64,000 nucleotides of DNA from positions 1 through 64,000 of the forward strand of contig JACQYS010000017.1 in the NCBI GenBank assembly GCA_016208105.1, in the 5' to 3' direction. Position 1 is the stretch's first letter; every line of letters starts with the position of its first letter. A program made the translations under genes and the position numbers. This DNA is from Desulfovibrio sp. (GTDB lineage: Bacteria; Desulfobacterota; Desulfovibrionia; Desulfovibrionales; Desulfovibrionaceae). Positions 1 to 64,000 of this stretch are shown here, in pieces. The notes below the pieces were generated by a model. It was not told where the DNA came from. It did not search any database and saw nothing but the letters and a program-made list of their open reading frames with translations.

Positions 1-65
1 GCCTTTTCGGTTCCGAACCGGCGCTGGAATGTAATCAGGTCCATATCGTGGTAAGGTTTGGCCAT
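1..65 (-). CDS. IS1595-type transposase, N-terminal fragment (runs off the left edge)
   Basis: Only the first 21 codons lie in the window, reading leftward from an ATG at 63-65. The peptide starts MAKPYHDMDLITFQRRFGTE, which resembles the beginning of IS1595-family transposases, where a phrase of the type F-x-x-R-F-G-T-E precedes a zinc ribbon. The zinc ribbon and the DDE-type catalytic domain would lie outside the window. The call rests on a short resemblance recalled from the family, so it is tentative. The two phage-like genes next to it and the AT-richer DNA fit a mobile region. Confidence 0.45.
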   Translation of the reverse strand, partial: MAKPYHDMDLITFQRRFGTEK

Positions 66-204
66 GGCGAGCCTCCTCAACAGTCTAGATTCTTTCTATA
101 AAGTATGGAAATTGCGGAGCGAAGGCAATAGCCACGTTTTTCCTAGCACAATCCGTATGTTTATTGGTATAGCTATTCCAAAGACTATTTATGCGGAGGG
201 AAGT

Positions 205-693
205 ATGCCCATAGATACCGGCAAACTGTTTTCCGTTGTCAAGGCACTTAATCCTCAAGGATTCTCATTGGGCTTAATGCCCAAGGTAACCCACGGCTCC
301 TTCAATGAGAAGGTGCACCTGCGCTGGCTCGGCCCCAATCGGTTCGAGTTCTTTCAACCAACAGGAGCCCCTCCCTTTTCATTCACCCGGCACACCGGGG
401 AGAACATCATTCCTGGAGACATGCTTACTGACGGAGGGAGCATTCCACAGTTGTTCCAAGGGATTCCCGGTTTCTCTCCCTGGGAGTACGGTCCCGCTTT
501 CATCATTCACGACTGGGAGTTTCAACAGCATGACCAAGGCGCTCCCAAGAGTTTTGAGGAGGCAAACCTCACCCTAGCCGAAGGCATCTGGACCCTTATG
601 ACGCAGGGAATTGCCCGCAAGGACAAAGTGGTACTTACCGCAATTTGGGCTGCCGTATCATCCCCGGTGGGAAGGCATATTTGGGATTCGTAG
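205..693 (+). CDS. DUF1353 family protein (phage-associated)
   Basis: A 162-residue protein. The segment DGGSIPQLFQGIPGFSPW followed by an Ala-Phe-Ile-Ile-His-Asp-Trp stretch is the conserved core of DUF1353, a family of unknown biochemistry seen often in phage and prophage gene sets. I chose the ATG at 205 because GGAGGG lies at 195-200 just ahead of it. The reading frame stays open upstream to a TTG at 58, but that extension overlaps the transposase start and looks unlike the family. There is no signal peptide. The gene is followed after 37 bases by a holin-like gene, so both may be remnants of one phage cassette. Confidence 0.7.
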   Translation: MPIDTGKLFSVVKALNPQGFSLGLMPKVTHGSFNEKVHLRWLGPNRFEFFQPTGAPPFSFTRHTGENIIPGDMLTDGGSIPQLFQGIPGFSPWEYGPAFIIHDWEFQQHDQGAPKSFEEANLTLAEGIWTLMTQGIARKDKVVLTAIWAAVSSPVGRHIWDS

Positions 694-730
694 ACTGAAA
701 AGACACTTTCAATCCACGGAGGTGCTTGTC

Positions 731-1258
731 ATGACGTCACAGTGGGAAAAATTGGGGAAGGTTTTGAAAGACAAGGCCCCGGAACTTGCCTCTGCTTTTT
801 GCAGCCAAGACACCCGTCAAGGAGAAGCGGCCGCAGAGATCCTGAACATGATCCTAGCTGGAAAGGTCTCTTTAGTTGAATTACCGGCCATGATTGAAGA
901 AGGCGAGGTTGTTGCAGCAGTTAAGGCAGCAAACACTATCTTCAAGAAGTACATTCTTGCTCAAGAGAAAAAAAGCGTTATCGACATATACGGTCCAGAG
1001 ATCACAACAAAAACCAACCGGAACTTGGTCATCATCGCCTCAATTATAACAATCTCCTTCGCTATTATTTTTATCCTGATTTTAACAAAAGGTTTTGGAC
1101 AACTCGACAAGGATACCTTCTCTAACAACGGTCCCCTCGGGATGCTCATTGGCGCGTTGATTTCTGCGTTTACTACAGTAGTGCAATATTTCTTTGGCTC
1201 CAGCGCATCGGGAAACCAAAAGGACGCTATGCTCTGGACTTCTTCTCCACCCAAGTAA
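731..1258 (+). CDS. Small membrane protein, holin-like
   Basis: A 175-residue protein whose ATG at 731 follows GGAGGTG at 718-724; the frame is open upstream to 611 without a good start. Residues 1-85 are soluble and helical. Two hydrophobic segments follow (about 96-118 and 134-155), and the end reads FFGSSASGNQKDAM, a Gly-Ser-Ser tail typical of three-helix phage or gene-transfer-agent holins. A holin would form inner-membrane lesions that release a lytic enzyme, but no endolysin gene is next to it. The coding DNA is noticeably AT-richer than the genes to the right, consistent with acquisition by transfer. Function is inferred from the architecture only. Confidence 0.5.
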   Translation: MTSQWEKLGKVLKDKAPELASAFCSQDTRQGEAAAEILNMILAGKVSLVELPAMIEEGEVVAAVKAANTIFKKYILAQEKKSVIDIYGPEITTKTNRNLVIIASIITISFAIIFILILTKGFGQLDKDTFSNNGPLGMLIGALISAFTTVVQYFFGSSASGNQKDAMLWTSSPPK

Positions 1259-1393
1259 GGATTCCATTTCTCTGGGGAGCATAAGGCCGGGGACATCCAT
1301 TTGGAAGCCTCGTCCCGGGAACGCCCAGTCGCGAACATTGCCGAACTGAGAAGTACTGTTTTCTTTCCGCATGTGTAGGTCCATCAGCCAAAC

Positions 1394-2365
1394 CTAAGAA
1401 CACACGTTCAGTCCACGCGCCAGCAGCTTCAAACCGTGGGACGCTGCTCCCCAGAGCGCAACTTGTTGGTCAGTGACCAGGCGAATGGGCACCCTGGCCA
1501 ACAAGTCAGAATGAGTGGCGCTTGAGAGGAATTCCTTCATGAACGCGGGGTGGATGAGCAGCAGATGGTTCCTGGTCACCACCCCTCCTGAGATGAAAAG
1601 CCCCCCCCGGGCCAGGACCTCCAGCACGTAATCCCGGCAGGCCCGGCCAAAGAATCTCGCGAACCATGCGGCTGTTGGCGACTCAGGAGTAAGTTTTGCG
1701 GCCACCTCGGCCGGGGCGAGTTTTTCCCCGGTCAGGAAAAGATGAATCAAGGCCAGCCCTGATCCAGAAACCACGCTCTCCCAGCGAACGTATGGTTCCC
1801 CCAGAACTTCAAGCGCGAATTCCTGAAAGCGGTGTTCCAGGTCACCGGTAACGGGGAGCGCCGCGTGCCCGCCCTCGGAAGCGCACAGTGCGTAGCCCTC
1901 GCTGCCAACCGGCACCAGGGCCGTTTTGCCAAGGCCTGTTCCAGGCCCGATCACCGCCTGGGTCAAGCTGACGTCCATTCGTCCCGGAGTCACTGTCGTG
2001 GAACGCTCTTCCCAAAAAAGGCGGCAGCCGTGCGCTTGGGCCGCGAAATCGTTCATCATGACTGTCCGCTTCGGGAGAAAACCGGACGGAAGATCGTCCA
2101 GATCCATGATATAGCCGATGTTGGGCGGGCGGCAGAAACGATCGCCCTCAACCGGCCCGGCCACGGCCAGCACGGCCGCCTGCAAAGAAGGCTCACCGAG
2201 GCCGGAGAGCGCTTCTCCTATGAGATCACGAAAACTGTCGAATCCCGATGTGACAAGCTTCACCTGCTTCAGGAGCTCAAGGTTATCCCCGGAAGAGAAC
2301 AGGGCGAAACGGCTGTTCGTCCCCCCGATATCGGCCGCCAGTATGTGTGAAGTTTCCTTGCCCAT
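1394..2365 (-). CDS. glk: Glucokinase
   Basis: Cytoplasmic ATP-dependent glucokinase of 323 residues, the usual length of the bacterial Glk family; it phosphorylates glucose to glucose-6-phosphate. Visible motifs: the phosphate-binding loop ADIGGTNSRFALF at about 11-23, NDFAAQAHG with the catalytic Asp, GPGTGLGKTAL in the second ATPase segment, and EGGHAALP, the sugar-binding motif. It starts at ATG 2363-2365. No sugar transporter or regulator is adjacent; the next gene is divergent and about 100 bases away. The domain order and length leave little doubt about the family. Confidence 0.93.
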   Translation of the reverse strand: MGKETSHILAADIGGTNSRFALFSSGDNLELLKQVKLVTSGFDSFRDLIGEALSGLGEPSLQAAVLAVAGPVEGDRFCRPPNIGYIMDLDDLPSGFLPKRTVMMNDFAAQAHGCRLFWEERSTTVTPGRMDVSLTQAVIGPGTGLGKTALVPVGSEGYALCASEGGHAALPVTGDLEHRFQEFALEVLGEPYVRWESVVSGSGLALIHLFLTGEKLAPAEVAAKLTPESPTAAWFARFFGRACRDYVLEVLARGGLFISGGVVTRNHLLLIHPAFMKEFLSSATHSDLLARVPIRLVTDQQVALWGAASHGLKLLARGLNVCS

Positions 2366-2465
2366 CGTTGGTTTCTAGGTGGATTCGCTTTGGGGGGCAA
2401 GGCCGTGGTTGTCAAAACCGTAAGATTCTGGAAAATACGGGTACCGGACAACTTGAGGAGGCATC

Positions 2466-2960
2466 ATGCGCGCACGCGCCCTGTTTACCGCTGTTTTCTT
2501 CGCCCTTGCCCTGGCTGGTAAGGCCCACGCCGAGCCCGTCAACTTCAAGGAACTCATCCCGCTGGTGAGCATCAACATTCCGGGCTGGACCCCTGGCACG
2601 CCCAACGGCACAACCGTGAAAGCCCCGGTTGAGGCCAGCGAGGCGGCCCTGGAATTCACCAAGGGGGACGCCAGCCTTGAAGTGGCCATTTTCGATGGAG
2701 GCCCTGCCCTTGGTTCAGCCACTGCCATGGTCAGCCAAGTGGACATGGAGAGCACCGAGGAAGTCATCAAGTCCCTGACCATCAAGGGATTCAAGGCCAC
2801 CCTCTATCTGAACCTCAAAGAGAAAGAGTCGGATTTGGTGATCATGGTGCCCCCCCGGTTCGCAGTGACCGTGCACCTGTCCGGCGCATCGGATACCGAA
2901 CTCTTGAAAAGCACGGCAGCCCAGATCGACCTGGCCAAGCTGTCCACCCTGGGGAAATAG
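2466..2960 (+). CDS. Secreted protein of unknown function
   Basis: A 164-residue protein with a clear Sec signal peptide (charged MRAR, hydrophobic core, cleavage probably after AHA at residue 22). The strong ribosome site GAGGAGG ends six bases before the ATG. The mature part has alternating strands and no cysteine, with a conserved-looking central phrase KGDASLEVAIFDGGPAL and a C-terminal stretch VMVPPRFAVTVHLSG. I do not recognise a family. It is followed after 53 bases by the phosphatase-like gene on the same strand, so they may be cotranscribed. Confidence 0.7.
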   Translation: MRARALFTAVFFALALAGKAHAEPVNFKELIPLVSINIPGWTPGTPNGTTVKAPVEASEAALEFTKGDASLEVAIFDGGPALGSATAMVSQVDMESTEEVIKSLTIKGFKATLYLNLKEKESDLVIMVPPRFAVTVHLSGASDTELLKSTAAQIDLAKLSTLGK

Positions 2961-3013
2961 CGAGCGTAGGTCCGGCCGAGAAGGCCGAAGATGCAACCTG
3001 AAGTGATCGCTCC

Positions 3014-3490
3014 ATGATGAGTTCACAAGACATTCTGAACTTCACCACAATCGACGAACGGCTGGCCTCTTCAGGCCAGCCCATGCCTGAGCACTTTCCC
3101 ATCCTTGCTGACGAAGGTTTCGAGGCCATCATCAACCTGGCCACCAACGCGTCCACCGGCCACCTGCCCAAGGAGCCCGAGCTGTGCTCCATGGCCGGAC
3201 TTCAATTCACCTGGCTGCCCGTTGCCTGGGACGCACCGACCGTGGAGGACTACCTGGCCTTTCAGGACTGGCTGGACGCCCACCGCCACCGCAAGGTGCT
3301 GGTCCATTGCGCCAAGAACTGGCGCGCGTCCCTGTTCTGCGCTCTGTACCGGGTTATCCGTGAGGGGCTCGATCCGGCCAGCGCATGGGATGAAGTGCTC
3401 GGAGTCTGGGAGCCTGACGAGGTGTGGTCCAAGCTGGCCCGAAAGGTGCTCGCCCAGGCCGCCCCCGGGGTGGCGCCAACCTCTTTCTAG
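3014..3490 (+). CDS. Dual-specificity/tyrosine phosphatase-like protein with a CX4R P-loop
   Basis: A 158-residue protein of the small bacterial protein-tyrosine-phosphatase fold. The N-terminal part (FTTIDERLASSGQP, then GFEAIINL) matches the substrate-recognition start of this family, and VLVHCAKNWRASLFCALYR at about 95-113 is the P-loop. The canonical loop is HCX5R, but here the arginine comes one residue early (C-A-K-N-W-R), so the signature is CX4R. I recall this HCAxNxR form from a subset of proteobacterial homologs, so it may be a real subfamily; activity is uncertain. Its TAG stop shares a CTAG palindrome at 3487-3490 with the convergent mscS gene. Confidence 0.7.
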   Translation: MMSSQDILNFTTIDERLASSGQPMPEHFPILADEGFEAIINLATNASTGHLPKEPELCSMAGLQFTWLPVAWDAPTVEDYLAFQDWLDAHRHRKVLVHCAKNWRASLFCALYRVIREGLDPASAWDEVLGVWEPDEVWSKLARKVLAQAAPGVAPTSF

Positions 3491-4821
3491 CTTTCCCCGT
3501 CCTGCTGTCCGCCTTGCCCGGGAGTCACGTATTCCACCTGAACCTTCAGGGGGTCCTTCACGTGCAGGTCCCTCTGCGGGAAGGGGAACTCGATTCCATT
3601 CTGGGTAAAGAAATCCCACATGGAAGTCTGGATGGCACTGGCAACGTTGGCCACTCCCCGCTCAGGATGCACCATCCAAACCCGAAGCTCCAGCACGATG
3701 CCGTCCTTTCCGAATTCCTTGAGGAGCACGTTGGGCGAGGGGTTGGCGAGCACACGCTCTTTGTCTTCTGTGGACTTGAGCATGAGTTCCATGGCCAGTT
3801 TCAAGTCGGTGGAATAGGCCACTGCCACGGGGATCTTCAACCGCACGCTGGGCCCGGTGAAGGTCCAGTTCACCACCTTCTCCTGAACGAGTTCGTCGTT
3901 GGGGATGAGGTACGACTTGCCGTCGCGGGTGACCATGGAAGCGAAACGCGCGTTCATGGACTCCACCCGGCCGTAGACGCCGCCCACTTCGATCACGTCC
4001 CCGGGCTTTATGGAATTGTCCAGCAAGAGGACCACGCCACTCACCAGGTTCGACACCACCTTCTGAAGGCCGATGCCGATCCCCAAGCCAACGGCGCCGC
4101 TGAACACCGTGAGCATTTGCAGGTTGATGCCCACCAAATCGAGGGCTGTCACAAAGGCCACGATGTAGAACCCGGCCTTGGTGAGTTTGATCATGAGCAC
4201 CCTGACCCTGGGCTTCATCTCGGCCACTCGTTCCAGGCCTGCCTCCATCAGGGCACAGAACTTGTTTATGAGCGGCAGCATCACTGCCAGAAGCAGCACT
4301 GCCTTGACGATCTCCAGCACCGAGACCCTCTCGTTGTCGAAGGTCAGGGCCAACTTGTCCATGTAGGCCAGCATGGGATCGAGAATCCCCAGCACCTCAA
4401 GAAAAAAAGCACCCACAACAGCCGCGGTCACAGCTTTGGTCCATCCGGGAGGCAACAGGATGGACGCGAACAGCTGTATTACCAGCCAAGCCTCGGAAAA
4501 CTTTATGCCGAATTCGGTCACGGCCAAGGGCCAACCCCGTGCCATGGAACTCCAGTAGACCACCTGGATCAACAACAGGCCAAAAAGCGGCGTGAGAAGC
4601 GATGAGAGCCTTGTGTCCACCCAGTCCTTCAGGCCGGGTTTGTCCAAACTTACATTGCCGAGCTTGGCGCACAGCTGCCTTGCCAGCAGGTATCCCAAAG
4701 CGGCCGCGCCCAGGAGGGCCAAGGCCTGCCAGAGTGCGCCCATGTGCCAGAAGTGGGTCTGGAACCACTCCGCCAGGTTGGCCTGCCCGTGAAAAACTTC
4801 CTTGAAGCGTGCACCCTCCAT
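3487..4821 (-). CDS. MscS-family mechanosensitive channel
   Basis: A 444-residue inner-membrane protein. It has several hydrophobic segments in the first 230 residues, then the pore helix region with the Gly/Ala pattern GAVGLGIGIGLQKVVSNLVSG at about 242-262, followed by the MscS beta-domain (SIKPGDVIEVGGVYGRVESM) and cytoplasmic vestibule. It is longer than E. coli MscS (286 residues) because of additional N-terminal membrane helices. It releases solutes under hypo-osmotic stress. The start at 4821 follows AGGAG and lies one base after the stop of the O-methyltransferase gene, so the two are translated from one transcript. The C-terminus overlaps the convergent phosphatase-like gene by four bases. 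Confidence 0.92.
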   Translation of the reverse strand: MEGARFKEVFHGQANLAEWFQTHFWHMGALWQALALLGAAALGYLLARQLCAKLGNVSLDKPGLKDWVDTRLSSLLTPLFGLLLIQVVYWSSMARGWPLAVTEFGIKFSEAWLVIQLFASILLPPGWTKAVTAAVVGAFFLEVLGILDPMLAYMDKLALTFDNERVSVLEIVKAVLLLAVMLPLINKFCALMEAGLERVAEMKPRVRVLMIKLTKAGFYIVAFVTALDLVGINLQMLTVFSGAVGLGIGIGLQKVVSNLVSGVVLLLDNSIKPGDVIEVGGVYGRVESMNARFASMVTRDGKSYLIPNDELVQEKVVNWTFTGPSVRLKIPVAVAYSTDLKLAMELMLKSTEDKERVLANPSPNVLLKEFGKDGIVLELRVWMVHPERGVANVASAIQTSMWDFFTQNGIEFPFPQRDLHVKDPLKVQVEYVTPGQGGQQDGES

Positions 4822-4822
4822 G

Positions 4823-5491
4823 TCAGCTCTCCTTCTTCACGGCCAAGCTCACCCCATCCCCGACCGCAGTCAGACATGCGTCCACCCTGGAATCGCAGCG
4901 TAAAAAATCGTTGAAGGCCCTGACGGCCCGGGTGTCCGGATCATCCACGGCCTGGTCGATCACCCGGCCGTACCACAGAGTGTTGTCCACAACGATCAAC
5001 CCGCCGGGACGCAACAGGGTAAGGCAACGCTCGTAGTAGTTCCGGTAGTTCACCTTGTCCGCGTCGATGAAGGCCATGTCGAAGGTTTCAGCGAAACCCG
5101 ATGCCAGCACAGTGTCCAGGGTGGCCAGTGCCGGAGCCAGGCGCAGCTCGATCTTTCGTTCCACCCCGGCCTCGCTCCAGTAGCGCCTGGCCACGCTTGT
5201 CCAGGATTCGGAGATGTCGCAAGCCAGCAGGTATCCGTCTTCGGGCAGGGCCAGGGCAGTACACAGGGAGCTGTATCCGGTGTAGACTCCTATCTCTATG
5301 GCTCGCCGTGCCTGGATGAGTTTCACCAGGAGCATGAGAAAGCGTCCCTGGTCCCAGCCTATGCGCATATTCGCCTTGGGGTCGGTGTCGGTCTCGGCCC
5401 CCAGGCGCTTCAAAATGTCCGGTTCATCGGGCTGCATGGCCCGCACATAGGCGATAAGGTCCTCGGTGATGCACAGAGGCTTGGTGGTCAT
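4823..5491 (-). CDS. SAM-dependent O-methyltransferase (family 3, catechol-type)
   Basis: A 222-residue cytosolic enzyme of the caffeoyl-CoA/catechol O-methyltransferase family (Methyltransf_3). The SAM-binding motif is IEIGVYTGYSSLCTALALP, and FIDADKVNYRNYYE with VVDNTLWYG carries the metal ligands typical of this cation-dependent group. The ATG at 5489-5491 has GGAG about five bases upstream; the frame continues to 5671 but that part would overlap the divergent lysE-type gene. Its substrate is not deducible. It is followed after one base by mscS in the same orientation. Confidence 0.88.
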   Translation of the reverse strand: MTTKPLCITEDLIAYVRAMQPDEPDILKRLGAETDTDPKANMRIGWDQGRFLMLLVKLIQARRAIEIGVYTGYSSLCTALALPEDGYLLACDISESWTSVARRYWSEAGVERKIELRLAPALATLDTVLASGFAETFDMAFIDADKVNYRNYYERCLTLLRPGGLIVVDNTLWYGRVIDQAVDDPDTRAVRAFNDFLRCDSRVDACLTAVGDGVSLAVKKES

Positions 5492-5563
5492 GGCTGCTCC
5501 GCGTCTTGACAAGGTGCTCTGCCTGGGTTTTCTAGCACCTCCTCCATCCGGAAGAAACCGCCC

Positions 5564-6190
5564 ATGCACGACGTTCTTACTTTTCTGCTCACCGGCACCA
5601 CCCTGGGTCTGGCCGCCAGCCTGACACCCGGCCCTTTGCAGGCGCTCATCTGCGTGCAGACCATCACCCACGGTCCGCGCGAAGGCGCCAGGGTTGGCAT
5701 GGCTCCGCTGTTCACGGACCTACCGGTGATGGCCCTGTGCCTGCTGGTGCTGGAAGCGCTTTCCAGCCAGGCATGGCTCATGGGGGCGATATCACTCATC
5801 GGGGGAGCGGTTGTGATGCGCTTCGGCTGGGGGTCAATGACGGCCAAGCCGGTGGACCTTGCCGGAGTGCCCACCCAGGCCAAGAGCTGGCGCAAAGGCC
5901 TGGCCACCAACATCTTAAACCCCAAGATGATCCTGTTCTGGGGAACGGTGGGTTCGCCCACCCTGCTTGCGGCCTATAAAAGCTCACTCGCAGCCGCCGC
6001 TGCTTTCCTTTTGAGCTTCTACCTTCTGCTTGTCGGCACCAACATCGCCCTGGCTTGGCTCTCCGGAAGGTTCTCGCGTTTTCTGTCCGGCCCTGGCTAC
6101 GTCTGGACCATGCGGGTGCTTGGGGCGCTCCTCATGCTTTTGGCAGCCCACATGGTCTGGGACGGGCTTTCGCGCCTGGGTATCGCTTAA
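5564..6190 (+). CDS. LysE/RhtB-family exporter
   Basis: A 208-residue inner-membrane protein with about six hydrophobic helices. The start DVLTFLLTGTTLGLAASLTPGP matches the N-terminal LysE-family signature (a Thr-Pro-Gly-Pro turn in helix 1), and the loop KGLATNILNPKMILFW in the middle is also characteristic. LysE proteins export amino acids or small amphipathic solutes with proton exchange; the substrate here is unknown. It is transcribed divergently from the O-methyltransferase with 72 bases between the starts. Confidence 0.85.
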   Translation: MHDVLTFLLTGTTLGLAASLTPGPLQALICVQTITHGPREGARVGMAPLFTDLPVMALCLLVLEALSSQAWLMGAISLIGGAVVMRFGWGSMTAKPVDLAGVPTQAKSWRKGLATNILNPKMILFWGTVGSPTLLAAYKSSLAAAAAFLLSFYLLLVGTNIALAWLSGRFSRFLSGPGYVWTMRVLGALLMLLAAHMVWDGLSRLGIA

Positions 6191-6303
6191 ATCATTGCCG
6201 CAATACATCCGGGTTGCCCGGTGATGTATGCGAGGCACTTGTTCCCCGCGCCCCCACAGGTTATCAACTTTTTCTCAGCTCCGAGTATCAGCGAGGTACC
6301 CCC

Positions 6304-7197
6304 ATGCCCCATCACAAGCCCTTCACAGTAGCCCTCATACAGATGGCCCCGGCCGACACCCCGAGCCGTTCCATAGAAAAGGCCGCCGACCTCTGCGCCC
6401 AGGCCGAGAAACAGGGAGCCAAGCTCCTGTGCCTGCCGGAGCTCTTCGCCACCCCCTATTTCTGCCAGACCGAGGACCACGCCCACTTCTCCCTGGCCGA
6501 GCCCATTCCCGGCCCGACCACGGACGCACTGGGCAAGGCCGCCAAGCTCTCCTCGGCCACCATCATCGCCCCCATCTTCGAGCGCCGGGCCGCCGGGCTC
6601 TACCACAACTCCCTGGCCGTCGTCGGTCCAGACGCGGGCATCATCGGTGTGTACCGCAAGATGCACATCCCGGACGACCCGCTCTTCTACGAAAAATTCT
6701 ACTTCGCCCCGGGCGACCTGGGGTTCAAGCGCTTCGACACTCCTGTCGGCCCGGTGGGCACCCTAATCTGCTGGGACCAGTGGTACCCCGAAGCCGCGCG
6801 CCTCACCGCCATGCGCGGCTCCAATATCATCTTCTACCCCACGGCCATCGGTTGGCACCCTTCCGAAAAGGCCCAGTACGGGGTCGAACAGCGAGACGCC
6901 TGGATCACCATCCAGCGCGCCCACGCCATTGCCAACGGCTGCTACGTGGCCGCAGTGAACCGCGTGGGGCACGAAATTCCGGAAACGGGCGGCGACGGCC
7001 TGGAATTCTGGGGATCGAGCTTCATCTGCGGACCAATGGGCACCATTCTCGCCCAGGCCTCCACCGACAAGGAGGAGATCATCCTGGCCGAGGTGAACCC
7101 CAAGCAGGTGGACACCACCCGCACCCACTGGCCCTTCCTGCGAGACCGCAGAATTGATGCGTACGGGCCGCTGGAGAAGAGATTCATCGACGAGTAG
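6304..7197 (+). CDS. aguB: N-carbamoylputrescine amidase
   Basis: A 297-residue nitrilase-superfamily amidase that converts N-carbamoylputrescine to putrescine, CO2 and ammonia. The Glu-Lys-Cys triad is visible: Glu46 in CLPELF, Lys119 in GVYRKMHIP, Cys156 in LICWDQWYPEA. The phrase IGWHPSEKAQYG and the overall length match the AguB group. The start MPHHKPFTVALIQM at 6304 fits the family; the frame is open further upstream (to 6055) but that runs through the lysE-type gene. The next gene on the same strand is agmatine deiminase, which makes its substrate, strongly supporting the call. Confidence 0.92.
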   Translation: MPHHKPFTVALIQMAPADTPSRSIEKAADLCAQAEKQGAKLLCLPELFATPYFCQTEDHAHFSLAEPIPGPTTDALGKAAKLSSATIIAPIFERRAAGLYHNSLAVVGPDAGIIGVYRKMHIPDDPLFYEKFYFAPGDLGFKRFDTPVGPVGTLICWDQWYPEAARLTAMRGSNIIFYPTAIGWHPSEKAQYGVEQRDAWITIQRAHAIANGCYVAAVNRVGHEIPETGGDGLEFWGSSFICGPMGTILAQASTDKEEIILAEVNPKQVDTTRTHWPFLRDRRIDAYGPLEKRFIDE

Positions 7198-7207
7198 GAG
7201 AAGACCG

Positions 7208-7345
7208 GGGGAAACCTAAGTGAACAAAAGGTTTCCCCTGCCCCCTTCCAAAAAACTTTAGCAAGCTTCGCGTCTGTCTCGAAAATACGTCGCGAAGCCG
7301 TATGGGAGTGCAGAGGGCGAAAGCCCTTTGCCCACCGGAGGCTTC
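7208..7345 (+). repeat. Intergenic hairpin repeats between aguB and aguA
   Basis: Three stem-loops occupy the aguB-aguA gap: GGGGAAACCT (7208-7217) with AGGTTTCCCC (7229-7238); GCTTCGCG (7265-7272) with CGCGAAGC (7291-7298); and AGGGC-GAAA-GCCCT near 7314-7327. The end of the block, AGCCCTTTGCCCACCGGAGG, closely resembles the sequence at 8555-8582 after aguA. The first hairpin could weaken transcription between the two genes. The same CCGGAGG supplies the aguA ribosome site. Confidence 0.55.
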
Positions 7346-7349
7346 TTAC

Positions 7350-8420
7350 ATGACCATGTCCGCCGACTACCGCCTTCCCGCAGAATGGGAGCCCCATGCA
7401 GCAACCTGGATTGCCTGGCCCAAGAACTCCAACGACTGGCCCGGCAAGTTCCACCCCATAGGCTGGGTGTTCGGCGAGATAGTGCGCAAGCTCGCCCCCT
7501 ACGAGAAGGTGCGCATCCTGGTGGACGACGCCCTCTGGGAGGCTAAAGCCAGGCGCGTACTTGCCAAGGTGGGAGTGGACGCCTCACGCGTGCATTTCTA
7601 CCATATCCCCACCGACCGTGGCTGGTGCCGGGACATGCTCCCGGCCTTCACCGTGCGCCAGAAGTCGCCCCGCGCCCGGGCCGTGCGCTTCGTCTTCACG
7701 GGCTGGGCCAAGTACTCCGACCATACCCTGGACGCCGCAGCCACCGCCAAGGTTGCCGAGGCTCTCAAAATCCCGGCCGTGGACGCTGTGCTGGGCGAAC
7801 GCACCGTGGTGCTGGAGGGCGGCGGCATCGACTGCAACGGCCAGGGTGTGCTGCTGACCACCGAGGAATGTTTCCTGGACCCCGTCACCCAGGTGCGAAA
7901 TCCGGGCATGGCGGCCAAGGACTACGAGCAGGTGTTCAAGAAGTATCTGGGAATCAAGCAGGTGGTCTGGCTTGGCCAGGGCATCGCTGGCGACGACACC
8001 CACGGTCACGTTGACGACCTATGCCGCTTCGTGGGGCCCCGCACCGTTGTACTGTGCAAGGAAAACGACCCTTCGGACGCCAACTACCGCCCCCTGCAGG
8101 AGAACCGGGAAAGGCTGGAGGGAGTGAGACTCGCGGACGGCGGCACGCTCGAGGTGATCGGCCTGCCCATGCCCGAGCCGCTCTTTTTCGACGGGGTAAG
8201 GGTCCCGGCCAGCTATGCGAATTTCTATATCGCCAACGGCACCGTGCTGGTGCCTACCTTCAACGACATATTCGACCGCAAGGCCCTGGGGATTCTAAGC
8301 GAGTGTTTCCCGGACCGGGATGTGGTGGGCATTCATGCCGTTGATCTTGTCTGGGGCTTCGGCACCCTGCACTGCCTGACCCACGAACAACCGGCCACCG
8401 GTCATTTGGGAGAAGAATAA
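7350..8420 (+). CDS. aguA: Agmatine deiminase
   Basis: A 356-residue enzyme of the guanidino-group-modifying (peptidyl-arginine-deiminase-like) superfamily that hydrolyses agmatine to N-carbamoylputrescine and ammonia. Motifs: PAEWEPHAATWIAWP at the start, RGWCRDMLPAF, LEGGGIDCNGQGVLLTTEEC, GDDTHGHVDDLCRFV with catalytic His/Asp, and the nucleophile Cys342 in TLHCLTHEQP near the C-terminus. GGAGG at 7337-7341 places the start at ATG 7350; a second ATG at 7356 is possible. It works directly before AguB in putrescine synthesis. No arginine decarboxylase gene is in the window. Confidence 0.93.
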   Translation: MTMSADYRLPAEWEPHAATWIAWPKNSNDWPGKFHPIGWVFGEIVRKLAPYEKVRILVDDALWEAKARRVLAKVGVDASRVHFYHIPTDRGWCRDMLPAFTVRQKSPRARAVRFVFTGWAKYSDHTLDAAATAKVAEALKIPAVDAVLGERTVVLEGGGIDCNGQGVLLTTEECFLDPVTQVRNPGMAAKDYEQVFKKYLGIKQVVWLGQGIAGDDTHGHVDDLCRFVGPRTVVLCKENDPSDANYRPLQENRERLEGVRLADGGTLEVIGLPMPEPLFFDGVRVPASYANFYIANGTVLVPTFNDIFDRKALGILSECFPDRDVVGIHAVDLVWGFGTLHCLTHEQPATGHLGEE

Positions 8421-8431
8421 AGAGGTAGAAA

Positions 8432-8483
8432 GCGGGGCTCCGCCCCGCCCCCCGCCAGGGGAAATGATTTCCCCTGGACCCCT
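8432..8483 (+). repeat. GC-rich intergenic repeat with two hairpins
   Basis: Contains GGGGC-TCC-GCCCC (8434-8446) and a perfect dyad CCAGGGGAAAT-G-ATTTCCCCTGG (8455-8477) followed by ACCCC. The reverse complement of 32142-32220 has the same order of elements (GGCTCCGCCC, then a CAGGGG dyad, then GGACCC), so this is one member of a dispersed intergenic family. It lies just after the aguA stop and may act as a weak terminator or RNA-stabilising element. Such boxes are common between desulfovibrio genes; no function is shown. Confidence 0.6.
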
Positions 8484-8489
8484 CAATTC

Positions 8490-8533
8490 GTTTGCGCCCG
8501 ATTTTCCGGCATGCCGGGAAATCGGGCGCAAAC
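8490..8533. repeat. 44-bp near-perfect palindrome
   Basis: The left arm GTTTGCGCCCGATTTTCCGG pairs with the right arm ending AAATCGGGCGCAAAC; 20 of 21 positions are complementary and the centre is GGCATGCC. There is no T-tract, so it is not a standard terminator. It lies between convergent aguA and cysQ, next to other hairpin repeats, and could be a protein-binding site or a mobile repetitive element of the REP/MITE kind. Confidence 0.6.
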
Positions 8534-8537
8534 AATA

Positions 8538-8587
8538 TGGGATTCCAAAGGGGCTTGGCCCCTTTGGCCGCCGGAGGCCTCTTCAAC
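8538..8587 (+). repeat. Second intergenic box (AAGGGG...CCGGAGG)
   Basis: Reads GGGATTCCAAAGGGGCTTGG then CCCCTTTGGCCGCCGGAGGC. A similar box lies immediately before aguA at 7303-7345 (GGGAGTGCAGAGGG then GCCCTTTGCCCACCGGAGG). The central part folds as CCAAAGGGG-CTTGG-CCCCTTTGG. It does not precede a forward gene here, because cysQ is on the other strand, which supports a repeated element rather than a leader. Confidence 0.5.
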
Positions 8588-8600
8588 TCCAACAATCCAG

Positions 8601-9368
8601 CTATTCCACCCACCCCTTGGCTTCGAAACCGCCGTTCACCAGCTCTTCCTTGTTGTACAAAAATTCGCCGCCCCCCATGGCCTGAAAGCTCCCGCCAGCA
8701 CCAAGGACAATGGCGTGCCCCGCGGCCGTGTCCCACTCCCAGGTGCGGTTGAATCGCGGATACAGGTGTGCCGCGCCCTCGGCCACCAGCCCGAGCTTCA
8801 AGGCTGATCCGGCCGCCACCATCCTGTGGTTCGGGAAGCGCTCAAGGTAGGCGGTCAAGCGCTCATCCGGGTGCGACCGGCTCCCAACCACGAGCAGAGG
8901 TTCCCCTGACTTTGGCGCATGGGCATGAATGGTCTGTTTCTCTCCGCCCTGGTACTTTAGGCTGCCCATGCCAGGCCCCCCGGCATAGAGGGTGTCCGTC
9001 ACGGGCACGTACAAAACACCGAACACGGGCCTGCAATTCTCCACCAACCCGATGTTCACAGAAAATTCGCCGTTTCGCTTCACGAATTCCTTGGTGCCGT
9101 CCAGAGGATCCACCAGCCAGAAACGCTTCCACTTCCGACGCTCGCTGTAGGCTGGTTTGGGCGTCTCCTCGGACAATACCGGTATGTCCGGGTGCAGCGC
9201 CGCCAACGACTGGAGAATGATCTCGTTGGAGGCTCTGTCCGCCCTGGTGATCGGGGACTGATCGTCCTTTAATTCCACCTCGAAATCCGTTGAGTAGATC
9301 TGCATGATTGCCTGCCCGGCCAGGCGGGCCACGGCGCAGATGGCGTCGTAATCGATCGTGGAGGGCAT
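8601..9368 (-). CDS. cysQ: 3'(2'),5'-bisphosphate nucleotidase
   Basis: A 255-residue enzyme of the inositol-monophosphatase/FIG superfamily, CysQ branch. It removes the 3'-phosphate from PAP/PAPS, protecting sulfur-transfer reactions. Metal-binding motifs are visible: LSEETP (Glu), WLVDPLDGTKEFVKRNGEFSV (the DPxDGT box plus the KEF-x-x-RNGEFSVNI feature typical of CysQ) and WEWDTAAGHAI near the C-terminus. The length is normal. It follows the double ABC ATPase gene on the same strand after 13 bases, so they form an operon. Confidence 0.92.
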   Translation of the reverse strand: MPSTIDYDAICAVARLAGQAIMQIYSTDFEVELKDDQSPITRADRASNEIILQSLAALHPDIPVLSEETPKPAYSERRKWKRFWLVDPLDGTKEFVKRNGEFSVNIGLVENCRPVFGVLYVPVTDTLYAGGPGMGSLKYQGGEKQTIHAHAPKSGEPLLVVGSRSHPDERLTAYLERFPNHRMVAAGSALKLGLVAEGAAHLYPRFNRTWEWDTAAGHAIVLGAGGSFQAMGGGEFLYNKEELVNGGFEAKGWVE

Positions 9369-9381
9369 GTCGGCTCCCTTT

Positions 9382-10863
9382 CTAAGGGTTGTAGGCGCCC
9401 AAAGCTTCTGTCACTGGGCCCGAGGCAAGTATGCGGCCGTGCTCGAGAACCAGGGCGTGATTCACGGCCGAGGGAATCTCAAGCGGATTGTGGGTGACCA
9501 TCACCAGATTCTTGCCGTGGGCGGCAAGGTCGTCCAGGAGGGCCAAAATTCCGCTTCGAGCCCGTGGGTCTAGACCCCCCAGCGGCTCGTCCAGCAGGAT
9601 GACCTCTGGGTCAAAGGCCAGGGCCCTGCCGATCATGGTTTTTCGGGCCTGCCCCTGCGACAGGGTGGACATAGGCCTGTCCGCCAGAGGTGACAGCCCC
9701 AGCCTGTCCATCCAGCTCGCGGCCGTGGCCAGCATGTCGGGGGTTGGTTCCTCGTAGAGCCCGAAGCTGCCGAAAAAGCCGGAGACAAGCGCTTCGCGCA
9801 CCGTGAATCCGTGAGGATATTCCGCCTGCCATTCCCAGGAGACAAGGCCGATATGGGAGCGCAAATCCCACAAGCTGACCGGTTCCGCCAGGCCGAATCG
9901 CGTTATGCTGCCCGAAGCGGGATGCAGATCCCCGGCCAAAAGTTTCACGAAGCTCGACTTTCCAGCACCGTTTCGCCCGGCCACAACCCAATGCTGGCCC
10001 GGCTCAAGGGTCCAGTTGATGTCCGTGAGCACCTCGTTGCCGGAAAGAACCACACTTGCTTCACGCACTTCCAGGAGCGCCGGACCGGGAGGTGCCTTTG
10101 CTGGAACGGCCCGGCGAGCTTGCCGGACAGGAGAATGGCGTTTCGCCATTTCCTTGAGGCTGCCGCGCATCACCGCCCTGCCGTCCTCAAGCAGCGTGGC
10201 GTCAAAGCCCAAGTCAGGCAGGCTCGCGGGATGGTGGGTAGCGGCCGCCAATCCGACTCCCTGCCCGGCCAGCCGCTCCAACACACTGTGCAGCAGCCTT
10301 CTGGAAGAGACGTCCAGACCGTCGGTGGCCTCGTCCAGAAAAAGCCACTGCGGAGAGCGAACCATGGCCCTGGCCAAAAGAACAGCCATTGCCTGCCCCT
10401 GGGACAGTTCCTGGAACGGACGGTAGGCAAGCTCGGAGAGGCCCAGGGTTTCGAGTGCTTCCAGGGCGAGGCGCCGCTCATCTTCGCCCACTGTGCCGGA
10501 AGGTAGCGGGGAATCCGTCAGCCCGGACACAGCAATCAGCCAGCCCGAAGGGTTCCAGCCTCTGCGCCGATACAGGTCGCGCAGGTCGGCCCCGGCAAGA
10601 CCGATTCGTTCGCGAGCTTCTATGGGGCTTGGCGTGACCTGCCCATCCACGATGTAGAGCCGTTGCCCCGCGTAGCCGCCGCCCGGAAGCTGATCTGGCC
10701 AGATTTCTCCGCGGGCAAGACGCAACAAGGTGGACTTCCCGGCTCCGTTGCCGCCCACCAAAGCCACTCTCCCTCCCGGGGGAAGATGCCACGATACACT
10801 GTCCAGGATGGGGGTGCCGCTGCGGCTCACCCGGACGTTGTCGAGTATGATCTCAAGACTCAT
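9382..10863 (-). CDS. Double ATP-binding-domain ABC protein, ModF-like
   Basis: About 493 residues with two tandem ABC ATPase domains. Domain 1: Walker A GGNGAGKST (about 37-45), signature LSQGQ, Walker B WLFLDEATDGLD. Domain 2: Walker A GRNGAGKSS, signature LSQGQARK, Walker B VILLDEPLGGLD. There are no membrane segments. The layout and the second-domain start resemble ModF/PhrA, an ATPase linked to molybdate or photorepair genes, whose true role is unclear. I take the ATG at 10861-10863 rather than the TTG two codons upstream. It is cotranscribed with cysQ and divergent from the response regulator at 10975. No permease is nearby. Confidence 0.75.
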   Translation of the reverse strand: MSLEIILDNVRVSRSGTPILDSVSWHLPPGGRVALVGGNGAGKSTLLRLARGEIWPDQLPGGGYAGQRLYIVDGQVTPSPIEARERIGLAGADLRDLYRRRGWNPSGWLIAVSGLTDSPLPSGTVGEDERRLALEALETLGLSELAYRPFQELSQGQAMAVLLARAMVRSPQWLFLDEATDGLDVSSRRLLHSVLERLAGQGVGLAAATHHPASLPDLGFDATLLEDGRAVMRGSLKEMAKRHSPVRQARRAVPAKAPPGPALLEVREASVVLSGNEVLTDINWTLEPGQHWVVAGRNGAGKSSFVKLLAGDLHPASGSITRFGLAEPVSLWDLRSHIGLVSWEWQAEYPHGFTVREALVSGFFGSFGLYEEPTPDMLATAASWMDRLGLSPLADRPMSTLSQGQARKTMIGRALAFDPEVILLDEPLGGLDPRARSGILALLDDLAAHGKNLVMVTHNPLEIPSAVNHALVLEHGRILASGPVTEALGAYNP

Positions 10864-10974
10864 GACCAACGGGATGTATCTCCGGGCCGGTCAAAAGGCC
10901 ATACCCACGACCGCCTTGCATTTCGCGAGGTAAAGAGTAATTTTAAAACTCGTCTTGCCCAGGAGGATTTCGCC

Positions 10975-11355
10975 GTGAGCACGTGCAGGGTTTTGCTAGT
11001 GGATGACGAGGCCGAATTCATCGATACTTTGGGGAAACGCCTTTCCCGTCGTGGACTTACCGTCCACCTGGCACATTCCGGGCAGGAGGCCCTGGACACC
11101 GTGACTGCCCAGGAACTCGACGTGGTGGTGCTGGACGTGAAGATGCCTGGCATGGACGGCATCGAGGCACTGCAGAAGATCAAGGCCGTAAAGCCCGAAC
11201 TCGAGGTGGTCATGCTCACCGCCCACGCCAATGTTGAGGTGGCCATGCGCGGCATGGAACTTGGAGCCTTCGACTACCTCATGAAACCCGTGGAGCTGGA
11301 CGATCTGCTGTACAAGATCCAGGATGCCAACAAGAAGAAATGTCTGACGGGCTGA
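10975..11355 (+). CDS. Single-domain response regulator
   Basis: A 126-residue CheY-like receiver with no output domain. The acid pocket is in VLLVDDEAEF, the phospho-acceptor Asp in VVVLDVKMPGMDG, the switch Thr in VVMLTAHANVEVAM, and Lys in YLMKPVELDDL. The start is GTG 10975, preceded by AGGAGG at 10961-10966; the frame is open upstream without a good start. Its stop is only seven bases before the start of the PEP-synthase-like gene, so the two are almost certainly translated together and may form a functional pair. Confidence 0.9.
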   Translation: MSTCRVLLVDDEAEFIDTLGKRLSRRGLTVHLAHSGQEALDTVTAQELDVVVLDVKMPGMDGIEALQKIKAVKPELEVVMLTAHANVEVAMRGMELGAFDYLMKPVELDDLLYKIQDANKKKCLTG

Positions 11356-11362
11356 TTCATCC

Positions 11363-13996
11363 GTGTTCACACGCCTGAAAACATTCTTCTCGAACCTGGT
11401 CGGCGGTGGCGAAGACTTGCGCCATGGTCTTTCCGACGAGGAGATTCTGGCCGAGTTCAAGAAACGCTACCACAATTTCCGGCTGCTTTTAACGGCCAAC
11501 AAGAAAACCTTGGCCATCATGAGCGAGATGGAGCAGGCCATGCGCGGCCAGTTCATCTTCGGCATGTCCTTCGTGCGTTCCCAGGCCACGGCCGCTTCGG
11601 TCAACGTCTTCCGCATCGTCAAACACCTCTCGGAGATCGCACCGTCAAAATACGACGTGCTTTTTGACCGCCTAAAGGACATCCAGTCCCAGATCGGGGC
11701 CGTGCTGGACCGCCAGCCCCAGACCGTTGCCACTGAACTGGTGCTGCCTCTGGAAGAGGTGGGAAGGGAAAAAGCCGACCAGGTGGGCTCCAAGATGGCC
11801 AACCTGGGCGATATCATGACCCGGCTGAACCTCCCGGTTCCCGCCGGATTCGCCGTAACCTCGCTGGCCTACGCCCGTTTCATGGAGGACACGGGCCTCC
11901 TGGAAGAGGTCAACCGCATGATACAGGCAGTGGGCGCGGACGACCATGCCACGCTCTTGCCGCTGTGCTCGCAGATACAGCAGATGATCGTGAATGCCGA
12001 GCTTCCCCAGAGCGTGGCCGACGCGCTCACCGAAGCATATAAAAAGCTTGAATCTAAGACCATGCCCGGGGTGCGGGTTTCCCTGCGCTCAAGCGCCCTT
12101 GGAGAGGACGCCCTGGGGCAGTCCTTTGCCGGCCAGTTTCGCAGCGTCTTGAATGTAAGCGCCGAGGAACTTCTCATCACCTACAAGGAAATCGTGGCCA
12201 GCAAGTACAGCCCCCAGGCCGTGACCTACCGCCTGGCCAAGGGCATTCCCGACGAAGACGTGGCCATGTGCGTTGGCTGCATGGCCATGATCCACGCCAG
12301 GGCCGGCGGGGTCATCTACTCGCGCAACCCCATGTCCATCCGTGACGACGAGGTCTTCATCCACTCGTCCTGGGGCCTGGCCAAGACCGTGGTGGACGGG
12401 GCCGTGGCCTCGGACCTGTTCGTGATAAAAAGAGGCTCCCCCCCGAAGCTGGTGGACAGCCACATCTCCGTCAAGGACCGCATCTACAAGTGCGACGACG
12501 TTGCGGGCGTATGCCGCCAGGAGGAAGCCGGCCCTCTGGCCGGGCAACCAAGCCTCACCGAGGAGGAAGCCCTGCGCCTGGGCGAGATCGCCATCGCCCT
12601 GGACAAGACCTACGCGGAGCCCTTGGACATCGAATGGGCCATGGACGAGGACCGGCAAATCTTTCTTCTTCAGTGCCGGCCCTTGAAACAAATGGAGACC
12701 GGGCGGGCCAAGCGGCCTGAAGGCCAATTCGGCAAACCGCTGCTCTCCGGCGGAGTTACCGGAAGTCCGGGAGTGGCCGCAGGAAAAATTCACCTGGTCC
12801 GGCGCGACATGGACATGCTCACCTTTCCCGATGGCGGGGTTCTTCTCTGCGCCGAGGCCTTGCCGCGCTGGGCCACGCTTCTGAGCAAAGCCTCGGCCGT
12901 CATCGCCGAACGAGGCAGTTCCGCAGGGCACCTCTCCAACGTGGCCCGCGAATTCGGCGTGCCCGCGCTCATGGGTGTGGAAGGTGCTGTGGCCGCGCTC
13001 TCCGGAAAATCCGAGGTCACCGTGGACGCGGACGGCCTGGCTGTCTACTCCGGGAAGGTCGAAGGTCTTCTGGCCCTGGCACCGCCCAAAGAGGAACACC
13101 ACAACCTCCTCTCGCCCATGCACGCCATTCTGCGGGACGTTCTGGACCTTGTGGCCCCCCTCAACCTTCTGGACCCAGGCTCGCCGGAGTTCATTCCGGA
13201 GAACTGCAAGACTCTCCACGACATCACCCGCTTCTCCCACGAAAAATCCGTGGTGGAGATGTTCCGTTTCGGCCAGGATTTCCAGTTCTCCAAACGGGCC
13301 TCAAAGCAGCTCAAGTACCGTGTTCCCATGAAATGGTTCTTCGTGAACTTAGACGACGGTTTCACCCATGAGGTGAAGGGCAAATACGTCACCATGGAGG
13401 ATATCGCCTGCGACCCGGTCCACGCCCTGTGGGAGGGGTTCGTGGCCGTACCCTGGGAGGGCCCTCCTCCGGTGGACGCGGCTGGCCTTCTACACATCGT
13501 GGCCCACTCCACTGTGAACCGGAATATCGCCCATGTGGACCAGGAATACGCGCAGGGTAATTATTTCATGATCTCCAGGCATTACATGTGCCTGAGTTCG
13601 CGCTTTGGCTACCACTTCTGCACCGTGGAAGCCCTGGTGGATGAACGGGAGAATGAAAACTACGTGAGCTTCCAGTTAAAGGGCGGAGCCGCTGAGCAGG
13701 ACCGGCGCGCACGAAGAGCCCGGTTCGTGTCCGAGGTGCTCGAAAGCTACAATTTCCGGGTGGAGAGACAAGTCGACGAAATGCGGGCCGTGTACGCCAA
13801 GGGCCCCATGGACGTGATGCTCGATAGGCTCCGGGTGATCGGCTATCTCTTGATGCACACCAGGCAGCTGGACATGGTCATGACCAACGAGGCCCTGGTG
13901 GCGCACTACCGGCAGCGTTTCGACAATGAGATCGGGGAGATCCTGCGTGAGGCCGGGGAAAAGCACATGGCCGAGGTGATGAGGGAGATGGCCTAA
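11363..13996 (+). CDS. PEP synthase/PPDK-like protein lacking the PEP-binding barrel
   Basis: An 877-residue protein. Residues 1-115 are a helical extension; about 130-445 is the ATP-grasp-type nucleotide-binding domain of pyruvate phosphate dikinase/PEP synthase (KMANLGDIMTRLNLPVPAGF, VRVSLRSSALGEDALGQSFA, DIEWAMD, IFLLQCRP); about 455-570 is the swivelling phosphohistidine domain (AERGSSAGHLSNVAREFGVP). The remaining 300 residues do not resemble the PEP/pyruvate TIM barrel that ends canonical enzymes and match no domain I know. It may therefore transfer phosphate to something other than pyruvate. The GTG start lies seven bases after the response-regulator gene. Confidence 0.8.
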   Translation: MFTRLKTFFSNLVGGGEDLRHGLSDEEILAEFKKRYHNFRLLLTANKKTLAIMSEMEQAMRGQFIFGMSFVRSQATAASVNVFRIVKHLSEIAPSKYDVLFDRLKDIQSQIGAVLDRQPQTVATELVLPLEEVGREKADQVGSKMANLGDIMTRLNLPVPAGFAVTSLAYARFMEDTGLLEEVNRMIQAVGADDHATLLPLCSQIQQMIVNAELPQSVADALTEAYKKLESKTMPGVRVSLRSSALGEDALGQSFAGQFRSVLNVSAEELLITYKEIVASKYSPQAVTYRLAKGIPDEDVAMCVGCMAMIHARAGGVIYSRNPMSIRDDEVFIHSSWGLAKTVVDGAVASDLFVIKRGSPPKLVDSHISVKDRIYKCDDVAGVCRQEEAGPLAGQPSLTEEEALRLGEIAIALDKTYAEPLDIEWAMDEDRQIFLLQCRPLKQMETGRAKRPEGQFGKPLLSGGVTGSPGVAAGKIHLVRRDMDMLTFPDGGVLLCAEALPRWATLLSKASAVIAERGSSAGHLSNVAREFGVPALMGVEGAVAALSGKSEVTVDADGLAVYSGKVEGLLALAPPKEEHHNLLSPMHAILRDVLDLVAPLNLLDPGSPEFIPENCKTLHDITRFSHEKSVVEMFRFGQDFQFSKRASKQLKYRVPMKWFFVNLDDGFTHEVKGKYVTMEDIACDPVHALWEGFVAVPWEGPPPVDAAGLLHIVAHSTVNRNIAHVDQEYAQGNYFMISRHYMCLSSRFGYHFCTVEALVDERENENYVSFQLKGGAAEQDRRARRARFVSEVLESYNFRVERQVDEMRAVYAKGPMDVMLDRLRVIGYLLMHTRQLDMVMTNEALVAHYRQRFDNEIGEILREAGEKHMAEVMREMA

Positions 13997-14007
13997 ACAT
14001 TGGCCGG

Positions 14008-15144
14008 CTACTCCTCTTCTTCCAGCTCCCCGCTTATCTGAAACTTCTTCATGAAGGCCCGGTCGATGCGGTCCTTCAGCCAGAACGCGGTCTGCCCCTC
14101 GTAGGCAAGCCACCCCTTGCCCAGAATTCCCCGGCCGTCGCCGCAGTTGAGTATCAGCAGATACCCCCCGGCGGTGCCGGTGAACTCCATGAGATCCCCA
14201 CCGCCCAGCGCGGCCATCAGGTTCTGGTGCAGCACTGGGTTCTGCCGCACCGGGTAAACCCCGACCTTGTCCAGCTCCTTGGGTTCGAAACTGATGCAGT
14301 CCCCTCCGCCAAAGATGTTCGGATGGCTGACGCTCCGCAAATACTTGTCCACCAGGAGGCCACCCTTGGGACCCATCTTTACCCCGAAGCGCTTCAAGTC
14401 AGGCTGGGGCAACACGCCGATTGCCAAGAACGCCACGTCGTAAGGCACCTTCAACCCATCAGTAAGTATGGCCTCGGATTCATCCAGGCGCGACACGCCA
14501 AGCCCCTCGAATATTTTGATGCCCCGCCTGGCCAGCGACCTGTAGGCCAGCTGCCGCACTCTTTCCGGGAACCGTTTGAGCATGACCGAGCCCGGCGCGA
14601 TGGACACGTCAGGAGTCTCCATGCAGCCACAATTTATCAACTGGCAGGCGTTCCCGGCCAGTTCGAATCCGGCCGGACCGCCGCCGATCACCAGCACCTT
14701 TGGGGTGCGCCCGCTCTTAAGCACCTCCTCGAGGCGGAGCTTGGCCTTGAGCAGGTTGTCGATGGGCTTTACCGGAAAAACCCCGGGCCTGCCGGAACCC
14801 GTCACCTTGGTCGGCGGCAGCGAACCGGTGTTGAAGGAGCAGACATCGTAGCCCACGGACATGTCGTTTTCCAGGTGGACAACGTTCTTCTCCGGTTCAA
14901 TTGATACGGCCCTGCTCCGGATGAAGGTCGCTCCGCCTTGCTCAGCCATTTTGCGTACATGGAACCGGCATTCCTGAGGGGAATAATAGCCGGAGAGCAT
15001 TCCCGGCCCCATTCCGGAATAATAGTGGTAGTCGGCCGGGCTCACCAGAGTGACGTGGTGTCCGGCGTCCTGATAGGCGGCGAGGTTCGCGAGAACCGTG
15101 AGGTGGGCGTGCCCGCCGCCCACGAGCAGAAGGTGTTTTCCCAT
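14008..15144 (-). CDS. FAD-dependent NAD(P)H dehydrogenase-like oxidoreductase
   Basis: A 378-residue flavoprotein of the pyridine-nucleotide-disulfide oxidoreductase fold. The first nucleotide-binding motif is LLLVGGGHAHLTVL and the second VLVIGGGPAGFELAGNA; the C-terminal FAD site is NIFGGGDCI. The GGGHAHL start is typical of the group related to type II NADH dehydrogenases and to the N-terminal domain fused to selenophosphate synthetase (SelD) in some bacteria. No redox-active CxxxxC pair is seen. The ATG at 15144 fits the domain; the upstream extension to 15234 is probably not translated. No selD is in the window. It ends 11 bases from the convergent PEP-synthase-like gene. Confidence 0.78.
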   Translation of the reverse strand: MGKHLLLVGGGHAHLTVLANLAAYQDAGHHVTLVSPADYHYYSGMGPGMLSGYYSPQECRFHVRKMAEQGGATFIRSRAVSIEPEKNVVHLENDMSVGYDVCSFNTGSLPPTKVTGSGRPGVFPVKPIDNLLKAKLRLEEVLKSGRTPKVLVIGGGPAGFELAGNACQLINCGCMETPDVSIAPGSVMLKRFPERVRQLAYRSLARRGIKIFEGLGVSRLDESEAILTDGLKVPYDVAFLAIGVLPQPDLKRFGVKMGPKGGLLVDKYLRSVSHPNIFGGGDCISFEPKELDKVGVYPVRQNPVLHQNLMAALGGGDLMEFTGTAGGYLLILNCGDGRGILGKGWLAYEGQTAFWLKDRIDRAFMKKFQISGELEEEE

Positions 15145-15312
15145 GATCTCATCATGAGGGAAAGTCTGGGAGTTGGCAAGAGGCGATGACCACGAAAGCC
15201 CCACAGCGGAAATCGCAGCAAGGTTCTGCCTCAAAAAAAACGGACGGGAGATTTAAAAAGGATGCTGCCCTGCCCAAAGCAGGACGCGTAAAAAGAATGC
15301 GTCAGGCCCTGG

Positions 15313-15714
15313 CTACTCGTTTATGAGTTCGAGCCTTTTGAGCTCCGCGAGCAGGGCCTTCTCCTCGACGGGCTTCTGGAGGAAGGCAACCGCGTCGCCC
15401 AAGAACATGGCGTTGTGGGTGTCTTCAGCATCCTCGAGAACCGAGGTGATGATGATCTTGGCCCAACCGCCCCTGTCGATGCCGTGGTCCTTCTCCACCT
15501 CGCGGATCTCGCGCATAGCCTCGGCCCCGTCGACCTCAGGCATGCGCAAATCCATGCAGATCAGGTCGTAGGGTTTCTTTTCCTTGAGGGCCAGGTGAAA
15601 GGCCATGACAGCCTCCTCCCCATTTTCAGCCACGTCACAGACGGCATAGGGGTGGAGAATGTATTCCAGGAAGCTACGGCTGTAGTAATCGTCATCGACG
15701 ATAAGCACGCGCAT
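15313..15714 (-). CDS. Single-domain response regulator
   Basis: A 133-residue CheY-like receiver: VLIVDDDYYSRSF (acid pocket), LICMDLRMPEVDG (phospho-Asp), IIITSVLED (Thr/Ser switch) and FLQKPVEEKAL (Lys). It has no output domain. The ATG at 15714 has GGAG about seven bases upstream; the frame extends to 15780 but the extra residues are not receiver-like. It lies downstream of the GGDEF-EAL and BamE-like genes on the same strand, so it may be a phosphorylation partner for a kinase located elsewhere. Confidence 0.88.
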   Translation of the reverse strand: MRVLIVDDDYYSRSFLEYILHPYAVCDVAENGEEAVMAFHLALKEKKPYDLICMDLRMPEVDGAEAMREIREVEKDHGIDRGGWAKIIITSVLEDAEDTHNAMFLGDAVAFLQKPVEEKALLAELKRLELINE

Positions 15715-15786
15715 GTCCGTCTCCGGAGTTTGGCTGGCAATTTCAGGAGGATGCGCAAAGGGTCTAGCGCCCAGGTCCATGGGCTG

Positions 15787-16224
15787 TCAAGGCTGCTGGA
15801 ATGGAATGAGATTCATGGTGTTTCCCGCGCAGTGACAATTCGAGTCATAGCGGGCCACATATTCAAGCCGTGACCGCAAGCAGCTGACCTGCCCGTCCTC
15901 GAACACCACCCAGACCCGGCCATACCCCAGGCACACATAGCGGCCGGATTGGACCGACGCCGCAACTCCGCGCGGCTCACCCAAAAAGCCCCGCACTTCG
16001 GCCATACCCATGCCGGGCCGTACGTATTTCCTTACCAGCTCTTCGTCGTCGCCAAGCTTCGTCTGAAGATCCCTGCCCTGCTCCTCGGCCTTGGCCTTGC
16101 GCTCGTGAAGCGACGGGGCTTCAGGCGAACCTGGCGTCGTTGGCCACACGTTTCCCCCCTGCTGGGCCCAGGCGGGAAGAGTAATGGCCAGTAAGGCAAG
16201 CAATGGCATCAACCGTTTGATCAT
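15787..16224 (-). CDS. Secreted BamE/SmpA-like small protein
   Basis: A 145-residue protein. The start MIKRLMPLLALLAITLPAWA is a Sec signal peptide. The mature part contains VRPGMGMAEVRGFLGEPRGV, which is the typical first half of the BamE/OmlA fold, followed by a strand-rich end VWVVFEDGQVSCLRS. No lipobox cysteine is seen, so it is not a clear lipoprotein. It may bind to an envelope component; a role in outer-membrane assembly is only a fold-level guess. The ATG at 16224 leaves 34 bases after the GGDEF-EAL gene, so the two are probably cotranscribed. Confidence 0.6.
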   Translation of the reverse strand: MIKRLMPLLALLAITLPAWAQQGGNVWPTTPGSPEAPSLHERKAKAEEQGRDLQTKLGDDEELVRKYVRPGMGMAEVRGFLGEPRGVAASVQSGRYVCLGYGRVWVVFEDGQVSCLRSRLEYVARYDSNCHCAGNTMNLIPFQQP

Positions 16225-16258
16225 GCCCCGAGCTACCATTTCCTTTGGAGTTTGGGAA

Positions 16259-19200
16259 TCAGGAGGGCCTGAAATCCTTGCCGAGCAGAGCCTGGGCCTC
16301 CTCACACGGCACAGGTTTGGAAAAGAGGAACCCCTGCCCGTACTGGCAGGCCAACCCCTTGAGGCCGTCCCACTGTCCGTGCATCTCCACTCCCTCGGCG
16401 ATCACCTCCAGGCCGAGGTTATGGGCCAGGTTGACTATGGCCCCGACGATATCCGCGTTCTCCTGGCCTTCGCTCATCTTGCCCACGAAGCTGCGGTCGA
16501 TCTTCAGGCTGTCCAGGGGGAAGCTGTGCAGGTAGGCGAGAGACGAATATCCCGTCCCGAAATCGTCAATACTTATCTTCACACCAAGGTCCTTCAGGTG
16601 GCAGAGCATTCGCGACGCGAATTCCGCATTCTCCATGACCTTGGTTTCGGTTATCTCAAGCTTGAGTGACTCCGGCGGGATGCCTGTCTCCTCCAGGACC
16701 GCCCGTATTTCATGCACCAAATCCAGGTGCATGAATTGTTTGGCGGAGAGATTCACGCTCATGGTCAGGGTTTCATCCGCGGGCAGCAGCTTCTGCCAGA
16801 GGGCAAGCTGGCTGCAGGCGCTTTTGAGCACCCAGCTGCCGATGGGCAGGATGAGACCCGTTTCCTCGGCCAGGGGGATGAACTCGCCGGGAGGGGTAAG
16901 ACCGCGCGTGGGATGGTTCCAGCGGACTAGCGCCTCGAACCCTTGGAGCCGCCCGGTTTCCATGTTCACTATGGGCTGGTAATGGAGCAGGAACTCCTTT
17001 CGCTCCAGGGCCAGCCTGAGGTCGGTCTCCAGCTGCAGTATAGAGGTGGCAGCCTGATGCATGGTCGGGTCGAATATTTCGTACCGGTCCTTTCCCAAAG
17101 TCTTGGCCCGGTACATGGCGATGTCGGCGTCGCGGATGAGGTGCTCGGGCCGTTCGTAGGTCCAGGTTTTGAGCACCACCCCGATGCTGGCGGAAGTGTA
17201 CATCTGGCGGCCTTGGATCTTAAACGGCCTGGAGAGCTCGTCGTTTAGCCTGCTGAGCACCCGAGTGGCGTCCAATGTGCCGGATATGTCATCCACCAGC
17301 GCCGCGAATTCATCCCCGCCGAATCTGGCCACGGTGTCCATGGGACGAAGCGCCTGCTTGAGCCGGGCCGAGACCTCAACCAAAAGAGCGTCCCCGGCCA
17401 TGTGCCCCAGGCTGTCGTTAATGATCTTGAATCGGTCCAGATCCAGGAAAAAGACCGCGAACCGGTAGCCGTGCTTGCGCTGGGAACGCCTGAGCGCCCA
17501 TTCCAGCCGGTCCATGAACAGAATCCGGTTGGGCAGACCGGTCAGGGCGTCGTGAAAGGCCTGATGCCTGAGCTGCTGCTCCACGTTTTTACGAGCGGTT
17601 ATGTCCTGGACCTGGCCTTCGTAGTGCTGGAGAACGCCGTCCTCGTTGCGCACTTCCCAGGCACTCTCGCTGACCCACACCATCACCCCGTCTTTGCGGT
17701 TGATTTCGGACACGAAATCCAGCACCTGCCCGGATTCGGAGAGGATCTTCCTGAATTCTTCCCGGCGGGCCCGATCGACATACAGCTGCTCGGCATGATC
17801 GCCCAGGTCCTCCATGAGCGCCTCGGGCGAGGAGTAACCGAAAATTCGCGCCAAGGCAGGATTGGCCGAGAGGTAGCGGCCGTCGGGAGTGGTCTGGTAG
17901 ATGCCTTCCAGGGAATTTTCGAAAATGGAGCGGTATTTGGCTTCAGCCCGTCTGAGTTCCTCTTCGGCCCGTTTGCGCATGGTGATATCGCTCACCGAAC
18001 CCTCGTAGTACAGGGGCTGCCCGTCCTCCCCCCGCACCAGCCGGGCGTGCTCGCTGATCCAGATAATCTTGCCGTCCTTGCGATACACCCGGGACTCGAA
18101 ACCGGACACCCGGCCATCGCGCGCCATGATCTCCTTGAACTCGTCACGCTTGTCAGGGCGGACGTAGAGCATGTTCCCAATATCCGTGATCTCTTCAATG
18201 AGCTGTGTGGGAGAATCGTACCCGTAAATGCGGGCCAGAGCGGAGTTGGTTGAGATGTAGCGTCCGTCCGGAGTGGTCTGAAAGATGCCTTCCTGCGCGT
18301 TTTCGAAAATGGCCCTGAACTTTTCCTCGGCAAGGCGCAGACGCTCCTCGGCCAGTTTGCGGGCGGTGATGTTCTCCACCGTTCCTTCCAGGAAACGCTG
18401 GGAACCTGACGCCCCCTGCACGATCCTCCCGCTTAGCGCCAGCCAGATGGGCTGCCCGTCCTGCCTGTGGGTCGGCACTTCGAAACCGGACACTTCACCG
18501 TTTTGCTCCAGCAAACTCCAGAGTTCGCCGCACTTCTCGGGATCGTCCAGGAAGAGCTCGCACAGGTCGGGACGGGCGAGCAGTTCGTCGGTGGAGTTGC
18601 AGCCCAGAATGTCTGCCAGGGCAGGGTTGACCATGGTGAGCTTCAAATCGAGCGTGGCCTGGAATATGCCCATGACCGCGTTCTGGAAGACGCCGCGATA
18701 TCTCTTCTCGGCAACGCGCAGCGCTTCCTCTGTTTTCTTGCGGGCGGTGATGTCCGTATAGATCCAGAAAAGACCGACGCGGATACCGCCGGCATTTATG
18801 GGGCTAACCACCACCAGCACATGGACCCGTTCCCCGTTTTTGCGCACCCGGACCGTTTCGCGCTGTACCATGCCGTCCTTGAACGCCCTGTTCCGCAAAT
18901 CACTCGCCTCGTCCAGCATGTCCTGCGGGACAACCAACTCCGAGAGCGAACGCCCTTTGACCTCGCACGGCGTGTACCCGAACAGTTCCTCGAACCCCCG
19001 GTTCACCTCTATCACTTCGATATCATTGCCGGTAATGGCGATGGCCTGGGGGGAATTCTCAAAGAGCTGTTCAAAAAATGACCGCTGCAGAAAGAGAGAA
19101 GAGTCTTTTCCGGAAGCCGGAAACTCCGGCAGGCTGCTTCCAAGCACGCGCCGCAGGCTTTGGACCAGGTGATCGGTGTCGTCGAGCCCCACCCTCTCCA

Positions 19201-19504
19201 GGTACTGAAGACCTTCCGGAAGGGAGTCGTTCGCACCGGCGGCGGGATCTTGAAGCAAGAGAACCGGGGAGTCCGGACTCTTGGAGCGAATTGTTGCGAG
19301 AGCCTCTCTCATCGTGGTTCCCGGCAGGTGCGTCCCGGCCAGGACGACGTCCCAATCGTGAGAAGAAAGGCGCGTTTCGAGCGAGGCGTGTGAATCCACC
19401 CAGGCATAGACAGGAGAAAAACCCGCTTGCGACAGGATGCCCACCAGGTCTTCCGACACTTTCTCAAGGGCGTGGAGTATAAGGACACGGAGGCTGGATT
19501 TCAC
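16259..19504 (-). CDS. PAS-GGDEF-EAL cyclic-di-GMP protein
   Basis: A 1081-residue protein: a receiver-like N-terminal segment (1-115) without the full acid pocket, four PAS domains with PAC motifs (about 145-640), GGDEF and EAL. The active site [13 protein letters not shown] is intact, with an RxxD inhibitory site (RPMD) five residues before it. The EAL domain has [36 protein letters not shown] and KIDRSF, all residues needed for phosphodiesterase activity. Both activities are therefore possible. No membrane helices are visible, so it is a cytoplasmic sensor. It starts with GTG at 19504, first in a run of genes on this strand. Confidence 0.9.
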
Positions 19505-19620
19505 TACGGTCTCGGTAGCTGGAGGGTACTTCTACTCATGCACCAAAACGTCACTCCGAGGGTCCTTACGACCAACGAGCTCGAAAAGCCACCTAAATAA
19601 GTCGTATTGAATTCGGCAGG

Positions 19621-21408
19621 TTATATTGCCCTTGTCATTTCCTCCGCTGTCTGTTGCGCATGGAGGGAAAACTCACGCACCGCATGCTTGAAGGCCTCGA
19701 GCGCAGGGGGAATTCGAGTGGTATCGGACTCGCGGAGCGCGGATTCAAGCTCCAGTGAAGCCCGGCTGAGCTTTTCTCCCCCAAGGTTCGCCGCCAGCCC
19801 CTTGATGGAATGGGCCAGAACAACAGCGTCACCGGTCGCCCCGGATGTGATGAGTTCGTCCATGAGCTGCCCGGACTCCTCATACTCCCGCAGGAACCCC
19901 GTGAGCAGGCGGGCATAGAGTTCCCGGTTGCCCATAAGCAGGGCCAGTGCATGCCGGGAATCCATGGCGGCCGGTTCCCGCTCGCCACTGCGCCGGAGGG
20001 AGGCAAGCCGCAAGGCGGCGAACAGTGAAGCAGCGTCAATCGGCTTGGTGAGATGGTCGTCCATTCCCGCTTCCAGCGAACGGATTCTGTCTTCGTGGGA
20101 GACGCGCCCGGTGAGCGCGATGACAGGCAGATCCTTGCCACCCGGCAGTTCACGGATGGCCTTCAAAGTTTCAAACCCATCCATGTCCGGCATGGCAATA
20201 TCAAGCAAGACAGCGTCGAACTCTTCACGCCGGAGCGCCTCCACGGCCAGAAGTCCGCTCTCGGCCACGGTCGCTACAATTTCCGCATGCCCGAGCACTT
20301 CTCTTGCCGTGTGGCGACCGAAGGGGCTGTCGTCCACTATGAGCACTCGCATGCCGGAAAGCCCCTCTACCAGTTCTGACAGGCTCTGGAGGTCGTTGCT
20401 ATCGGAAAACGTCCCCGGTTTCCCCCGTGTTTTGGCATTCCCGCATTTAAGCCCACCGCCGTTGTTCTTTACCAATGCCCGGCTGAACTCTTTGGGAGGT
20501 TCAAGCCCCTTGGAAATTTGCCTTCGCTTACGGATTTCCTCTCCGAGGCCTTTGTTGACCATATTAAGCTTTGCGGTACGCAACGGCACCTGCGACCGTA
20601 TTCGACCAGCTTGACGCAAGTGCAAGAAAAGTAGCACCGACATGGAAAGGGCAATGGCCGTGCCCCCAACATACCCTTCCCAGTATCCTCCAAGGCTCGC
20701 CAAGATTTCAGTCCTGCCAAGGAGCAGACGCAGTGTAACTCCCTTGATGTGCAACGGACGGACAGTGGTCATCGCCTTCCGTAAATACTCTCCGGACAGC
20801 AGTTCCCAATTATCCGATGCCCCTGCCCGCACCTCGATTCCATAGCCGTAGCCATATTCCGCCAGGGTTCCAAGCCCAGCAAGCTTCTCTGCCGTTTCAA
20901 GAGTCATCACCGCTGTTACGAAACCCAAGAGACGGTGTTGCCTCCCCTGTTCCTCAAAAACCGGGGCCCTGCCCATGAATCCGGTCTGGCCAGAGTGCAG
21001 CCTAAAAGGCCCCGAGAGCGTTGCGACGGATTCCTGGCTCTCACCGCCACTTGCAGCCCCGTGTTTCTCGGACCCAACCTTTCGGGAGGCGGGTCCAGGC
21101 GCATCCTCCGACGTGAACCCCATGGTTTCAACCCCGGGAAACGCCGCCCGGACAGCCGTGGCGGCTGTGTCGAAATTGCGTCTGTCCAGCGTGTCCTGGC
21201 TTATCAATGTGGCCAGCATTTCAGATGCGCGCAACAGCCGGGAGAGGATTTCCTCCAAGGTCTCGGCCTTGTGGGAACAGAGGACATCCAGTTCGGCGCC
21301 GAGCCTTTCGCGCTCCGTGTGCAACCGTGTGAGGCCATGCCAATGGGTTACCCCCATGACCAGCGCAAAGAGAAGAACGGGAGGCAGGAGTGTTTTTAGT
21401 TTGTCCAT
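19621..21408 (-). CDS. CHASE-domain membrane protein with REC and Hpt but no kinase core
   Basis: A 595-residue protein. Residues 1-30 contain the first membrane helix, followed by a periplasmic CHASE-type sensor (about 35-255), a second helix (about 258-280), a short linker, a receiver domain (MRVLIVDDSPFG, LLDIAMPDMDGFE, IALTGRVS, TKPIDAASLF) at about 355-475, and an Hpt domain with the phospho-His in VLAHSIKGLAANLGGE. The HisKA and HATPase domains expected in a hybrid kinase are absent: about 70 residues join the helix to the receiver. The start is ATG 21408. It could signal through a partner kinase, or be a degraded hybrid kinase. Confidence 0.8.
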   Translation of the reverse strand: MDKLKTLLPPVLLFALVMGVTHWHGLTRLHTERERLGAELDVLCSHKAETLEEILSRLLRASEMLATLISQDTLDRRNFDTAATAVRAAFPGVETMGFTSEDAPGPASRKVGSEKHGAASGGESQESVATLSGPFRLHSGQTGFMGRAPVFEEQGRQHRLLGFVTAVMTLETAEKLAGLGTLAEYGYGYGIEVRAGASDNWELLSGEYLRKAMTTVRPLHIKGVTLRLLLGRTEILASLGGYWEGYVGGTAIALSMSVLLFLHLRQAGRIRSQVPLRTAKLNMVNKGLGEEIRKRRQISKGLEPPKEFSRALVKNNGGGLKCGNAKTRGKPGTFSDSNDLQSLSELVEGLSGMRVLIVDDSPFGRHTAREVLGHAEIVATVAESGLLAVEALRREEFDAVLLDIAMPDMDGFETLKAIRELPGGKDLPVIALTGRVSHEDRIRSLEAGMDDHLTKPIDAASLFAALRLASLRRSGEREPAAMDSRHALALLMGNRELYARLLTGFLREYEESGQLMDELITSGATGDAVVLAHSIKGLAANLGGEKLSRASLELESALRESDTTRIPPALEAFKHAVREFSLHAQQTAEEMTRAI

Positions 21409-21502
21409 GACAGCCTGTTGCCGCACGGGTTGGGAACAGCTGCCCGTGTCCGGACCCAAAATAACTACAAGCGCCCAATGCTAATGTAAATGTAGCCCAA
21501 TG

Positions 21503-21534
21503 AAAAAGCCCCGCCGTTTCGGGCGGGGCTTTTT
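21503..21534. terminator. Bidirectional rho-independent terminator
   Basis: AAAAAGCCCCGCC pairs perfectly with GGCGGGGCTTTTT around a six-base loop. The A-tract and T-tract make it work in both directions. It lies between the TSUP operon and the CHASE-REC-Hpt gene, both on the minus strand, so it ends the ferredoxin-TSUP transcript. Confidence 0.9.
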
Positions 21535-21555
21535 GGTAACAACGACTGCAAGAAC

Positions 21556-21951
21556 CTAATACACGCCCAACAGGGAAAGGCCCAGCAGGGTGAGCCCCAC
21601 CACGGCCACGCGCTTCACCATCAAGGGGCTAATGCGCTTGGCGATCTGGGGGGCGATGAAGCCGCCCAGGATGGCCGCCGGGAACATGATGAGGAAGAAG
21701 GTGAGATCGAAATTGCCGAACTGGTAATGGCGTACGGAACTCATGAGAGTGTTGAACGCGATGGCCAGAAGCGAACTTCCCACCACCAGATACATGGGCA
21801 GGCCCAGGACAACGGTCATGAGCGGCACCATGAAGGGACCGCCGCCGAAACCGAACATGGAGGCCACGATGGCCAGAATGAACGCTCCGATGCAACCGAC
21901 GATGATATTGACCTTGAACTCCTGGCCCCAGAATTCCACTGTGATATGCAT
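21556..21951 (-). CDS. TauE/SafE (TSUP) half-transporter, small subunit
   Basis: A 131-residue membrane protein that contains only one TSUP repeat. The typical glycine-rich motif FGFGGGPFMVPLM sits after the first helix, followed by VGSSLLAIAFNTLMSS, and about four helices in all. A full TauE/SafE transporter has two such repeats and about 250 residues or more. The partner repeat is in the gene 28 bases upstream, suggesting that the two polypeptides join into one carrier. TSUP proteins move sulfite, sulfoacetate or other small organosulfur anions. It is the last gene before the terminator at 21503-21534. Confidence 0.8.
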   Translation of the reverse strand: MHITVEFWGQEFKVNIIVGCIGAFILAIVASMFGFGGGPFMVPLMTVVLGLPMYLVVGSSLLAIAFNTLMSSVRHYQFGNFDLTFFLIMFPAAILGGFIAPQIAKRISPLMVKRVAVVGLTLLGLSLLGVY

Positions 21952-21978
21952 AATGATGCTCCTTGATCCTTTTCCGGG

Positions 21979-23223
21979 TTAGCCCTTGGCCTTGGCCGAT
22001 TCCTCAGCGCGTTTCTTGAACTCCTTGAGGATGGCCTGCTCTTTCTTGTTCCTTTCCAGATAGCCCGGGGTGGTCTGCCAGAGCATCAGGGCTGCAAGAA
22101 TCAACAAGATGATGCCAAAGACGAACTTGAACTGGTCCAGAGTGATGAGCTCGGTGAGTTTGGGCCCGATGAAGCCGCCGGCGGCCATGGCCAGACCCAT
22201 GATTATTCCGAGTTTCCAGCTGATGAACTTGATCTTGGTGTAGTTATAGACGCCCGACATCTGGGAAAAGAGCACTGTGGGGGTCACGGTTCCGGCCACG
22301 ATGGTGTGGGGCAGGGCAGGCCAGATGGACAGGAGGATGGGGTTCAACAGGAAGCCGCCGCCCGCGCCCATGAGCACACCAAAAATACCGATGCCCAGGG
22401 TGAGCAGGAAGGGCCAGAACACGTTCAGGGAGGTGCCTGCGCCGGACATGTACATCACCGGGAAGGAAATTGCGTTGTCCACCACAACGGGTTTGGACTT
22501 GAGGTCCTTATCCGAAAATGCCGTGATGGTGTACTTTCCAGGGGCGCTGCCGTCAGGGATTTTCACCTTACAGGTGTAGGAGCCGTCCGGCTGCACCTGC
22601 ACCGTGGGGGACAACAGCTTCCCCGGGGTGCGGAACCGGGCCTTCACCAGCTGCATGGAACGGCGTTTGTTCTCCTGGGGGTCCAGGGTCGCGAGCTTGT
22701 CACCGCGCGAGCCGAGAATGGAGGCCATAAACGAGGTCTGGTATGCGTCGATGGCGATCTTGGCAGGAACGCTGTAGGCCACGTCCGCGCCAAGTTCTTT
22801 CAGAGCGTCTGAATACGGGAACTTGCGCCCCTGAGCCTTGAACTTCTCAAAGACCTCCTTGGTGGAGGTGGGGGTGTAGATTTGATAGAAAGCCGGAAGG
22901 TCCTGGGTGAGGTAGAGCTTGTAGGGACGCTTGCCTTCCTTGTCCGGGCGGTCGTCGAAGAACACTGCGCGAACCTTGCTCTCGTTCGCCACCTCTATAT
23001 ACACGGGTTTTCCGGGCTGGGTCTTGCCCGAAACGGTTACCTCGCCGCCGTTGCTGAGTGAAGCTTTGTCAACGGAGAGGCTTAAGCCCCCGGCCGCATC
23101 CGCTGCCGGCGCGGCCTGAGCGGGAGCAGGTTTTTGATCCTGGGCTTGGCCGAAAGGCACGTAATAAGACGCCATGACGAGGCACAGCATTACCATCGCC
23201 ACAATTGCGCGTTTTCTCGACAT
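21979..23223 (-). CDS. TauE/SafE (TSUP) half-transporter with large periplasmic domain
   Basis: A 414-residue protein. An N-terminal signal or anchor (RKRAIVAMVMLCLVMASYY) and a Pro/Ala-rich linker lead to a periplasmic region of about 200 residues that includes Ig-like strands at 46-75 and 205-240. A single TSUP repeat follows (about 265-385), with GIFGVLMGAGGGFLLNPILL and VAGTVTPTVLFSQ. The C-terminal tail is highly charged and cytoplasmic. The second repeat is supplied by the next gene. The large exoplasmic domain is unusual in TSUP carriers and may bind substrate or a partner. The gene follows the ferredoxin gene by 55 bases. Confidence 0.78.
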   Translation of the reverse strand: MSRKRAIVAMVMLCLVMASYYVPFGQAQDQKPAPAQAAPAADAAGGLSLSVDKASLSNGGEVTVSGKTQPGKPVYIEVANESKVRAVFFDDRPDKEGKRPYKLYLTQDLPAFYQIYTPTSTKEVFEKFKAQGRKFPYSDALKELGADVAYSVPAKIAIDAYQTSFMASILGSRGDKLATLDPQENKRRSMQLVKARFRTPGKLLSPTVQVQPDGSYTCKVKIPDGSAPGKYTITAFSDKDLKSKPVVVDNAISFPVMYMSGAGTSLNVFWPFLLTLGIGIFGVLMGAGGGFLLNPILLSIWPALPHTIVAGTVTPTVLFSQMSGVYNYTKIKFISWKLGIIMGLAMAAGGFIGPKLTELITLDQFKFVFGIILLILAALMLWQTTPGYLERNKKEQAILKEFKKRAEESAKAKG

Positions 23224-23278
23224 AGGCTGGGGCTCCTTATTGCGATGTTTCGATGCGTTCTATCCGTGAAACCGGGCG

Positions 23279-23800
23279 TTACACCCCCGGCTCTTCGAGC
23301 TGGTGCTTGAGCAACTTTTCTCCCCACTGGGAGCGAATGGATTTCGAGGCCTCGTTGGGCCTGACGAATTCCAGGGCGTGTGCGGTACAACCAGTGACGC
23401 AGGCGGGGTTCTTCCCGGCGTCGATGCGGTCGCGGCAGAAATCGCATTTAATGGCCTTGCCCGAGGCCTCGTCCCACTGCGGAACGTTCCAGGGGCAGGC
23501 GATGATACAGGCCTTGCAACCAACGCACAGCTTGGGCTGCACGAAAACGATGCCGTCCTTCTCGCGCCTGGTCATGGCCCCGGTGGGGCAGGCGGAGACG
23601 CACCAGGGCTCCTCGCAATGGAAGCACGGCATGAAAAGACTCATGATCTTCGGCTTGCCGCCCTTGCTCACTGGCCCGACGCTCACCAGCTGTCCAAGCC
23701 TTGCCCCGAGCGGCACCCTGTTCTTGGATTTGCAATGGACTTCGCAGGCCTTGCAGCTGATGCAGCGCTTGGCGTCCGTTTTGATGTAATAAAGGCTCAT
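23279..23800 (-). CDS. 4Fe-4S ferredoxin subunit (DMSO-reductase B type)
   Basis: A 173-residue electron-transfer protein with four cysteine clusters: CISCKACEVHCK, CFHCEEPWCVSACP, CVGCKACIIACP and CDFCRDRIDAGKNPACVTGC, matching the four-cluster B subunits of molybdopterin oxidoreductases (PhsB/NrfC/PsrB-like). There is no Tat or Sec signal, so it is cytoplasmic. I use ATG 23798-23800; a GTG two codons upstream has no room for a ribosome site. It is divergent from the catalytic molybdopterin subunit, with 486 bases between the starts, and is followed by the TSUP genes. Confidence 0.85.
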   Translation of the reverse strand: MSLYYIKTDAKRCISCKACEVHCKSKNRVPLGARLGQLVSVGPVSKGGKPKIMSLFMPCFHCEEPWCVSACPTGAMTRREKDGIVFVQPKLCVGCKACIIACPWNVPQWDEASGKAIKCDFCRDRIDAGKNPACVTGCTAHALEFVRPNEASKSIRSQWGEKLLKHQLEEPGV

Positions 23801-24286
23801 TCTCACCCCCGCTCCGGTCGGGGCGCACAGCTGTTTCGGAACCTCATGGATCGCGAACCCAGACGCCGCCCGTTATTCATAAGAACCATCTATGAGTAGC
23901 TTGAGAAAACTCAACACCGTCGATGCGAAAGGCAAAACATTACATACATGAAAGGATTCCCGCAAGGCAAGGCCCACCCCCACTTCCAGCCTGTCAGCGC
24001 GTGCCGCACCGGACATTATGATCCAAGCATGCGATAATGCCAGATCGCAAGGCCTCGCTGCGGCAATTCCACACATCTGCAGTATGATTTCCACTCATCA
24101 ATCCCAGTTGGAACTATATACAGATTACAGGGAACACAGGCAACCCATGTTACTATTATCCCAATCTCCATGCAGTCTTGTCATGTTTTTTCGGAACTGC
24201 TACGGACAGGAAGAAACAGTCTGGGCCCGGATCGTTCATAAGAGAGCCGGACTTTGTTCCCAAGACGATTATGCCAGGAGGTCTTC
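23801..24286. other. Divergent intergenic region, ferredoxin / molybdopterin oxidoreductase
   Basis: 486 bases with no gene I can support. It is AT-richer than the flanks and must hold promoters for both directions, but I see no -35/-10 pair, -24/-12 pair or long palindrome that I would trust. A TTCATAAGA motif occurs twice (near 23876 and 24234), possibly by chance. It ends with AGGAGG at 24276-24281, the ribosome site of the oxidoreductase. Confidence 0.5.
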
Positions 24287-26368
24287 ATGTCCAAGAAGGA
24301 AATCTTCAGCGTCTGCGGTATGTGCACCGTGCGATGCCCCATAATGGTGGACGTGGAGGACGGCGAGATCCGATTCATCCAGGGCAACCCCCACTCTCCC
24401 CTCAAGGGAGCCCTTTGCGCCCGTGGCGCGGCCGGCCCGGCCCTTGAGGCCGACGCCGAACGGCCCCAATACCCCATGATCCGCCAGGGGGCGCGCGGCG
24501 AAGGCAAATGGGCCAGGGTCAGCTGGGATGAGGCTCTGGATTACGTCGCCGCGAAACTAAAGGAGCTCATGGACCGCCACGGTCCGCGCACTGTGCTTCT
24601 TTCCGACCGGGGCGGCCCCTTCGTGGACCTGCACCAGGGATTCATGCGCGCTCTGGGCTCGCCAAACTACTGCAACCACGACGTGGCCTGCGCCAGGAAC
24701 GTGCAGCACGGCTGCCGCTCCGTAACTGGCAGGCCGCGTACCGAATTCGTCTACGACTACTCCAACGCCAAGCACATCGTTCTCCAGACCCGCAACATCT
24801 TCGAGGCCATCAACGTGGCTGAGGTCAACTCCGTGCTCGACGGCATCGGCAAGGGCTGCGAGCTGACCTGCATCGACATCCGGGCCACGGTCACCGCCAG
24901 CAAGGCAGACAACTTCTTCATGATCCGTCCGGGAACGGACTACGCCTTCAATCTGGCCGTGATCCACGAGCTTTTGCACAAGGGCCTCTACGACAAGGCC
25001 TATGCCGAAATGTGGATCAAGGACCTGGACCGCCTGCGCACCTTCGTTGAGCCCTACTCTCCTGAGTGGGCGGCCCGCGAGTGCGGGGTGGAGGCCAAGG
25101 CCATCTCCACCCTGGCCAAGGACCTCTCCAAGGCGGCGCCCCACGTCATCTGGCATCCGGGCTGGATGGCCTCGCGCTACAAGGACTCCTTCTACGTCTG
25201 CCGCACGGCCTACATAATAAATGCCCTGCTGGGCTCCATCGGGGCCAAGGGCGGCCTGCCCATCGCCAGCACCCCAAAGGATGTGGGCAAGCAGGGGATC
25301 AAAAAGCTCGTGGACCTCTTCCCCAAGCCCGAGGAGAAGCGTGCCGACGGCGTAGGCTGGAAGCTCACCGCCCACGATGCCGGACCAGGCCTGGTGCACA
25401 AGGCCTTCGAGGCCATCGACACCGGCGACCCGTACGAGGTGAAGGCCTACATCGCCTACCGCCACGACCCGCTCATGGCCATGCCCGATCCGGACGCCAT
25501 GCGCCGCGTGTGGGACAAGCTGGACCTTTTGGTGAGCGTGACCTTCTCCTGGTCGGACACCGCCTGGTATTCCGACGTGATCCTGCCGCTCTCGCCCTAT
25601 CTTTCCCGCGAATCCATCGTGGCCCAGAAGGGTGGGCTCAAACCCCAGTTCTTCTACCGCCAACGCGCTTTGCAGCCACGCTTCGAGACCAAGGCGGACT
25701 GGGAGATCTTGTGCGGGCTGGCCGAGCGGCTAGGTATCGAGGCTTTTGCCTTCAAATCCATCGAGGACATCTGGGCGTATCAGCTCGAAGGCACGGGCTA
25801 CACCATCGACGACCTGGCCAAGAAAGGCTTCGTTGGGCTTGCCAGCGAGCCGCGCTATTTGCCTGTGGAGGAGCTGAAATTCGCCACCCCTTCGGGCAAG
25901 CTCGAGATGGTGAGTGAAAAGTGGGAAAAGGCCGGGTTCGAATCCCTGGCCCCGTATACGTCTCCCGACAAGCCAGAGGGCGACAAGTTCCGCATCGCAT
26001 TCGGCCGGGTGGGCGTCCACACCCAGGGACATACCGTCAACAACCCCCTGCTGGCCGAGCAGTTCAGCGAGAACGTCCTGTGGCTGAACGCCGAACGCGC
26101 CAAGGCTCTGGGTATCCAGGACGGCGATCTGGTGGAAATTTCCTCCAACGGCTATTCCGGCAAGCTCAAGGCCTTTGTCACCGAGTTCATCCACCCCGAG
26201 GCGGCCTTCATGGTGCACGGGTTCGGGCACGACCTTCCCGTGGAGACCCGGGCCAAGGGCAAGGGAGTTGCCGACAACCGGCTCATGCCCGGCGGCTTGG
26301 CCGTGGAATCAGCTCCTGGCGGAGGCCTGGCCATGCAGGAGTTTTTCGTCACCGTGCGTAAGGCATAA
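24287..26368 (+). CDS. Molybdopterin oxidoreductase catalytic subunit, cytoplasmic (PhsA/PsrA-like)
   Basis: A 693-residue bis-MGD enzyme of the DMSO-reductase family. The N-terminal [4Fe-4S] site is Cys10-x2-Cys13-x3-Cys17-x26-Cys44. The Mo-ligand position follows the usual H-x-x-x-C pattern in NHDVACARNVQHG. Later MGD-binding segments include VTFSWSDTAWYSDVILPLSP and FGRVGVHTQGHTVNNPLL. The nearest relatives are thiosulfate and polysulfide reductases, but those carry a Tat signal and this one has none. It starts at ATG 24287 after AGGAGG; the extension to 24254 adds no signal. The partner ferredoxin is divergent. The substrate is unknown. Confidence 0.82.
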   Translation: MSKKEIFSVCGMCTVRCPIMVDVEDGEIRFIQGNPHSPLKGALCARGAAGPALEADAERPQYPMIRQGARGEGKWARVSWDEALDYVAAKLKELMDRHGPRTVLLSDRGGPFVDLHQGFMRALGSPNYCNHDVACARNVQHGCRSVTGRPRTEFVYDYSNAKHIVLQTRNIFEAINVAEVNSVLDGIGKGCELTCIDIRATVTASKADNFFMIRPGTDYAFNLAVIHELLHKGLYDKAYAEMWIKDLDRLRTFVEPYSPEWAARECGVEAKAISTLAKDLSKAAPHVIWHPGWMASRYKDSFYVCRTAYIINALLGSIGAKGGLPIASTPKDVGKQGIKKLVDLFPKPEEKRADGVGWKLTAHDAGPGLVHKAFEAIDTGDPYEVKAYIAYRHDPLMAMPDPDAMRRVWDKLDLLVSVTFSWSDTAWYSDVILPLSPYLSRESIVAQKGGLKPQFFYRQRALQPRFETKADWEILCGLAERLGIEAFAFKSIEDIWAYQLEGTGYTIDDLAKKGFVGLASEPRYLPVEELKFATPSGKLEMVSEKWEKAGFESLAPYTSPDKPEGDKFRIAFGRVGVHTQGHTVNNPLLAEQFSENVLWLNAERAKALGIQDGDLVEISSNGYSGKLKAFVTEFIHPEAAFMVHGFGHDLPVETRAKGKGVADNRLMPGGLAVESAPGGGLAMQEFFVTVRKA

Positions 26369-26401
26369 GCTTCACCAGACAACAAAGATTCTCCAACACT
26401 C

Positions 26402-26431
26402 AGGCGCGGCGTGCATCAGCATGCCGCGCCT
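26402..26431 (+). terminator. Terminator after the molybdopterin oxidoreductase
   Basis: AGGCGCGGCGTGC-ATCA-GCATGCCGCGCCT forms a 13-bp stem with one G-T pair, followed by TTCAATTTT. It begins 34 bases after the stop codon at 26368. Confidence 0.8.
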
Positions 26432-26502
26432 TTCAATTTTGCTTCTCCCCCCGCCGTCTTTTGCCTTTGCCCCCAGGAGCGATTCGGCCTAAAAAACTTC
26501 GC

Positions 26503-28731
26503 ATGAAACGTCTGCTCATCCTGGCTGCCGCCCTGTTCCTGCTGGCCAATCCGGTTCTTGCAGCCGAATCCGTCCAGGACCTGCCTATGCCCCGGCCTCT
26601 GTCCCAGCCTATTGCCGGGCTCGCGGAAAAGATGAAGACCCTTGCGGCCAAGCCTCGCACACCCGAGAACGCGCTGGCCCTGGGCATCATGCAGGCCCTT
26701 TCCAAGCAATATGCCGAAGCCGGCCAGACCTTGGCTCCGGTGAAACAATCCCTCCCCTCCATGGCCGGATGGGCGGGACTGTTCCTGGGCTATGCGAAGT
26801 TCCGGGCTGGAGATTACAGAGGGGCGTTCGCCGAGTTCGACGCCATTGATCCGGCTGAGCCGGCCATCGGGCCGGAAGCCCTTCTCCTCTCCGCCTACTG
26901 TCTCGACGGGCTCGGCTCCCCTCAGGCCCTGGAGCGCTACCAACGTTTCCTGGCCTTGGGCGAGCACCCCATAAGGCCAGCGGCCTTGTGGCGGGGAGCT
27001 GCCACGGCCGCAACGGCAGGAGACTACACCACGGCGCAAAGCCTGCTGCGGGAACTGTACCTTACCGGGCCTTGGACAGCTTCGGCCGAGAAGGCCGAGC
27101 CCCTGGCCCGGGAACTGTTCAGGGCCGGACGCATTTCCTATTCATTAGACTCCCCGGACGCCCTGCGCGAGCGCATCGAGGTTCTGCTGGACAAGTCCCA
27201 GACAGCCAAGGCCCAGGCGCTGATCGACCAGTACTCCAGAACTCCGGGAGCGGATCAGGCCCGCGCGCTGTACCTGAAGGGCAAGGCGCTCTACTCGAAG
27301 CGCGACACCCAGGCAGCCATCCAGCATTTCGAGGACGCCGCACGCCTCTCAAAGGAACCTGTCCTGACGGCCTGGTCCATCTACCACCAGGCCAGGGCCT
27401 ACTGGCGCTTCTCCGGACCGGAAGACGCCGCGCGCATGGAGGAGCTTCTGTCAGAAAGCCTGCGCCGGGCCCAGACCCTGCCCAACGGCGCCGACCTGAC
27501 AGAGGCAGCCCGCCGACTCCTGCTGCTTACCCGCATAGAACGTGGCAGGTTCCAGGACGCCCTGCCCATGGCCACAGCTCTGGCGTCTCCGGGTTCTGTT
27601 CCTACCGAAGCTCGGGAACAGGCCGCCTGGCTCTCTGGGCTTCTCCGCTTCGCATTGAGCGACTTCTCCGGAGCCGAAGCGGATTTAGCCGCATTCCTAG
27701 CGTCATTCCCCAATTCCGACTATGCCCCCGGTGCCCATTACTGGAGTGCAAGGGCCAAGGAGGCCGCCGGGGACCCGGCTCGAGCCGTGGCTGGGCTGCG
27801 TACCCTGCTCGAGCGCTGGCCAAACGGATACTACGGCATGCTGGCCGCCAACAGGCTGGCCGCCATGAAGGGGACAGCCACAGCACCAGCGGCTTCGGCA
27901 CCCGTGGCCGACGCCATCCAGCCTGGTCTGGATACAAACACGCCAGCAATCCCGTTGGAGGCCATGCCGGTTTCGCCCAAAACAGCAAACCCTTGTCAGG
28001 CAGTGAACGCCCTGAGCGCTCCGGATGAGGCCAACCCCTCCCTGGAGCGTGCGGCCATGCTTCAGGCCGGGCTCTTGCCGGAACTGGCCGAACGCGAACT
28101 GGCCGCCCTGAACGCCAAAATGCCCAAGGACCCGGCCGTGGCCATGCGGTACGCTAGGTTGGCCACGGAGCTTGGCAATCACATAAATGCCGTGCGCGCT
28201 ACGTCCCGAGCCTTCTGGGGCTGCCTGGCCAGAGGATCCCGCCAGGAGCTTCAGCCACTTCGCGACATCGTCTACCCCAATCGCTTCCAGGACCTCATCC
28301 TTCGCAACCTGGCTGGAACAAGCGTGGACGCGAACATCATCCGGGGGCTCATACGCCAGGAGAGCTTTTTCGAGCCGGAGGCAGTGTCCGGAGCCGGAGC
28401 CGTGGGGCTCATGCAGGTGCTGCCTTCCACAGCCAGAACACTGGCCGAAAAGCTGGGGGAGAGAGGATTCAAGGCTGAGAGCCTGAAGGACCCGGCCGTG
28501 AACGTCCGTTACGGGGTGCGGTATTTCCTGGAGCGCTACGAGGAGTATGGCGGGAACCTGGCCCTGACGTTGGCCAGCTACAATGCCGGGCGGGTGAAGA
28601 TCGGAGTGTGGCGAGAATTTCTGGGCGGGCTTGATCAGGAGCTTTTCGTGGAGTTCATCCCCTATACGGAGACCAGGGACTACGTGAAGCGGATTCTGGG
28701 CAACCAGGCCATGTACGCCCTGCTGTACTGA
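26503..28731 (+). CDS. slt: Soluble lytic murein transglycosylase
   Basis: A 742-residue periplasmic enzyme that cleaves peptidoglycan with formation of 1,6-anhydromuramyl ends. The N-terminus MKRLLILAAALFLLANPVLA is a Sec signal peptide. A long alpha-superhelical region of TPR-like repeats (about 40-580) precedes the SLT catalytic domain (about 600-740), with the catalytic Glu in LIRQESFFEPEAVSGAGA, then GLMQVLPSTARTLA, and ALASYNAG-like LTLASYNAGRVKI. The start at 26503 suits the signal peptide; a 14-codon extension upstream does not. It is 11 bases from the convergent dinB gene. The length is longer than E. coli Slt70 (about 645). Confidence 0.88.
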   Translation: MKRLLILAAALFLLANPVLAAESVQDLPMPRPLSQPIAGLAEKMKTLAAKPRTPENALALGIMQALSKQYAEAGQTLAPVKQSLPSMAGWAGLFLGYAKFRAGDYRGAFAEFDAIDPAEPAIGPEALLLSAYCLDGLGSPQALERYQRFLALGEHPIRPAALWRGAATAATAGDYTTAQSLLRELYLTGPWTASAEKAEPLARELFRAGRISYSLDSPDALRERIEVLLDKSQTAKAQALIDQYSRTPGADQARALYLKGKALYSKRDTQAAIQHFEDAARLSKEPVLTAWSIYHQARAYWRFSGPEDAARMEELLSESLRRAQTLPNGADLTEAARRLLLLTRIERGRFQDALPMATALASPGSVPTEAREQAAWLSGLLRFALSDFSGAEADLAAFLASFPNSDYAPGAHYWSARAKEAAGDPARAVAGLRTLLERWPNGYYGMLAANRLAAMKGTATAPAASAPVADAIQPGLDTNTPAIPLEAMPVSPKTANPCQAVNALSAPDEANPSLERAAMLQAGLLPELAERELAALNAKMPKDPAVAMRYARLATELGNHINAVRATSRAFWGCLARGSRQELQPLRDIVYPNRFQDLILRNLAGTSVDANIIRGLIRQESFFEPEAVSGAGAVGLMQVLPSTARTLAEKLGERGFKAESLKDPAVNVRYGVRYFLERYEEYGGNLALTLASYNAGRVKIGVWREFLGGLDQELFVEFIPYTETRDYVKRILGNQAMYALLY

Positions 28732-28742
28732 ACCGCCCTGGC

Positions 28743-29903
28743 TTATTCGCCCTCAAAAAGCCGCCCCCGTTTCACTGCCGCCTTGCCGTGCTTGTCCCGG
28801 ATGGCGTCCACGGCCCGGTCCAGCTTGCCGAGTCTCTCCTTGCCCTTGTCCGGCAAGAGGCTCAACTGGTCCGGCCCCTTGGAAAAATTGGACACTCCCA
28901 CCCCGATAAGCCGAACCTTCCTTGTGAGCGATACCTGAGAAAGCAGCGCGCACGCGGCCTCGAAGATCACCTCGTCCAAGTCCGTCGGTTCTCCCAGGGT
29001 ATGGCTTCTGGTTATCTGATTGAAATCCTCATACTTCACCTTGAGAGTCACCGTTTTGCCCAGCAAGCCGTGCTTGCGCAAATCCCGCCCCACCCGCTCG
29101 GACTGCCTGAACATCCAGCGCTTGAGTTCCTCCACGTCCGAAGTATCCTTCTCGAAGGTGTTCTCCGCGCTGGAGGACTTGGCCTCAGAGTGGGTCACCA
29201 CGGTCGTGGACCCGATCCCTTGCGCCCTCTGGTGCAGCACCCTGCCCCACTCGCCAAGGTGGTTCTCCCAGAACTCCTGGGAATAGCGCAGCACATCCCC
29301 GCAGGTCTTCACCCCGAAAGATGCCAGCCGGGGAAGGGTTTTCCCACCCACTCCGGGAATCTTGCCCACGGGGAGGCCTTGAAGAAACGCTGCCACGTCT
29401 TGAGGTTCGATGATGGTCACGCCGCCTGGCTTGCGAAAGTCTGAGGCGATCTTGGCTAGAAACTTCACAGGGGCGATACCAACGGAGCAGGAGAGGCCAG
29501 TGGCTTCCAACACCCTGGCCTGTATGCGCCGGGCCAGTTCTTCTGGAGGGCCGAAAAGCTTATCCGTGCCGGTAACGTCCATATAGGCTTCGTCCACGGA
29601 TGCCTGCTCCACCAGAGGGGAAAACTCGCCCAGAACGGCCATAACCTGGCGTGAAACCTCGGCGTAACGGCGCATGCGACCGCCAACGAAAATGCCCTGG
29701 GGACAGAGTTTTCTGGCCTGCACCACAGGCATGGCCGAACGCACCCCGAATTTCCTGGCCTCGTAGGATGCGGCGGACACCACCCCCCTGTCGCCTTTGC
29801 CCACGATCACAGGCTTGCCGCGCAGAGACGGGTCGTCCAGCTGCTCCACCGAGGCGAAAAAGGCGTCCATGTCCAGATGCAGGATGCGCGTTCCTACGAC
29901 CAT
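28743..29903 (-). CDS. dinB: DNA polymerase IV
   Basis: A 386-residue Y-family translesion polymerase. Catalytic motifs are intact: LHLDMDAFFASVEQ (metal Asp), YEARKFGVRSAMPVVQARKLCP, and SVDEAYMDVTG (Asp-Glu). A helix-hairpin-helix element is seen in LPVGKIPGVGGKTLPRLASFG, followed by the little-finger domain. No C-terminal beta-clamp pentapeptide is obvious in the last residues, although QLSLLP near 355 fits the QLxLF-type motif. Its regulation is normally by SOS, but I do not see a clear LexA box in the 83-base upstream gap. Confidence 0.92.
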   Translation of the reverse strand: MVVGTRILHLDMDAFFASVEQLDDPSLRGKPVIVGKGDRGVVSAASYEARKFGVRSAMPVVQARKLCPQGIFVGGRMRRYAEVSRQVMAVLGEFSPLVEQASVDEAYMDVTGTDKLFGPPEELARRIQARVLEATGLSCSVGIAPVKFLAKIASDFRKPGGVTIIEPQDVAAFLQGLPVGKIPGVGGKTLPRLASFGVKTCGDVLRYSQEFWENHLGEWGRVLHQRAQGIGSTTVVTHSEAKSSSAENTFEKDTSDVEELKRWMFRQSERVGRDLRKHGLLGKTVTLKVKYEDFNQITRSHTLGEPTDLDEVIFEAACALLSQVSLTRKVRLIGVGVSNFSKGPDQLSLLPDKGKERLGKLDRAVDAIRDKHGKAAVKRGRLFEGE

Positions 29904-29986
29904 TGGCTTGACATCCCGGCCGTATTGGTATGGCTACGGCGTATGGTGTTTTACTTCCCTGCACCCATAGCGCAAGGACGTTGCAA

Positions 29987-30853
29987 ATGAAACTGAAGGT
30001 GGGATTCGCCGGAATGGGCATCATGGGCAAGCCCATGGCCTTAAATATCGCCAAGGCCGGCCACGACGTGGCCGTTTACAACCGCACAAGACCCCTGCCC
30101 GACTCCATACCCGGGTTGGCCTATCACGACACTCCCCTGGCCCTGGCCAAGGAACGCGACATCCTGGTGGTCATGGTTACCGGGCCACAAGCCATCGACG
30201 CCATCATCTGGGGAGAGGACGGCATGGCCTCCGCCCTGGGGCAAGGCAAGACCGTGATCAACATGAGCACCGTCTCTCCCGAGTACACCGCGGACCTGGC
30301 GGCCAAAGTGGCGGACACAGGAGCCACGTTCATCGACGCCCCGGTCTCCGGTTCCAAAATTCCCGCCCAGCAAGGCACCCTGGTCATCCTGGCCGGTGGC
30401 CCAAAGAACGCGGTGGATGCCATGGAGCCGCTGCTGCTCAGCATGGGCAAAAAGGTGGTGTACTGCGGCGAAGCTCCCATGGGCACCATGATGAAGATGG
30501 CTGTGAACCTGCTCTTGGCCAACATGATGTGCGGCCTCTCGGAGATGCTCACCTTCGGCAAGGCCGGAGGCCTCTCCCTGGAGACCATGCTCCAGGTGGT
30601 GCTTGGCGGCCCCATGGCCTGCGACCTATTCAAAATCAAGGAACCATTGCTTACCCAGCGGCATTACCTGGCCCAGTTCCCTCTCAAGCACATGGCCAAG
30701 GACTTGAAGTTCGTTACCGATACGGCCTGCTCGCTTCGCTGCCCTGCCCCGAGCGCTTTCCAGAACCTGCAGCTCTTCAACCAGGGGATGTCCAAGGGAT
30801 TGGGCGAGCTGGATTTCGCCGCAGTGATCCAGGTGCTCGAGGCCATGATTTGA
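29987..30853 (+). CDS. NAD(P)-dependent beta-hydroxyacid dehydrogenase
   Basis: A 288-residue enzyme of the 3-hydroxyisobutyrate dehydrogenase/GlxR family. The Rossmann motif is GFAGMGIMGKPMALNIAKAG; the substrate-binding signature FIDAPVSGSKIPAQQGTLVILAGG and the catalytic Lys in GTMMKMAVNLLLANM are present. Members reduce tartronate semialdehyde, succinic semialdehyde or glyoxylate; the sequence resembles the glyoxylate/succinic semialdehyde reductase group, but the substrate is not fixed. AAGGA at 29974-29978 supports the ATG at 29987. It is divergent from dinB and about 100 bases ahead of the nitroreductase gene. Confidence 0.85.
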   Translation: MKLKVGFAGMGIMGKPMALNIAKAGHDVAVYNRTRPLPDSIPGLAYHDTPLALAKERDILVVMVTGPQAIDAIIWGEDGMASALGQGKTVINMSTVSPEYTADLAAKVADTGATFIDAPVSGSKIPAQQGTLVILAGGPKNAVDAMEPLLLSMGKKVVYCGEAPMGTMMKMAVNLLLANMMCGLSEMLTFGKAGGLSLETMLQVVLGGPMACDLFKIKEPLLTQRHYLAQFPLKHMAKDLKFVTDTACSLRCPAPSAFQNLQLFNQGMSKGLGELDFAAVIQVLEAMI

Positions 30854-30950
30854 GCAACGCCCGCCAGGGACACTTACATTTTGGACCGTACCTGGACGCA
30901 ACTTCTGGTCGGGGGTACCAAGCAGTATCAATGCCACTCAGGAGGTATTC

Positions 30951-31469
30951 GTGAACACACTCGACTGCTTGTTCACCCGCCGGTCCATACGCAAATACAC
31001 CGCCGACCCCGTGGACCCAGCCCTTATCGACACGGCACTCCAGGCGGCCATGGCCGCTCCCAGCGCTGGCAATGCCCAGCCCTGGCATTTCGTCCTCATC
31101 GACGAACGCGGCATCCTGGATACAATCCCGCAATTCCACCCCTATGCGGCAATGACCCTCCAGGCCCAGGCCGGCATCCTGGTATGCGCCGAACCCGGCC
31201 TGGAAAAGTATCCCGGGTACTGGGTGATCGACTGCTCCGCGGCCGTGGAAAACCTGCTCCTGGCCCTGCACGCCCAGGGGCTTGGAGCGGTATGGGTGGG
31301 CGTGTACCCTGACCAGGGCCGGGTGGAGAGCTTCCGCAAGCTCCTTCACATCCCTGACTCGGTCATCCCGCACAGCTTCATACCCATCGGCCACCCGGAC
31401 CAACCCTCCGGACGGGCCGACCGTTACAAACCCGAACGCATCCACCGCAACGGATGGCAAACCGCCTGA
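30951..31469 (+). CDS. Nitroreductase-family flavoprotein
   Basis: A 172-residue protein of the NAD(P)H-dependent FMN nitroreductase family. The start FTRRSIRKYTADPVDPALID with Arg residues for FMN phosphate, the phrase APSAGNAQPWHFVLID and the C-terminal GLGAVWVGVYPD are typical of the short (NfnB-like, compact) group. It begins with GTG 30951, preceded by AGGAGG at 30940-30945. The FMN-binding flavin reductase gene follows after 11 bases, so both are likely one operon. The physiological substrate is unknown. Confidence 0.88.
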   Translation: MNTLDCLFTRRSIRKYTADPVDPALIDTALQAAMAAPSAGNAQPWHFVLIDERGILDTIPQFHPYAAMTLQAQAGILVCAEPGLEKYPGYWVIDCSAAVENLLLALHAQGLGAVWVGVYPDQGRVESFRKLLHIPDSVIPHSFIPIGHPDQPSGRADRYKPERIHRNGWQTA

Positions 31470-31480
31470 AGGACATCTTT

Positions 31481-32053
31481 ATGAAAGTATCGCTCGGATC
31501 GAAAACTTTGGCCTCGCCCACGCCCGCCTGGGTGGTGTGCGCCTACGACAAAGCCGGAAAAGCCAACGGTGCCACCATCGCCTGGGGGGGCATCTGTTGT
31601 TCGAAACCAGTCAGCATGACCATCTCTCTTCGGGCCGCCACCTACACCCACGGGTGTATTTCGGACACAAAGGCATACACCATCTGCATCCCTCGCCAGG
31701 ACCATGCGGCCGTGACCGACTACTTCGGCATCGCCTCTGGCCGGGACACGGACAAGTTCGCCGCCACGGGCATGACCGCGGTCAAGAGCGACTTGGTCAA
31801 CGCCCCGTACATCAAGGAATTCCCGCTGATCATCGAGTGCGCCGTTTCACACGTTACAGAGATCGGCTTGCACACGCAGTTCATCGGGGAAGTAAAGGAC
31901 GTAAAGGCCGACCCGGACATTCTGGATCCGGACGGCAAGATTGACTTGGTAAAGCTCGGGACCGTTATATTCGCGCCAGGCTCGCGCCAGTACTACGGGC
32001 TTGGCCCTCTCCTGGGTGCCGGATTCTCCATCGGGAATGCGTACATGAAGTAG
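31481..32053 (+). CDS. Flavin reductase-like domain protein
   Basis: A 190-residue protein of the flavin reductase/FMN-binding split-barrel family. The N-terminal TPAWVVCAYDKAGKANGATIAWGG segment and the central KAYTICIPRQD, followed by HVTEIGLHTQFIGEVKDVKAD, match the family in the order of strands. Such proteins reduce FMN with NAD(P)H or serve as flavoredoxins in desulfovibrios. AAGGA at 31469-31473 supports ATG 31481; an upstream ATG at 31454 overlaps the nitroreductase gene. It is followed by a strong hairpin at 32101-32141. Confidence 0.82.
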   Translation: MKVSLGSKTLASPTPAWVVCAYDKAGKANGATIAWGGICCSKPVSMTISLRAATYTHGCISDTKAYTICIPRQDHAAVTDYFGIASGRDTDKFAATGMTAVKSDLVNAPYIKEFPLIIECAVSHVTEIGLHTQFIGEVKDVKADPDILDPDGKIDLVKLGTVIFAPGSRQYYGLGPLLGAGFSIGNAYMK

Positions 32054-32100
32054 CCGGGATGACGTACCGCGCAATCCAATCATTTTAAATACTTCAACCG

Positions 32101-32141
32101 TTTCGCGCCGCTCACTTCTATTCCAGGTGAGCGGCGCGAAA
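32101..32141. terminator. Hairpin terminator after the flavin reductase gene
   Basis: A perfect 15-bp stem, TTTCGCGCCGCTCAC (32101-32115) with GTGAGCGGCGCGAAA (32127-32141), with an 11-base loop, followed by TATTTA. The T-tract is short, so termination efficiency is uncertain, but it lies between convergent transcripts where a bidirectional stop is expected. Confidence 0.65.
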
Positions 32142-32149
32142 TATTTAGC

Positions 32150-32222
32150 GGGTCCAGGGGGATCATCCCCCTGACGGGTGCAGGGCGGAGCCTTGCCGGG
32201 GTCCAGGGGCGGAGCCCCTGCT
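32150..32222 (-). repeat. GC-rich intergenic repeat (same family as 8432-8483)
   Basis: Contains the dyad CAGGGGGAT-C-ATCCCCCTG (32155-32173) and CAGGGGC-GGA-GCCCCTG (32204-32220). Read on the minus strand, the elements come in the same order as at 8432-8483 (GGCTCCGCCC, then the CAGGGG dyad, then GGACCC). The region between the flavin reductase gene and hgcB holds nothing else I can name. Confidence 0.6.
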
Positions 32223-32238
32223 CTTCTCGTCGCCCCTC

Positions 32239-32541
32239 TCAACAGCAGGTGGAACCGCCGTCTCCCCCGCAATCACACGTGGGAGGTCCTCCGGAAATCC
32301 AACCATGGATGATGGCCCTGGCGCATCCTACCCCCTGGCTCACGGATATCGCTTTCTCGCGGCAGTTGAGGGCGCAGGCTCCGCATTCCATGCAGGCGTC
32401 CAAATCCTCTATGCTGGCTTTGCCTGTCCCGTGCCCGAACACCCCATGGGGACAAACCTCGCGGCAGACGCCGCAGCCCGTGCAGGCTTCCTGATCCAAG
32501 CTAAGGGTTGCCACTCCCTCAATGTATCGCAGTCCCTTCAT
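32239..32541 (-). CDS. hgcB: HgcB, mercury-methylation ferredoxin
   Basis: A 100-residue protein with two [4Fe-4S] sites: Cys20-x2-Cys23-x2-Cys26-x3-Cys30 and Cys50-MECGAC-x3-Cys60. Additional cysteines are Cys73 and a terminal Cys99-Cys100 pair. The CMECGAC phrase and the C-terminal vicinal cysteines are diagnostic for HgcB, which delivers electrons and Hg(II) to HgcA. The ATG at 32541 follows a G-rich ribosome site; the frame extends to 32583 into hgcA. It starts 22 bases after hgcA stops. The hgcA neighbour makes the identification very strong. Confidence 0.95.
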   Translation of the reverse strand: MKGLRYIEGVATLSLDQEACTGCGVCREVCPHGVFGHGTGKASIEDLDACMECGACALNCREKAISVSQGVGCARAIIHGWISGGPPTCDCGGDGGSTCC

Positions 32542-32563
32542 CGTCCCCCCCGGAAATGAACCA

Positions 32564-33733
32564 TCACAAGCCCGCGAGTCCAAAGCGCCAAAGAATCACG
32601 GCAAGTATAAGCCCGCCAGCCTGGAAAGGAAGCGCCCGGCGCATCTCTTTCTCAACGCCGGAGGGGGAAGTGAACGTGGAAGAGCCGGTGAAGTTCATCC
32701 CGTACCAGGAACCCGCCACCACGCTGCCAAGCCACAGGCCGGCACTGGTGAGGCCAGGCACTCCCAGTGCGAGCACACCAAGTCCGGCCATGGCGCCGGC
32801 CACTGCACCCTTGAAGCTGAAAGAGCGCCCGGGCAGCCAGGGAAGGGTCAATGGGGTGAGCACATTCCCAGCCACGAACCCAAGTGAGTAGGCGGCAAAG
32901 CCGCTCCACAACCCGAGCCAAGCCCGGGAGAAGGAAAAAACATCCACTCCTATCCCGGCCAGAACGAACAACGCACAGGCCAATTGCGCCATGGTCTTTC
33001 GCTCGTTGGCGAATTCCACCAGACCGACCACCACACGCTCCAAGGCCGGGAAATGCACCCGGCGCATGTGCGGGGTGGCCTTCATGCCGGCTGCGAGAAA
33101 GGCCCGGACATCCGAGGCGCGCACCGGACCAAACACGACCCGGAATCCCGTGGAGGCCTTGACATCGTGTCCGGCAACGCCAGGCGCGCCAAGCTGGGGC
33201 ACCACCACCTTGCGATGGTTCACCAGCTTCTCAAGGCCCACGGCACGAATCCGCGAGACGAGCTCCGCTGTGCCAAAGGTTGTCTTACCTGCCGCGCACC
33301 ACACGTTCACACCCTTGGTGTCCAGCACCAGTATCCAGGCGTCCAAACCTGACAGCTCTTTGCGCAGGGAGTCGAAACTGAGCTTGTAGTTGGCCGTTAC
33401 CAGCACAGGGCTTTCAGGTCCCGGGGTTCCCACTGCGTAGAGGCCGGGAGCAACCCGGTAGCGCCCCCGGCCGATGCCCAGGCGTACTAAAATAGCGCCG
33501 ATTCGGTCTGGCCGTTCGAGACGTGTTATTACTCTGGGGACTGGTCCGATGGGAGTGTTGAGAAGACTGTCCACAAAATGCCATCGCCGGTATCCTGGAA
33601 TTTGCGCCAACTCCGGTATGCCTGTTCCACAGCACGACACGCCCAAATTGAGCGGGACACCGGCTTGGCAGGATGAATCACCACGCGGAACACCCGTATC
33701 CTTGCTCAACAGTGAGTTCAGCTCATTGGACAC
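32564..33733 (-). CDS. hgcA: HgcA, corrinoid mercury methyltransferase
   Basis: A 389-residue membrane protein. The cap-helix motif GVNVWCAAGKTTFG carries the Cys146 that coordinates the cobalt of the corrinoid; N-V-W-C-A-A-G-K is the defining HgcA signature. The first 215 residues form the cytosolic corrinoid-binding domain (RVAPGLYAVGTPGPESPVLV is also conserved), and from about 235 onward five hydrophobic helices anchor it. HgcA transfers a methyl group to Hg(II), forming methylmercury. It starts with GTG 33733; the first 35-40 residues may be too long and a later start is possible, as no ribosome site is clear. The gene order hgcA-hgcB is the usual one. Confidence 0.95.
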   Translation of the reverse strand: MSNELNSLLSKDTGVPRGDSSCQAGVPLNLGVSCCGTGIPELAQIPGYRRWHFVDSLLNTPIGPVPRVITRLERPDRIGAILVRLGIGRGRYRVAPGLYAVGTPGPESPVLVTANYKLSFDSLRKELSGLDAWILVLDTKGVNVWCAAGKTTFGTAELVSRIRAVGLEKLVNHRKVVVPQLGAPGVAGHDVKASTGFRVVFGPVRASDVRAFLAAGMKATPHMRRVHFPALERVVVGLVEFANERKTMAQLACALFVLAGIGVDVFSFSRAWLGLWSGFAAYSLGFVAGNVLTPLTLPWLPGRSFSFKGAVAGAMAGLGVLALGVPGLTSAGLWLGSVVAGSWYGMNFTGSSTFTSPSGVEKEMRRALPFQAGGLILAVILWRFGLAGL

Positions 33734-33863
33734 AGGGGCATTATCGCAAGAAACCGACTGGACCGCCGGTTGTTTGGGTGGTCAGCAGGATTGTATCGGC
33801 TTACCGTTCATTTCATTCATGGCAAATGCTTGCCTCTCTCCCGTGCATTTTGCAAGATGGGGC

Positions 33864-34628
33864 ATGGCCGAACCAAGCCCGGTCCAATCCTCGTTGGACC
33901 TCATCACCATTCCCGCAGCCGGCTACGCGGCATATTGGCTCTCCGTGAAGCGCCTCATGGACAAACGGCGTGGACCAGAGGCCCTGGCCGAGGAGCTCCA
34001 ATACGCCACGGAACCCTACACCAGGCTGCTGCTCCAGGTGGCGTCGTCCGAATTGGATGACGACACGGCCAGGCGCATGGGAAAGAATAAATCCCTGACC
34101 CTGGCCCGGGATTTCCGCCGAAAGCTCCTGCTCATCCGCCAGACTGCCTGCTCCATCGCTTTGGGCGAAAACCCGGCTAAGACGCTCATCACCCTGGCCG
34201 GAGCGTTCGGCATGCCGGTCCTGGACGAGTCGCGAGCCATGGAGCAGGCCCAGGGACTTATCGAAACCATGCGGGCGGGCGACCTGGACCCGGCCGTTTT
34301 TCCCGACGTCTCCCACCTCACAAGGCCTGAAGAGCTCATCCTCAAGCTGCTCTTTTTCGTCCTCTGGGCGCGCCGCCAGGGTAAAACCGGGCTGCAGACG
34401 TTTTTGCCGGGCATATCCTTCCCCTTTCTGGGGGACGGGCTGCGCCTGTGCATAGACGGGTTGGAGGAACCGTTCATCCGCCGCCGCCTGGACGCCCAGG
34501 CCAGGGAATTGATTGTGGATGCCACCCACAAGATGCGTATGGGATTGGAATTGTCCATGGCGCTCAAGAACAAGCGCCCATACGAGGAAGTGCTGGGACT
34601 GGCCCGGTCGTTTCTTTTGGACATGTAG
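33864..34628 (+). CDS. Conserved-looking protein of unknown function, divergent from hgcA
   Basis: A 254-residue, mostly helical, cytoplasmic protein with no signal peptide and no clear membrane helix. It has many charged residues and the phrases ARDFRRKLLLIRQTACSIALGENPAK and RPEELILKLLFFVLWARRQGKTG. I do not recognise the family. The start MAEPSPVQ at 33864 follows GGGG; an in-frame ATG at 33819 is an alternative. It diverges from hgcA, separated by about 130 bases, so the two could share a regulatory region, but no functional link to mercury methylation is known to me. Confidence 0.6.
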   Translation: MAEPSPVQSSLDLITIPAAGYAAYWLSVKRLMDKRRGPEALAEELQYATEPYTRLLLQVASSELDDDTARRMGKNKSLTLARDFRRKLLLIRQTACSIALGENPAKTLITLAGAFGMPVLDESRAMEQAQGLIETMRAGDLDPAVFPDVSHLTRPEELILKLLFFVLWARRQGKTGLQTFLPGISFPFLGDGLRLCIDGLEEPFIRRRLDAQARELIVDATHKMRMGLELSMALKNKRPYEEVLGLARSFLLDM

Positions 34629-34669
34629 CGAGGCGGCGCTGCCAGAGCGAAAACCGAACTCTCCCGGCC

Positions 34670-34804
34670 CTACCTGCCCACCTTCTCCAGAACCCAGGCG
34701 GTTCCCCCGGCCAGCGCGGCCAGCAGAAGCGCCTGCCTGAGCTCCATGTAGAAGAGCGCGGCCATGGCGAAGACGCCCGCAGCCACCACCGCCGCGCGGA
34801 TCAC
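34670..34804 (-). CDS. 44-residue membrane peptide translationally coupled to serS
   Basis: A short gene reading leftward from GTG 34802-34804; its GTGA overlaps the serS stop (TGA at 34801-34803). The peptide is 44 residues long: a start [19 protein letters not shown], then [19 protein letters not shown] and a charged end LEKVGR, forming one or two short hydrophobic helices. The coding frame agrees with the frame that stays open far upstream inside serS, but only this last part is likely to be translated. The coupling suggests co-expression with seryl-tRNA synthetase. The family is unknown. Confidence 0.55.
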
Positions 34805-36072
34805 GATTTGAGCACGCTCTGGCCGTTCATGTAGGGCACCAGCGCCTCGGGCAGGACCACCGAGCCGTCGGCCTGCTGGCAGTTCTCCAGAAGGGCCACC
34901 ATGGTTCGTCCCACAGCCATGCCTGAACCGTTCAAGGTGTGCGCGAGCTGGGATTTGCCGCCCTTGGGCTTGAAGCGGATGCCAGCCCGGCGCGCCTGGA
35001 AATCCTCGAAATTGGAACACGACGAGATTTCCCGGTATGCGTTCTGGCCGGGCAGCCAGACCTCGATGTCGTAGGTCTTGGCCGAGGAGAATCCCAGGTC
35101 CCCGGTGCACAGGGCGATCACCCGGTAGGGCAGGTTCAGCCGTTTGAGCACCTCTTCGGCATGGGTGGTCAAAAGCTCCAACTGCTCGTAGGACTCTTCG
35201 GGGCGGCAGAAGCGGACCAGTTCCACCTTGTCGAACTGGTGCTGGCGTATGAGCCCCTTGGTGTCCTTGCCGTAGGACCCTGCCTCGGAACGAAAGCAGG
35301 GGGTGTAGGCGCAGTAGGCCTTGGGCAGGTCGGCCTCTTCCAGGGTCTCGTCGCGGTGCAGGTTGGTCAGGGGCACCTCGGCCGTGGGAATGAGGTAGTA
35401 ATCCTTGAAACCCAGCTTGAAGAGGTCTTCCTCGAATTTGGGCAGCTGGCCGGTGCCGCGCAAGCTGTCGGAATTGACAATGTAGGGGGGAGCCACCTCG
35501 GTGTAGCCGTGCTCCCTGGTCTGGATGTCCATCATGAAGCTGACCAAAGCCCGCTCAAGTCTGGCCAGATCGCCCCAGAGCACGGAAAAGCGCGATCCGG
35601 TGATCTTGGCCGCCCGCTCGAAGTCCAGGCACCCCAGGTTCTGCCCTATTTCCCAGTGTTCCTTGGGTGTGAAGCCAAGCGAAGGGATGTCGCCCACCGT
35701 ACGGATGACCGGATTGTCCTTTTCATCCTTGCCCACCGGCGTGGTGGAATGCGGGACATTGGGGATGGAATAGAGAAAGGCCTCGGACTGCTCGTCCGCA
35801 GTGCGCACGCCTTCGTCCAGGATCTTGATGCGCTCGGACACGGCCGAGAGCCGCTCCATGAGGTGGGAGGCGTCCTGCCCGGAGCGCTTCAACTTGGCGA
35901 CCTCGCCGGACGAGGCGTTGCGCTCGTTCTTTAAGGCTTCCACCTCCGCAAGCAAGGTGCGGCGGGTTTCATCCAGGCGGACAAACTGGTCCAGGTCCAA
36001 ATTCATCTGGCGGTTGGCCAAGGCCTGGCGGACGACGTCCAGGTTCTTGCGCACGAAGCGCACATCGAGCAT
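34801..36072 (-). CDS. serS: Seryl-tRNA synthetase
   Basis: A 423-residue class II aminoacyl-tRNA synthetase. Residues 1-110 form the coiled-coil arm that contacts the tRNA (many Glu, Lys and Leu). Motif 2 is [21 protein letters not shown] and motif 3 is [20 protein letters not shown], both typical of SerRS. The length is standard. It starts with ATG 36070-36072. The next gene on the strand overlaps it by four bases. Confidence 0.97.
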
Positions 36073-36154
36073 TGGCGGCCTCCGGGGAGCTTGTGTATGG
36101 TGGCCGGGGTCTTACGTCGCCGCAAATGCGGGGTCAAGCAGGGAGGCGTTTTTT

Positions 36155-36640
36155 ATGGGATGGGACCACATCGGCGAAGCCGTGACGGAACTGGCCAAGG
36201 AGCTCACCTCGCGGGGCTGGTGGCTAGCCACGGCCGAATCCTGCACGGGCGGCCTGGTGGCCAGCGAGCTTACCAATGTGTCCGGCAGCTCAGACTGGTA
36301 CGTTGGCGGAGTGGTGGCCTACGCCAACAGGATCAAGCAGGAGATGCTCGGCGTTGACGAAGATGTGCTGGCTTACCATGGTGCAGTAAGCCGCGAATCC
36401 GTCCTGGCCATGGTCCAGGGGGCGGCGGACAGGCTCAAAACCGAATGCGCCATTGCCATCTCCGGCGTGGCCGGGCCCACGGGCGGGACCCCGGAAAAAC
36501 CGGTGGGCACGGTCTGGATCGGCTGGTCAGTGTCCGGGACAGCCACTGCCGAGCACTTCCTGTTCACAGGCGACCGGCTTGACATAAAACGCCAGAGCGC
36601 CCTGGCCGCGATAAAGGGCATGACTGCCCGACTTCGCTGA
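36155..36640 (+). CDS. pncC: Nicotinamide-nucleotide amidohydrolase (CinA C-terminal domain)
   Basis: A 161-residue stand-alone CinA C-terminal domain. It hydrolyses nicotinamide mononucleotide to nicotinate mononucleotide and ammonia. The active-site start TAESCTGGLVASELTNVSGSS and the phrase ISGVAGPTGGTPEKPVGTVWIG are diagnostic. GGGAGG at 36141-36146 supports the ATG at 36155; the frame is open to 35801, inside serS on the other strand. It is divergent from serS. The N-terminal MoCF-like half of full CinA is absent, as usual for PncC. Confidence 0.92.
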   Translation: MGWDHIGEAVTELAKELTSRGWWLATAESCTGGLVASELTNVSGSSDWYVGGVVAYANRIKQEMLGVDEDVLAYHGAVSRESVLAMVQGAADRLKTECAIAISGVAGPTGGTPEKPVGTVWIGWSVSGTATAEHFLFTGDRLDIKRQSALAAIKGMTARLR

Positions 36641-36805
36641 AATTCTTTCCGCAATCATATCGTCACCTTTGGGCGCTATGGTTTCCAGGAATGGAACCGT
36701 ACCCCCTAAAGCAGGCCCACTGGACGCCTTGCCTGCTCCAACCACGCCGAGCGGAATTGGAGTCGAAAAGCCTGTGCGACACCTGCTTGTGAAAAGGAGA
36801 ACAAG

Positions 36806-37072
36806 GTGAGTAAGAACAAGGTGAAGATGGAAGGCGTGATGGATGTGAAGGAAGTGATCGCCTACCTCGAAGACGTGGTTGCCGGGTTCAAGGCCGGCTC
36901 GGTCTGCATGACTGTGGGCGAGGACTGCCTGACGCTCAAACCGCGCGGCGTAATGGACGTGGCCCTTAAGGTATCCCAGAAAAAAGCTAAGGAAAAAATC
37001 GCGTTGGAGGTTTCGTGGCGCCGCATCGAAGATGCGAGCATGCGCATCGGCGCTCCGGACGAGGCGGCCTAG
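36806..37072 (+). CDS. amphi-Trp domain protein
   Basis: An 88-residue protein matching the small amphi-Trp domain family by the order of features: an N-terminal KVKMEGVMDVKEVIAYLEDV, then a Gly-rich strand CMTVGEDCLTLKPRG and a C-terminal EKIALEVSWRR with the family tryptophan. The function of the family is unknown. AAAGGAG lies at 36793-36799, giving the GTG start at 36806. It ends near a terminator shared with the convergent gene. Confidence 0.75.
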   Translation: MSKNKVKMEGVMDVKEVIAYLEDVVAGFKAGSVCMTVGEDCLTLKPRGVMDVALKVSQKKAKEKIALEVSWRRIEDASMRIGAPDEAA

Positions 37073-37125
37073 AATCCACCCGTTTCTTGAATTTCTTCTG
37101 CCCCTCCTGTTGCTTGGTTCAACAT

Positions 37126-37151
37126 AAAAAGGCTCCTCCCGGAGCCTTCTT
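37126..37151. terminator. Bidirectional terminator between convergent genes
   Basis: AAGGCTCC-TCCC-GGAGCCTT (37129-37148), preceded by AAA and followed by CTTA. The stem overlaps the very end of the minus-strand gene (stop at 37150-37152). Confidence 0.8.
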
Positions 37152-37662
37152 ATGATGTCATTTTGGCCTTTTTGAGAGCCTGCTCACCTTTTCCGGATAT
37201 TACATAGCCCTTGAGGGTTCGCTCCCCTTCTATCTTGAGCTTCATCTTCAAGATGTACCCTCTATTGAGCAGATCATCAAAGTCGCTTGAAATATACTGG
37301 GCCGCCTTCTTGGCGGGCATCATGCGGCGGTAGCGCGGCATTCTGCTGAAATGAAAGATGTCTTGCAGAATAAGAAGGTGTTCGTAAGCCAGTTCGCTGC
37401 ACACTGGGCGGCTGGCTTCATTCCGACAAGCCTTTTCGAGCTGGCGCTGCCCCTCCGGAGTGAGGCGCAGGCCTTTCACTTCCTTGCCGCAACCATAGGT
37501 AAACTTGGCCCACTCCAGCAGGGCCTCGCCCACGAGGTGCGAAACATCCTCATCGCTGTAAGCCAAAGCGAGCTTGCGTGGCATGGTGCCGTGGTATTTG
37601 GCGACCTCAGAGAACTGCCCCACCGCACTGAGGATGGCCATTTGTGGATCAGACAACACCAT
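37150..37662 (-). CDS. Unknown protein with winged-helix-like repeats
   Basis: A 170-residue cytoplasmic, basic, mainly helical protein. The two halves look similar: FSEVAKYHGTMPRKLALAYS followed by a Gly-Leu-Arg-Leu-Thr-Pro-Glu-Gly wing, and FHFSRMPRYRRMMPAKKAAQ followed by ERTLKGYVISGKGEQALKK. This arrangement suggests two winged-helix DNA-binding domains, but I recognise no named family. It starts with ATG 37660-37662. It is separated from the dsr region by about 230 bases and convergent with the amphi-Trp gene. Confidence 0.6.
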   Translation of the reverse strand: MVLSDPQMAILSAVGQFSEVAKYHGTMPRKLALAYSDEDVSHLVGEALLEWAKFTYGCGKEVKGLRLTPEGQRQLEKACRNEASRPVCSELAYEHLLILQDIFHFSRMPRYRRMMPAKKAAQYISSDFDDLLNRGYILKMKLKIEGERTLKGYVISGKGEQALKKAKMTS

Positions 37663-37677
37663 GCCATTTCTCTCTTT

Positions 37678-37866
37678 TCACGACGCCCCGCCAAATCTTG
37701 AAGCGGGTGAGAACAGTTTTCGATATTCAGAAAACACATCCCTGTAAACCACAAGCATAATTTTTCCCGCAATTTTCAGCTCATGAACCCTCTCCAGAGC
37801 GTTTTCAATCTTTACAGGATGAAACCCTCGCGCTATGTGGAGTGGCGTTTGTGACGGGGCGAACAA
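37678..37866 (-). pseudogene. Possible remnant of a medium-chain dehydrogenase C-terminus
   Basis: A 62-codon frame, opening at a TTG, whose middle reads FHPVKIENALERVHELKIAG followed by KIMLVV. This is reminiscent of the C-terminal helix and strand of zinc-type alcohol dehydrogenases, where an Ala-Glu-Arg helix is followed by Gly-Lys-Ile-Val-Leu. No upstream part exists, and it lies within the gap before the RsbRD gene. It may be a degraded remnant or a chance resemblance. Confidence 0.2.
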
Positions 37867-37896
37867 GGCAACACCTTAGCCGCATGCAGGGCATCC

Positions 37897-38436
37897 ATGA
37901 ACACTGTCGAGGAACTTCTGGCCGCCAACCGGGAGGCCATCGTGCAGGATTGGTATCACCATATCCTGGACACGTACCCCCCGGAAACGGCCAAACTCTG
38001 GAAGAAGGGCGGCGACCCCTTCCATAATCCCGTGGCGGTCCGCACCCTTGAGGGGGTTCAGGCCGTGGTCGACTACCTTGTGAAAAAAGAAGATAGCAAG
38101 GCGCTCGAATCCGTCCTGGACTATCTTGACGAACTCATCCGGGTCCGTGCTGTGCAGAACTTCGCTCCCTCGCAGGCCGCGGGGTTCATCTTCCTGCTAA
38201 AGAAAACCATCAGGGAACGGCTCTGGTACGAGATCAAGAAGTTGGACATCTGGGAGCAGTTTGTGGCCCTGGAATCACGGATCGACGGGCTGGCCCTGGC
38301 CAGCCTCGATTTATATTCGAAATGCCGAGAGAAGCTCTTTGAGATCAAACTGCAGGATCTCAGACGGGAGCAGGTGCAACTTCTGAAACGCGCCCAACTG
38401 ATCGTGGGCATCGGCGAGGGCGAGCCGGCCAAGTAG
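37897..38436 (+). CDS. RsbRD N-terminal-domain protein
   Basis: A 179-residue helical protein. EELLAANREAIVQDWYHHIL and TLEGVQAVVDYLVKKEDSKA match the N-terminal domain of RsbRD (RsbT co-antagonist), a globin-like sensory module; the STAS domain is absent. The C-terminus ends in a charged helix. It stands 39 bases before dsrM on the same strand, and similar genes occur upstream of dsrMKJOP in other desulfovibrios as I recall. A role in sensing or regulating the complex is plausible but not shown by the sequence. Confidence 0.82.
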   Translation: MNTVEELLAANREAIVQDWYHHILDTYPPETAKLWKKGGDPFHNPVAVRTLEGVQAVVDYLVKKEDSKALESVLDYLDELIRVRAVQNFAPSQAAGFIFLLKKTIRERLWYEIKKLDIWEQFVALESRIDGLALASLDLYSKCREKLFEIKLQDLRREQVQLLKRAQLIVGIGEGEPAK

Positions 38437-38475
38437 CCGGCGGAGCGCAAAGGTTCAACGCGAGGTGGAGGGTAC

Positions 38476-39477
38476 ATGGCTGGACTCGTAACCGCATTAC
38501 TGGCCGTAGCGGCATTGGCCGCCCTGCCGGCCCTGGGGGCCGGGGCGGGAATGGCGAAGGTGTTCGGGACAATAGTCCCGTACGTGGCCGTCGCGATTTT
38601 CGTGGCGGGGTTCATTAAAAAGGTGATCGGTTGGGCATCTACGCCTCAGCCCTTCTCAATCGCCACCACGGGCGGACAACAGTACTCCCTGCCCTGGGTG
38701 AAGCAGGCGAAGTTCGATAACCCCTCCACCCCGGGCCAGACATTCATCCGTATGGCCCTGGAGGTCCTCTGCTTCAGGAGCCTGTTCCGCAACACCAAGC
38801 TGGACAACCGCCCTGAGGAAGGCAGAGTGGCATATGGGTCGGACAAGTCGCTGTGGCTGTTCTCTCTCATGTTCCACTACAGCTTCCTCATCGTATTCAT
38901 CAGGCACTTCCGCTTCTTCCTGGAGCCAGTGCCCATGGTCATCACGGGCGTCGAGTTCGTGGACTCCATCCTGCAGATTGGCGTTCCCACTCTCTACCTG
39001 ACCGACGTTTTCTTCGTGGTGGGCGTGACCTTCCTGCTGGCCAGGCGCATCTACGACCCCAAGGTCAACTACATCTCCCTGGCCTCCGACTTCTTTCCCC
39101 TGTTCCTGATCCTGGCGATCGCCCTGTCCGGCATCTACATGCGGTATTTCGCCAAGGTGGACGTCATCGCCATCAAGCAGCTGGTCATCGGGCTCGTGAG
39201 CTTCAAGCCGGTAATCCCGCCCAACATCGACTGGTCGTTCTACATGCACTTCTTCCTGGTGTGCGTGTTGTGGGCGTACTTCCCCTTCTCCAAGCTCATG
39301 CATCTGGGAGGCGTTTTCTTAAGCCCCACCCGGAACCTGCCCAACAATACCCGCATGGAGCGGTACATCAACCCCTGGAACGATCCGTCCATCAAGCCGC
39401 ACAGCTATGCGGACTACGAGGACGACTTCCGCGAGAAGATGATCGAGGCCGGCCTGCCGGTGGACAAGGAAGCCTAA
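38476..39477 (+). CDS. dsrM: DsrM, membrane cytochrome b subunit of the Dsr complex
   Basis: A 333-residue inner-membrane protein of the NarI-like family with about six helices that binds b-type hemes and exchanges electrons with the menaquinone pool. Histidines suitable for heme ligation are in SLMFHYSFLIVFIRHFRFF and WSFYMHFFLVCVLWAYFPFSKLMHL. The ribosome site GGAGG precedes ATG 38476. It is the first gene of dsrMKJOP; dsrK follows after 39 bases. The C-terminus from about 290 is soluble, in line with contact with DsrK. Confidence 0.93.
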   Translation: MAGLVTALLAVAALAALPALGAGAGMAKVFGTIVPYVAVAIFVAGFIKKVIGWASTPQPFSIATTGGQQYSLPWVKQAKFDNPSTPGQTFIRMALEVLCFRSLFRNTKLDNRPEEGRVAYGSDKSLWLFSLMFHYSFLIVFIRHFRFFLEPVPMVITGVEFVDSILQIGVPTLYLTDVFFVVGVTFLLARRIYDPKVNYISLASDFFPLFLILAIALSGIYMRYFAKVDVIAIKQLVIGLVSFKPVIPPNIDWSFYMHFFLVCVLWAYFPFSKLMHLGGVFLSPTRNLPNNTRMERYINPWNDPSIKPHSYADYEDDFREKMIEAGLPVDKEA

Positions 39478-39516
39478 ACCGCCCTGGGCTGGGCGTATTT
39501 CCACAAGGGAGATCGT

Positions 39517-41136
39517 ATGTCGAAGATGGCGCCGCCTGAAGAAGTCATGAACGTCAACTATTCCACGCCTGCAGAGCCGTGGATGGACGTCAAGCCAGAG
39601 TTCAAGCTCGGAAACTACTCATACCCCGGCAAACCCGACGTGCTCAAATACCTCGGGCTGCCTAACCCCAGGGACTGGAACCCTGAGGAAGAGGACTGGA
39701 AGCTACCGCCCGACTGGAGAGAGATCATCACAGACGGGTTCCGCGAGCTTCTGAAGAAGTACCGCTCCCTCAAGGTGTTCATGGACGTGTGCGTGCGCTG
39801 CGGTGCTTGCGCCGATAAGTGCCACTTCTATATCGGCTCCGGCGACCCCAAAAACATGCCGGTGCTGCGCGCGGAACTTTTGCGTTCCATCTACCGCGGC
39901 GAGTTCACCGTTGCGGCCAAGATCCTGGGCAAGCTGGCAGGTGCCCGCAAGCTGGAAGAAGACGTGATCAAAGAATGGTTCATGTACTTCTACCAGTGCA
40001 CCCAGTGCCGCCGCTGTTCGCTCTACTGCCCCTACGGCATCGACACCGCTGAGATCACCTTCCTGGCGCGTGACCTGATGAACCGCATCGGCGTGAACAT
40101 CAACTGGATCCTGGAGCCGGTGGCCAACTGCAACCGCACCGGCAACCACCTGGGCATCCAGCCCCATGCCTTCAAGGACATGATGGACTTCCTTGTCGAC
40201 GACATCGAGACCATCACCGGCAGGCGCGTGGAACCCACCTTCCACCGCAAGGGCGCGGAGATCCTCTTCATCACGCCCTCCGGCGACATCTTCGCCGAGC
40301 CCGGCATCTACACCTTCATGGGCTACCTGCTGCTGTTCGATTACCTGGACCTGGACGTCACATGGTCCACGTACGCTTCGGAAGGCGGCAACTTCGGTTC
40401 CTTCACCAACGACAAATGGATGAAGAAGTTGAACGCCAAGATGTACCACGAAGCCCAGCGTCTGGGTGTCAAGTACATCATCGGCGGCGAGTGCGGCCAT
40501 ATGTGGCGTGTGCTCAACCAGTTCATGGACACCATGAACGGCCCGGCCGACTTCCTGGAAGTACCCAAGAGCCCCATCACCGGCACGGTGTTCAACAACG
40601 CCAAGTCCACCAAGATGATCCACCTGGTGGAGTTCACCGCCGACCTCATTAAGAACAACAAGCTCAAGCTCGATAAGAGCCGCAACGCGGGCATCGTGGC
40701 CACCTGGCACGACTCCTGTAACACCTCGCGCGGCATGGGCTTCTTCGACGAGCCCCGCTACGTGCTCCAGAATGTGGTTGAGAAATTCGTGGATATGCCC
40801 AGCCAGACCATCCGCGAGCAGACCTTCTGCTGCGGCGGTGGCGCTGGCCTTAACAACGGCGAGTTCACCGAAATGCGCCTGCGCGGCGGTCTGCCCCGCG
40901 GGAACGCCCTTAACTACGTGCAGGAGAAGTTCGGGGTAAACACCATGAGCTGCATCTGCGCCATCGACCGCGCCACCCTGCCCGGCCTGGCCGACTACTG
41001 GGCTCCCGGGGTCACGGTCACCGGCCTGCACGAGTTGGTTGGCAATGCCCTGGTCTTCGAAGGCGAGGAAGAGCGCACCATGAACCTGCGCCAGGAAGAC
41101 CTGCCCGGCATCGAAGGGTCTGAGGAGGAGGAATAA
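39517..41136 (+). CDS. dsrK: DsrK, HdrD-like iron-sulfur subunit of the Dsr complex
   Basis: A 539-residue cytoplasmic protein related to heterodisulfide reductase HdrD. Two [4Fe-4S] motifs: Cys92, 95, 98, 102 and Cys161, 164, 167, 171. The CCG-type motifs that bind the special catalytic cluster are Cys326 (GGECGHMW), Cys401 (HDSCNTSRG) and Cys438-Cys439 (FCCGGGAG). It is thought to reduce the DsrC trisulfide during sulfite reduction. It is between dsrM and dsrJ; its TAA shares one base with the dsrJ ATG (TAATG). Confidence 0.96.
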   Translation: MSKMAPPEEVMNVNYSTPAEPWMDVKPEFKLGNYSYPGKPDVLKYLGLPNPRDWNPEEEDWKLPPDWREIITDGFRELLKKYRSLKVFMDVCVRCGACADKCHFYIGSGDPKNMPVLRAELLRSIYRGEFTVAAKILGKLAGARKLEEDVIKEWFMYFYQCTQCRRCSLYCPYGIDTAEITFLARDLMNRIGVNINWILEPVANCNRTGNHLGIQPHAFKDMMDFLVDDIETITGRRVEPTFHRKGAEILFITPSGDIFAEPGIYTFMGYLLLFDYLDLDVTWSTYASEGGNFGSFTNDKWMKKLNAKMYHEAQRLGVKYIIGGECGHMWRVLNQFMDTMNGPADFLEVPKSPITGTVFNNAKSTKMIHLVEFTADLIKNNKLKLDKSRNAGIVATWHDSCNTSRGMGFFDEPRYVLQNVVEKFVDMPSQTIREQTFCCGGGAGLNNGEFTEMRLRGGLPRGNALNYVQEKFGVNTMSCICAIDRATLPGLADYWAPGVTVTGLHELVGNALVFEGEEERTMNLRQEDLPGIEGSEEEE

Positions 41137-41525
41137 TGTACAACGCCAAATACATCATCCCGGGCCTGATCATCTTCCTCGGCCTGGTGCTGTTCCCCTT
41201 CATCAAGGGGATCGGGCAGCCAGAGCTGAAAATCGAGACCGAGAAGCCCAAGAACGTCAAGGAATGCGTGCTCAAGACCGAAAAGATGCGCGACGTGCAC
41301 ATGGTTCTCTTGAACGAATGGCGCGACGACGTGATCCGCAACGGCAAGCGGGTCTACACCAACGAAGCGGGAAAGCAGTTCAACATGAGCCTGACCAACA
41401 CCTGCATGGGCTGCCACGAGAACAAGGACAAGTTCTGCGACAAGTGTCACGAGGCGGTGGGCGTCACCCCCTACTGCTGGACCTGCCACAACATCTCGCC
41501 CGTGAAGAAAGAGGGGGGGAAATAA
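41136..41525 (+). CDS. dsrJ: DsrJ, triheme cytochrome c
   Basis: A 129-residue periplasmic cytochrome with three CxxCH sites: CMGCH, CDKCH and CWTCH in the last third. The first 28 residues (KYIIPGLIIFLGLVLFPFI) are an uncleaved signal/anchor. DsrJ has unusual heme ligation including a cysteine in known homologs; Cys47 in KECVL is a candidate. It is translated right after dsrK with a one-base overlap and is part of the DsrMKJOP complex. Confidence 0.95.
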   Translation: MYNAKYIIPGLIIFLGLVLFPFIKGIGQPELKIETEKPKNVKECVLKTEKMRDVHMVLLNEWRDDVIRNGKRVYTNEAGKQFNMSLTNTCMGCHENKDKFCDKCHEAVGVTPYCWTCHNISPVKKEGGK

Positions 41526-41526
41526 C

Positions 41527-42303
41527 ATGCAACGCTCCAGACGTGACTTCATGAAGCTGGCCGGCGTTTCGGCCCTGGGGCTCTCGGCCGGAACCTTGGG
41601 CTTCCTTGGACAGGGTGCCCAGGCCGCCGACGCCCTCCCCACCGCTACGGACTTTGCCAAGCCTATCACGGCCAAGCAGTGGGCAATGGTCATCGACACG
41701 GCCAAGTTCGACGACGCCCTGTTCAAAAAAGTTATCACTGCCTGCCACGCGTACCACAACGTGCCTGAGATTCCTGGAAAGCAGGAGATCAAGTGGATTT
41801 GGACCGATGAATTCCACGGCGCCTTCCCGACCGAGCGCCCGGCATTCCTGGCAGATGCCCAGGAGCACCGTAAGTACCTGCTTCTGTGCAACCACTGCGC
41901 GAATCCCGCTTGTGTTCGCGTGTGTCCCACTAAGGCCACGTTCAAGAACAATGAGGGCTTGGTGGTCATGGACTACCACCGCTGTATCGGTTGCCGCTAC
42001 TGCATGGCCGGCTGCCCCTACGGCGCCCGTAGCTTCAACTTCCGGGATCCCCAAGACTTCATCAAGGACATGAACTTGCTCTACCCTCACCGTACCCGCG
42101 GCGTGGTGGAGAAGTGCACCTTCTGCGTGGAGAAACTGGCCCAGGGCAAGATGCCCCTGTGTGTCGAGGCCTCGGGAGGCGCCATGATCTTTGGCGACCT
42201 TGCAGACCCCAAGTCCGAGGTCCGCAAGGTGCTGAAAGAGAAGTACGCCATCAGACGCAACCCCAGCGCCGGCACCGAGCCGAGCGTCTTCTACATCCTC
42301 TAG
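41527..42303 (+). CDS. dsrO: DsrO, periplasmic iron-sulfur subunit
   Basis: A 258-residue protein with a Tat signal peptide (RSRRDFMKLAGVSALGLSAG) and several [4Fe-4S] motifs of the ferredoxin type: CNHCANPACVRVCP, CIGCRYCMAGCP and CTFCVEKLAQGKMPLCVEA. It pairs with the NrfD-like DsrP and delivers electrons on the periplasmic side. The ATG at 41527 lies one base after the dsrJ stop. Confidence 0.95.
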   Translation: MQRSRRDFMKLAGVSALGLSAGTLGFLGQGAQAADALPTATDFAKPITAKQWAMVIDTAKFDDALFKKVITACHAYHNVPEIPGKQEIKWIWTDEFHGAFPTERPAFLADAQEHRKYLLLCNHCANPACVRVCPTKATFKNNEGLVVMDYHRCIGCRYCMAGCPYGARSFNFRDPQDFIKDMNLLYPHRTRGVVEKCTFCVEKLAQGKMPLCVEASGGAMIFGDLADPKSEVRKVLKEKYAIRRNPSAGTEPSVFYIL

Positions 42304-42313
42304 GAGAGCGGTC

Positions 42314-43477
42314 ATGATCGAAAAAGCCCTAAAGGGAAGCCCCCGCTACTTCGGAGTGCTGATGGCCTTTCTTGCCATCATGGGCATCGGCGGTGGTTTC
42401 TACCTCGTGCAGCTCAACAACGGCCTGATGATCACCGGCCTGTCGCGCGACGTGTCCTGGGGATTCTACATCGCCCAGTTCACCTATATGGTCGGCGTAG
42501 CCGCCTCCGCCGTCATGCTCGTGCTCCCCTATTACTTCCACCACTACAAAGCCTACTCCAAGATGATCATCATGGGCGAGTTTTTGGCCATCGCCGCGGT
42601 CATCATGTGCCTGGGCTTCATCGTCATCGACATCGGCCAGCCCCAGCGCATGCTGAACGTGCTGATCAACTCCACGCCGAATTCGGTCCTCTTCTGGGAC
42701 ATGGTGGTCCTTAACGGCTACCTAATCCTGAACGTGGTCATCGGCTGGACCAGCCTCATGGCCTACTGGAAGCGCGTGTCCCCGCCCGCGTGGGTGAAGC
42801 CCCTGGTGTATACCTCCATCGTCTGGGCCTTCTCCATCCATACGGTCACGGCCTTCCTGTACGCAGGCCTGCCGGGCCGCCACTACTGGCTCACCGCCAT
42901 CCTGGCCGCCCGCTTCCTGTCCTCGGCCTTCTGCTCAGGCCCCGCGATCCTCTTGCTGATGACCCTTCTCATCTCGAAGGTCACCAAGTTCGATCCAGGC
43001 AAAGAGGCCGTGAAAACCCTGTCCACCACCATCACCTACGCCATGTGCGTGAACGTCTTCTTCTTCTTCCTGGAAGTGTTCACCGCGTTCTACTCAAACA
43101 TGCCCGGGCACATGGACCCCATCCTGTTCCTGTTCAGCGGGTTCGAAGGCCACACCTACATGACTCCGTTCATGTGGATTGCAGCCCTGTTCGCCATCAC
43201 CTCGCTCATTCTGCTCATTCCGTACAAGTGGCGCTACAACCGCGACGTGCTGGTTCCCGCTCTGATCCTTCTGGTCATCGGCACCTGGATCGACAAGGGC
43301 ATGGGGCTTATCGCCGCCGGTTTCACCCCCAACCCCTTCGAGAAGGTCACCGAGTACCTGCCCACCGGGCCTGAACTCATGATCGCGCTCATGATCTACG
43401 CGGTTGGGGGCTTCGTGCTTACCATCCTGTGGAAGATTGCCCTGGAAGTCAGGGCCGAGGTGGAAGGGGGACTTTAG
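42314..43477 (+). CDS. dsrP: DsrP, NrfD-type membrane subunit
   Basis: A 387-residue inner-membrane protein of the NrfD/PsrC family with about ten helices. It is expected to interact with menaquinone and with DsrO. Charged residues typical of this family appear between the helices (SRDVSWGFYIAQF at 45-57, GLPGRHYWLTAILAARFLSS in the middle). AGGAG lies before the ATG. It is the last gene of the operon; a strong terminator follows at 43502. Confidence 0.94.
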   Translation: MIEKALKGSPRYFGVLMAFLAIMGIGGGFYLVQLNNGLMITGLSRDVSWGFYIAQFTYMVGVAASAVMLVLPYYFHHYKAYSKMIIMGEFLAIAAVIMCLGFIVIDIGQPQRMLNVLINSTPNSVLFWDMVVLNGYLILNVVIGWTSLMAYWKRVSPPAWVKPLVYTSIVWAFSIHTVTAFLYAGLPGRHYWLTAILAARFLSSAFCSGPAILLLMTLLISKVTKFDPGKEAVKTLSTTITYAMCVNVFFFFLEVFTAFYSNMPGHMDPILFLFSGFEGHTYMTPFMWIAALFAITSLILLIPYKWRYNRDVLVPALILLVIGTWIDKGMGLIAAGFTPNPFEKVTEYLPTGPELMIALMIYAVGGFVLTILWKIALEVRAEVEGGL

Positions 43478-43501
43478 TAGCCTTCTTTACCTGTAATTCG
43501 T

Positions 43502-43529
43502 AGAAGGCCGCCCTTTTGGGCGGCCTTCT
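43502..43529 (+). terminator. Terminator of the dsrMKJOP operon
   Basis: AGAAGGCCGCCC-TTTT-GGGCGGCCTTCT is a perfect 12-bp stem with a four-base loop, followed by TTTTA. It begins 25 bases after the dsrP stop. The next gene starts only 20 bases later, so its promoter must overlap the terminator or the gene relies on read-through. Confidence 0.93.
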
Positions 43530-43548
43530 TTTATGCTATGTAAACACC

Positions 43549-44469
43549 ATGATCTCACTGGCAGGACCGGTCGATCCGGTTTCGATCCTCAGTCACCTCC
43601 CTATCGCCCTCATGGTGCTCGATTCGGGCTCCGGCGGGATTCTCATGGTCAACGACAAGTTCAGCGATCTTTTCGGGTATTCCCAGTCCGAGCTCAAGCA
43701 CGAGCGGGACTGGTGGCCCGTGGCTTTCCCGGAAGAAAGCTACCGTGATTTCGTCTCCAAGGAGTGGGAAATCCGGGTGGACTGGGCCAGGGAGAACGAC
43801 TGCGAAATGGAACCCATGGAAGCAGTGGTCCGCTGCAAGAACGGCATGGACTGCTCCATCCGCACGCACCTGGTGAACCACAACGGCCTGGACATCATAA
43901 CCCTGGTGGACATCAGCGACCAAAAGGTCCTGCAAAAAAAATACGAGATGCTGGCCGCCACCGACGCCCTCACGGGGTTGGCTAACCGAAGGGCCTTTTT
44001 CAACGTCCTTGAGCAACATCTCTCCCTGGCGAACCGCTATTCCAGGCCTTTGTCCATCATATTGGCGGACATCGACCACTTCAAGTCCGTGAATGATTCC
44101 TTCGGACATCAGACCGGTGACGCAGTGCTGGCGCATTTTTCCCGAATGGTGAAAAACACGCTGCGCACAAGCGACATAGCGGCGCGCATTGGCGGGGAAG
44201 AGTTCGCCCTGCTTTTGCCTGAAACCGGCAGCCAGGGGGCGTACTGCCTGGCCGAACGGCTTCGCTCAGCCGTGGTGGAGAACGTCTGCTACCATGCCGG
44301 GGAACCCATCCATCTTACCGTGAGCTTCGGCCTGGCCTGTCTTTCCGGGGAGTCTCATTCCGGAGCTCCAAGCTGCGACGAATTCATGCACTTGGCAGAT
44401 GACGCTCTGTACTGCGCCAAGCGGGAAGGCCGCAACAGGGTGAACATGCACGAGTTCAGAACAGTCTGA
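43549..44469 (+). CDS. PAS-GGDEF diguanylate cyclase
   Basis: A 306-residue cytoplasmic protein. A PAS domain (about 10-125, with VNDKFSDLFGYSQSEL) is joined to a GGDEF domain with the active-site variant RIGGEEFALLLPE at about 214-226, which is catalytically competent in many enzymes. An RxxD inhibitory site (RTSD) is five residues before it. ATDALTGLANRRAFF starts the domain. It makes cyclic di-GMP from two GTP. I chose ATG 43549; the frame is open to 43516, inside the dsr terminator. Confidence 0.9.
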   Translation: MISLAGPVDPVSILSHLPIALMVLDSGSGGILMVNDKFSDLFGYSQSELKHERDWWPVAFPEESYRDFVSKEWEIRVDWARENDCEMEPMEAVVRCKNGMDCSIRTHLVNHNGLDIITLVDISDQKVLQKKYEMLAATDALTGLANRRAFFNVLEQHLSLANRYSRPLSIILADIDHFKSVNDSFGHQTGDAVLAHFSRMVKNTLRTSDIAARIGGEEFALLLPETGSQGAYCLAERLRSAVVENVCYHAGEPIHLTVSFGLACLSGESHSGAPSCDEFMHLADDALYCAKREGRNRVNMHEFRTV

Positions 44470-44500
44470 AACCGCGACAGGCACTCTCACGATACAAAAA

Positions 44501-44530
44501 CGCCCCTGCCGGTCCGTACCTTCAGGGGCG
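44501..44530 (+). terminator. Terminator after the diguanylate cyclase gene
   Basis: CGCCCCTG (44501-44508) pairs with CAGGGGCG (44523-44530), loop of 14 bases, preceded by AAAAA and followed by CCTTGCTTTT. It is in the gap to the convergent glyoxalase-fold gene and can serve both sides. Confidence 0.7.
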
Positions 44531-44552
44531 CCTTGCTTTTGATTTCCAGACA

Positions 44553-45128
44553 TCATCCCTTGCCCAGAAGTTCCCTGCCCTCGCCAGGATAGATCTTCAT
44601 GTCCTCACGTTTGACGGGTTCTGGAGTTGGCCATTTTCCAGGTTGCGGTCTTGGTCCTTCCAACCGGACCGGTGGAGGATCCTTGTCCACCAGGCGGGGC
44701 CTCTCGCGCAGGTTCACTCCAGGCTGGGTCCAGCTGAATTCGATGGCGATATTATTCGGGTCGAAGCTGTAGAGCGAGAGGATGAATCCGTGGTCTATAA
44801 CCTCGGAGGCCCAGAAGCCGGCAGCCTCCAGCTTTGCCTTGATCTCCCACAGATCGTTGCGGTCCGCCACTCCGAAGGAGACGTGGTCGAACACGAAGGG
44901 ATCCTTCACAGGCACCCCGTGGTCCTTGGGCTCCACCGGTTTGACCTCTGGCCACTCGAAAAAGGCGATCATGTCGGTCTCGGAGATTTCCAGAAAATAG
45001 TGCCTGTACCCTGCATGGCCCAAGCCAGCCACCAGGCGCATGCCGAGCAGATCGCGCCAGAACCGTATCGTGGCCTCCAGGTCGGACGTGGCCATGGCCA
45101 GGTGATTGATGCCAGTATAGCGGGGCAT
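44553..45128 (-). CDS. Glyoxalase/bleomycin-resistance-fold (VOC) protein
   Basis: A 191-residue protein. Residues 1-125 form a VOC (vicinal oxygen chelate) domain: TGINHLAMATSDLEATIRFW with the first metal His, YRHYFLEISETDMIAFFEW with a Glu, FVFDHVSFGVAD with the third-strand His, and SFDPNNIAIEFSW with the last Glu. The C-terminus is Pro-rich and unstructured. It may be a metal-dependent lyase or dioxygenase, but no substrate is evident. GGAG lies about seven bases before ATG 45128. A perfect palindrome at 45149-45180 lies just upstream. Confidence 0.82.
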   Translation of the reverse strand: MPRYTGINHLAMATSDLEATIRFWRDLLGMRLVAGLGHAGYRHYFLEISETDMIAFFEWPEVKPVEPKDHGVPVKDPFVFDHVSFGVADRNDLWEIKAKLEAAGFWASEVIDHGFILSLYSFDPNNIAIEFSWTQPGVNLRERPRLVDKDPPPVRLEGPRPQPGKWPTPEPVKREDMKIYPGEGRELLGKG

Positions 45129-45148
45129 GGACGCTCCGGTTGCCACGT

Positions 45149-45180
45149 CCGTCTCCGTAAGCGGGCGCTTACGGAGACGG
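45149..45180. promoter_or_regulatory. Perfect palindrome upstream of the glyoxalase-fold gene
   Basis: CCGTCTCCGTAAGCG (45149-45163) and CGCTTACGGAGACGG (45166-45180) are exact inverted copies separated by two bases. It lies about 20 bases upstream of the minus-strand start codon and has no T-tract. It could be a repressor operator or an RNA hairpin that controls translation. Confidence 0.55.
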
Positions 45181-45202
45181 AGCAAGAAAAATTAACTCTT
45201 CC

Positions 45203-45234
45203 TCTTTGAAAAACAGGCGCCTGTTCCTCAAAGA
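45203..45234 (-). terminator. Terminator after dapF
   Basis: On the minus strand TCTTTGA (45228-45234) and its partner (45203-45209) enclose the self-complementary AACAGGCGCCTGTT (45212-45225), followed by a T-rich stretch at 45185-45200. It begins about six bases after the dapF stop codon. Confidence 0.75.
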
Positions 45235-45240
45235 CCTTTC

Positions 45241-46095
45241 CTACACTCCCGGGAGCCCCATTGCCTTAGGGTACAATACTCCGCTGAAGCATATCACTGC
45301 GGCACCGCGTAAGGTAACGTTGCCGTCAGCGAGGCCAACACCGAGCACCTCGCCACCGGTGGTGGTCACATCCACCTCCGGGCCGGTGAGTCCAAGGGCG
45401 TTCGCGATTACGGCCGAAGCGCAGGCTCCAGTTCCGCAGGCGTAGGTTTCATCCTCCACTCCGCGCTCGTAGGTGCGCAGGAGCAAATGCCCCGTGTCCC
45501 TCACAGTGACGAAATTGGCGTTGGTGCCCTTGGGAGCAAAGGCCTGATGGAAGCGAATGGCTTTTCCGAGGCGCTTGACGTCCACCAGGGACACGTCGTC
45601 CACCAGCACCACAGCGTGGGGGACCCCAGTGTTGACGAAGTGAACCGTGAGTTTTTCCCCATCCACGTCAAGTTCCTTGCCCGTCTTAAGGTCCTTGGCC
45701 GGGGTAAGGCGAACCCGCACCTGCCCGCTGTCCAGCACCTCGCAAGCCACGTTGCCCGCGTCGGTTCCCAGAACGTGTTTCTTGGGGGCAAACCCTAAAA
45801 GATTGCCCAGCTTGGAAGCGCACCGCGCCCCGTTGCCGCACATTTCGGCCCGGGAGCCGTCGGCGTTGTAGAAATGCCAGAAAAAATCCGCCTGAGCCTT
45901 GTCTGTGGACGCCTCCAGGAAGATCAAACCGTCCGCTCCCACGCCGAAGCATTTGCGGCACACCAGCTTGGCCCATTCGGCCATGACCTCAACGGGGATC
46001 CTGAGTTCACGGTTGTCGATGATCACGAAGTCGTTGCCGCAGCCCTGCATCTTATGGAAGGCCACGCCCTGGCCCAGGGTGAAATCACTCGTCAT
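45241..46095 (-). CDS. dapF: Diaminopimelate epimerase
   Basis: A 284-residue enzyme that converts LL- to meso-diaminopimelate for lysine and peptidoglycan synthesis. The two catalytic cysteines sit in the family motifs AEMCGNGARC (Cys86) and TYACGTGACAS. The start FHKMQGCGNDFVIIDN is also diagnostic. The length is standard. It begins with ATG 46093-46095 and is followed by a terminator. Confidence 0.96.
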   Translation of the reverse strand: MTSDFTLGQGVAFHKMQGCGNDFVIIDNRELRIPVEVMAEWAKLVCRKCFGVGADGLIFLEASTDKAQADFFWHFYNADGSRAEMCGNGARCASKLGNLLGFAPKKHVLGTDAGNVACEVLDSGQVRVRLTPAKDLKTGKELDVDGEKLTVHFVNTGVPHAVVLVDDVSLVDVKRLGKAIRFHQAFAPKGTNANFVTVRDTGHLLLRTYERGVEDETYACGTGACASAVIANALGLTGPEVDVTTTGGEVLGVGLADGNVTLRGAAVICFSGVLYPKAMGLPGV

Positions 46096-46163
46096 GAAAA
46101 GCTCCTCTCAGCGTCGATGCCTGAATCTAGCAGAGAGAACGCCGCCAGGGAAGATGCTGCCCA

Positions 46164-46179
46164 TGGCACGCGCCTCGCA
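46164..46179 (+). promoter_or_regulatory. Sigma-54-type promoter (-24/-12)
   Basis: TGGCAC-GCGCC-TCGCA: GG and GC are exactly ten bases apart, and it differs from TGGCAC-N5-TTGCA at one position. The expected start of transcription is near 46191, 57 bases ahead of the gene at 46248. The second paralog has the same type of element. Confidence 0.6.
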
Positions 46180-46247
46180 CTGTTTACGAAGTTACATTCC
46201 GTAAGGAAAAATTTTCCGGCGCGCAGTGCCGGACAGGAGATTCCTCC

Positions 46248-47057
46248 ATGGATGCTGTTTCCACTTCCACATCCGCAAGCGCATCGTCATATTTCCAGGA
46301 CATGATCCAGCGGCGCGAGCTCAACCAGGCTGATCGCATCGCCAAAGGCATCAGTTCGGGTCAGCTGAGCCAGACCGAAGCGGACCGCCTGGGCCGGATC
46401 GAAGCGAGAATCGGGCAGCTCAATCAGAAGGCGATGGCCGACGGCACCATGAGCCCCACGGAATTCGCGCAGATCATGCAGGCCCAGGACAAGGCGAGCA
46501 AGCGCATATTCCAACTGGGCCACAACAAGTCCACTGCCCAGAATTCAGACACCCAGAGTGCCGACGCCCTGGCCTCCAATGCGCAAATCCCGTCTTCCTC
46601 CGCTTCCAACGCGACGACCAGCGGGACTACTGTCTGGGGCGAGATGAGCAAGCTGTTTCAGGACATCGCCCAGGGCATCGTCCAGGACAGGCAGTCGCGT
46701 CTCGATGAGCGCATAAAAGCAGGGACCGAATCTGGCCAGCTCACAGCCGAAGAACTTCAGAAGCTGCAGAAAATGGAGACCAACGCCTCCGACACCATGA
46801 CCAAGGCCATGGCCGACGGCACCATATCCCCGGTGGAATTCATGCAGGTCATGCATGCTCAGAACGTGGCCAGCAGGCACGTGAACCGTTATCGCCAGAA
46901 CCAGACATTCTCCACCGATGCGAGCTCATACACGGCAGCCACAGCCGCTGCCGCCCTGGCATCAGCCACTACGGCCGCCACGACTGCAGCCGCAACCGCA
47001 GCTTCAGCTTCAGCCGCATCTCCGCCCACTTACAAACCGCTCAGCGTCTCGGTGTAA
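46248..47057 (+). CDS. EF-hand-like repeat protein, first paralog
   Basis: A 269-residue soluble protein with no signal peptide. Two repeats (about 29-92 and 154-217) share the order of features GQLS/GQLT, a helix, and KAMADGTMSPTEFAQIM / KAMADGTISPVEFMQVM. The DGT-I-S-P-x-E-F pattern has the Asp-Gly, Ile and Glu of an EF-hand loop, but the first and third loop positions are Lys and Met, so calcium binding is doubtful. A Ser/Asn-rich linker (93-130) and an Ala/Thr-rich tail (about 224-262) flank the repeats. No family recognised. The ATG follows GGAG; a sigma-54-like promoter lies upstream and a terminator downstream. Confidence 0.65.
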   Translation: MDAVSTSTSASASSYFQDMIQRRELNQADRIAKGISSGQLSQTEADRLGRIEARIGQLNQKAMADGTMSPTEFAQIMQAQDKASKRIFQLGHNKSTAQNSDTQSADALASNAQIPSSSASNATTSGTTVWGEMSKLFQDIAQGIVQDRQSRLDERIKAGTESGQLTAEELQKLQKMETNASDTMTKAMADGTISPVEFMQVMHAQNVASRHVNRYRQNQTFSTDASSYTAATAAAALASATTAATTAAATAASASAASPPTYKPLSVSV

Positions 47058-47061
47058 CACC

Positions 47062-47089
47062 AAGCGGCCAGGGTTCTCCCTGGCCGCTT
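47062..47089 (+). terminator. Terminator between the two EF-hand-like genes
   Basis: AAGCGGCCAGGG-TTCT-CCCTGGCCGCTT, a perfect 12-bp stem with a four-base loop, followed by TTCTTC. It begins four bases after the stop codon of the first paralog, so the second paralog has its own promoter. Confidence 0.9.
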
Positions 47090-47153
47090 TTCTTCGCACC
47101 TATCCCGCCGGGGATCCCGCCTTCCACAGAATCCACTTTCCACCTGGAATATC

Positions 47154-47169
47154 TGGCACAATTCTGGCT
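47154..47169 (+). promoter_or_regulatory. Sigma-54-type promoter (-24/-12)
   Basis: TGGCAC-AATTC-TGGCT: GG and GC are ten bases apart, one mismatch to TGGCAC-N5-TTGCT. It lies 70 bases before the ATG of the second paralog. Having the same element upstream of both paralogs raises the likelihood that they are real. Confidence 0.6.
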
Positions 47170-47238
47170 TCTTTTTGAAAGATCAGCGCATCAGGGAACA
47201 TATTTCCGGTCCGTGCCGTACAATGAGGAGCTTTCAGC

Positions 47239-47865
47239 ATGCCAGACGTTACCGCCACTTCCTCTTCCATTTCTTCATATCTTAAGGACATCCTCGAACG
47301 CCGCCGCGACAGCATTGAAGAACGCATCGAGGACAACGACTCAGACGGCAAGCTCTCCAAAAAGAACAAGGCCTCTTTGGAGAAGATGGACGCAAGCATC
47401 GACGAGATGCAGAAGAAGGCCCTGGCCGACGGCATCCTGGACCGGGCCGAATACCAGCGCCTCATGCGCGCCCTGGACACCGAGAGCGCGTCGCTCGACA
47501 AAATCCTCAAGGTGAAGACCACCAAGACCACAGCCAACGCCTCTTCGGGAAGTCCCCTGCCCATGCAGGACCAGGATCAGACCCTGAAGCTCATCCAGAA
47601 CATGCAAAAGCGAATGCACGAGACCATCACCAAGGCCTTGTCGGCCGGCACCATCAGCAAGAAGCAAGGGGAAGCCCTGACCAAGCTGGAGACATCTGAA
47701 CAAGAGTTCATCGACAAGGCTATGGCTGACGGCTCCATCAGCAAAGGCGAGTTCGCTCAAATCGGCAAGGCCCAGAGCGCCCTTTCCAACACCTTCTCGA
47801 AATACCAGAAGGCACAGCGCCAGAACAAATACTCCGGTTCAAGCCTTTCCGGAAAAACCGTCTAA
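47239..47865 (+). CDS. EF-hand-like repeat protein, second paralog
   Basis: A 208-residue soluble protein related to the gene at 46248. The start SSSISSYLKDILERRRDSIE matches the start of the first paralog (SASASSYFQDMIQRRELNQA). A well-formed calcium-type loop is at 32-43 (DNDSDGKLSKKN) with Asp at loop positions 1, 3 and 5, but Asn instead of Glu at position 12. Further degenerate loops are KKALADGILDRAEYQRLM and KAMADGSISKGEFAQIGK. There is no signal peptide or membrane helix. GAGGAG precedes the ATG. It may bind calcium weakly or use the fold as a scaffold. No name is known to me. Confidence 0.65.
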   Translation: MPDVTATSSSISSYLKDILERRRDSIEERIEDNDSDGKLSKKNKASLEKMDASIDEMQKKALADGILDRAEYQRLMRALDTESASLDKILKVKTTKTTANASSGSPLPMQDQDQTLKLIQNMQKRMHETITKALSAGTISKKQGEALTKLETSEQEFIDKAMADGSISKGEFAQIGKAQSALSNTFSKYQKAQRQNKYSGSSLSGKTV

Positions 47866-47881
47866 CCCGGTTCCAAAGATG

Positions 47882-47911
47882 AACGGCCGGGGGTGCAAGC
47901 CTCCGGCCGTT
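47882..47911. terminator. Terminator after the second EF-hand-like gene
   Basis: AACGGCCGG (47882-47890) pairs with CCGGCCGTT (47903-47911), loop of 12 bases that can pair further, followed by TATTA. It lies in the gap to the convergent CoA ligase gene. Confidence 0.75.
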
Positions 47912-47946
47912 TATTACTCTTTGGGCCGTGTAGCCCCGAATCAGCT

Positions 47947-49245
47947 CTACTCTTCGCGCTTATCCAGCACTCGCCTGGCCTTGTCTTCCTCGGAAGAGAG
48001 CTGGCCGGGCTCGGTCATGCGCACCTCGAAACCTACGCCAAGCTCGGAAGCCAAGCGCTTGCGCACCATGTCCAGGAAATGCTGCTGGTCAGCGATGCGG
48101 TCGAAAACGAATTTCTCGGCAACTTCCAGCTCCACCGTGGCCCTGTCCAGATTGCGCTCGCGCTCCAGCACGACCCGCCACTGGGGTGTGGTGCCTTCGA
48201 TCTCTAGGAGGACAGCCTCGATCTGGCTGGGGAAGACATTCACTCCACGGATGATGAGCATGTCGTCCACCCGGCCGCGCACTCGCTCCATGCGTTTGAG
48301 CGTCCGTCCGCAGGGGCATGGCCCTGGCAGGATGCGCGTCAAATCGCCTGTGCGGAATCGAACCAGAGGAAAGGCCTCTTTGGTGAGAGTGGTGATGACC
48401 AACTCGCCTTGCTGCCCCTCAGATACTGGTTCTCCGGAGGCCGGGTCGATCACTTCCGCAAGGAAGTGGTCCTCGTTTATGTGCAGGCCGTTTCGCTCCA
48501 GGCATTCCCCGGAAACGCCGGGTCCCATCACTTCGCTTATGCCGTAGTTATCCGTGGCTGTGAGTTTCAGCCGATCTTCAATTTGCAGGCGCGCCGATTC
48601 GGACCAGGACTCAGCCCCGAACAGGCCGTAGCGCAGGCTGAGCGCGTTGGCGTTCACGCCCATCTCCTCCATGCGCTGGGCCAGATGCAGGGCGTAACTC
48701 GGGGTGCACACCAGCACGGAGGTTTTGAAGTCCTGCATTATGGCCACCTGGCGGCGGGTGTTGCCGCTGGAAGCCGGAACCACGGCCGCGCCCAGGGCCT
48801 CGGCTCCTTGGTGGAAGCCGAACCCGCCCGTGAACAGGCCGAAGTTGAAGGCGATCTGCACCACATCCTCGCGGGTGACGCCTCCGGCAGTGAGTACCCT
48901 GGCGGTCAGCGCAGCCCATTTTTTCAGGTCGCCGGCTGTGTAGCCGACCACGGTGGACTTCCCCGTGGTGCCGGAAGAAGAATGCAGACGGACAACTTCG
49001 CGAAGAGGCACAGCGAAGAAGCCGTAGGGATAGGCGTCGCGCAGCACCGCCTTGGTGGTGAAGGGCAGACGGCGCAGGTCATCCAGGGAGCGGATGTCGT
49101 CCGGGTCTATGCCCAGTTGCCCGAAGGTCTTGCGGTAGTAGGGGACGTTGCGGGCCACGCGGGTCAGCGTGGACTGGAGGCGCTCAAGCTGAAGCTGGGC
49201 CAGCTGCCCGGCGTCCATGGATTCGTATTTCGGTTCCCACATCAT
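47947..49245 (-). CDS. Phenylacetate-CoA ligase-type enzyme
   Basis: A 432-residue AMP-forming acyl-CoA ligase of the PaaK family. The phosphate-binding loop is LHSSSGTTGKSTVVGYT; other motifs are YGLFGAESWSESAR, DNYGISEVMGPGVSGEC and the hinge FRTGDLTRILPGPCPCGRT, then GRVDDMLIIRGVNVFPSQIE. It activates an aryl-acetate or related acid with ATP and CoA. The gene is the last of the liv-type uptake operon, so it probably activates the imported compound. AGGAG precedes the ATG at 49245; a second ATG follows immediately. The exact acid (phenylacetate, indoleacetate or other) is not determined. Confidence 0.88.
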   Translation of the reverse strand: MMWEPKYESMDAGQLAQLQLERLQSTLTRVARNVPYYRKTFGQLGIDPDDIRSLDDLRRLPFTTKAVLRDAYPYGFFAVPLREVVRLHSSSGTTGKSTVVGYTAGDLKKWAALTARVLTAGGVTREDVVQIAFNFGLFTGGFGFHQGAEALGAAVVPASSGNTRRQVAIMQDFKTSVLVCTPSYALHLAQRMEEMGVNANALSLRYGLFGAESWSESARLQIEDRLKLTATDNYGISEVMGPGVSGECLERNGLHINEDHFLAEVIDPASGEPVSEGQQGELVITTLTKEAFPLVRFRTGDLTRILPGPCPCGRTLKRMERVRGRVDDMLIIRGVNVFPSQIEAVLLEIEGTTPQWRVVLERERNLDRATVELEVAEKFVFDRIADQQHFLDMVRKRLASELGVGFEVRMTEPGQLSSEEDKARRVLDKREE

Positions 49246-49278
49246 GACCTTGTCTCCTGCGCGAAGCCGATCGAAGTG

Positions 49279-49751
49279 CTACTTGCTGCCTCCAGCGGGC
49301 ATGAACTGGCGAACAATGGGCCTGTAAACATAGCTCACATCGACCACCTTGCGGGTGTCGTCGAAACCCAATTCAATGGTCACGTCACCTGCCGTGTAGG
49401 TATATTGCTTTACGTTCACCTTGGGTTGGACGGCGGGGCCATAGGTGGCGTCGAAATAGGCTTTTAGCGTGTTGTAAGAGCTTGGGCCCTGGGCCGTGAA
49501 CATGGCCAGACAGAATTTGCCCTTGTAAAAGCCATACATCTGATCCTTGACGGGCACGCTCTGGAAGGTCAGGTCGTCACCATACTTGGTGTAGAAGATA
49601 ATATCCCCGCTTTGGCGAGCCTGCTTGAGGTGCTTGAATTCGGAAAAATCTTTCCCAAAGAACATACCCTTGTAGTCGAGGATGATTTTTCCCTGGGCGA
49701 ACGCCATGGCGGCCAAGGCTAAAATCAATGTGGTAATAATGAACGCGCGCT

Positions 49752-49755
<4 letters not shown>
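49279..49755 (-). CDS. Secreted protein of unknown function in the liv-type operon
   Basis: A 158-residue protein with a Sec signal peptide (RAFIITTLILALAAMAFA). The mature part is strand-rich with several aromatic phrases (DLTFQSVPVKDQMYGFYKGK; KQYTYTAGDVTIELGFDD). No cysteine besides one in KFCLAMF. It overlaps the stop of the livF-type gene by four bases (ATGA) and is followed after about 30 bases by the CoA ligase gene, so it is embedded in the operon. I do not recognise a family. Confidence 0.65.
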
Positions 49756-50494
<739 letters not shown>

Positions 50495-50495
<1 letters not shown>

Positions 50496-51259
50496 CAGTC
50501 CTCGCCCAAGTAGGCCGCCACGACCTCGGGATTTTCTTGGATCTCTACCGGCGTGCCTTCGGCAAGCACGCTGCCGAAGTTGAGCACCATGATCCGGTCG
50601 GAGATGTCCATGACCAGCTCCATGTCGTGCTCCACCAGAACCACGCCAATTTTTAATTCGTCGCGGATGCGCCTGATGATGGTTCCCAACTGGGCCGTTT
50701 CCTTGTTGTTCATGCCTGCCGCCGGCTCGTCGAGCAACAAAAGCTTGGGATCCGAGGCGATGGCCCTGGCCATCTCCAGCAGGCGCTGCTCGCCGTAGGG
50801 CAGGTCAACGGCCAAGGAGTCCTTCTTGTCCGCCAACCCGACGAACTCAAGTTTTTCCATGCAGCGTTCTCGCATACGCTTCTCTTCGCGCGCAAAGCGC
50901 GGGGTGCGCAGCAGGCTGTCCAGCAGAGAATAGCCTATTTTCAGGTGCGCCCCGGTCAGCACGTTCTCCAGGGCGGTCATGTTGGAGAAAATTTCGAGAT
51001 TCTGGAAGGTGCGCACCACCCCTTCCCTGGCCCGCTCATGGGTCGGCCGCCCGGTGATGTCTTTCCCGGCAAGCAGTACGGAACCAGAGAGAGGGGTCAC
51101 CGCGCCGCTCACAACTCCAAGCAGCGTGGTCTTGCCCGCACCATTAGGGCCGATTATCGCGGAAATGTCGCCGGCCTTTACGGTCAGTTCTGCCCCGGAC
51201 AAGGCCTGGATGCCCCCAAAGCGGACCGATACGTCGCGGACTTCGAGAAGCTCAGCCAC
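50495..51259 (-). CDS. livG: LivG-type ABC transporter ATPase
   Basis: A 254-residue ATPase. Walker A GPNGAGKTTLLGVVSG, the variant signature LPYGEQRLLEMARAIA, Walker B LLLLDEPAAGMNNKE, and the LivG-typical VVRTFQNLEIFSNMTALENV. The pair with LivF is standard. The C-terminus reads VLAEGTPVEIQENPEVVAAYLG, also family-specific. Its start overlaps the livM end by eight bases. Confidence 0.94.
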
Positions 51260-52205
51260 GCAAGGTCCCCTTCAACCGGCGCAGCAACACCCGGGCACCG
51301 CCCGCCAGGCCGTCCGGCATGAACATCATGCAGGCGATGAGCAGCCCGCCGTATATGAGGATGTCTATCTCCTCGAACATGCGTAAGAATTCAGGAAGCG
51401 AGGTCAGGAAAAAGGCCCCGGCCACGGCGCCCCAGATGCTGGCCATGCCGCCCAGGACCACCATGGTCAAAAGCTGCACCGAGAAATGAAACCCGAAGGA
51501 CGAGGGAGCCACGAAGGTCAGGTGGTGGGCATACAGGGTGCCCGCGATCCCGGCATACACAGCCGACAGGACGAACACGAAGCGTTTGTGCTTGGCTATG
51601 TCTATGCCCATGGTCTCAGCCGCGGATTCGCTTACATGTATGGCGCGAAGCGCCCTGCCCGTACGCGAATCGATAACCCTGGTTGATATGAGCGTGGCCA
51701 GCCAGAGCATCGCGGCAACCAGGCAGTAGTAGGATTTGTCCGATGCGAACGCGTAACCGAAAAGCGAAAGCCTTGGGATGCCAACGAAGCCCGAAGGCCC
51801 TCCGGTTATGTCCACGGCCTCGTTGAACACAATCGACACGATGATGCCAAATCCCAGGGTGGCCATGGCCAGGTAATGGCCGTGGAGCTTGAGCGTGGGG
51901 ATGGCGATGAGCCAGGCCACCAGCGCCGAGACGCCCACCCCGGCCAAGATGCCCACCAGGATGGGCAGACCAAGAGTGGCCGTAATCACTGCCGTGGTGT
52001 AGGCTGCCAGGCCGAAAAAGGCAGCATGGCCAAGGGACACCTGCCCCGCATAGCCCATGAGCATGTTGAGCCCCATAACGATCAGGGCGTTCAGACAGCA
52101 GAGTATAAGGACATTGATGTAGTAGTCGTTGGGCAGGGCCAGGGGCAAGAAAGCCAGGGCAGCGGCGAAGACCAGCAAACGTGCATGGCGTGTGAGCGCG
52201 CCCAT
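51252..52205 (-). CDS. livM: LivM-type ABC permease
   Basis: A 317-residue inner-membrane permease with about nine hydrophobic helices. The family signature GYAGQVSLGHAAFFGLAAYT is in the second or third helix, and the cytosolic EAA-like loop STRVIDSRTGRALRAIHVSESAAETMG contacts the ATPases. It forms the channel with LivH. The gene starts one base after livH stops. Confidence 0.93.
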   Translation of the reverse strand: MGALTRHARLLVFAAALAFLPLALPNDYYINVLILCCLNALIVMGLNMLMGYAGQVSLGHAAFFGLAAYTTAVITATLGLPILVGILAGVGVSALVAWLIAIPTLKLHGHYLAMATLGFGIIVSIVFNEAVDITGGPSGFVGIPRLSLFGYAFASDKSYYCLVAAMLWLATLISTRVIDSRTGRALRAIHVSESAAETMGIDIAKHKRFVFVLSAVYAGIAGTLYAHHLTFVAPSSFGFHFSVQLLTMVVLGGMASIWGAVAGAFFLTSLPEFLRMFEEIDILIYGGLLIACMMFMPDGLAGGARVLLRRLKGTLRG

Positions 52206-52206
52206 G

Positions 52207-53082
52207 CTACACCCGATCCGACTTGGGGCCGCCGAAGAGACCGGTTGGCTTCACGAACAAGAGCACCAAGAGGACGATGAAGGCGAAGGCGTCCTTGTAG
52301 GCCGAGGAGATGAACCCAGCACCGAACGACTCCAGGACTCCGAGGATAAGGCCTCCTGCAGCCGCCCCGAAGGGATTTCCCAGCCCGCCCAGGATGCAGG
52401 CCGCGAAGCCCTTGAGTCCGAGCATCACCCCCACGTCGTACGAGGTCAGGGTGATGGGTGCGAGGATGGCTCCGCCCACGGCGCCGATGAATCCCGAGAG
52501 GCCGAATGAGAACATGGCCATGCGTTCCACGGATATCCCCATGAGCGCCGCGGCCTTGCGCTCGCAGGCGCAGGCCAGCATGGCCTTGCCGTGGATGGTT
52601 CGGCTGAAAAAGAGCTTGAGCGCCGCCAGAACCAGAAGCGTAATGAAGAGCACCCAGAGGCTCTGGGGCTGAACCGCCGCGCCCAGTATGGCCAGCGGCT
52701 TGGTGCCGGTGAAGGCAGGCAGGGCGAAGGTGTCTTTGCCCCAAATGAGCATCACTATCCCGCGCACCAATATGGATGCGCCAATGGTGATGATGACCAG
52801 GTTCACGGGAGCGGACCGGCTCACCGGGCGGATCACTGTCCGCTCAATGAGGCATCCTGCCAGGGCGCTTATCGCCACGGCCAAAAGAATGGCCAGGGGC
52901 AGCGGCGCGCCCGCTTTGAGGAAGACGACGGAAAGCATACCACCAAGCATCACGAACTCGCCTTGAGCGAAGTTGATGATGCCGGTGGTGTTGAAAATCA
53001 TGGTGAAGCCAAGGGCCGTCAGCCCGTAGGTGGCCCCCACCGTGAGTCCCGACACCAGGTATTGCGGTGCGCCTGAAAGCAT
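52207..53082 (-). CDS. livH: LivH-type ABC permease
   Basis: A 291-residue inner-membrane permease with about eight helices. The typical start VSGLTVGATYGLTALGFTMIFNTTG leads to INFAQGEFVMLGGM, the LivH signature. The coupling loop CACERKAAALMGISVERM is present. It is followed directly by livM. The gap of 35 bases to the preceding binding-protein gene keeps it in the operon. Confidence 0.93.
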   Translation of the reverse strand: MLSGAPQYLVSGLTVGATYGLTALGFTMIFNTTGIINFAQGEFVMLGGMLSVVFLKAGAPLPLAILLAVAISALAGCLIERTVIRPVSRSAPVNLVIITIGASILVRGIVMLIWGKDTFALPAFTGTKPLAILGAAVQPQSLWVLFITLLVLAALKLFFSRTIHGKAMLACACERKAAALMGISVERMAMFSFGLSGFIGAVGGAILAPITLTSYDVGVMLGLKGFAACILGGLGNPFGAAAGGLILGVLESFGAGFISSAYKDAFAFIVLLVLLFVKPTGLFGGPKSDRV

Positions 53083-53117
53083 GTGCGAAAAAAGGGCCGG
53101 CTATCCCGGCCCATGAG

Positions 53118-54254
53118 TTACTTCAGTATTTTCCAGTTGCCGCCCTGCACGATGACCATCTCGAAGGCATTCTCATTCAGGCCGTTGTGGTCATTTTCCG
53201 CAAAGGAGAACACACCGCCGATGCCGGGGAACCCGGTGATCTTCTCCAGATTGGCCCGGATGGCCTCGGGTTTGGTGGAGCCGGCCATCTCAACGGCCTT
53301 GGCCACCAGTTTCAGCCCGTCCCATCCATGGCCGCCGAACGTGGAGACGTCGGCCTTGAATTTATCCTGGTACTGGCCGGTGTAGGCCATGAGCAAAGCC
53401 TTCTGGGGCTGGGAGTCGGGCAGTTGCGCGGCAACGATGAGATGCCCGGCGGGCAGCATGATCCCCTCGGAGGCTTCCCCGGCCAGCTCGATGAACTTCT
53501 TCGACGCCACACCGTGGCTCATGTACAGCGGGATCGTTATGCCAAGCTGCATGCGGTTGCGGGCCACCACGGCCGGGCCTGGGTTCGTGCCCCAGCAGAT
53601 CACCGCGTCCGGAGCCGCGTCCTTTATCTTGGTGAGCTGGGCGGTCATGTCCGTGTCCTTGGGGCCGAACACCTCGTCCGCCACCAGGGTGAAGCCCTGG
53701 CCCGGGACCAGCTCCTTCAAAACTTCGCGCCCGGCCTGGCCGAAACCATCGGATACGGTCAGTATGGCGATCTTCTTGTAGCCCTTGGACTGGGCGTGTT
53801 TGAGGATACGGCCCACAGCGTGGCGGTCGGACGGGGCTACCTTGAATATCCAGGGATTGACCGGGCTCACGATCTTCTCGGCCGCGGACATGGAAACCAT
53901 GGGCACCTGGGCGGCTGGAAACTTGTTCATGATGGCCAGGGTGGAGCCGGAGGTGGTGGGCCCGATCACGGCGCAGACCTGATCCTTCTTCAAAAGCTTC
54001 TCGGCAGCCAGCACGGCCTTGTTCACGTCGGACTCGTCGTCGTAAACGATGAGTTCTATGGGACGTCCCTGCACTCCGCCCTTGGCATTGATTTCTTCTT
54101 TCACCATTTCCAGGGTGTTCTTTTCCGGCTCGCCCAACACCGACGCCGGGCCAGTGACGGACACCACCGCCCCCACCTTGATGGGTTCGGCCGCGAAAGC
54201 TGGTCCATTCCAGAGGGCCAACAGGGCCAGGGCACTCAGTACGCGAAGCATCAT
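53118..54254 (-). CDS. Periplasmic ABC substrate-binding protein (LivK-like), copy 2
   Basis: A 378-residue binding protein of the Peripla_BP_6 family. The start MMLRVLSALALLALWNGPAF is a Sec signal; the mature protein begins about EPIKVGAVVSVTGPASVLGE. I prefer the ATG at 54254 because AAGGGG sits six bases upstream; one at 54260 is possible. It is very similar along its whole length to the next gene upstream (VSVTGPAS, IVYDDESDVNKAVLAAEKL, SPVNPW, ILTVSDGFGQAGREVLKEL, ICWGTNPGPAVVARNR), so it arose by tandem duplication. The ligand may be an aromatic or branched-chain compound. Confidence 0.9.
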   Translation of the reverse strand: MMLRVLSALALLALWNGPAFAAEPIKVGAVVSVTGPASVLGEPEKNTLEMVKEEINAKGGVQGRPIELIVYDDESDVNKAVLAAEKLLKKDQVCAVIGPTTSGSTLAIMNKFPAAQVPMVSMSAAEKIVSPVNPWIFKVAPSDRHAVGRILKHAQSKGYKKIAILTVSDGFGQAGREVLKELVPGQGFTLVADEVFGPKDTDMTAQLTKIKDAAPDAVICWGTNPGPAVVARNRMQLGITIPLYMSHGVASKKFIELAGEASEGIMLPAGHLIVAAQLPDSQPQKALLMAYTGQYQDKFKADVSTFGGHGWDGLKLVAKAVEMAGSTKPEAIRANLEKITGFPGIGGVFSFAENDHNGLNENAFEMVIVQGGNWKILK

Positions 54255-54264
54255 GCGCATCCCC

Positions 54265-55398
54265 TTATTTGAGAAGGACGAATTTTCCACCCTCGATCTT
54301 CACCATGGCGAAACTGGACTCGGTGAGTCCGTTGTGGTCCTTGTCCGTGAAGGAGAAGACTCCGGTGGCGCTCTGGAAACCTTTGACCTTCTCCAGCCCA
54401 TCGCGCAAGCCCTGAGGCGTCACAGCGCCGGAATTTTTTGCTGCTTCGTTCAAAAGCATCAGCGCGTCCCAGGCGTAGCCACCGAATGCGGACGGCACGG
54501 TGCCGAATTTTTTCGTATAGTCCCCGATGTATCCCATGAGAAGTGCCTTGAAGGGGCCCTCGGGCATCTGGGGAGCCACGATGAGCCAGCTGGCCGGCAA
54601 CACCAGACCGTCGGCCGCATCCCCGGCCAGTTCGATGAATTTGTCAGCGGCCACGCCGTGGCTCATGTACAGCGGGGTCTTCATGCCAAGCTGCACCCTG
54701 TTGCGGGCCACCACGGCCGGACCAGGATTGGTGCCCCAGCAGATCACGGCCTGGGGACCGGTGGATCCGATCTTGGTGAGCTGGGGGGTCATGTCCGTGT
54801 CTTTGGGACCGTAGACCTCGTCGGCCACGAGTTCCATGCCGGCAGCGGGGATAAGCTCTTTGAGAACCTCGCGTCCGGCCTGACCGAAGCCGTCGGACAC
54901 CGTGAGGATGGCGATCTTCTTGTAGCCCTGAGCCTTGGCGTGAGCGAGGATGTTGTTGACGGCCAGGCGGTCGGACTGGGCGGTCTTGAACACCCAGGGA
55001 TTGACCGGACTGACGATCTTCTCAGCCGCAGCCATGGACACAAGCGGAACCTTGGCCTCGGCCACCTTTCCCAGGATGGCCAGGGTGTTGCCCGAGATGG
55101 AGGGGCCAAGCACCGCCACCACCTGGTCTTTCTTGATAAGCTTCTCAGCGGCCAGCACGGCCTTGTTCACGTCGGATTCGTCGTCGTAGACGATGACCTC
55201 GATCTTCTTTCCGCCAATGCCGCCTTTGGCGTTCATCTGGTCCTGAAGCAACATCAGGGTGTTCTTCTCAGGCTCGCCCAAAAACGAGGCCGGACCGGTG
55301 ACGGAAACCACAGCACCAATCTTGACCTTTTCGGACGCCATTGAGGGGAGAACCGAAGACACCACGAGCATCAAGGCCGCAAGGGTACGCCAAGCCAT
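54265..55398 (-). CDS. Periplasmic ABC substrate-binding protein (LivK-like), copy 1
   Basis: A 377-residue binding protein of the same family, with a signal peptide (MAWRTLAALMLVVSSVLPSM) and the two-lobe periplasmic fold. It is the first gene of the operon. Close similarity to its neighbour, 10 bases downstream, marks a recent-looking duplication; differences concentrate in the C-terminal third (for example QMPEGPFKALLMGYIGDY versus QLPDSQPQKALLMAYTGQYQ), which may change ligand preference. The start at ATG 55396-55398 is preceded by GGAG. Confidence 0.92.
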   Translation of the reverse strand: MAWRTLAALMLVVSSVLPSMASEKVKIGAVVSVTGPASFLGEPEKNTLMLLQDQMNAKGGIGGKKIEVIVYDDESDVNKAVLAAEKLIKKDQVVAVLGPSISGNTLAILGKVAEAKVPLVSMAAAEKIVSPVNPWVFKTAQSDRLAVNNILAHAKAQGYKKIAILTVSDGFGQAGREVLKELIPAAGMELVADEVYGPKDTDMTPQLTKIGSTGPQAVICWGTNPGPAVVARNRVQLGMKTPLYMSHGVAADKFIELAGDAADGLVLPASWLIVAPQMPEGPFKALLMGYIGDYTKKFGTVPSAFGGYAWDALMLLNEAAKNSGAVTPQGLRDGLEKVKGFQSATGVFSFTDKDHNGLTESSFAMVKIEGGKFVLLK

Positions 55399-55745
55399 AT
55401 GACCAGCTCCTTCAAAGCGTTGCGGGTGGGTACGAAGAGAATATGACTAAATCGTCATTGTGTTCACCCCGGATACTGGTTGCCTGGTGATTGGTCAAGG
55501 GAACGCTAAGGCTTTGGCTGCGTTCCTGGTAAAAAATGTCCAAAAACAATATCATACCTTCATGGTATTGTTTAAAGAAAACCATATCACAATTCTGGCA
55601 ACGCGAATGAAGATACGTTAGGTGCGCGCCTGCGCATCGATAGGCACCTGGGAAACCGCAACGGCGCGGCAAACGCTGAAAACCGTTTTCGGCCACCGGC
55701 AACAATGCTATGAACAGTCCATTCTCCTGAAAGGCGACACCAGAT
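55399..55745. promoter_or_regulatory. Divergent intergenic region, liv-type operon / FUSC gene, with two dyads
   Basis: 347 bases without a gene. Two inverted repeats stand out: GGAACGC (55500-55506) with GCGTTCC (55520-55526), and AAACAATA (55544-55551) with TATTGTTT (55566-55573). They lie 100-175 bases upstream of the first binding-protein gene and may be operators for a regulator of uptake. I see no convincing -35/-10 pair. The FUSC gene has AAAGG upstream of its ATG. Confidence 0.4.
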
Positions 55746-56822
55746 ATGAAGCTTCCTAAGGCGAGTCCCTTGCACGTAAAGCACGCCGTCAAGACCGCGC
55801 TCGCGGCCGTAACCACCTACGCCCTGACTGTTCTTTTGGGACTCCCCCAGGGATATTGGGCGGTCATAAGCGTCATCATAGTCATGCAGACCAACCTCGG
55901 CGGCTCCTACCAGGCCGGGGTGAACAGAATAATCGGCACCGCCGTTGGTGCCGTGCTGGGCGCCGCAAGCGTGGCACTGTTCGGTTCCGGGGTTTTATCC
56001 CTGGGTCTCGGGGTTGGCCTCTCGATCTTTGTCTGCGCCTATTTCATCCATCTCCACGAATCTTTCCGCATGGCCGGGCTCACTGCCACCATCATCATCC
56101 TTCTCAGCCCCCTTGGGGGCACGTTCATGGACTATGCCGTGTACAGGTTCCTGGAAATCAGCATGGGTGTTGTGGTGGCCCTGGCCTTCTCCATGCTGGT
56201 CTGGCCTTCCCGGGCGGGCTGGCACCTGAAGAAGGGAGTGGTCCAGGTTCTGCACGACGAAGCGGCGCTCTATTCCATCTTGCTCTCCTGCCGCATCTCG
56301 CCAGACTGCGACCAGCAGGACGAAACCGCCGCGGTCCTGCAACTGGAGACCACCAGGGACAAAAACCACGATCTGTTGGAGGAAGCCAAGAAGGAGCCCT
56401 CGGGATTCTCAAAAAAGGACCACATCACCATTTCGCTCTACAACTTCACGGAGCGCATCGCCGAGCACCTGCTCTCCATGGAGCTGGCCGTACACCATGA
56501 GGATCTGGAGTCCCTGCACGGCATGGTAGCCAAGGAAATGGACATACTAGCCCAAACCACCATCACCGTGATGACACGGGTTGCCCTGGCCATCTCCCAG
56601 GACAGGGACCCAGGACCCATCGACGACCTCAAACGCGCGGTGGGCAACGCCGAGGACGCGTTAGGGCGCGTAAGAAAACAACATGTGCTCCCCACATACG
56701 ACCTGGAGCCTGTCATGCGGTTCTTCAGCTATTACTATAATATGCGGGAGATCGCGGTAGAATTGACAGGAATGGCCGACCGGGCGGCTCTCCTGGATGA
56801 GGAAAGAGCCACTCATTCGTAG
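55746..56822 (+). CDS. FUSC-family (aromatic acid exporter-like) membrane protein
   Basis: A 358-residue protein with about six helices in the first 170 residues (GYWAVISVIIVMQTNLGGSY is the family signature around 36-55), then a cytoplasmic helical domain. It resembles the N-terminal half of AaeB/YccS-type FUSC proteins, which export aromatic acids. It is divergent from the aromatic-type uptake operon, which may be meaningful: one imports, the other could expel toxic aromatic acids. No partner membrane-fusion protein is next to it. Confidence 0.8.
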   Translation: MKLPKASPLHVKHAVKTALAAVTTYALTVLLGLPQGYWAVISVIIVMQTNLGGSYQAGVNRIIGTAVGAVLGAASVALFGSGVLSLGLGVGLSIFVCAYFIHLHESFRMAGLTATIIILLSPLGGTFMDYAVYRFLEISMGVVVALAFSMLVWPSRAGWHLKKGVVQVLHDEAALYSILLSCRISPDCDQQDETAAVLQLETTRDKNHDLLEEAKKEPSGFSKKDHITISLYNFTERIAEHLLSMELAVHHEDLESLHGMVAKEMDILAQTTITVMTRVALAISQDRDPGPIDDLKRAVGNAEDALGRVRKQHVLPTYDLEPVMRFFSYYYNMREIAVELTGMADRAALLDEERATHS

Positions 56823-57002
56823 CAATACCTCTGGGAAGATCGTCTCCCTTCAGGCAGGGCTTTGTGCCGGGCGCTTTCGCACCCGCGCGCTCCCGCCTGG
56901 AACTCTCTTCCTGGTGAGAATCGGCTGCAAGCCGACCTCATGACAGGCCAGACACCATTGCCGGCAAGATCAGTCACACCATCGCCGCTTGAAGCCGTCG
57001 CT

Positions 57003-60000
57003 TCAATGCGACGAATGGGATGAGTCGGCGCCAGGGACCACCTCGCCGCTTCTGAAGCTCTTGCCGAGCCAGGTCTGGAAGCGGTCAAGGTACACGTAAT
57101 AGACCGGGGTGAAATACAGGGTGAGCAGCTGCGAGACCATGAGCCCGCCCACCACGGCCAATCCAAGCGGCCTGCGGGCCTCGGCTCCCGCCCCGAACCC
57201 CATGGCGATGGGCAGGGTGCCCATGAGCGCGGCCATGGTGGTCATCATGATGGGTCTGAAACGCACCAGGCACCCCTGGAAAATGGCTTCGCCCGGAGTG
57301 AGGCTTTTGTCGCGTTGCGCTTCGATGGCGAAGTCGATCATCATGATGGCGTTTTTCTTCACGATGCCAATGAGCATGATGATTCCCACGAAACCGTAGA
57401 TGTCCAGATCCATGCCAAAGAGCTTCAGCGTGGCCAGCGCTCCCACTCCCGCGGCCGGCAGGCCGGAGAGGATGGTCAGCGGATGGATGAAGGATTCATA
57501 GAGAATTCCAAGCACGATGTAGATGACCACAATCGAAAGGATGACCAGCACCGACATACCGGCCATTGAGGACTGGAAGGCCTGGGCCGTGCCTTCGAAC
57601 TTGGTGGTGAACGACGCGGGCAGAACCTGGCGCGACACGTCCTCCACGGCCGCAACCGCCTGGCTGAGCGAGGTTCCCGGGCGCAGGTTGAAGGAAAGGG
57701 TCACCGAAGGCAGCTGTCCGGAGTGGTTCACCGAGAGCGGCCCAACGCTGAGCGTCCGCTTCACCAGCACGTCCAAGGGAACGAGTTTGCCAGTGGCGGA
57801 TGAGCGTACGTAAAGACGCGACATGAGCGTGGGATCATCCCGGAACTTGGGCAGAAGCTCCATGATCACCTGGTAGGAGTTGTTGGGCGCGTAGATGGTG
57901 GACACCTGGCGCGTACCGTAGGAAGTGTACAGGGCGTCCTCTATCTGCTGCACGCTGATGCCCAAGGCCGAGGTCTTGTCGCGGTCGATCTCCAGGTACA
58001 CCTGGGGGTTCTTCAGTTGCAGGTCGGAGTTGACGTCCTGGAGTATGGATACTTCCTTGAGCTTTTCCTCCAGTTCGAGCGAATACTTGAACAGGTCACC
58101 CGTATCCGGAGCCTGGAGGGTGTACTGGTAGAGGCCCTTGGTGAAGTTACCGCCCAGGCGAATCGAGGGGGGATTCTGCAAAAAGGCCATGATCCCGGGG
58201 ACCTGGGCCAGTTTCGGCCTGAGCTTCTGGATGAGCTGGTCGGCACTGAGCGGCCTTTCGTGGCGGGGCTTCAACTTCATGAACATGCGTCCGGAGTTGA
58301 GCGTGGCCACGGGACCGCCCGCGCCCACCACGGACATGAACCCCTCGATATTTTCATCCTGGCCCACGATGTCCATGAGCCGCTTCTGCTTTTCAACCAT
58401 GGCCGTGAAGCTGATTCCCTGTTCGGCCTCGGTGATCATGAGCACCTGGCCGATGTCCTCGCTGGGCAAAAAACCCTTGGGGATGGAGGAAAAAAGCCAT
58501 CCAGTGACCACCAGCAGCGAAATCGAAAAAAGCATGGTGATGCGCCTGTGGGATATTACCCAACGGAGGCTTCTTTCATAGGCGTGGAGCACGGCTTCGA
58601 ATCCACGTTCGATGAACATGTAGAGACGCCCGTGGCTTCCTCCGTGGAGAGGCTTCAGCCATTTGGAGCACAGCATGGGCGTGAGCGACAGGGAGACGAA
58701 GCCAGAGAACAGAATGGCAACGCATATGGTGACAGCGAATTCCTTAAACAGCCTGCCCACCACGCCGCCCATGAAAAGCACTGGGATGAACACCGCCGTG
58801 AGCGACAAGGTCATGGACAGGATGGTGAAACTGACTTCCTTGGCCCCTTCGTACGCGGCCTTGAGAGGCGATTTGCCCATCTCCATGTGCCGCACGATGT
58901 TCTCCAGCATGACGATGGCGTCGTCCACCACGAAGCCCACCGAGAGCGTGAGCGCCATAAGCGAGATGTTGTTCAGGCTGAATTTGAATTGGTACATGAG
59001 CGCGAAGGTGCCCATGAGCGACAGCGGCAGAGCCAATGAGGGAATGACCGTGGCCGAAAGATTCCGCAAAAACAGGAAGATGACCATGATAACCAGGGCC
59101 ACTGTGAGGACCAGGGTGAACTTCACGTCCTCCACGGATTCCCTGATGGACACCGACCGGTCGATCATGACCTCCATGTTCACCGCTTCGGGAAGCTGGA
59201 CCTTGAAGCCGGGCATGAGCTTCTTGACCGCATCCACCACGGCCACGGTATTGGTGCCGGGCTGGCGCATGATGGCCAGCACGAAGCCGGGTTCGCCGTT
59301 GTAGAAGTTGCGACGGCGGTCGTTCTCCACGGAATCGATGGCCCTGCCGATTTCGTTCAAGCGCACAGGAGAGCCGTTCCGGTAGGCCACGATGACCGGG
59401 CCGAAGTATTCGGCGCGCAAAAGCTGTCCCGAGGCCTGCACCGTATATTCGCGTTGCGGGCCGGACACCGTGCCCGTTGGCAGGTTGACGTTGGCCTGGC
59501 GTACGGCCGCGGCCATCTCGTCCACGCCGATGTCCCTGCTGGCCAGGGCGTCCGGGTCCAACTGCACGCGGACCGCATATTTCTGGGACCCGTACACCAC
59601 CACCTGCGACACACCTGACACCATGGATATCCGCTGCGCCAGCAGGGTCTCCGCGTATTCGTTCAGGTCGGAGAGGCGCATGGTGGGCGAGGTGATGGCC
59701 AGGTAGAGAATGGGCTGGTCCGCCGGGTTCACCTTGCGGTATGTGGGCGGGGTGGTCATCTCCGGCGGGATGTCTTTTATGGCCAGAGCGATTGCCGAAT
59801 TCACGTCCTGGGCCGCGGCGTCGATCTCGCGGGCAAGGTCGAACTGCAGGGTGATCTTGGTGAGTCCAAGCGTGGAGCTCGAGCTCATGGAGTCCAGACC
59901 GGCGATGGTGGAAAACTGCTTTTCGAGCGGGGTAGCAACTGAGGCGGCCATGGTCTCCGGGTTGGCCCCCGGGAAGGAGGCCGTCACCTGGATGGTGGGG

Positions 60001-60125
60001 AAATCGACGTTTGGCAGGTCGGACACTGGCAGTGAGATGTAGCCCATAACCCCGAAGATAAGGATGGCGCTCATGACCAGGGTGGTCATGACCGGGCGTT
60101 TGATGAAGCCGGAAGAGAGGCTCAT
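57003..60125 (-). CDS. RND multidrug efflux permease (HAE1, MdtB/C-like)
   Basis: A 1040-residue inner-membrane pump with the RND layout: helix 1, a large periplasmic loop, helices 2-6, a second periplasmic loop and helices 8-12. The proton-relay motif VGFVVDDAIVMLENI is intact, and FIKRPVMTTLVMSAILIFG starts the family. It is energised by protons and expels drugs or solvents through an outer-membrane channel, which is not encoded here. ATG 60125 overlaps the MFP gene stop by four bases. Sequence features resemble MdtB/MdtC and other HAE1 pumps; specificity is unknown. Confidence 0.93.
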   Translation of the reverse strand: MSLSSGFIKRPVMTTLVMSAILIFGVMGYISLPVSDLPNVDFPTIQVTASFPGANPETMAASVATPLEKQFSTIAGLDSMSSSSTLGLTKITLQFDLAREIDAAAQDVNSAIALAIKDIPPEMTTPPTYRKVNPADQPILYLAITSPTMRLSDLNEYAETLLAQRISMVSGVSQVVVYGSQKYAVRVQLDPDALASRDIGVDEMAAAVRQANVNLPTGTVSGPQREYTVQASGQLLRAEYFGPVIVAYRNGSPVRLNEIGRAIDSVENDRRRNFYNGEPGFVLAIMRQPGTNTVAVVDAVKKLMPGFKVQLPEAVNMEVMIDRSVSIRESVEDVKFTLVLTVALVIMVIFLFLRNLSATVIPSLALPLSLMGTFALMYQFKFSLNNISLMALTLSVGFVVDDAIVMLENIVRHMEMGKSPLKAAYEGAKEVSFTILSMTLSLTAVFIPVLFMGGVVGRLFKEFAVTICVAILFSGFVSLSLTPMLCSKWLKPLHGGSHGRLYMFIERGFEAVLHAYERSLRWVISHRRITMLFSISLLVVTGWLFSSIPKGFLPSEDIGQVLMITEAEQGISFTAMVEKQKRLMDIVGQDENIEGFMSVVGAGGPVATLNSGRMFMKLKPRHERPLSADQLIQKLRPKLAQVPGIMAFLQNPPSIRLGGNFTKGLYQYTLQAPDTGDLFKYSLELEEKLKEVSILQDVNSDLQLKNPQVYLEIDRDKTSALGISVQQIEDALYTSYGTRQVSTIYAPNNSYQVIMELLPKFRDDPTLMSRLYVRSSATGKLVPLDVLVKRTLSVGPLSVNHSGQLPSVTLSFNLRPGTSLSQAVAAVEDVSRQVLPASFTTKFEGTAQAFQSSMAGMSVLVILSIVVIYIVLGILYESFIHPLTILSGLPAAGVGALATLKLFGMDLDIYGFVGIIMLIGIVKKNAIMMIDFAIEAQRDKSLTPGEAIFQGCLVRFRPIMMTTMAALMGTLPIAMGFGAGAEARRPLGLAVVGGLMVSQLLTLYFTPVYYVYLDRFQTWLGKSFRSGEVVPGADSSHSSH

Positions 60126-61252
60126 GAGCTTTTGCCTTCCTGCGCCTGGGCCCCCTTGACCTCAACCGGGGAGTTCGGCGCCAGCCTGACGTGTCCGTCG
60201 GTGACCACTGTGTCGCCCTGGGCCAGTCCTTTGTTTATTATAGTCCGTGCGCCCACCACCCCCCCGGTTTCCACAAGCCTGAACTCGGCCGTGTTCTGCG
60301 GCGTGACCACGTAGACGAAATTGCCCTGAAGCCCGATCTGCACCGCGCTGTTGGGCACCGTGAGCACATTCTCCCTGGCGCTCAGGTTGAGCGCAACCTT
60401 GGCGAACTGGCCTGGCCACAAGCGCTTGTTCTCGTTCTTGAAAAGACCCTTGAGCTTGATGGTCCCCGTGGTTCTGTCCACGGCATTGTCCACTGACACC
60501 AGTTCTCCCTGCTCCGTCTTGGATTCGTCCGAACCCACAGAAGCCAGCACCTCCAAGGGAATTTTGCCCATGCGCGAGGCAATATCCGGCAAATGCTGCT
60601 CCGGCACGGAAAAGCTCACGTAGATGGGCTGTATCTGGTTAATCACCAGAAGGTTGCGGTCGTCGTTGGCCTTGATGACGTTGCCCACGTTGACCATTAC
60701 CGTGCCCACCCTTCCCGCGAAGGGCGCCCGGATGACCGAATACTCCAACTGGAGCTTGGACTGCTCGATGGCCGCTTCCGACACCTTGATGGATGCGCGC
60801 AGGCTTTTGGCATCGGTATTGGCCTGATCGTACTGCTGCTGGCTGATCACGTCCTTGCGCTGCAGCCCGGTGTAGCGGGTCAGATCGTCCTCGGCCCTTT
60901 TGAGCAGGGCCAGGTCCTTTTCCAGTTTGCCCTGAGCATCCTTGAGTGCTGCCTGAAAGGGGCGGGAATCCAACATGAAGATCACGTCACCGGCCGCCAC
61001 TTCCTGGCCGTCCCGCACCCGCTGTTCCACGATGAGCCCGCCAACCTGGGTTCTCACCGCAACGCTCTGGTAGGGTTCCACGTTCCCCACACCTGTGATG
61101 CGCACCGGGATACTGCCGGATTCCACCGTGGCCACGGAAATGGGCACGGGCCGCTTGGCCTGTCCCTTCGTGTTCTTGCCGTCCGAACACCCGCCCAACA
61201 CCATCGAAAAGGCCAATATTGCGGCAACGAACACGCTCTTAATGCTCTTCAT
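60122..61252 (-). CDS. RND periplasmic adaptor (membrane-fusion) lipoprotein
   Basis: A 376-residue HlyD/AcrA-type adaptor. The lipobox Leu-Gly-Gly-Cys22 in VLGGCSDG marks a lipoprotein. The lipoyl half-motifs (VAVRTQVGGLIVEQRVRDGQ and VIRAPFAGRVGTVMVNVGNV) flank an alpha-hairpin, and a beta-barrel domain follows. It links the RND pump to an outer-membrane channel. AAGGA precedes ATG 61252, which overlaps the tetR gene by 14 bases. The upstream extension to 61288 is not used. Confidence 0.92.
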   Translation of the reverse strand: MKSIKSVFVAAILAFSMVLGGCSDGKNTKGQAKRPVPISVATVESGSIPVRITGVGNVEPYQSVAVRTQVGGLIVEQRVRDGQEVAAGDVIFMLDSRPFQAALKDAQGKLEKDLALLKRAEDDLTRYTGLQRKDVISQQQYDQANTDAKSLRASIKVSEAAIEQSKLQLEYSVIRAPFAGRVGTVMVNVGNVIKANDDRNLLVINQIQPIYVSFSVPEQHLPDIASRMGKIPLEVLASVGSDESKTEQGELVSVDNAVDRTTGTIKLKGLFKNENKRLWPGQFAKVALNLSARENVLTVPNSAVQIGLQGNFVYVVTPQNTAEFRLVETGGVVGARTIINKGLAQGDTVVTDGHVRLAPNSPVEVKGAQAQEGKSS

Positions 61253-61886
61253 TGTTTCCTTCCTGGCGATATCCGAGAATGGCGGCAAGGCTGAACCGCA
61301 GAATATGATCTGTAAGAGAGTCGATGCCGGAGACGTCGCACTTCATATCCGGAAAAAGTGTCTCGATTATCGTGCGGGCCCGGGAGTAGTGCTGGCATTG
61401 CCCCACAACGGAGAGGGCGCAGAATCTGATGTCCTCTTCGCGCGCGCCATCACCCAAAAGCGCTCCCACAATGGCCATGAGCCGCTCCATGTTCGGCCTG
61501 ATGGAAGAAAGCACCATATTGCCGAGCGCCGGGGTCGGGTCCGCCATTTCCCGGGCCATGAGCCGGGCATGCCAGAACGGACGCCCCTCCCCGAGGGTTC
61601 TGTTCAGGAACGACCGGATGAACGCGGCCAGAGCCTCTTCGGCCCGGGCTTGGCCATGAAGGCCTGATGAAGGAGGGAAGCGCCGCATTCCCTCTTGGAA
61701 GCAGTATTCCAAAAGGGCCTTGTACAGTTCTTTCTTGCCGCCGAAATGGTAGTGCACGGAAGCAACGTTGGTACCGGCCACGGCGCAGATGTCTCGAATC
61801 GTCCCGGACCTGAACCCTTTCTCGGAAAAAACCTCACCCGCAGCGTTTAACAGCCTCAGTTTGGTCTCTTCCTGATCAGGATGCAT
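61239..61886 (-). CDS. TetR-family repressor (CecR-like)
   Basis: A 215-residue regulator. The HTH is in AAGEVFSEKGFRSGTIRDIC followed by VAGTNVASVHYHFGGKKELY, the usual TetR core. The C-terminal domain is of the DUF1956/CecR type. It is the first gene of the pump operon and probably represses itself and the pump, and perhaps the divergent MFS gene. ATG 61886 has GAGGG upstream; the frame is open to 61931 but the extra part covers the putative operator. A ligand is not predicted. Confidence 0.88.
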   Translation of the reverse strand: MHPDQEETKLRLLNAAGEVFSEKGFRSGTIRDICAVAGTNVASVHYHFGGKKELYKALLEYCFQEGMRRFPPSSGLHGQARAEEALAAFIRSFLNRTLGEGRPFWHARLMAREMADPTPALGNMVLSSIRPNMERLMAIVGALLGDGAREEDIRFCALSVVGQCQHYSRARTIIETLFPDMKCDVSGIDSLTDHILRFSLAAILGYRQEGNNEEH

Positions 61887-61896
61887 CCGTTCCCTC

Positions 61897-61912
61897 TCAA
61901 ACAAATGTTTGA
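61897..61912. promoter_or_regulatory. TetR operator candidate
   Basis: TCAAACA-AA-TGTTTGA is a perfect inverted repeat with 7-bp arms, about ten bases upstream of the tetR start. TTCAAACA-type dyads are typical of CecR-like TetR proteins. It is in the shared gap with the divergent MFS gene (start at 61981), so it may control both directions. Confidence 0.65.
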
Positions 61913-61980
61913 ATCGGCTGTTTAGCCACATTGCCAGCAGCTGTCAAAAGGCGTATTGGCTAAGCCCCTGCGGATCTTTC

Positions 61981-63399
61981 ATGACCGACCACACACCTGA
62001 CAATCCATTCGCCGCCAAACCCTGGGCCTGCTTAGGCGTTGCCGCGACCGGGACCTTCATGGCCACCCTGGACGGAGGCATCGTCAACGTCGCCCTTCCG
62101 GTGATCGCGGACAGGTTCGGGGCGGACTTGCCCTTCGCCCAGTGGGCCATTTCCATCTATCTGCTTACCATCGCCTGTCTGCTTCCCGCCTTTGGCCGCC
62201 TGGGCGACATGAGCGGGCGCAGGACCAAGTACCGTCTGGGCTTCCTTCTCTTCGCGATCTCGTCTGCCCTGTGCGGAGCCGCCCCGGGCATGTGGTGGCT
62301 CATCGCGGGAAGAGCGATCCAGGCCATCGGCGCGGCGCTGCTTATGGCCAACGGCCCAGCCATCGTCATCATGAGCTTTCCCGGGCATCAGCGCGGACGG
62401 GCCCTGGGAATCATCGGCATGGTGGTTTCCCTTGGCTCGCTGGCTGGACCCGCATTGGGCGGCCTGCTGGTTAGCTGGCTGGGCTGGCCCTCCATCTTTT
62501 ACGTCAACGTTCCCATCGGCATCCTTGGAGCCATTCTTGCCCATAAGATATTGCCCGACGACAAACGGGCGCCCGTGGGCACCTTCGATCTCTTCGGTGC
62601 AGTACAGTATGCCGTGGGCATGGTTTTCCTGCTTGTGGCCATCACCCACGGCGGACGCTGGGGATGGGCTTCCCCAGGCATCCTGGCGTGTGAATTCGTT
62701 GCCCTGGCCTCGATGGGACTTTTCCTGCGCCGCCAGGCTGTTGTGAAACACCCCATGGTGGATTTGGCCCTTTTCAGGATCCGCACGCTCGCCCTGGGGA
62801 ACTTGGCCTCACTATTGGCCTTCATGGCCCTTTTGACCAATGCCGTGATGCTCCCCTTTTTCCTTGTTCGGGTTGGGAACCTGAGCGCTTACCAGGCCGG
62901 CCTGGTCATGGCCGCGCTGCCTCTGGTGATGGCCTTTGTGGCACCCATAAGCGGCTATTTTTCAGAAAAAATCAGCCACAGCCTTCTCACGGGGCTCGGC
63001 ATGGCCATCACCGCCGCCGGCCTCTACTCCCAAACGCTGCTCACGGCATCCGCGGGCTTTGGGCGCTTCGCACTGGGCCAGGCGATATTGGGCCTGGGTT
63101 TTGGCATGTTCCTCTCTCCCAACAACAACGCCGTCCTGGGAAGCGCACCCACCGGCAAGAGCGGAGTGGCCGGGGCGCTCATGGCCCTGGTGCGCAACCT
63201 GGGGATGACCAGCGGCATCGCCATAGCAACCGCCATGTTCGAGGCCTATCGAAACAGGGCTCAGGCTTCAGGCTTGAGCGAACTGCTCAGCTTCAATGCA
63301 GGGTTCGATGCTGCCTTGGCCTTTGCAACCGGCCTGGCCCTGGCAGGTGTGGCCGTGAGCGTTGTCCGTGGCTGGCCATTCTCGTCCAAACCCCACTAG
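61981..63399 (+). CDS. MFS drug exporter (DHA2 family, 14 helices)
   Basis: A 472-residue inner-membrane transporter of the major facilitator superfamily with about 14 helices. Family motifs: GTFMATLDGGIVNVALPVIA in helix 1 (motif D1-type), GRLGDMSGRRTKYRLGF (motif A) and GMVVSLGSLAGPALGGLLVSWLGWPSIFY (motif C and following). It probably exports drugs by proton antiport. The ATG at 61981 fits the family; the frame is open to 61909 across the operator. It is divergent from the tetR-pump operon. Confidence 0.9.
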   Translation: MTDHTPDNPFAAKPWACLGVAATGTFMATLDGGIVNVALPVIADRFGADLPFAQWAISIYLLTIACLLPAFGRLGDMSGRRTKYRLGFLLFAISSALCGAAPGMWWLIAGRAIQAIGAALLMANGPAIVIMSFPGHQRGRALGIIGMVVSLGSLAGPALGGLLVSWLGWPSIFYVNVPIGILGAILAHKILPDDKRAPVGTFDLFGAVQYAVGMVFLLVAITHGGRWGWASPGILACEFVALASMGLFLRRQAVVKHPMVDLALFRIRTLALGNLASLLAFMALLTNAVMLPFFLVRVGNLSAYQAGLVMAALPLVMAFVAPISGYFSEKISHSLLTGLGMAITAAGLYSQTLLTASAGFGRFALGQAILGLGFGMFLSPNNNAVLGSAPTGKSGVAGALMALVRNLGMTSGIAIATAMFEAYRNRAQASGLSELLSFNAGFDAALAFATGLALAGVAVSVVRGWPFSSKPH

Positions 63400-63462
63400 C
63401 CTTTTATTCCTGGCGAAATTGCTTTACGCTCATTAGGCCGCCAAGGCATCGGGAGACGCCAC

Positions 63463-64000
63463 ATGAGCCAAGACGACCCCGCCGCACGAATCACAGGCTA
63501 TCTGCCTACCCTTCGCCGCCTCAAGGAAACTTCCTCCAGGCGCGAGGTGGTGGAACGCGAAATCCTCCTGGCCGTGCTTGCGGCGAACCGCGACAGGCTC
63601 TCCGAGATTCCCAACCAGGATGCTGACCAGCAGAACCTGGCAGCCACCATCGCTGTCCGAAGCGAACTCCAGCCGGCCCATGAGCACTACCAGGACTGGA
63701 TCACCCAGTTCCTGGCTCTCCTCTACCAGTATGACGTCGCCGTTCGAACCGGTGCCAAGGATCAGGATAACACCCTGCTCGACCAGATTCTCAATCTGGA
63801 AACGCTTCTGTGCAAATGTTTGCAGGGGTACGTCATTTTCGCCGGAGTGGTGCGTGACGAATTCAATGACATGATCCTGGCTCGCTTCGGCGAGGCCGCG
63901 CTGGCTGACATAGACGAGATCACCCACGCCGGTTTCTCTGACGACCACTACTGGAAAGCCCTGCTCGACCGTTTTGTTTTTGGTTTCGTGAACAAGGGAT
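63463..64000 (+). CDS. Unknown cytosolic protein, truncated by the right edge
   Basis: An open frame of 179 codons from ATG 63463, with GGGAG at 63451-63455, continuing past the end of the window. The peptide starts MSQDDPAARITGYLPTLRRL and is acidic and helical, with phrases EREILLAVLAANRDRLSEIP, LLDQILNLETLLCKCLQGYV and DIDEITHAGFSDDHYWKALL. No signal peptide or membrane helix. I do not recognise a family. Another frame on the opposite strand is open through the same DNA, but has no ribosome site and looks like a GC-driven shadow. Confidence 0.6.
   Translation, partial: MSQDDPAARITGYLPTLRRLKETSSRREVVEREILLAVLAANRDRLSEIPNQDADQQNLAATIAVRSELQPAHEHYQDWITQFLALLYQYDVAVRTGAKDQDNTLLDQILNLETLLCKCLQGYVIFAGVVRDEFNDMILARFGEAALADIDEITHAGFSDDHYWKALLDRFVFGFVNKG

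What the first reader, a model, noticed from the sequence alone, without database searches (positions are those of the whole stretch)
32239..33733. Complete hgcA-hgcB mercury-methylation pair
HgcA shows the defining cap-helix motif NVWCAAGK at residues 143-150 with the cobalt-binding Cys146, and HgcB shows CMECGAC plus the terminal Cys-Cys pair. Both are needed for methylmercury formation and occur in only a minority of desulfovibrios. The pair is adjacent, with 22 bases between the stop of hgcA and the start of hgcB, and looks intact. This would make the organism a likely producer of methylmercury, an environmentally important trait.
Basis: partly seen in the sequence, partly recalled or inferred. 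Interest (0 to 1): 0.92.

Follow-up and report, generated by a model that had tools for sequence, protein, structure and literature searches.

The report
Selenocysteine-bearing mercury-methylation gene pair
This bacterium carries the two genes needed to make methylmercury, and the first of them appears to start earlier than it was read and to contain selenocysteine next to cysteine in a flexible tail that could grip mercury.

Summary
An intact hgcA-hgcB pair lies on the MINUS strand; both proteins pass NCBI's curated HgcA and HgcB cut-offs and the CFeSP alternative is rejected. The genome belongs to Fundidesulfovibrio, where hgcA is in 7 of 7 species with conserved neighbours. The reported GTG start (33733) is probably wrong: in frame, 12 codons after an ATG at 33820, stands Cys-TGA. 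The same Cys-TGA occurs in 6 of 7 species of the genus and 43 of 55 hgcA loci of the family, aligns with Cys-Cys in other lineages, and is followed by a SECIS-like hairpin in 47 of 51 loci (control codons 17%, Cys homologues 13 of 83), and in 33 of 37 loci fetched later. The genome has selA, selB, tRNA-Sec and a UGA-containing formate dehydrogenase. HgcA here is very likely a selenoprotein with a Cys-Sec tail. Sec-HgcA is already in print as a prediction; here Sec lies unusually far from the cap cysteine (162 residues, commonly 110-115). Published ND132 numbering implies that the protein studied so far lacks this tail. Mercury methylation is inferred, not shown.

The parts
   Evidence: NF040863 408.7 bits; ATG and in-frame TGA conserved in 6 of 7 genus species; read with TGA=U; coordinates checked
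33782..33784 (-). UGA codon read as Sec13, next to Cys12 (context SC-U-PPK)
   Evidence: Cys-TGA in 6 of 7 genus species and 43 of 55 family loci
33752..33771 (-). SECIS-like hairpin, 7-pair stem (one G-U), 6-nt loop GGUCCA, loop 17 nt after the UGA
33833..33842 (-). purine-rich stretch GGGAGAGAGG 12 nt before ATG 33820, possible ribosome-binding site; AGGCAAG at this place is shared by the 7 genus sequences
   Evidence: alignment; coordinates; function inferred
   Evidence: (C175 invariant in 63 rows)
32239..32541 (-). hgcB, 100 aa, two CxxCxxCxxxC motifs, Cys73, terminal Cys-Cys
   Evidence: NF040864 118.8 bits
33864..34628 (+). divergent gene of unknown function (254 aa) beside hgcA in 7 of 7 genus species; not shown to take part
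   Evidence: synteny; no Pfam hit to the longer frame; only sub-threshold MotA-like hits

Best explanation
This is an intact hgcAB operon of a Fundidesulfovibrio species, and its HgcA is a selenoprotein. Translation starts at ATG 33820. The UGA at 33784-33782 is read as selenocysteine by SelB and tRNA-Sec, directed by the hairpin that follows, giving M1-x10-C12-U13-PPK at the tip of a disordered tail of about 60 residues that holds one further Cys-Cys pair. Behind it come the corrinoid-binding domain (cap Cys175, expected cobalt ligand) and five C-terminal helices expected to span the membrane; HgcB is the partner ferredoxin. Shown here: sequence features, family identity, conservation, hairpin statistics, presence of Sec machinery. 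From the literature: SAM methylates the corrinoid, and the methyl group then goes to Hg(II). Inferred: that the UGA is decoded in this organism; that the Cys-Sec and Cys-Cys tail captures Hg(II) and hands it on, as is thought for the terminal Cys pair of HgcB; and that the strain makes methylmercury.
For: HgcA and HgcB equivalog cut-offs passed. 7 of 7 genus species carry hgcA with hgcB and the divergent gene beside it. Cys-TGA exactly 12 codons after an ATG in 6 of 7. 51 plausible Cys-TGA loci of 134, aligned with CC in other lineages. Hairpin 47 of 51 against 17.2% of control codons and 13 of 83 Cys motifs; 33 of 37 and 9 of 9 in loci fetched later, none of which was in the first set. Covariation in the common placement 0.488 against 0.170 (0 of 500 shuffles). 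Coding signal on both sides of the TGA; 34 of 38 have no start codon between TGA and the conserved block. tRNA-Sec, SelB and SelA in 7 of 7 genus genomes, Sec formate dehydrogenase in the own genome. Fold: best PDB hit is the published HgcAB model, then CFeSP.
Against: No protein-level proof of Sec. Folding energy alone does not single the hairpin out: median rank 0.32 among codons of the same genes, window z-score -0.61. Covariation among the six genus sequences is inconclusive (234 of 500 shuffles as high). The 12-codon leader of the genus shows only a weak coding signal (pS 0.58, pN 0.39). One genus species (L131) has no TGA. The ND132 protein, which by its numbering lacks the tail, is reported active in E. 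coli lysates (PMC11588087, passages), so the tail is not needed for the chemistry. No methylation measurement.
Confidence: 0.87

Rival explanations
1. HgcA starts downstream of the TGA (for instance at GTG 33733), and ATG...TGC-TGA is a separate short leader peptide or a chance frame; the pair is an ordinary one without selenium.
For: In-frame GTG and TTG codons exist downstream in the window; the ND132 protein, numbered from a codon downstream of the UGA position in its likely kin, is active; the genus leader has a weak coding signal.
Against: No start codon downstream is shared by the genus; L127 has none for 52 codons, inside the conserved region. The residues right after the TGA are conserved in frame (PPK/PPR-PAV) in 6 species. 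The TGA stands where other lineages have Cys, and the hairpin follows it far above controls.
Confidence: 0.09
2. The gene product is a selenoprotein, but the tail serves another purpose than Hg(II) delivery, such as redox chemistry, binding of another metal or metalloid, or membrane docking, because the native role of hgcAB is not methylmercury formation.
For: The tail varies in length and Cys content between species, and the tail-less protein is active. PMC7305189 says carriers are no less susceptible to Hg than others (passage).
Against: Cys-Cys and Cys-Sec pairs are typical soft-metal sites, and HgcB ends in a Cys pair needed for methylation (passages); no direct test.
Confidence: 0.4
3. 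The first gene is a CdhD/CdhE-like corrinoid protein of the acetyl-CoA pathway, not HgcA.
For: Pfam CdhD matches residues 93-212 of the 389-aa version; fold hits to CFeSP.
Against: HgcA equivalog 408.7 bits against 74.1 for the CFeSP gamma model, cut-off 306; the cap Cys is invariant in 63 rows; C-terminal helical domain; hgcA is the only CdhD match in each of 7 genus genomes.
Confidence: 0.01

Closest known systems
HgcAB of Pseudodesulfovibrio mercurii ND132 (PMC7305189 and PMC11588087, passages read)
   Same: Cap Cys, corrinoid domain, C-terminal helices, HgcB with Cys at 20, 23, 26, 30, 50, 53, 56, 60 and 73 as in ND132; 47% identity to the deposited model over the aligned part
   Different: Published ND132 numbering starts after the site of the UGA; the window's protein has 13 residues up to Sec and a longer tail. 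HgcB ends ...CDCGGDGGSTCC
Sec-HgcA, listed as predicted selenoprotein family (motif CU) in PMC13188914 Table 1, after Haft and Gwadz 2023 (the latter not held, not read)
   Same: Cys-Sec pair, one Sec, NF040863
   Different: Sec lies 162 residues before the cap Cys here (145-174 in the six genus species), commonly 110-115; whether the listed form has either placement is not known to me
Sec-HgcB (motif GVGU) in the same table
   Same: Same operon, Sec in the Hg-methylation system; 9 loci seen here
   Different: The window's HgcB has Cys73 at that place
CFeSP gamma subunit (CdhE/AcsC; 2ycl, 2h9a)
   Same: Corrinoid-binding fold, 27% identity
   Different: Scores far under the family cut-off; no C-terminal helical domain

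Membership tests
HgcA (NF040863) | Score over the curated cut-off (275 bits) | tested here: met
   408.7 bits
HgcA (NF040863) | Cap-helix motif with Cys (NVWCAAGK) | tested here: met
   residues 172-179 of 418; Cys175 invariant in 63 aligned rows
HgcA (NF040863) | C-terminal domain of five transmembrane helices | tested here: met
   five long C-terminal helices in the model (274-289, 297-324, 334-352, 356-380, 386-415); best fold hit 9a0b; membrane insertion itself not tested
HgcB (NF040864) | Score over cut-off, two 4Fe-4S motifs, Cys73, terminal Cys pair, next to hgcA | tested here: met
   118.8 bits, cut-off 99; Cys positions; 22-base spacer
Hg-methylating HgcAB | Forms methylmercury in cells | not testable with these tools
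   no experiment
Bacterial selenoprotein (Sec-HgcA) | In-frame UGA aligned with Cys in homologues | tested here: met
   C-UGA-PP/GP against CC-PP/GP
Bacterial selenoprotein (Sec-HgcA) | SECIS-type hairpin just downstream of the UGA | tested here: met
   geometric criterion met for the window and 47 of 51 loci, 33 of 37 later loci; energy test not discriminating
Bacterial selenoprotein (Sec-HgcA) | Sec machinery in the genome | tested here: met
   tRNA-Sec, SelB, SelA over cut-off in 7 of 7 genus genomes; SelD not searched
Bacterial selenoprotein (Sec-HgcA) | Sec found in the protein | not testable with these tools
   needs mass spectrometry or 75Se labelling
CFeSP gamma subunit (CdhE) | Score over the CdhE cut-off (306 bits) | tested here: not met
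   74.1 bits

The most novel reading that the evidence does not exclude
In most hgcA-bearing Desulfovibrionaceae and about two fifths of the sampled Desulfobacterota hgcA loci, native HgcA carries selenocysteine, mostly as a Cys-Sec pair, in a disordered N-terminal arm that captures Hg(II) and feeds the corrinoid. The ND132 HgcA that has been purified and modelled starts after the UGA and lacks this arm, so an Hg-delivery step and a dependence of methylmercury formation on selenium supply have gone unseen. In Fundidesulfovibrio the pair sits at the tip of a longer arm, which holds extra Cys-Cys pairs in 4 of the 6 Sec-bearing species, and one species has replaced Sec by a tail with seven Cys-Cys pairs.
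Probability: 0.4. Interest if true: 0.85.

Novelty: new member of a known kind. Interest (0 to 1): 0.6.

Why it matters
If the UGA is decoded, gene callers that stop at TGA truncate hgcA in a large part of its hosts, and the missing piece holds a residue with very high affinity for mercury (general knowledge). That would make the question of how Hg(II) reaches the corrinoid directly testable, tie methylmercury formation to selenium supply, and call for re-reading of mutant and enzyme work done with the short ND132 protein. For the organism, a whole genus (7 of 7 species searched) joins those genetically equipped to methylate mercury.

Tried and rejected
CFeSP identity: rejected by profile scores. 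Horizontal gain as an explanation of this locus: not needed within the genus (synteny in 7 of 7; one HgcA clade, SH-aLRT 100); HgcA of the whole family is not one clade (9 changes), and older transfers were not pursued. Upstream inverted repeat as an operator: my first idea; its place after an in-frame TGA and its recurrence at other Cys-TGA loci made SECIS the better reading. Free energy as a SECIS test: not discriminating in these GC-rich genes; replaced by a geometric criterion set on the first 51 loci and then applied unchanged to later loci. Exclusion between Sec in HgcA and Sec in HgcB (0 of 9 hgcB GVG-TGA loci have Cys-TGA in hgcA): the nine are one HgcA clade, so I do not count it. MerB: no hit in 7 genomes, but the control was silent too, so nothing follows; MerA-like matches are all under the cut-off. 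Plasmids: no match. Sigma-70 scan: 0 sites. The 'Fundi core' line compares unaligned positions and was discarded.

Rows dropped before counts: nine duplicate loci and L123-L125 (decayed or not hgcA) before the 134; L043 and L076 (chance Cys-TGA) before the 51; L273 before the 37. L133 (Gly-TGA) is not among the 43 of 55; L116 and L144 are cut at a contig edge and counted as without. L011 and L118 were left out of the tree, and 14 loci (duplicates, broken or non-hgcA) out of that. Four of the 110 later loci were already in the first set (L190, L203, L211, L266); none of them is among the 37 or the 9.

Full report
WHAT IS THERE. The interval holds two genes on the minus strand. NCBIfam names them HgcA (408.7 bits, cut-off 275) and HgcB (118.8 bits, cut-off 99); the CFeSP gamma model reaches 74.1 of 306 bits. 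The CdhD Pfam hit reflects the shared corrinoid domain, and hgcA is the only CdhD match in each of 7 genus genomes. An AlphaFold2 model of the full-length reading (mean pLDDT 85.6) has residues 1-61 under 50, a well-modelled corrinoid domain and five long C-terminal helices. Its best PDB match is the published HgcAB model 9a0b, followed by CFeSP chains.

WHERE IT IS. hgcA is in 7 of 7 genomes of the genus and over the cut-off in 55 of 288 genomes of the family. The divergent 254-aa gene, hgcA and hgcB stand together in 7 of 7, with flavin reductase, dinB and transglycosylase genes within about 9 kb in all 7, in a changed order in L001 and L128. The seven HgcA form one clade (SH-aLRT 100) and group with five other Desulfovibrionaceae (94), apart from most of the family.

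THE START. The genus alignment shows Cys-TGA exactly 12 codons after an ATG in 6 of 7 species (window, L127, L129, L130, L001, L128), followed by PPK or PPR. Downstream of the TGA no start codon is shared; in L127 the first is 52 codons on, inside the conserved region. The seventh species (L131) has no TGA there and a tail with seven Cys-Cys pairs.

THE SAME ACROSS HGCA. Of 134 distinct hgcA loci, 53 have a Cys codon directly before the first upstream in-frame TGA; two (L043, L076) look like chance, which leaves 51. They are 43 of the 55 loci of the family and 8 of 79 outside it; the 79 are the outside part of an 80-locus list chosen for similarity to the window's HgcA. In most, the context is C-TGA-GP some 13 residues before a conserved PGY block, where other lineages have CCGP. 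The Sec-to-cap-Cys distance is 113-115 residues in 42 of the 51, but 145-174 in the six Fundidesulfovibrio species (162 in the window), 131 and 133 in L022 and L019 and 158 in L092. On the HgcA tree the two placements each need at least five changes. A draw of 395 genomes of the phylum gave 118 over the cut-off. From 108 of these I had 110 loci (30, 80); the other 10 genomes, 4 of the own family and 6 with fragments, were left out. 38 loci have Cys-TGA, 37 after dropping L273, and 9 more have TGA at the same distance with another residue before it: 46 of 110. The nine were picked by eye from the table.

HAIRPIN. Criterion: perfect stem of at least 5 pairs (one G-U allowed), loop of 4-8 nt with G among its first three, loop starting 14-24 nt after the TGA. 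It is met in 47 of 51 Cys-TGA loci, against 17.2% of control codons of the same genes and 13 of 83 CC[GP] motifs of Cys homologues; with 6 pairs 44 of 51, 6.1% and 4 of 83. The criterion was set with these loci in view. On the later loci it is met in 33 of 37 and 9 of 9, against 14.4% and 20.0% of control codons and 4 of 43 Cys motifs; with 6 pairs 24 of 37 and 5 of 9, against 5.0%, 6.6% and 1 of 43. In 39 aligned loci of the common placement (38 distinct) the stem pairs in 94.3% of cells and 5 of 6 pairs change on both sides; the covariation score is 0.488 against 0.170 in shuffles (0 of 500 as high) and at most 0.114 when slid. The six genus sequences pair in 94.4% of cells against at most 41.7% when slid, but their covariation is inconclusive (234 of 500). 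Against: folding energy does not single the hairpin out (median rank 0.32 among codons; window z -0.61).

CODING ON BOTH SIDES. For 38 loci of the common placement pS/pN is 0.70/0.32 in the six codons before the TGA and 0.54/0.30 in the 13 after it, against 0.33/0.37 and 0.33/0.39 in shifted frames; 34 of 38 have no start codon between TGA and the conserved block. All pairs were pooled, so the values are descriptive. The 12-codon genus leader is weaker evidence (0.58/0.39).

MACHINERY. tRNA-Sec (own genome C23:64550-64638), SelB (C19:63102-64982) and SelA (C19:55731-57101) are over cut-off in 7 of 7 genus genomes; the own genome has a formate dehydrogenase with one TGA inside (C20:78806-81820). 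The species without the TGA, G002, has all of them too. SelD was not searched.

WHAT IS ALREADY KNOWN. A 2026 review (PMC13188914; passages and section 7 part 1 read) lists HgcA (NF040863, motif CU) and HgcB (GVGU) among selenoproteins predicted with high confidence, citing for both Haft and Gwadz 2023, which is not held and was not read. A 2024 paper (PMC11588087; [quoted passage not shown] Sec-HgcA as a kind is therefore not new. No held paper has both Fundidesulfovibrio and hgcA, and the searches for hgcA with selenocysteine or selenoproteins gave no further paper on the subject.

CONSEQUENCE FOR ND132. Seven of 11 loci checked have GTG at that codon. PMC7305189 uses exactly Thr60, Thr66, Val91, Cys93 and Ala153 and left the first nine residues out of its model (passages); the deposited model has 329 residues. 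The 2024 paper reports a 37-kDa HgcA. So the ND132 protein studied most likely starts after the UGA. I did not have the ND132 record; this is inference.

HOW IT MOST LIKELY WORKS. SAM methylates the reduced corrinoid of HgcA (PMC11588087), HgcB supplies electrons, the cap Cys ligates cobalt, and the methyl group passes to Hg(II) (PMC7305189, passages). The disordered arm with Cys-Sec and Cys-Cys pairs is, by inference, an Hg(II)-binding arm like the terminal Cys pair of HgcB. Activity of the short protein in lysates shows that the arm is not needed for the chemistry; it may matter at low Hg(II) or serve another metal. The native role of hgcAB is open.

VERDICT. Confirmed as an hgcAB pair; partly supported as drawn; very probably a selenoprotein with a misplaced start; a new member of a known kind with an unusual placement of Sec.

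Noticed in passing
L123 (G241 C3:25500-36000): Decayed hgcA: only two weak pieces match the HgcA model and a TAG lies inside.
   Followed up: no
L092 (G036), L119 (G010): hgcA over the cut-off without an hgcB match in the stretch fetched (L092 holds only about 1.5 kb downstream).
   Followed up: no
L014, L021, L024, L035, L037, L050, L063, L069, L070: hgcB with TGA at the Cys73 place (GVG-TGA), continuing in frame to a terminal Cys pair in 8 of the 9 (L037 has a further stop); the published GVGU form.
   Followed up: partly
L193, L208, L210, L215, L223, L236, L252, L254, L270; also L133: TGA at the usual Sec place of hgcA but with Gly, Thr, Leu or another residue in place of the preceding Cys; L210, L215, L223 and L252 have Cys after the TGA instead.
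   Followed up: partly
L118 (G038), about 5490-5492; L011, about 10110-10112: A TGA inside the conserved hgcA frame, not at the Sec place; broken gene or sequencing error.
   Followed up: no
L131 (G002), hgcA N-terminus: The one genus member without the TGA has a tail with seven Cys-Cys pairs, although its genome keeps tRNA-Sec, SelB, SelA and a TGA-containing formate dehydrogenase.
   Followed up: partly
window 33864-34628 (+): Gene of unknown function, divergent from hgcA and next to it in 7 of 7 genus species; only sub-threshold MotA-like matches.
   Followed up: partly
L104, L114, L140, L013, L015, L027, L028 and others: HgcA tails without Sec hold several Cys-Cys pairs, up to six in L028; I found no held paper on a Cys-rich HgcA tail with one search.
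   Followed up: partly
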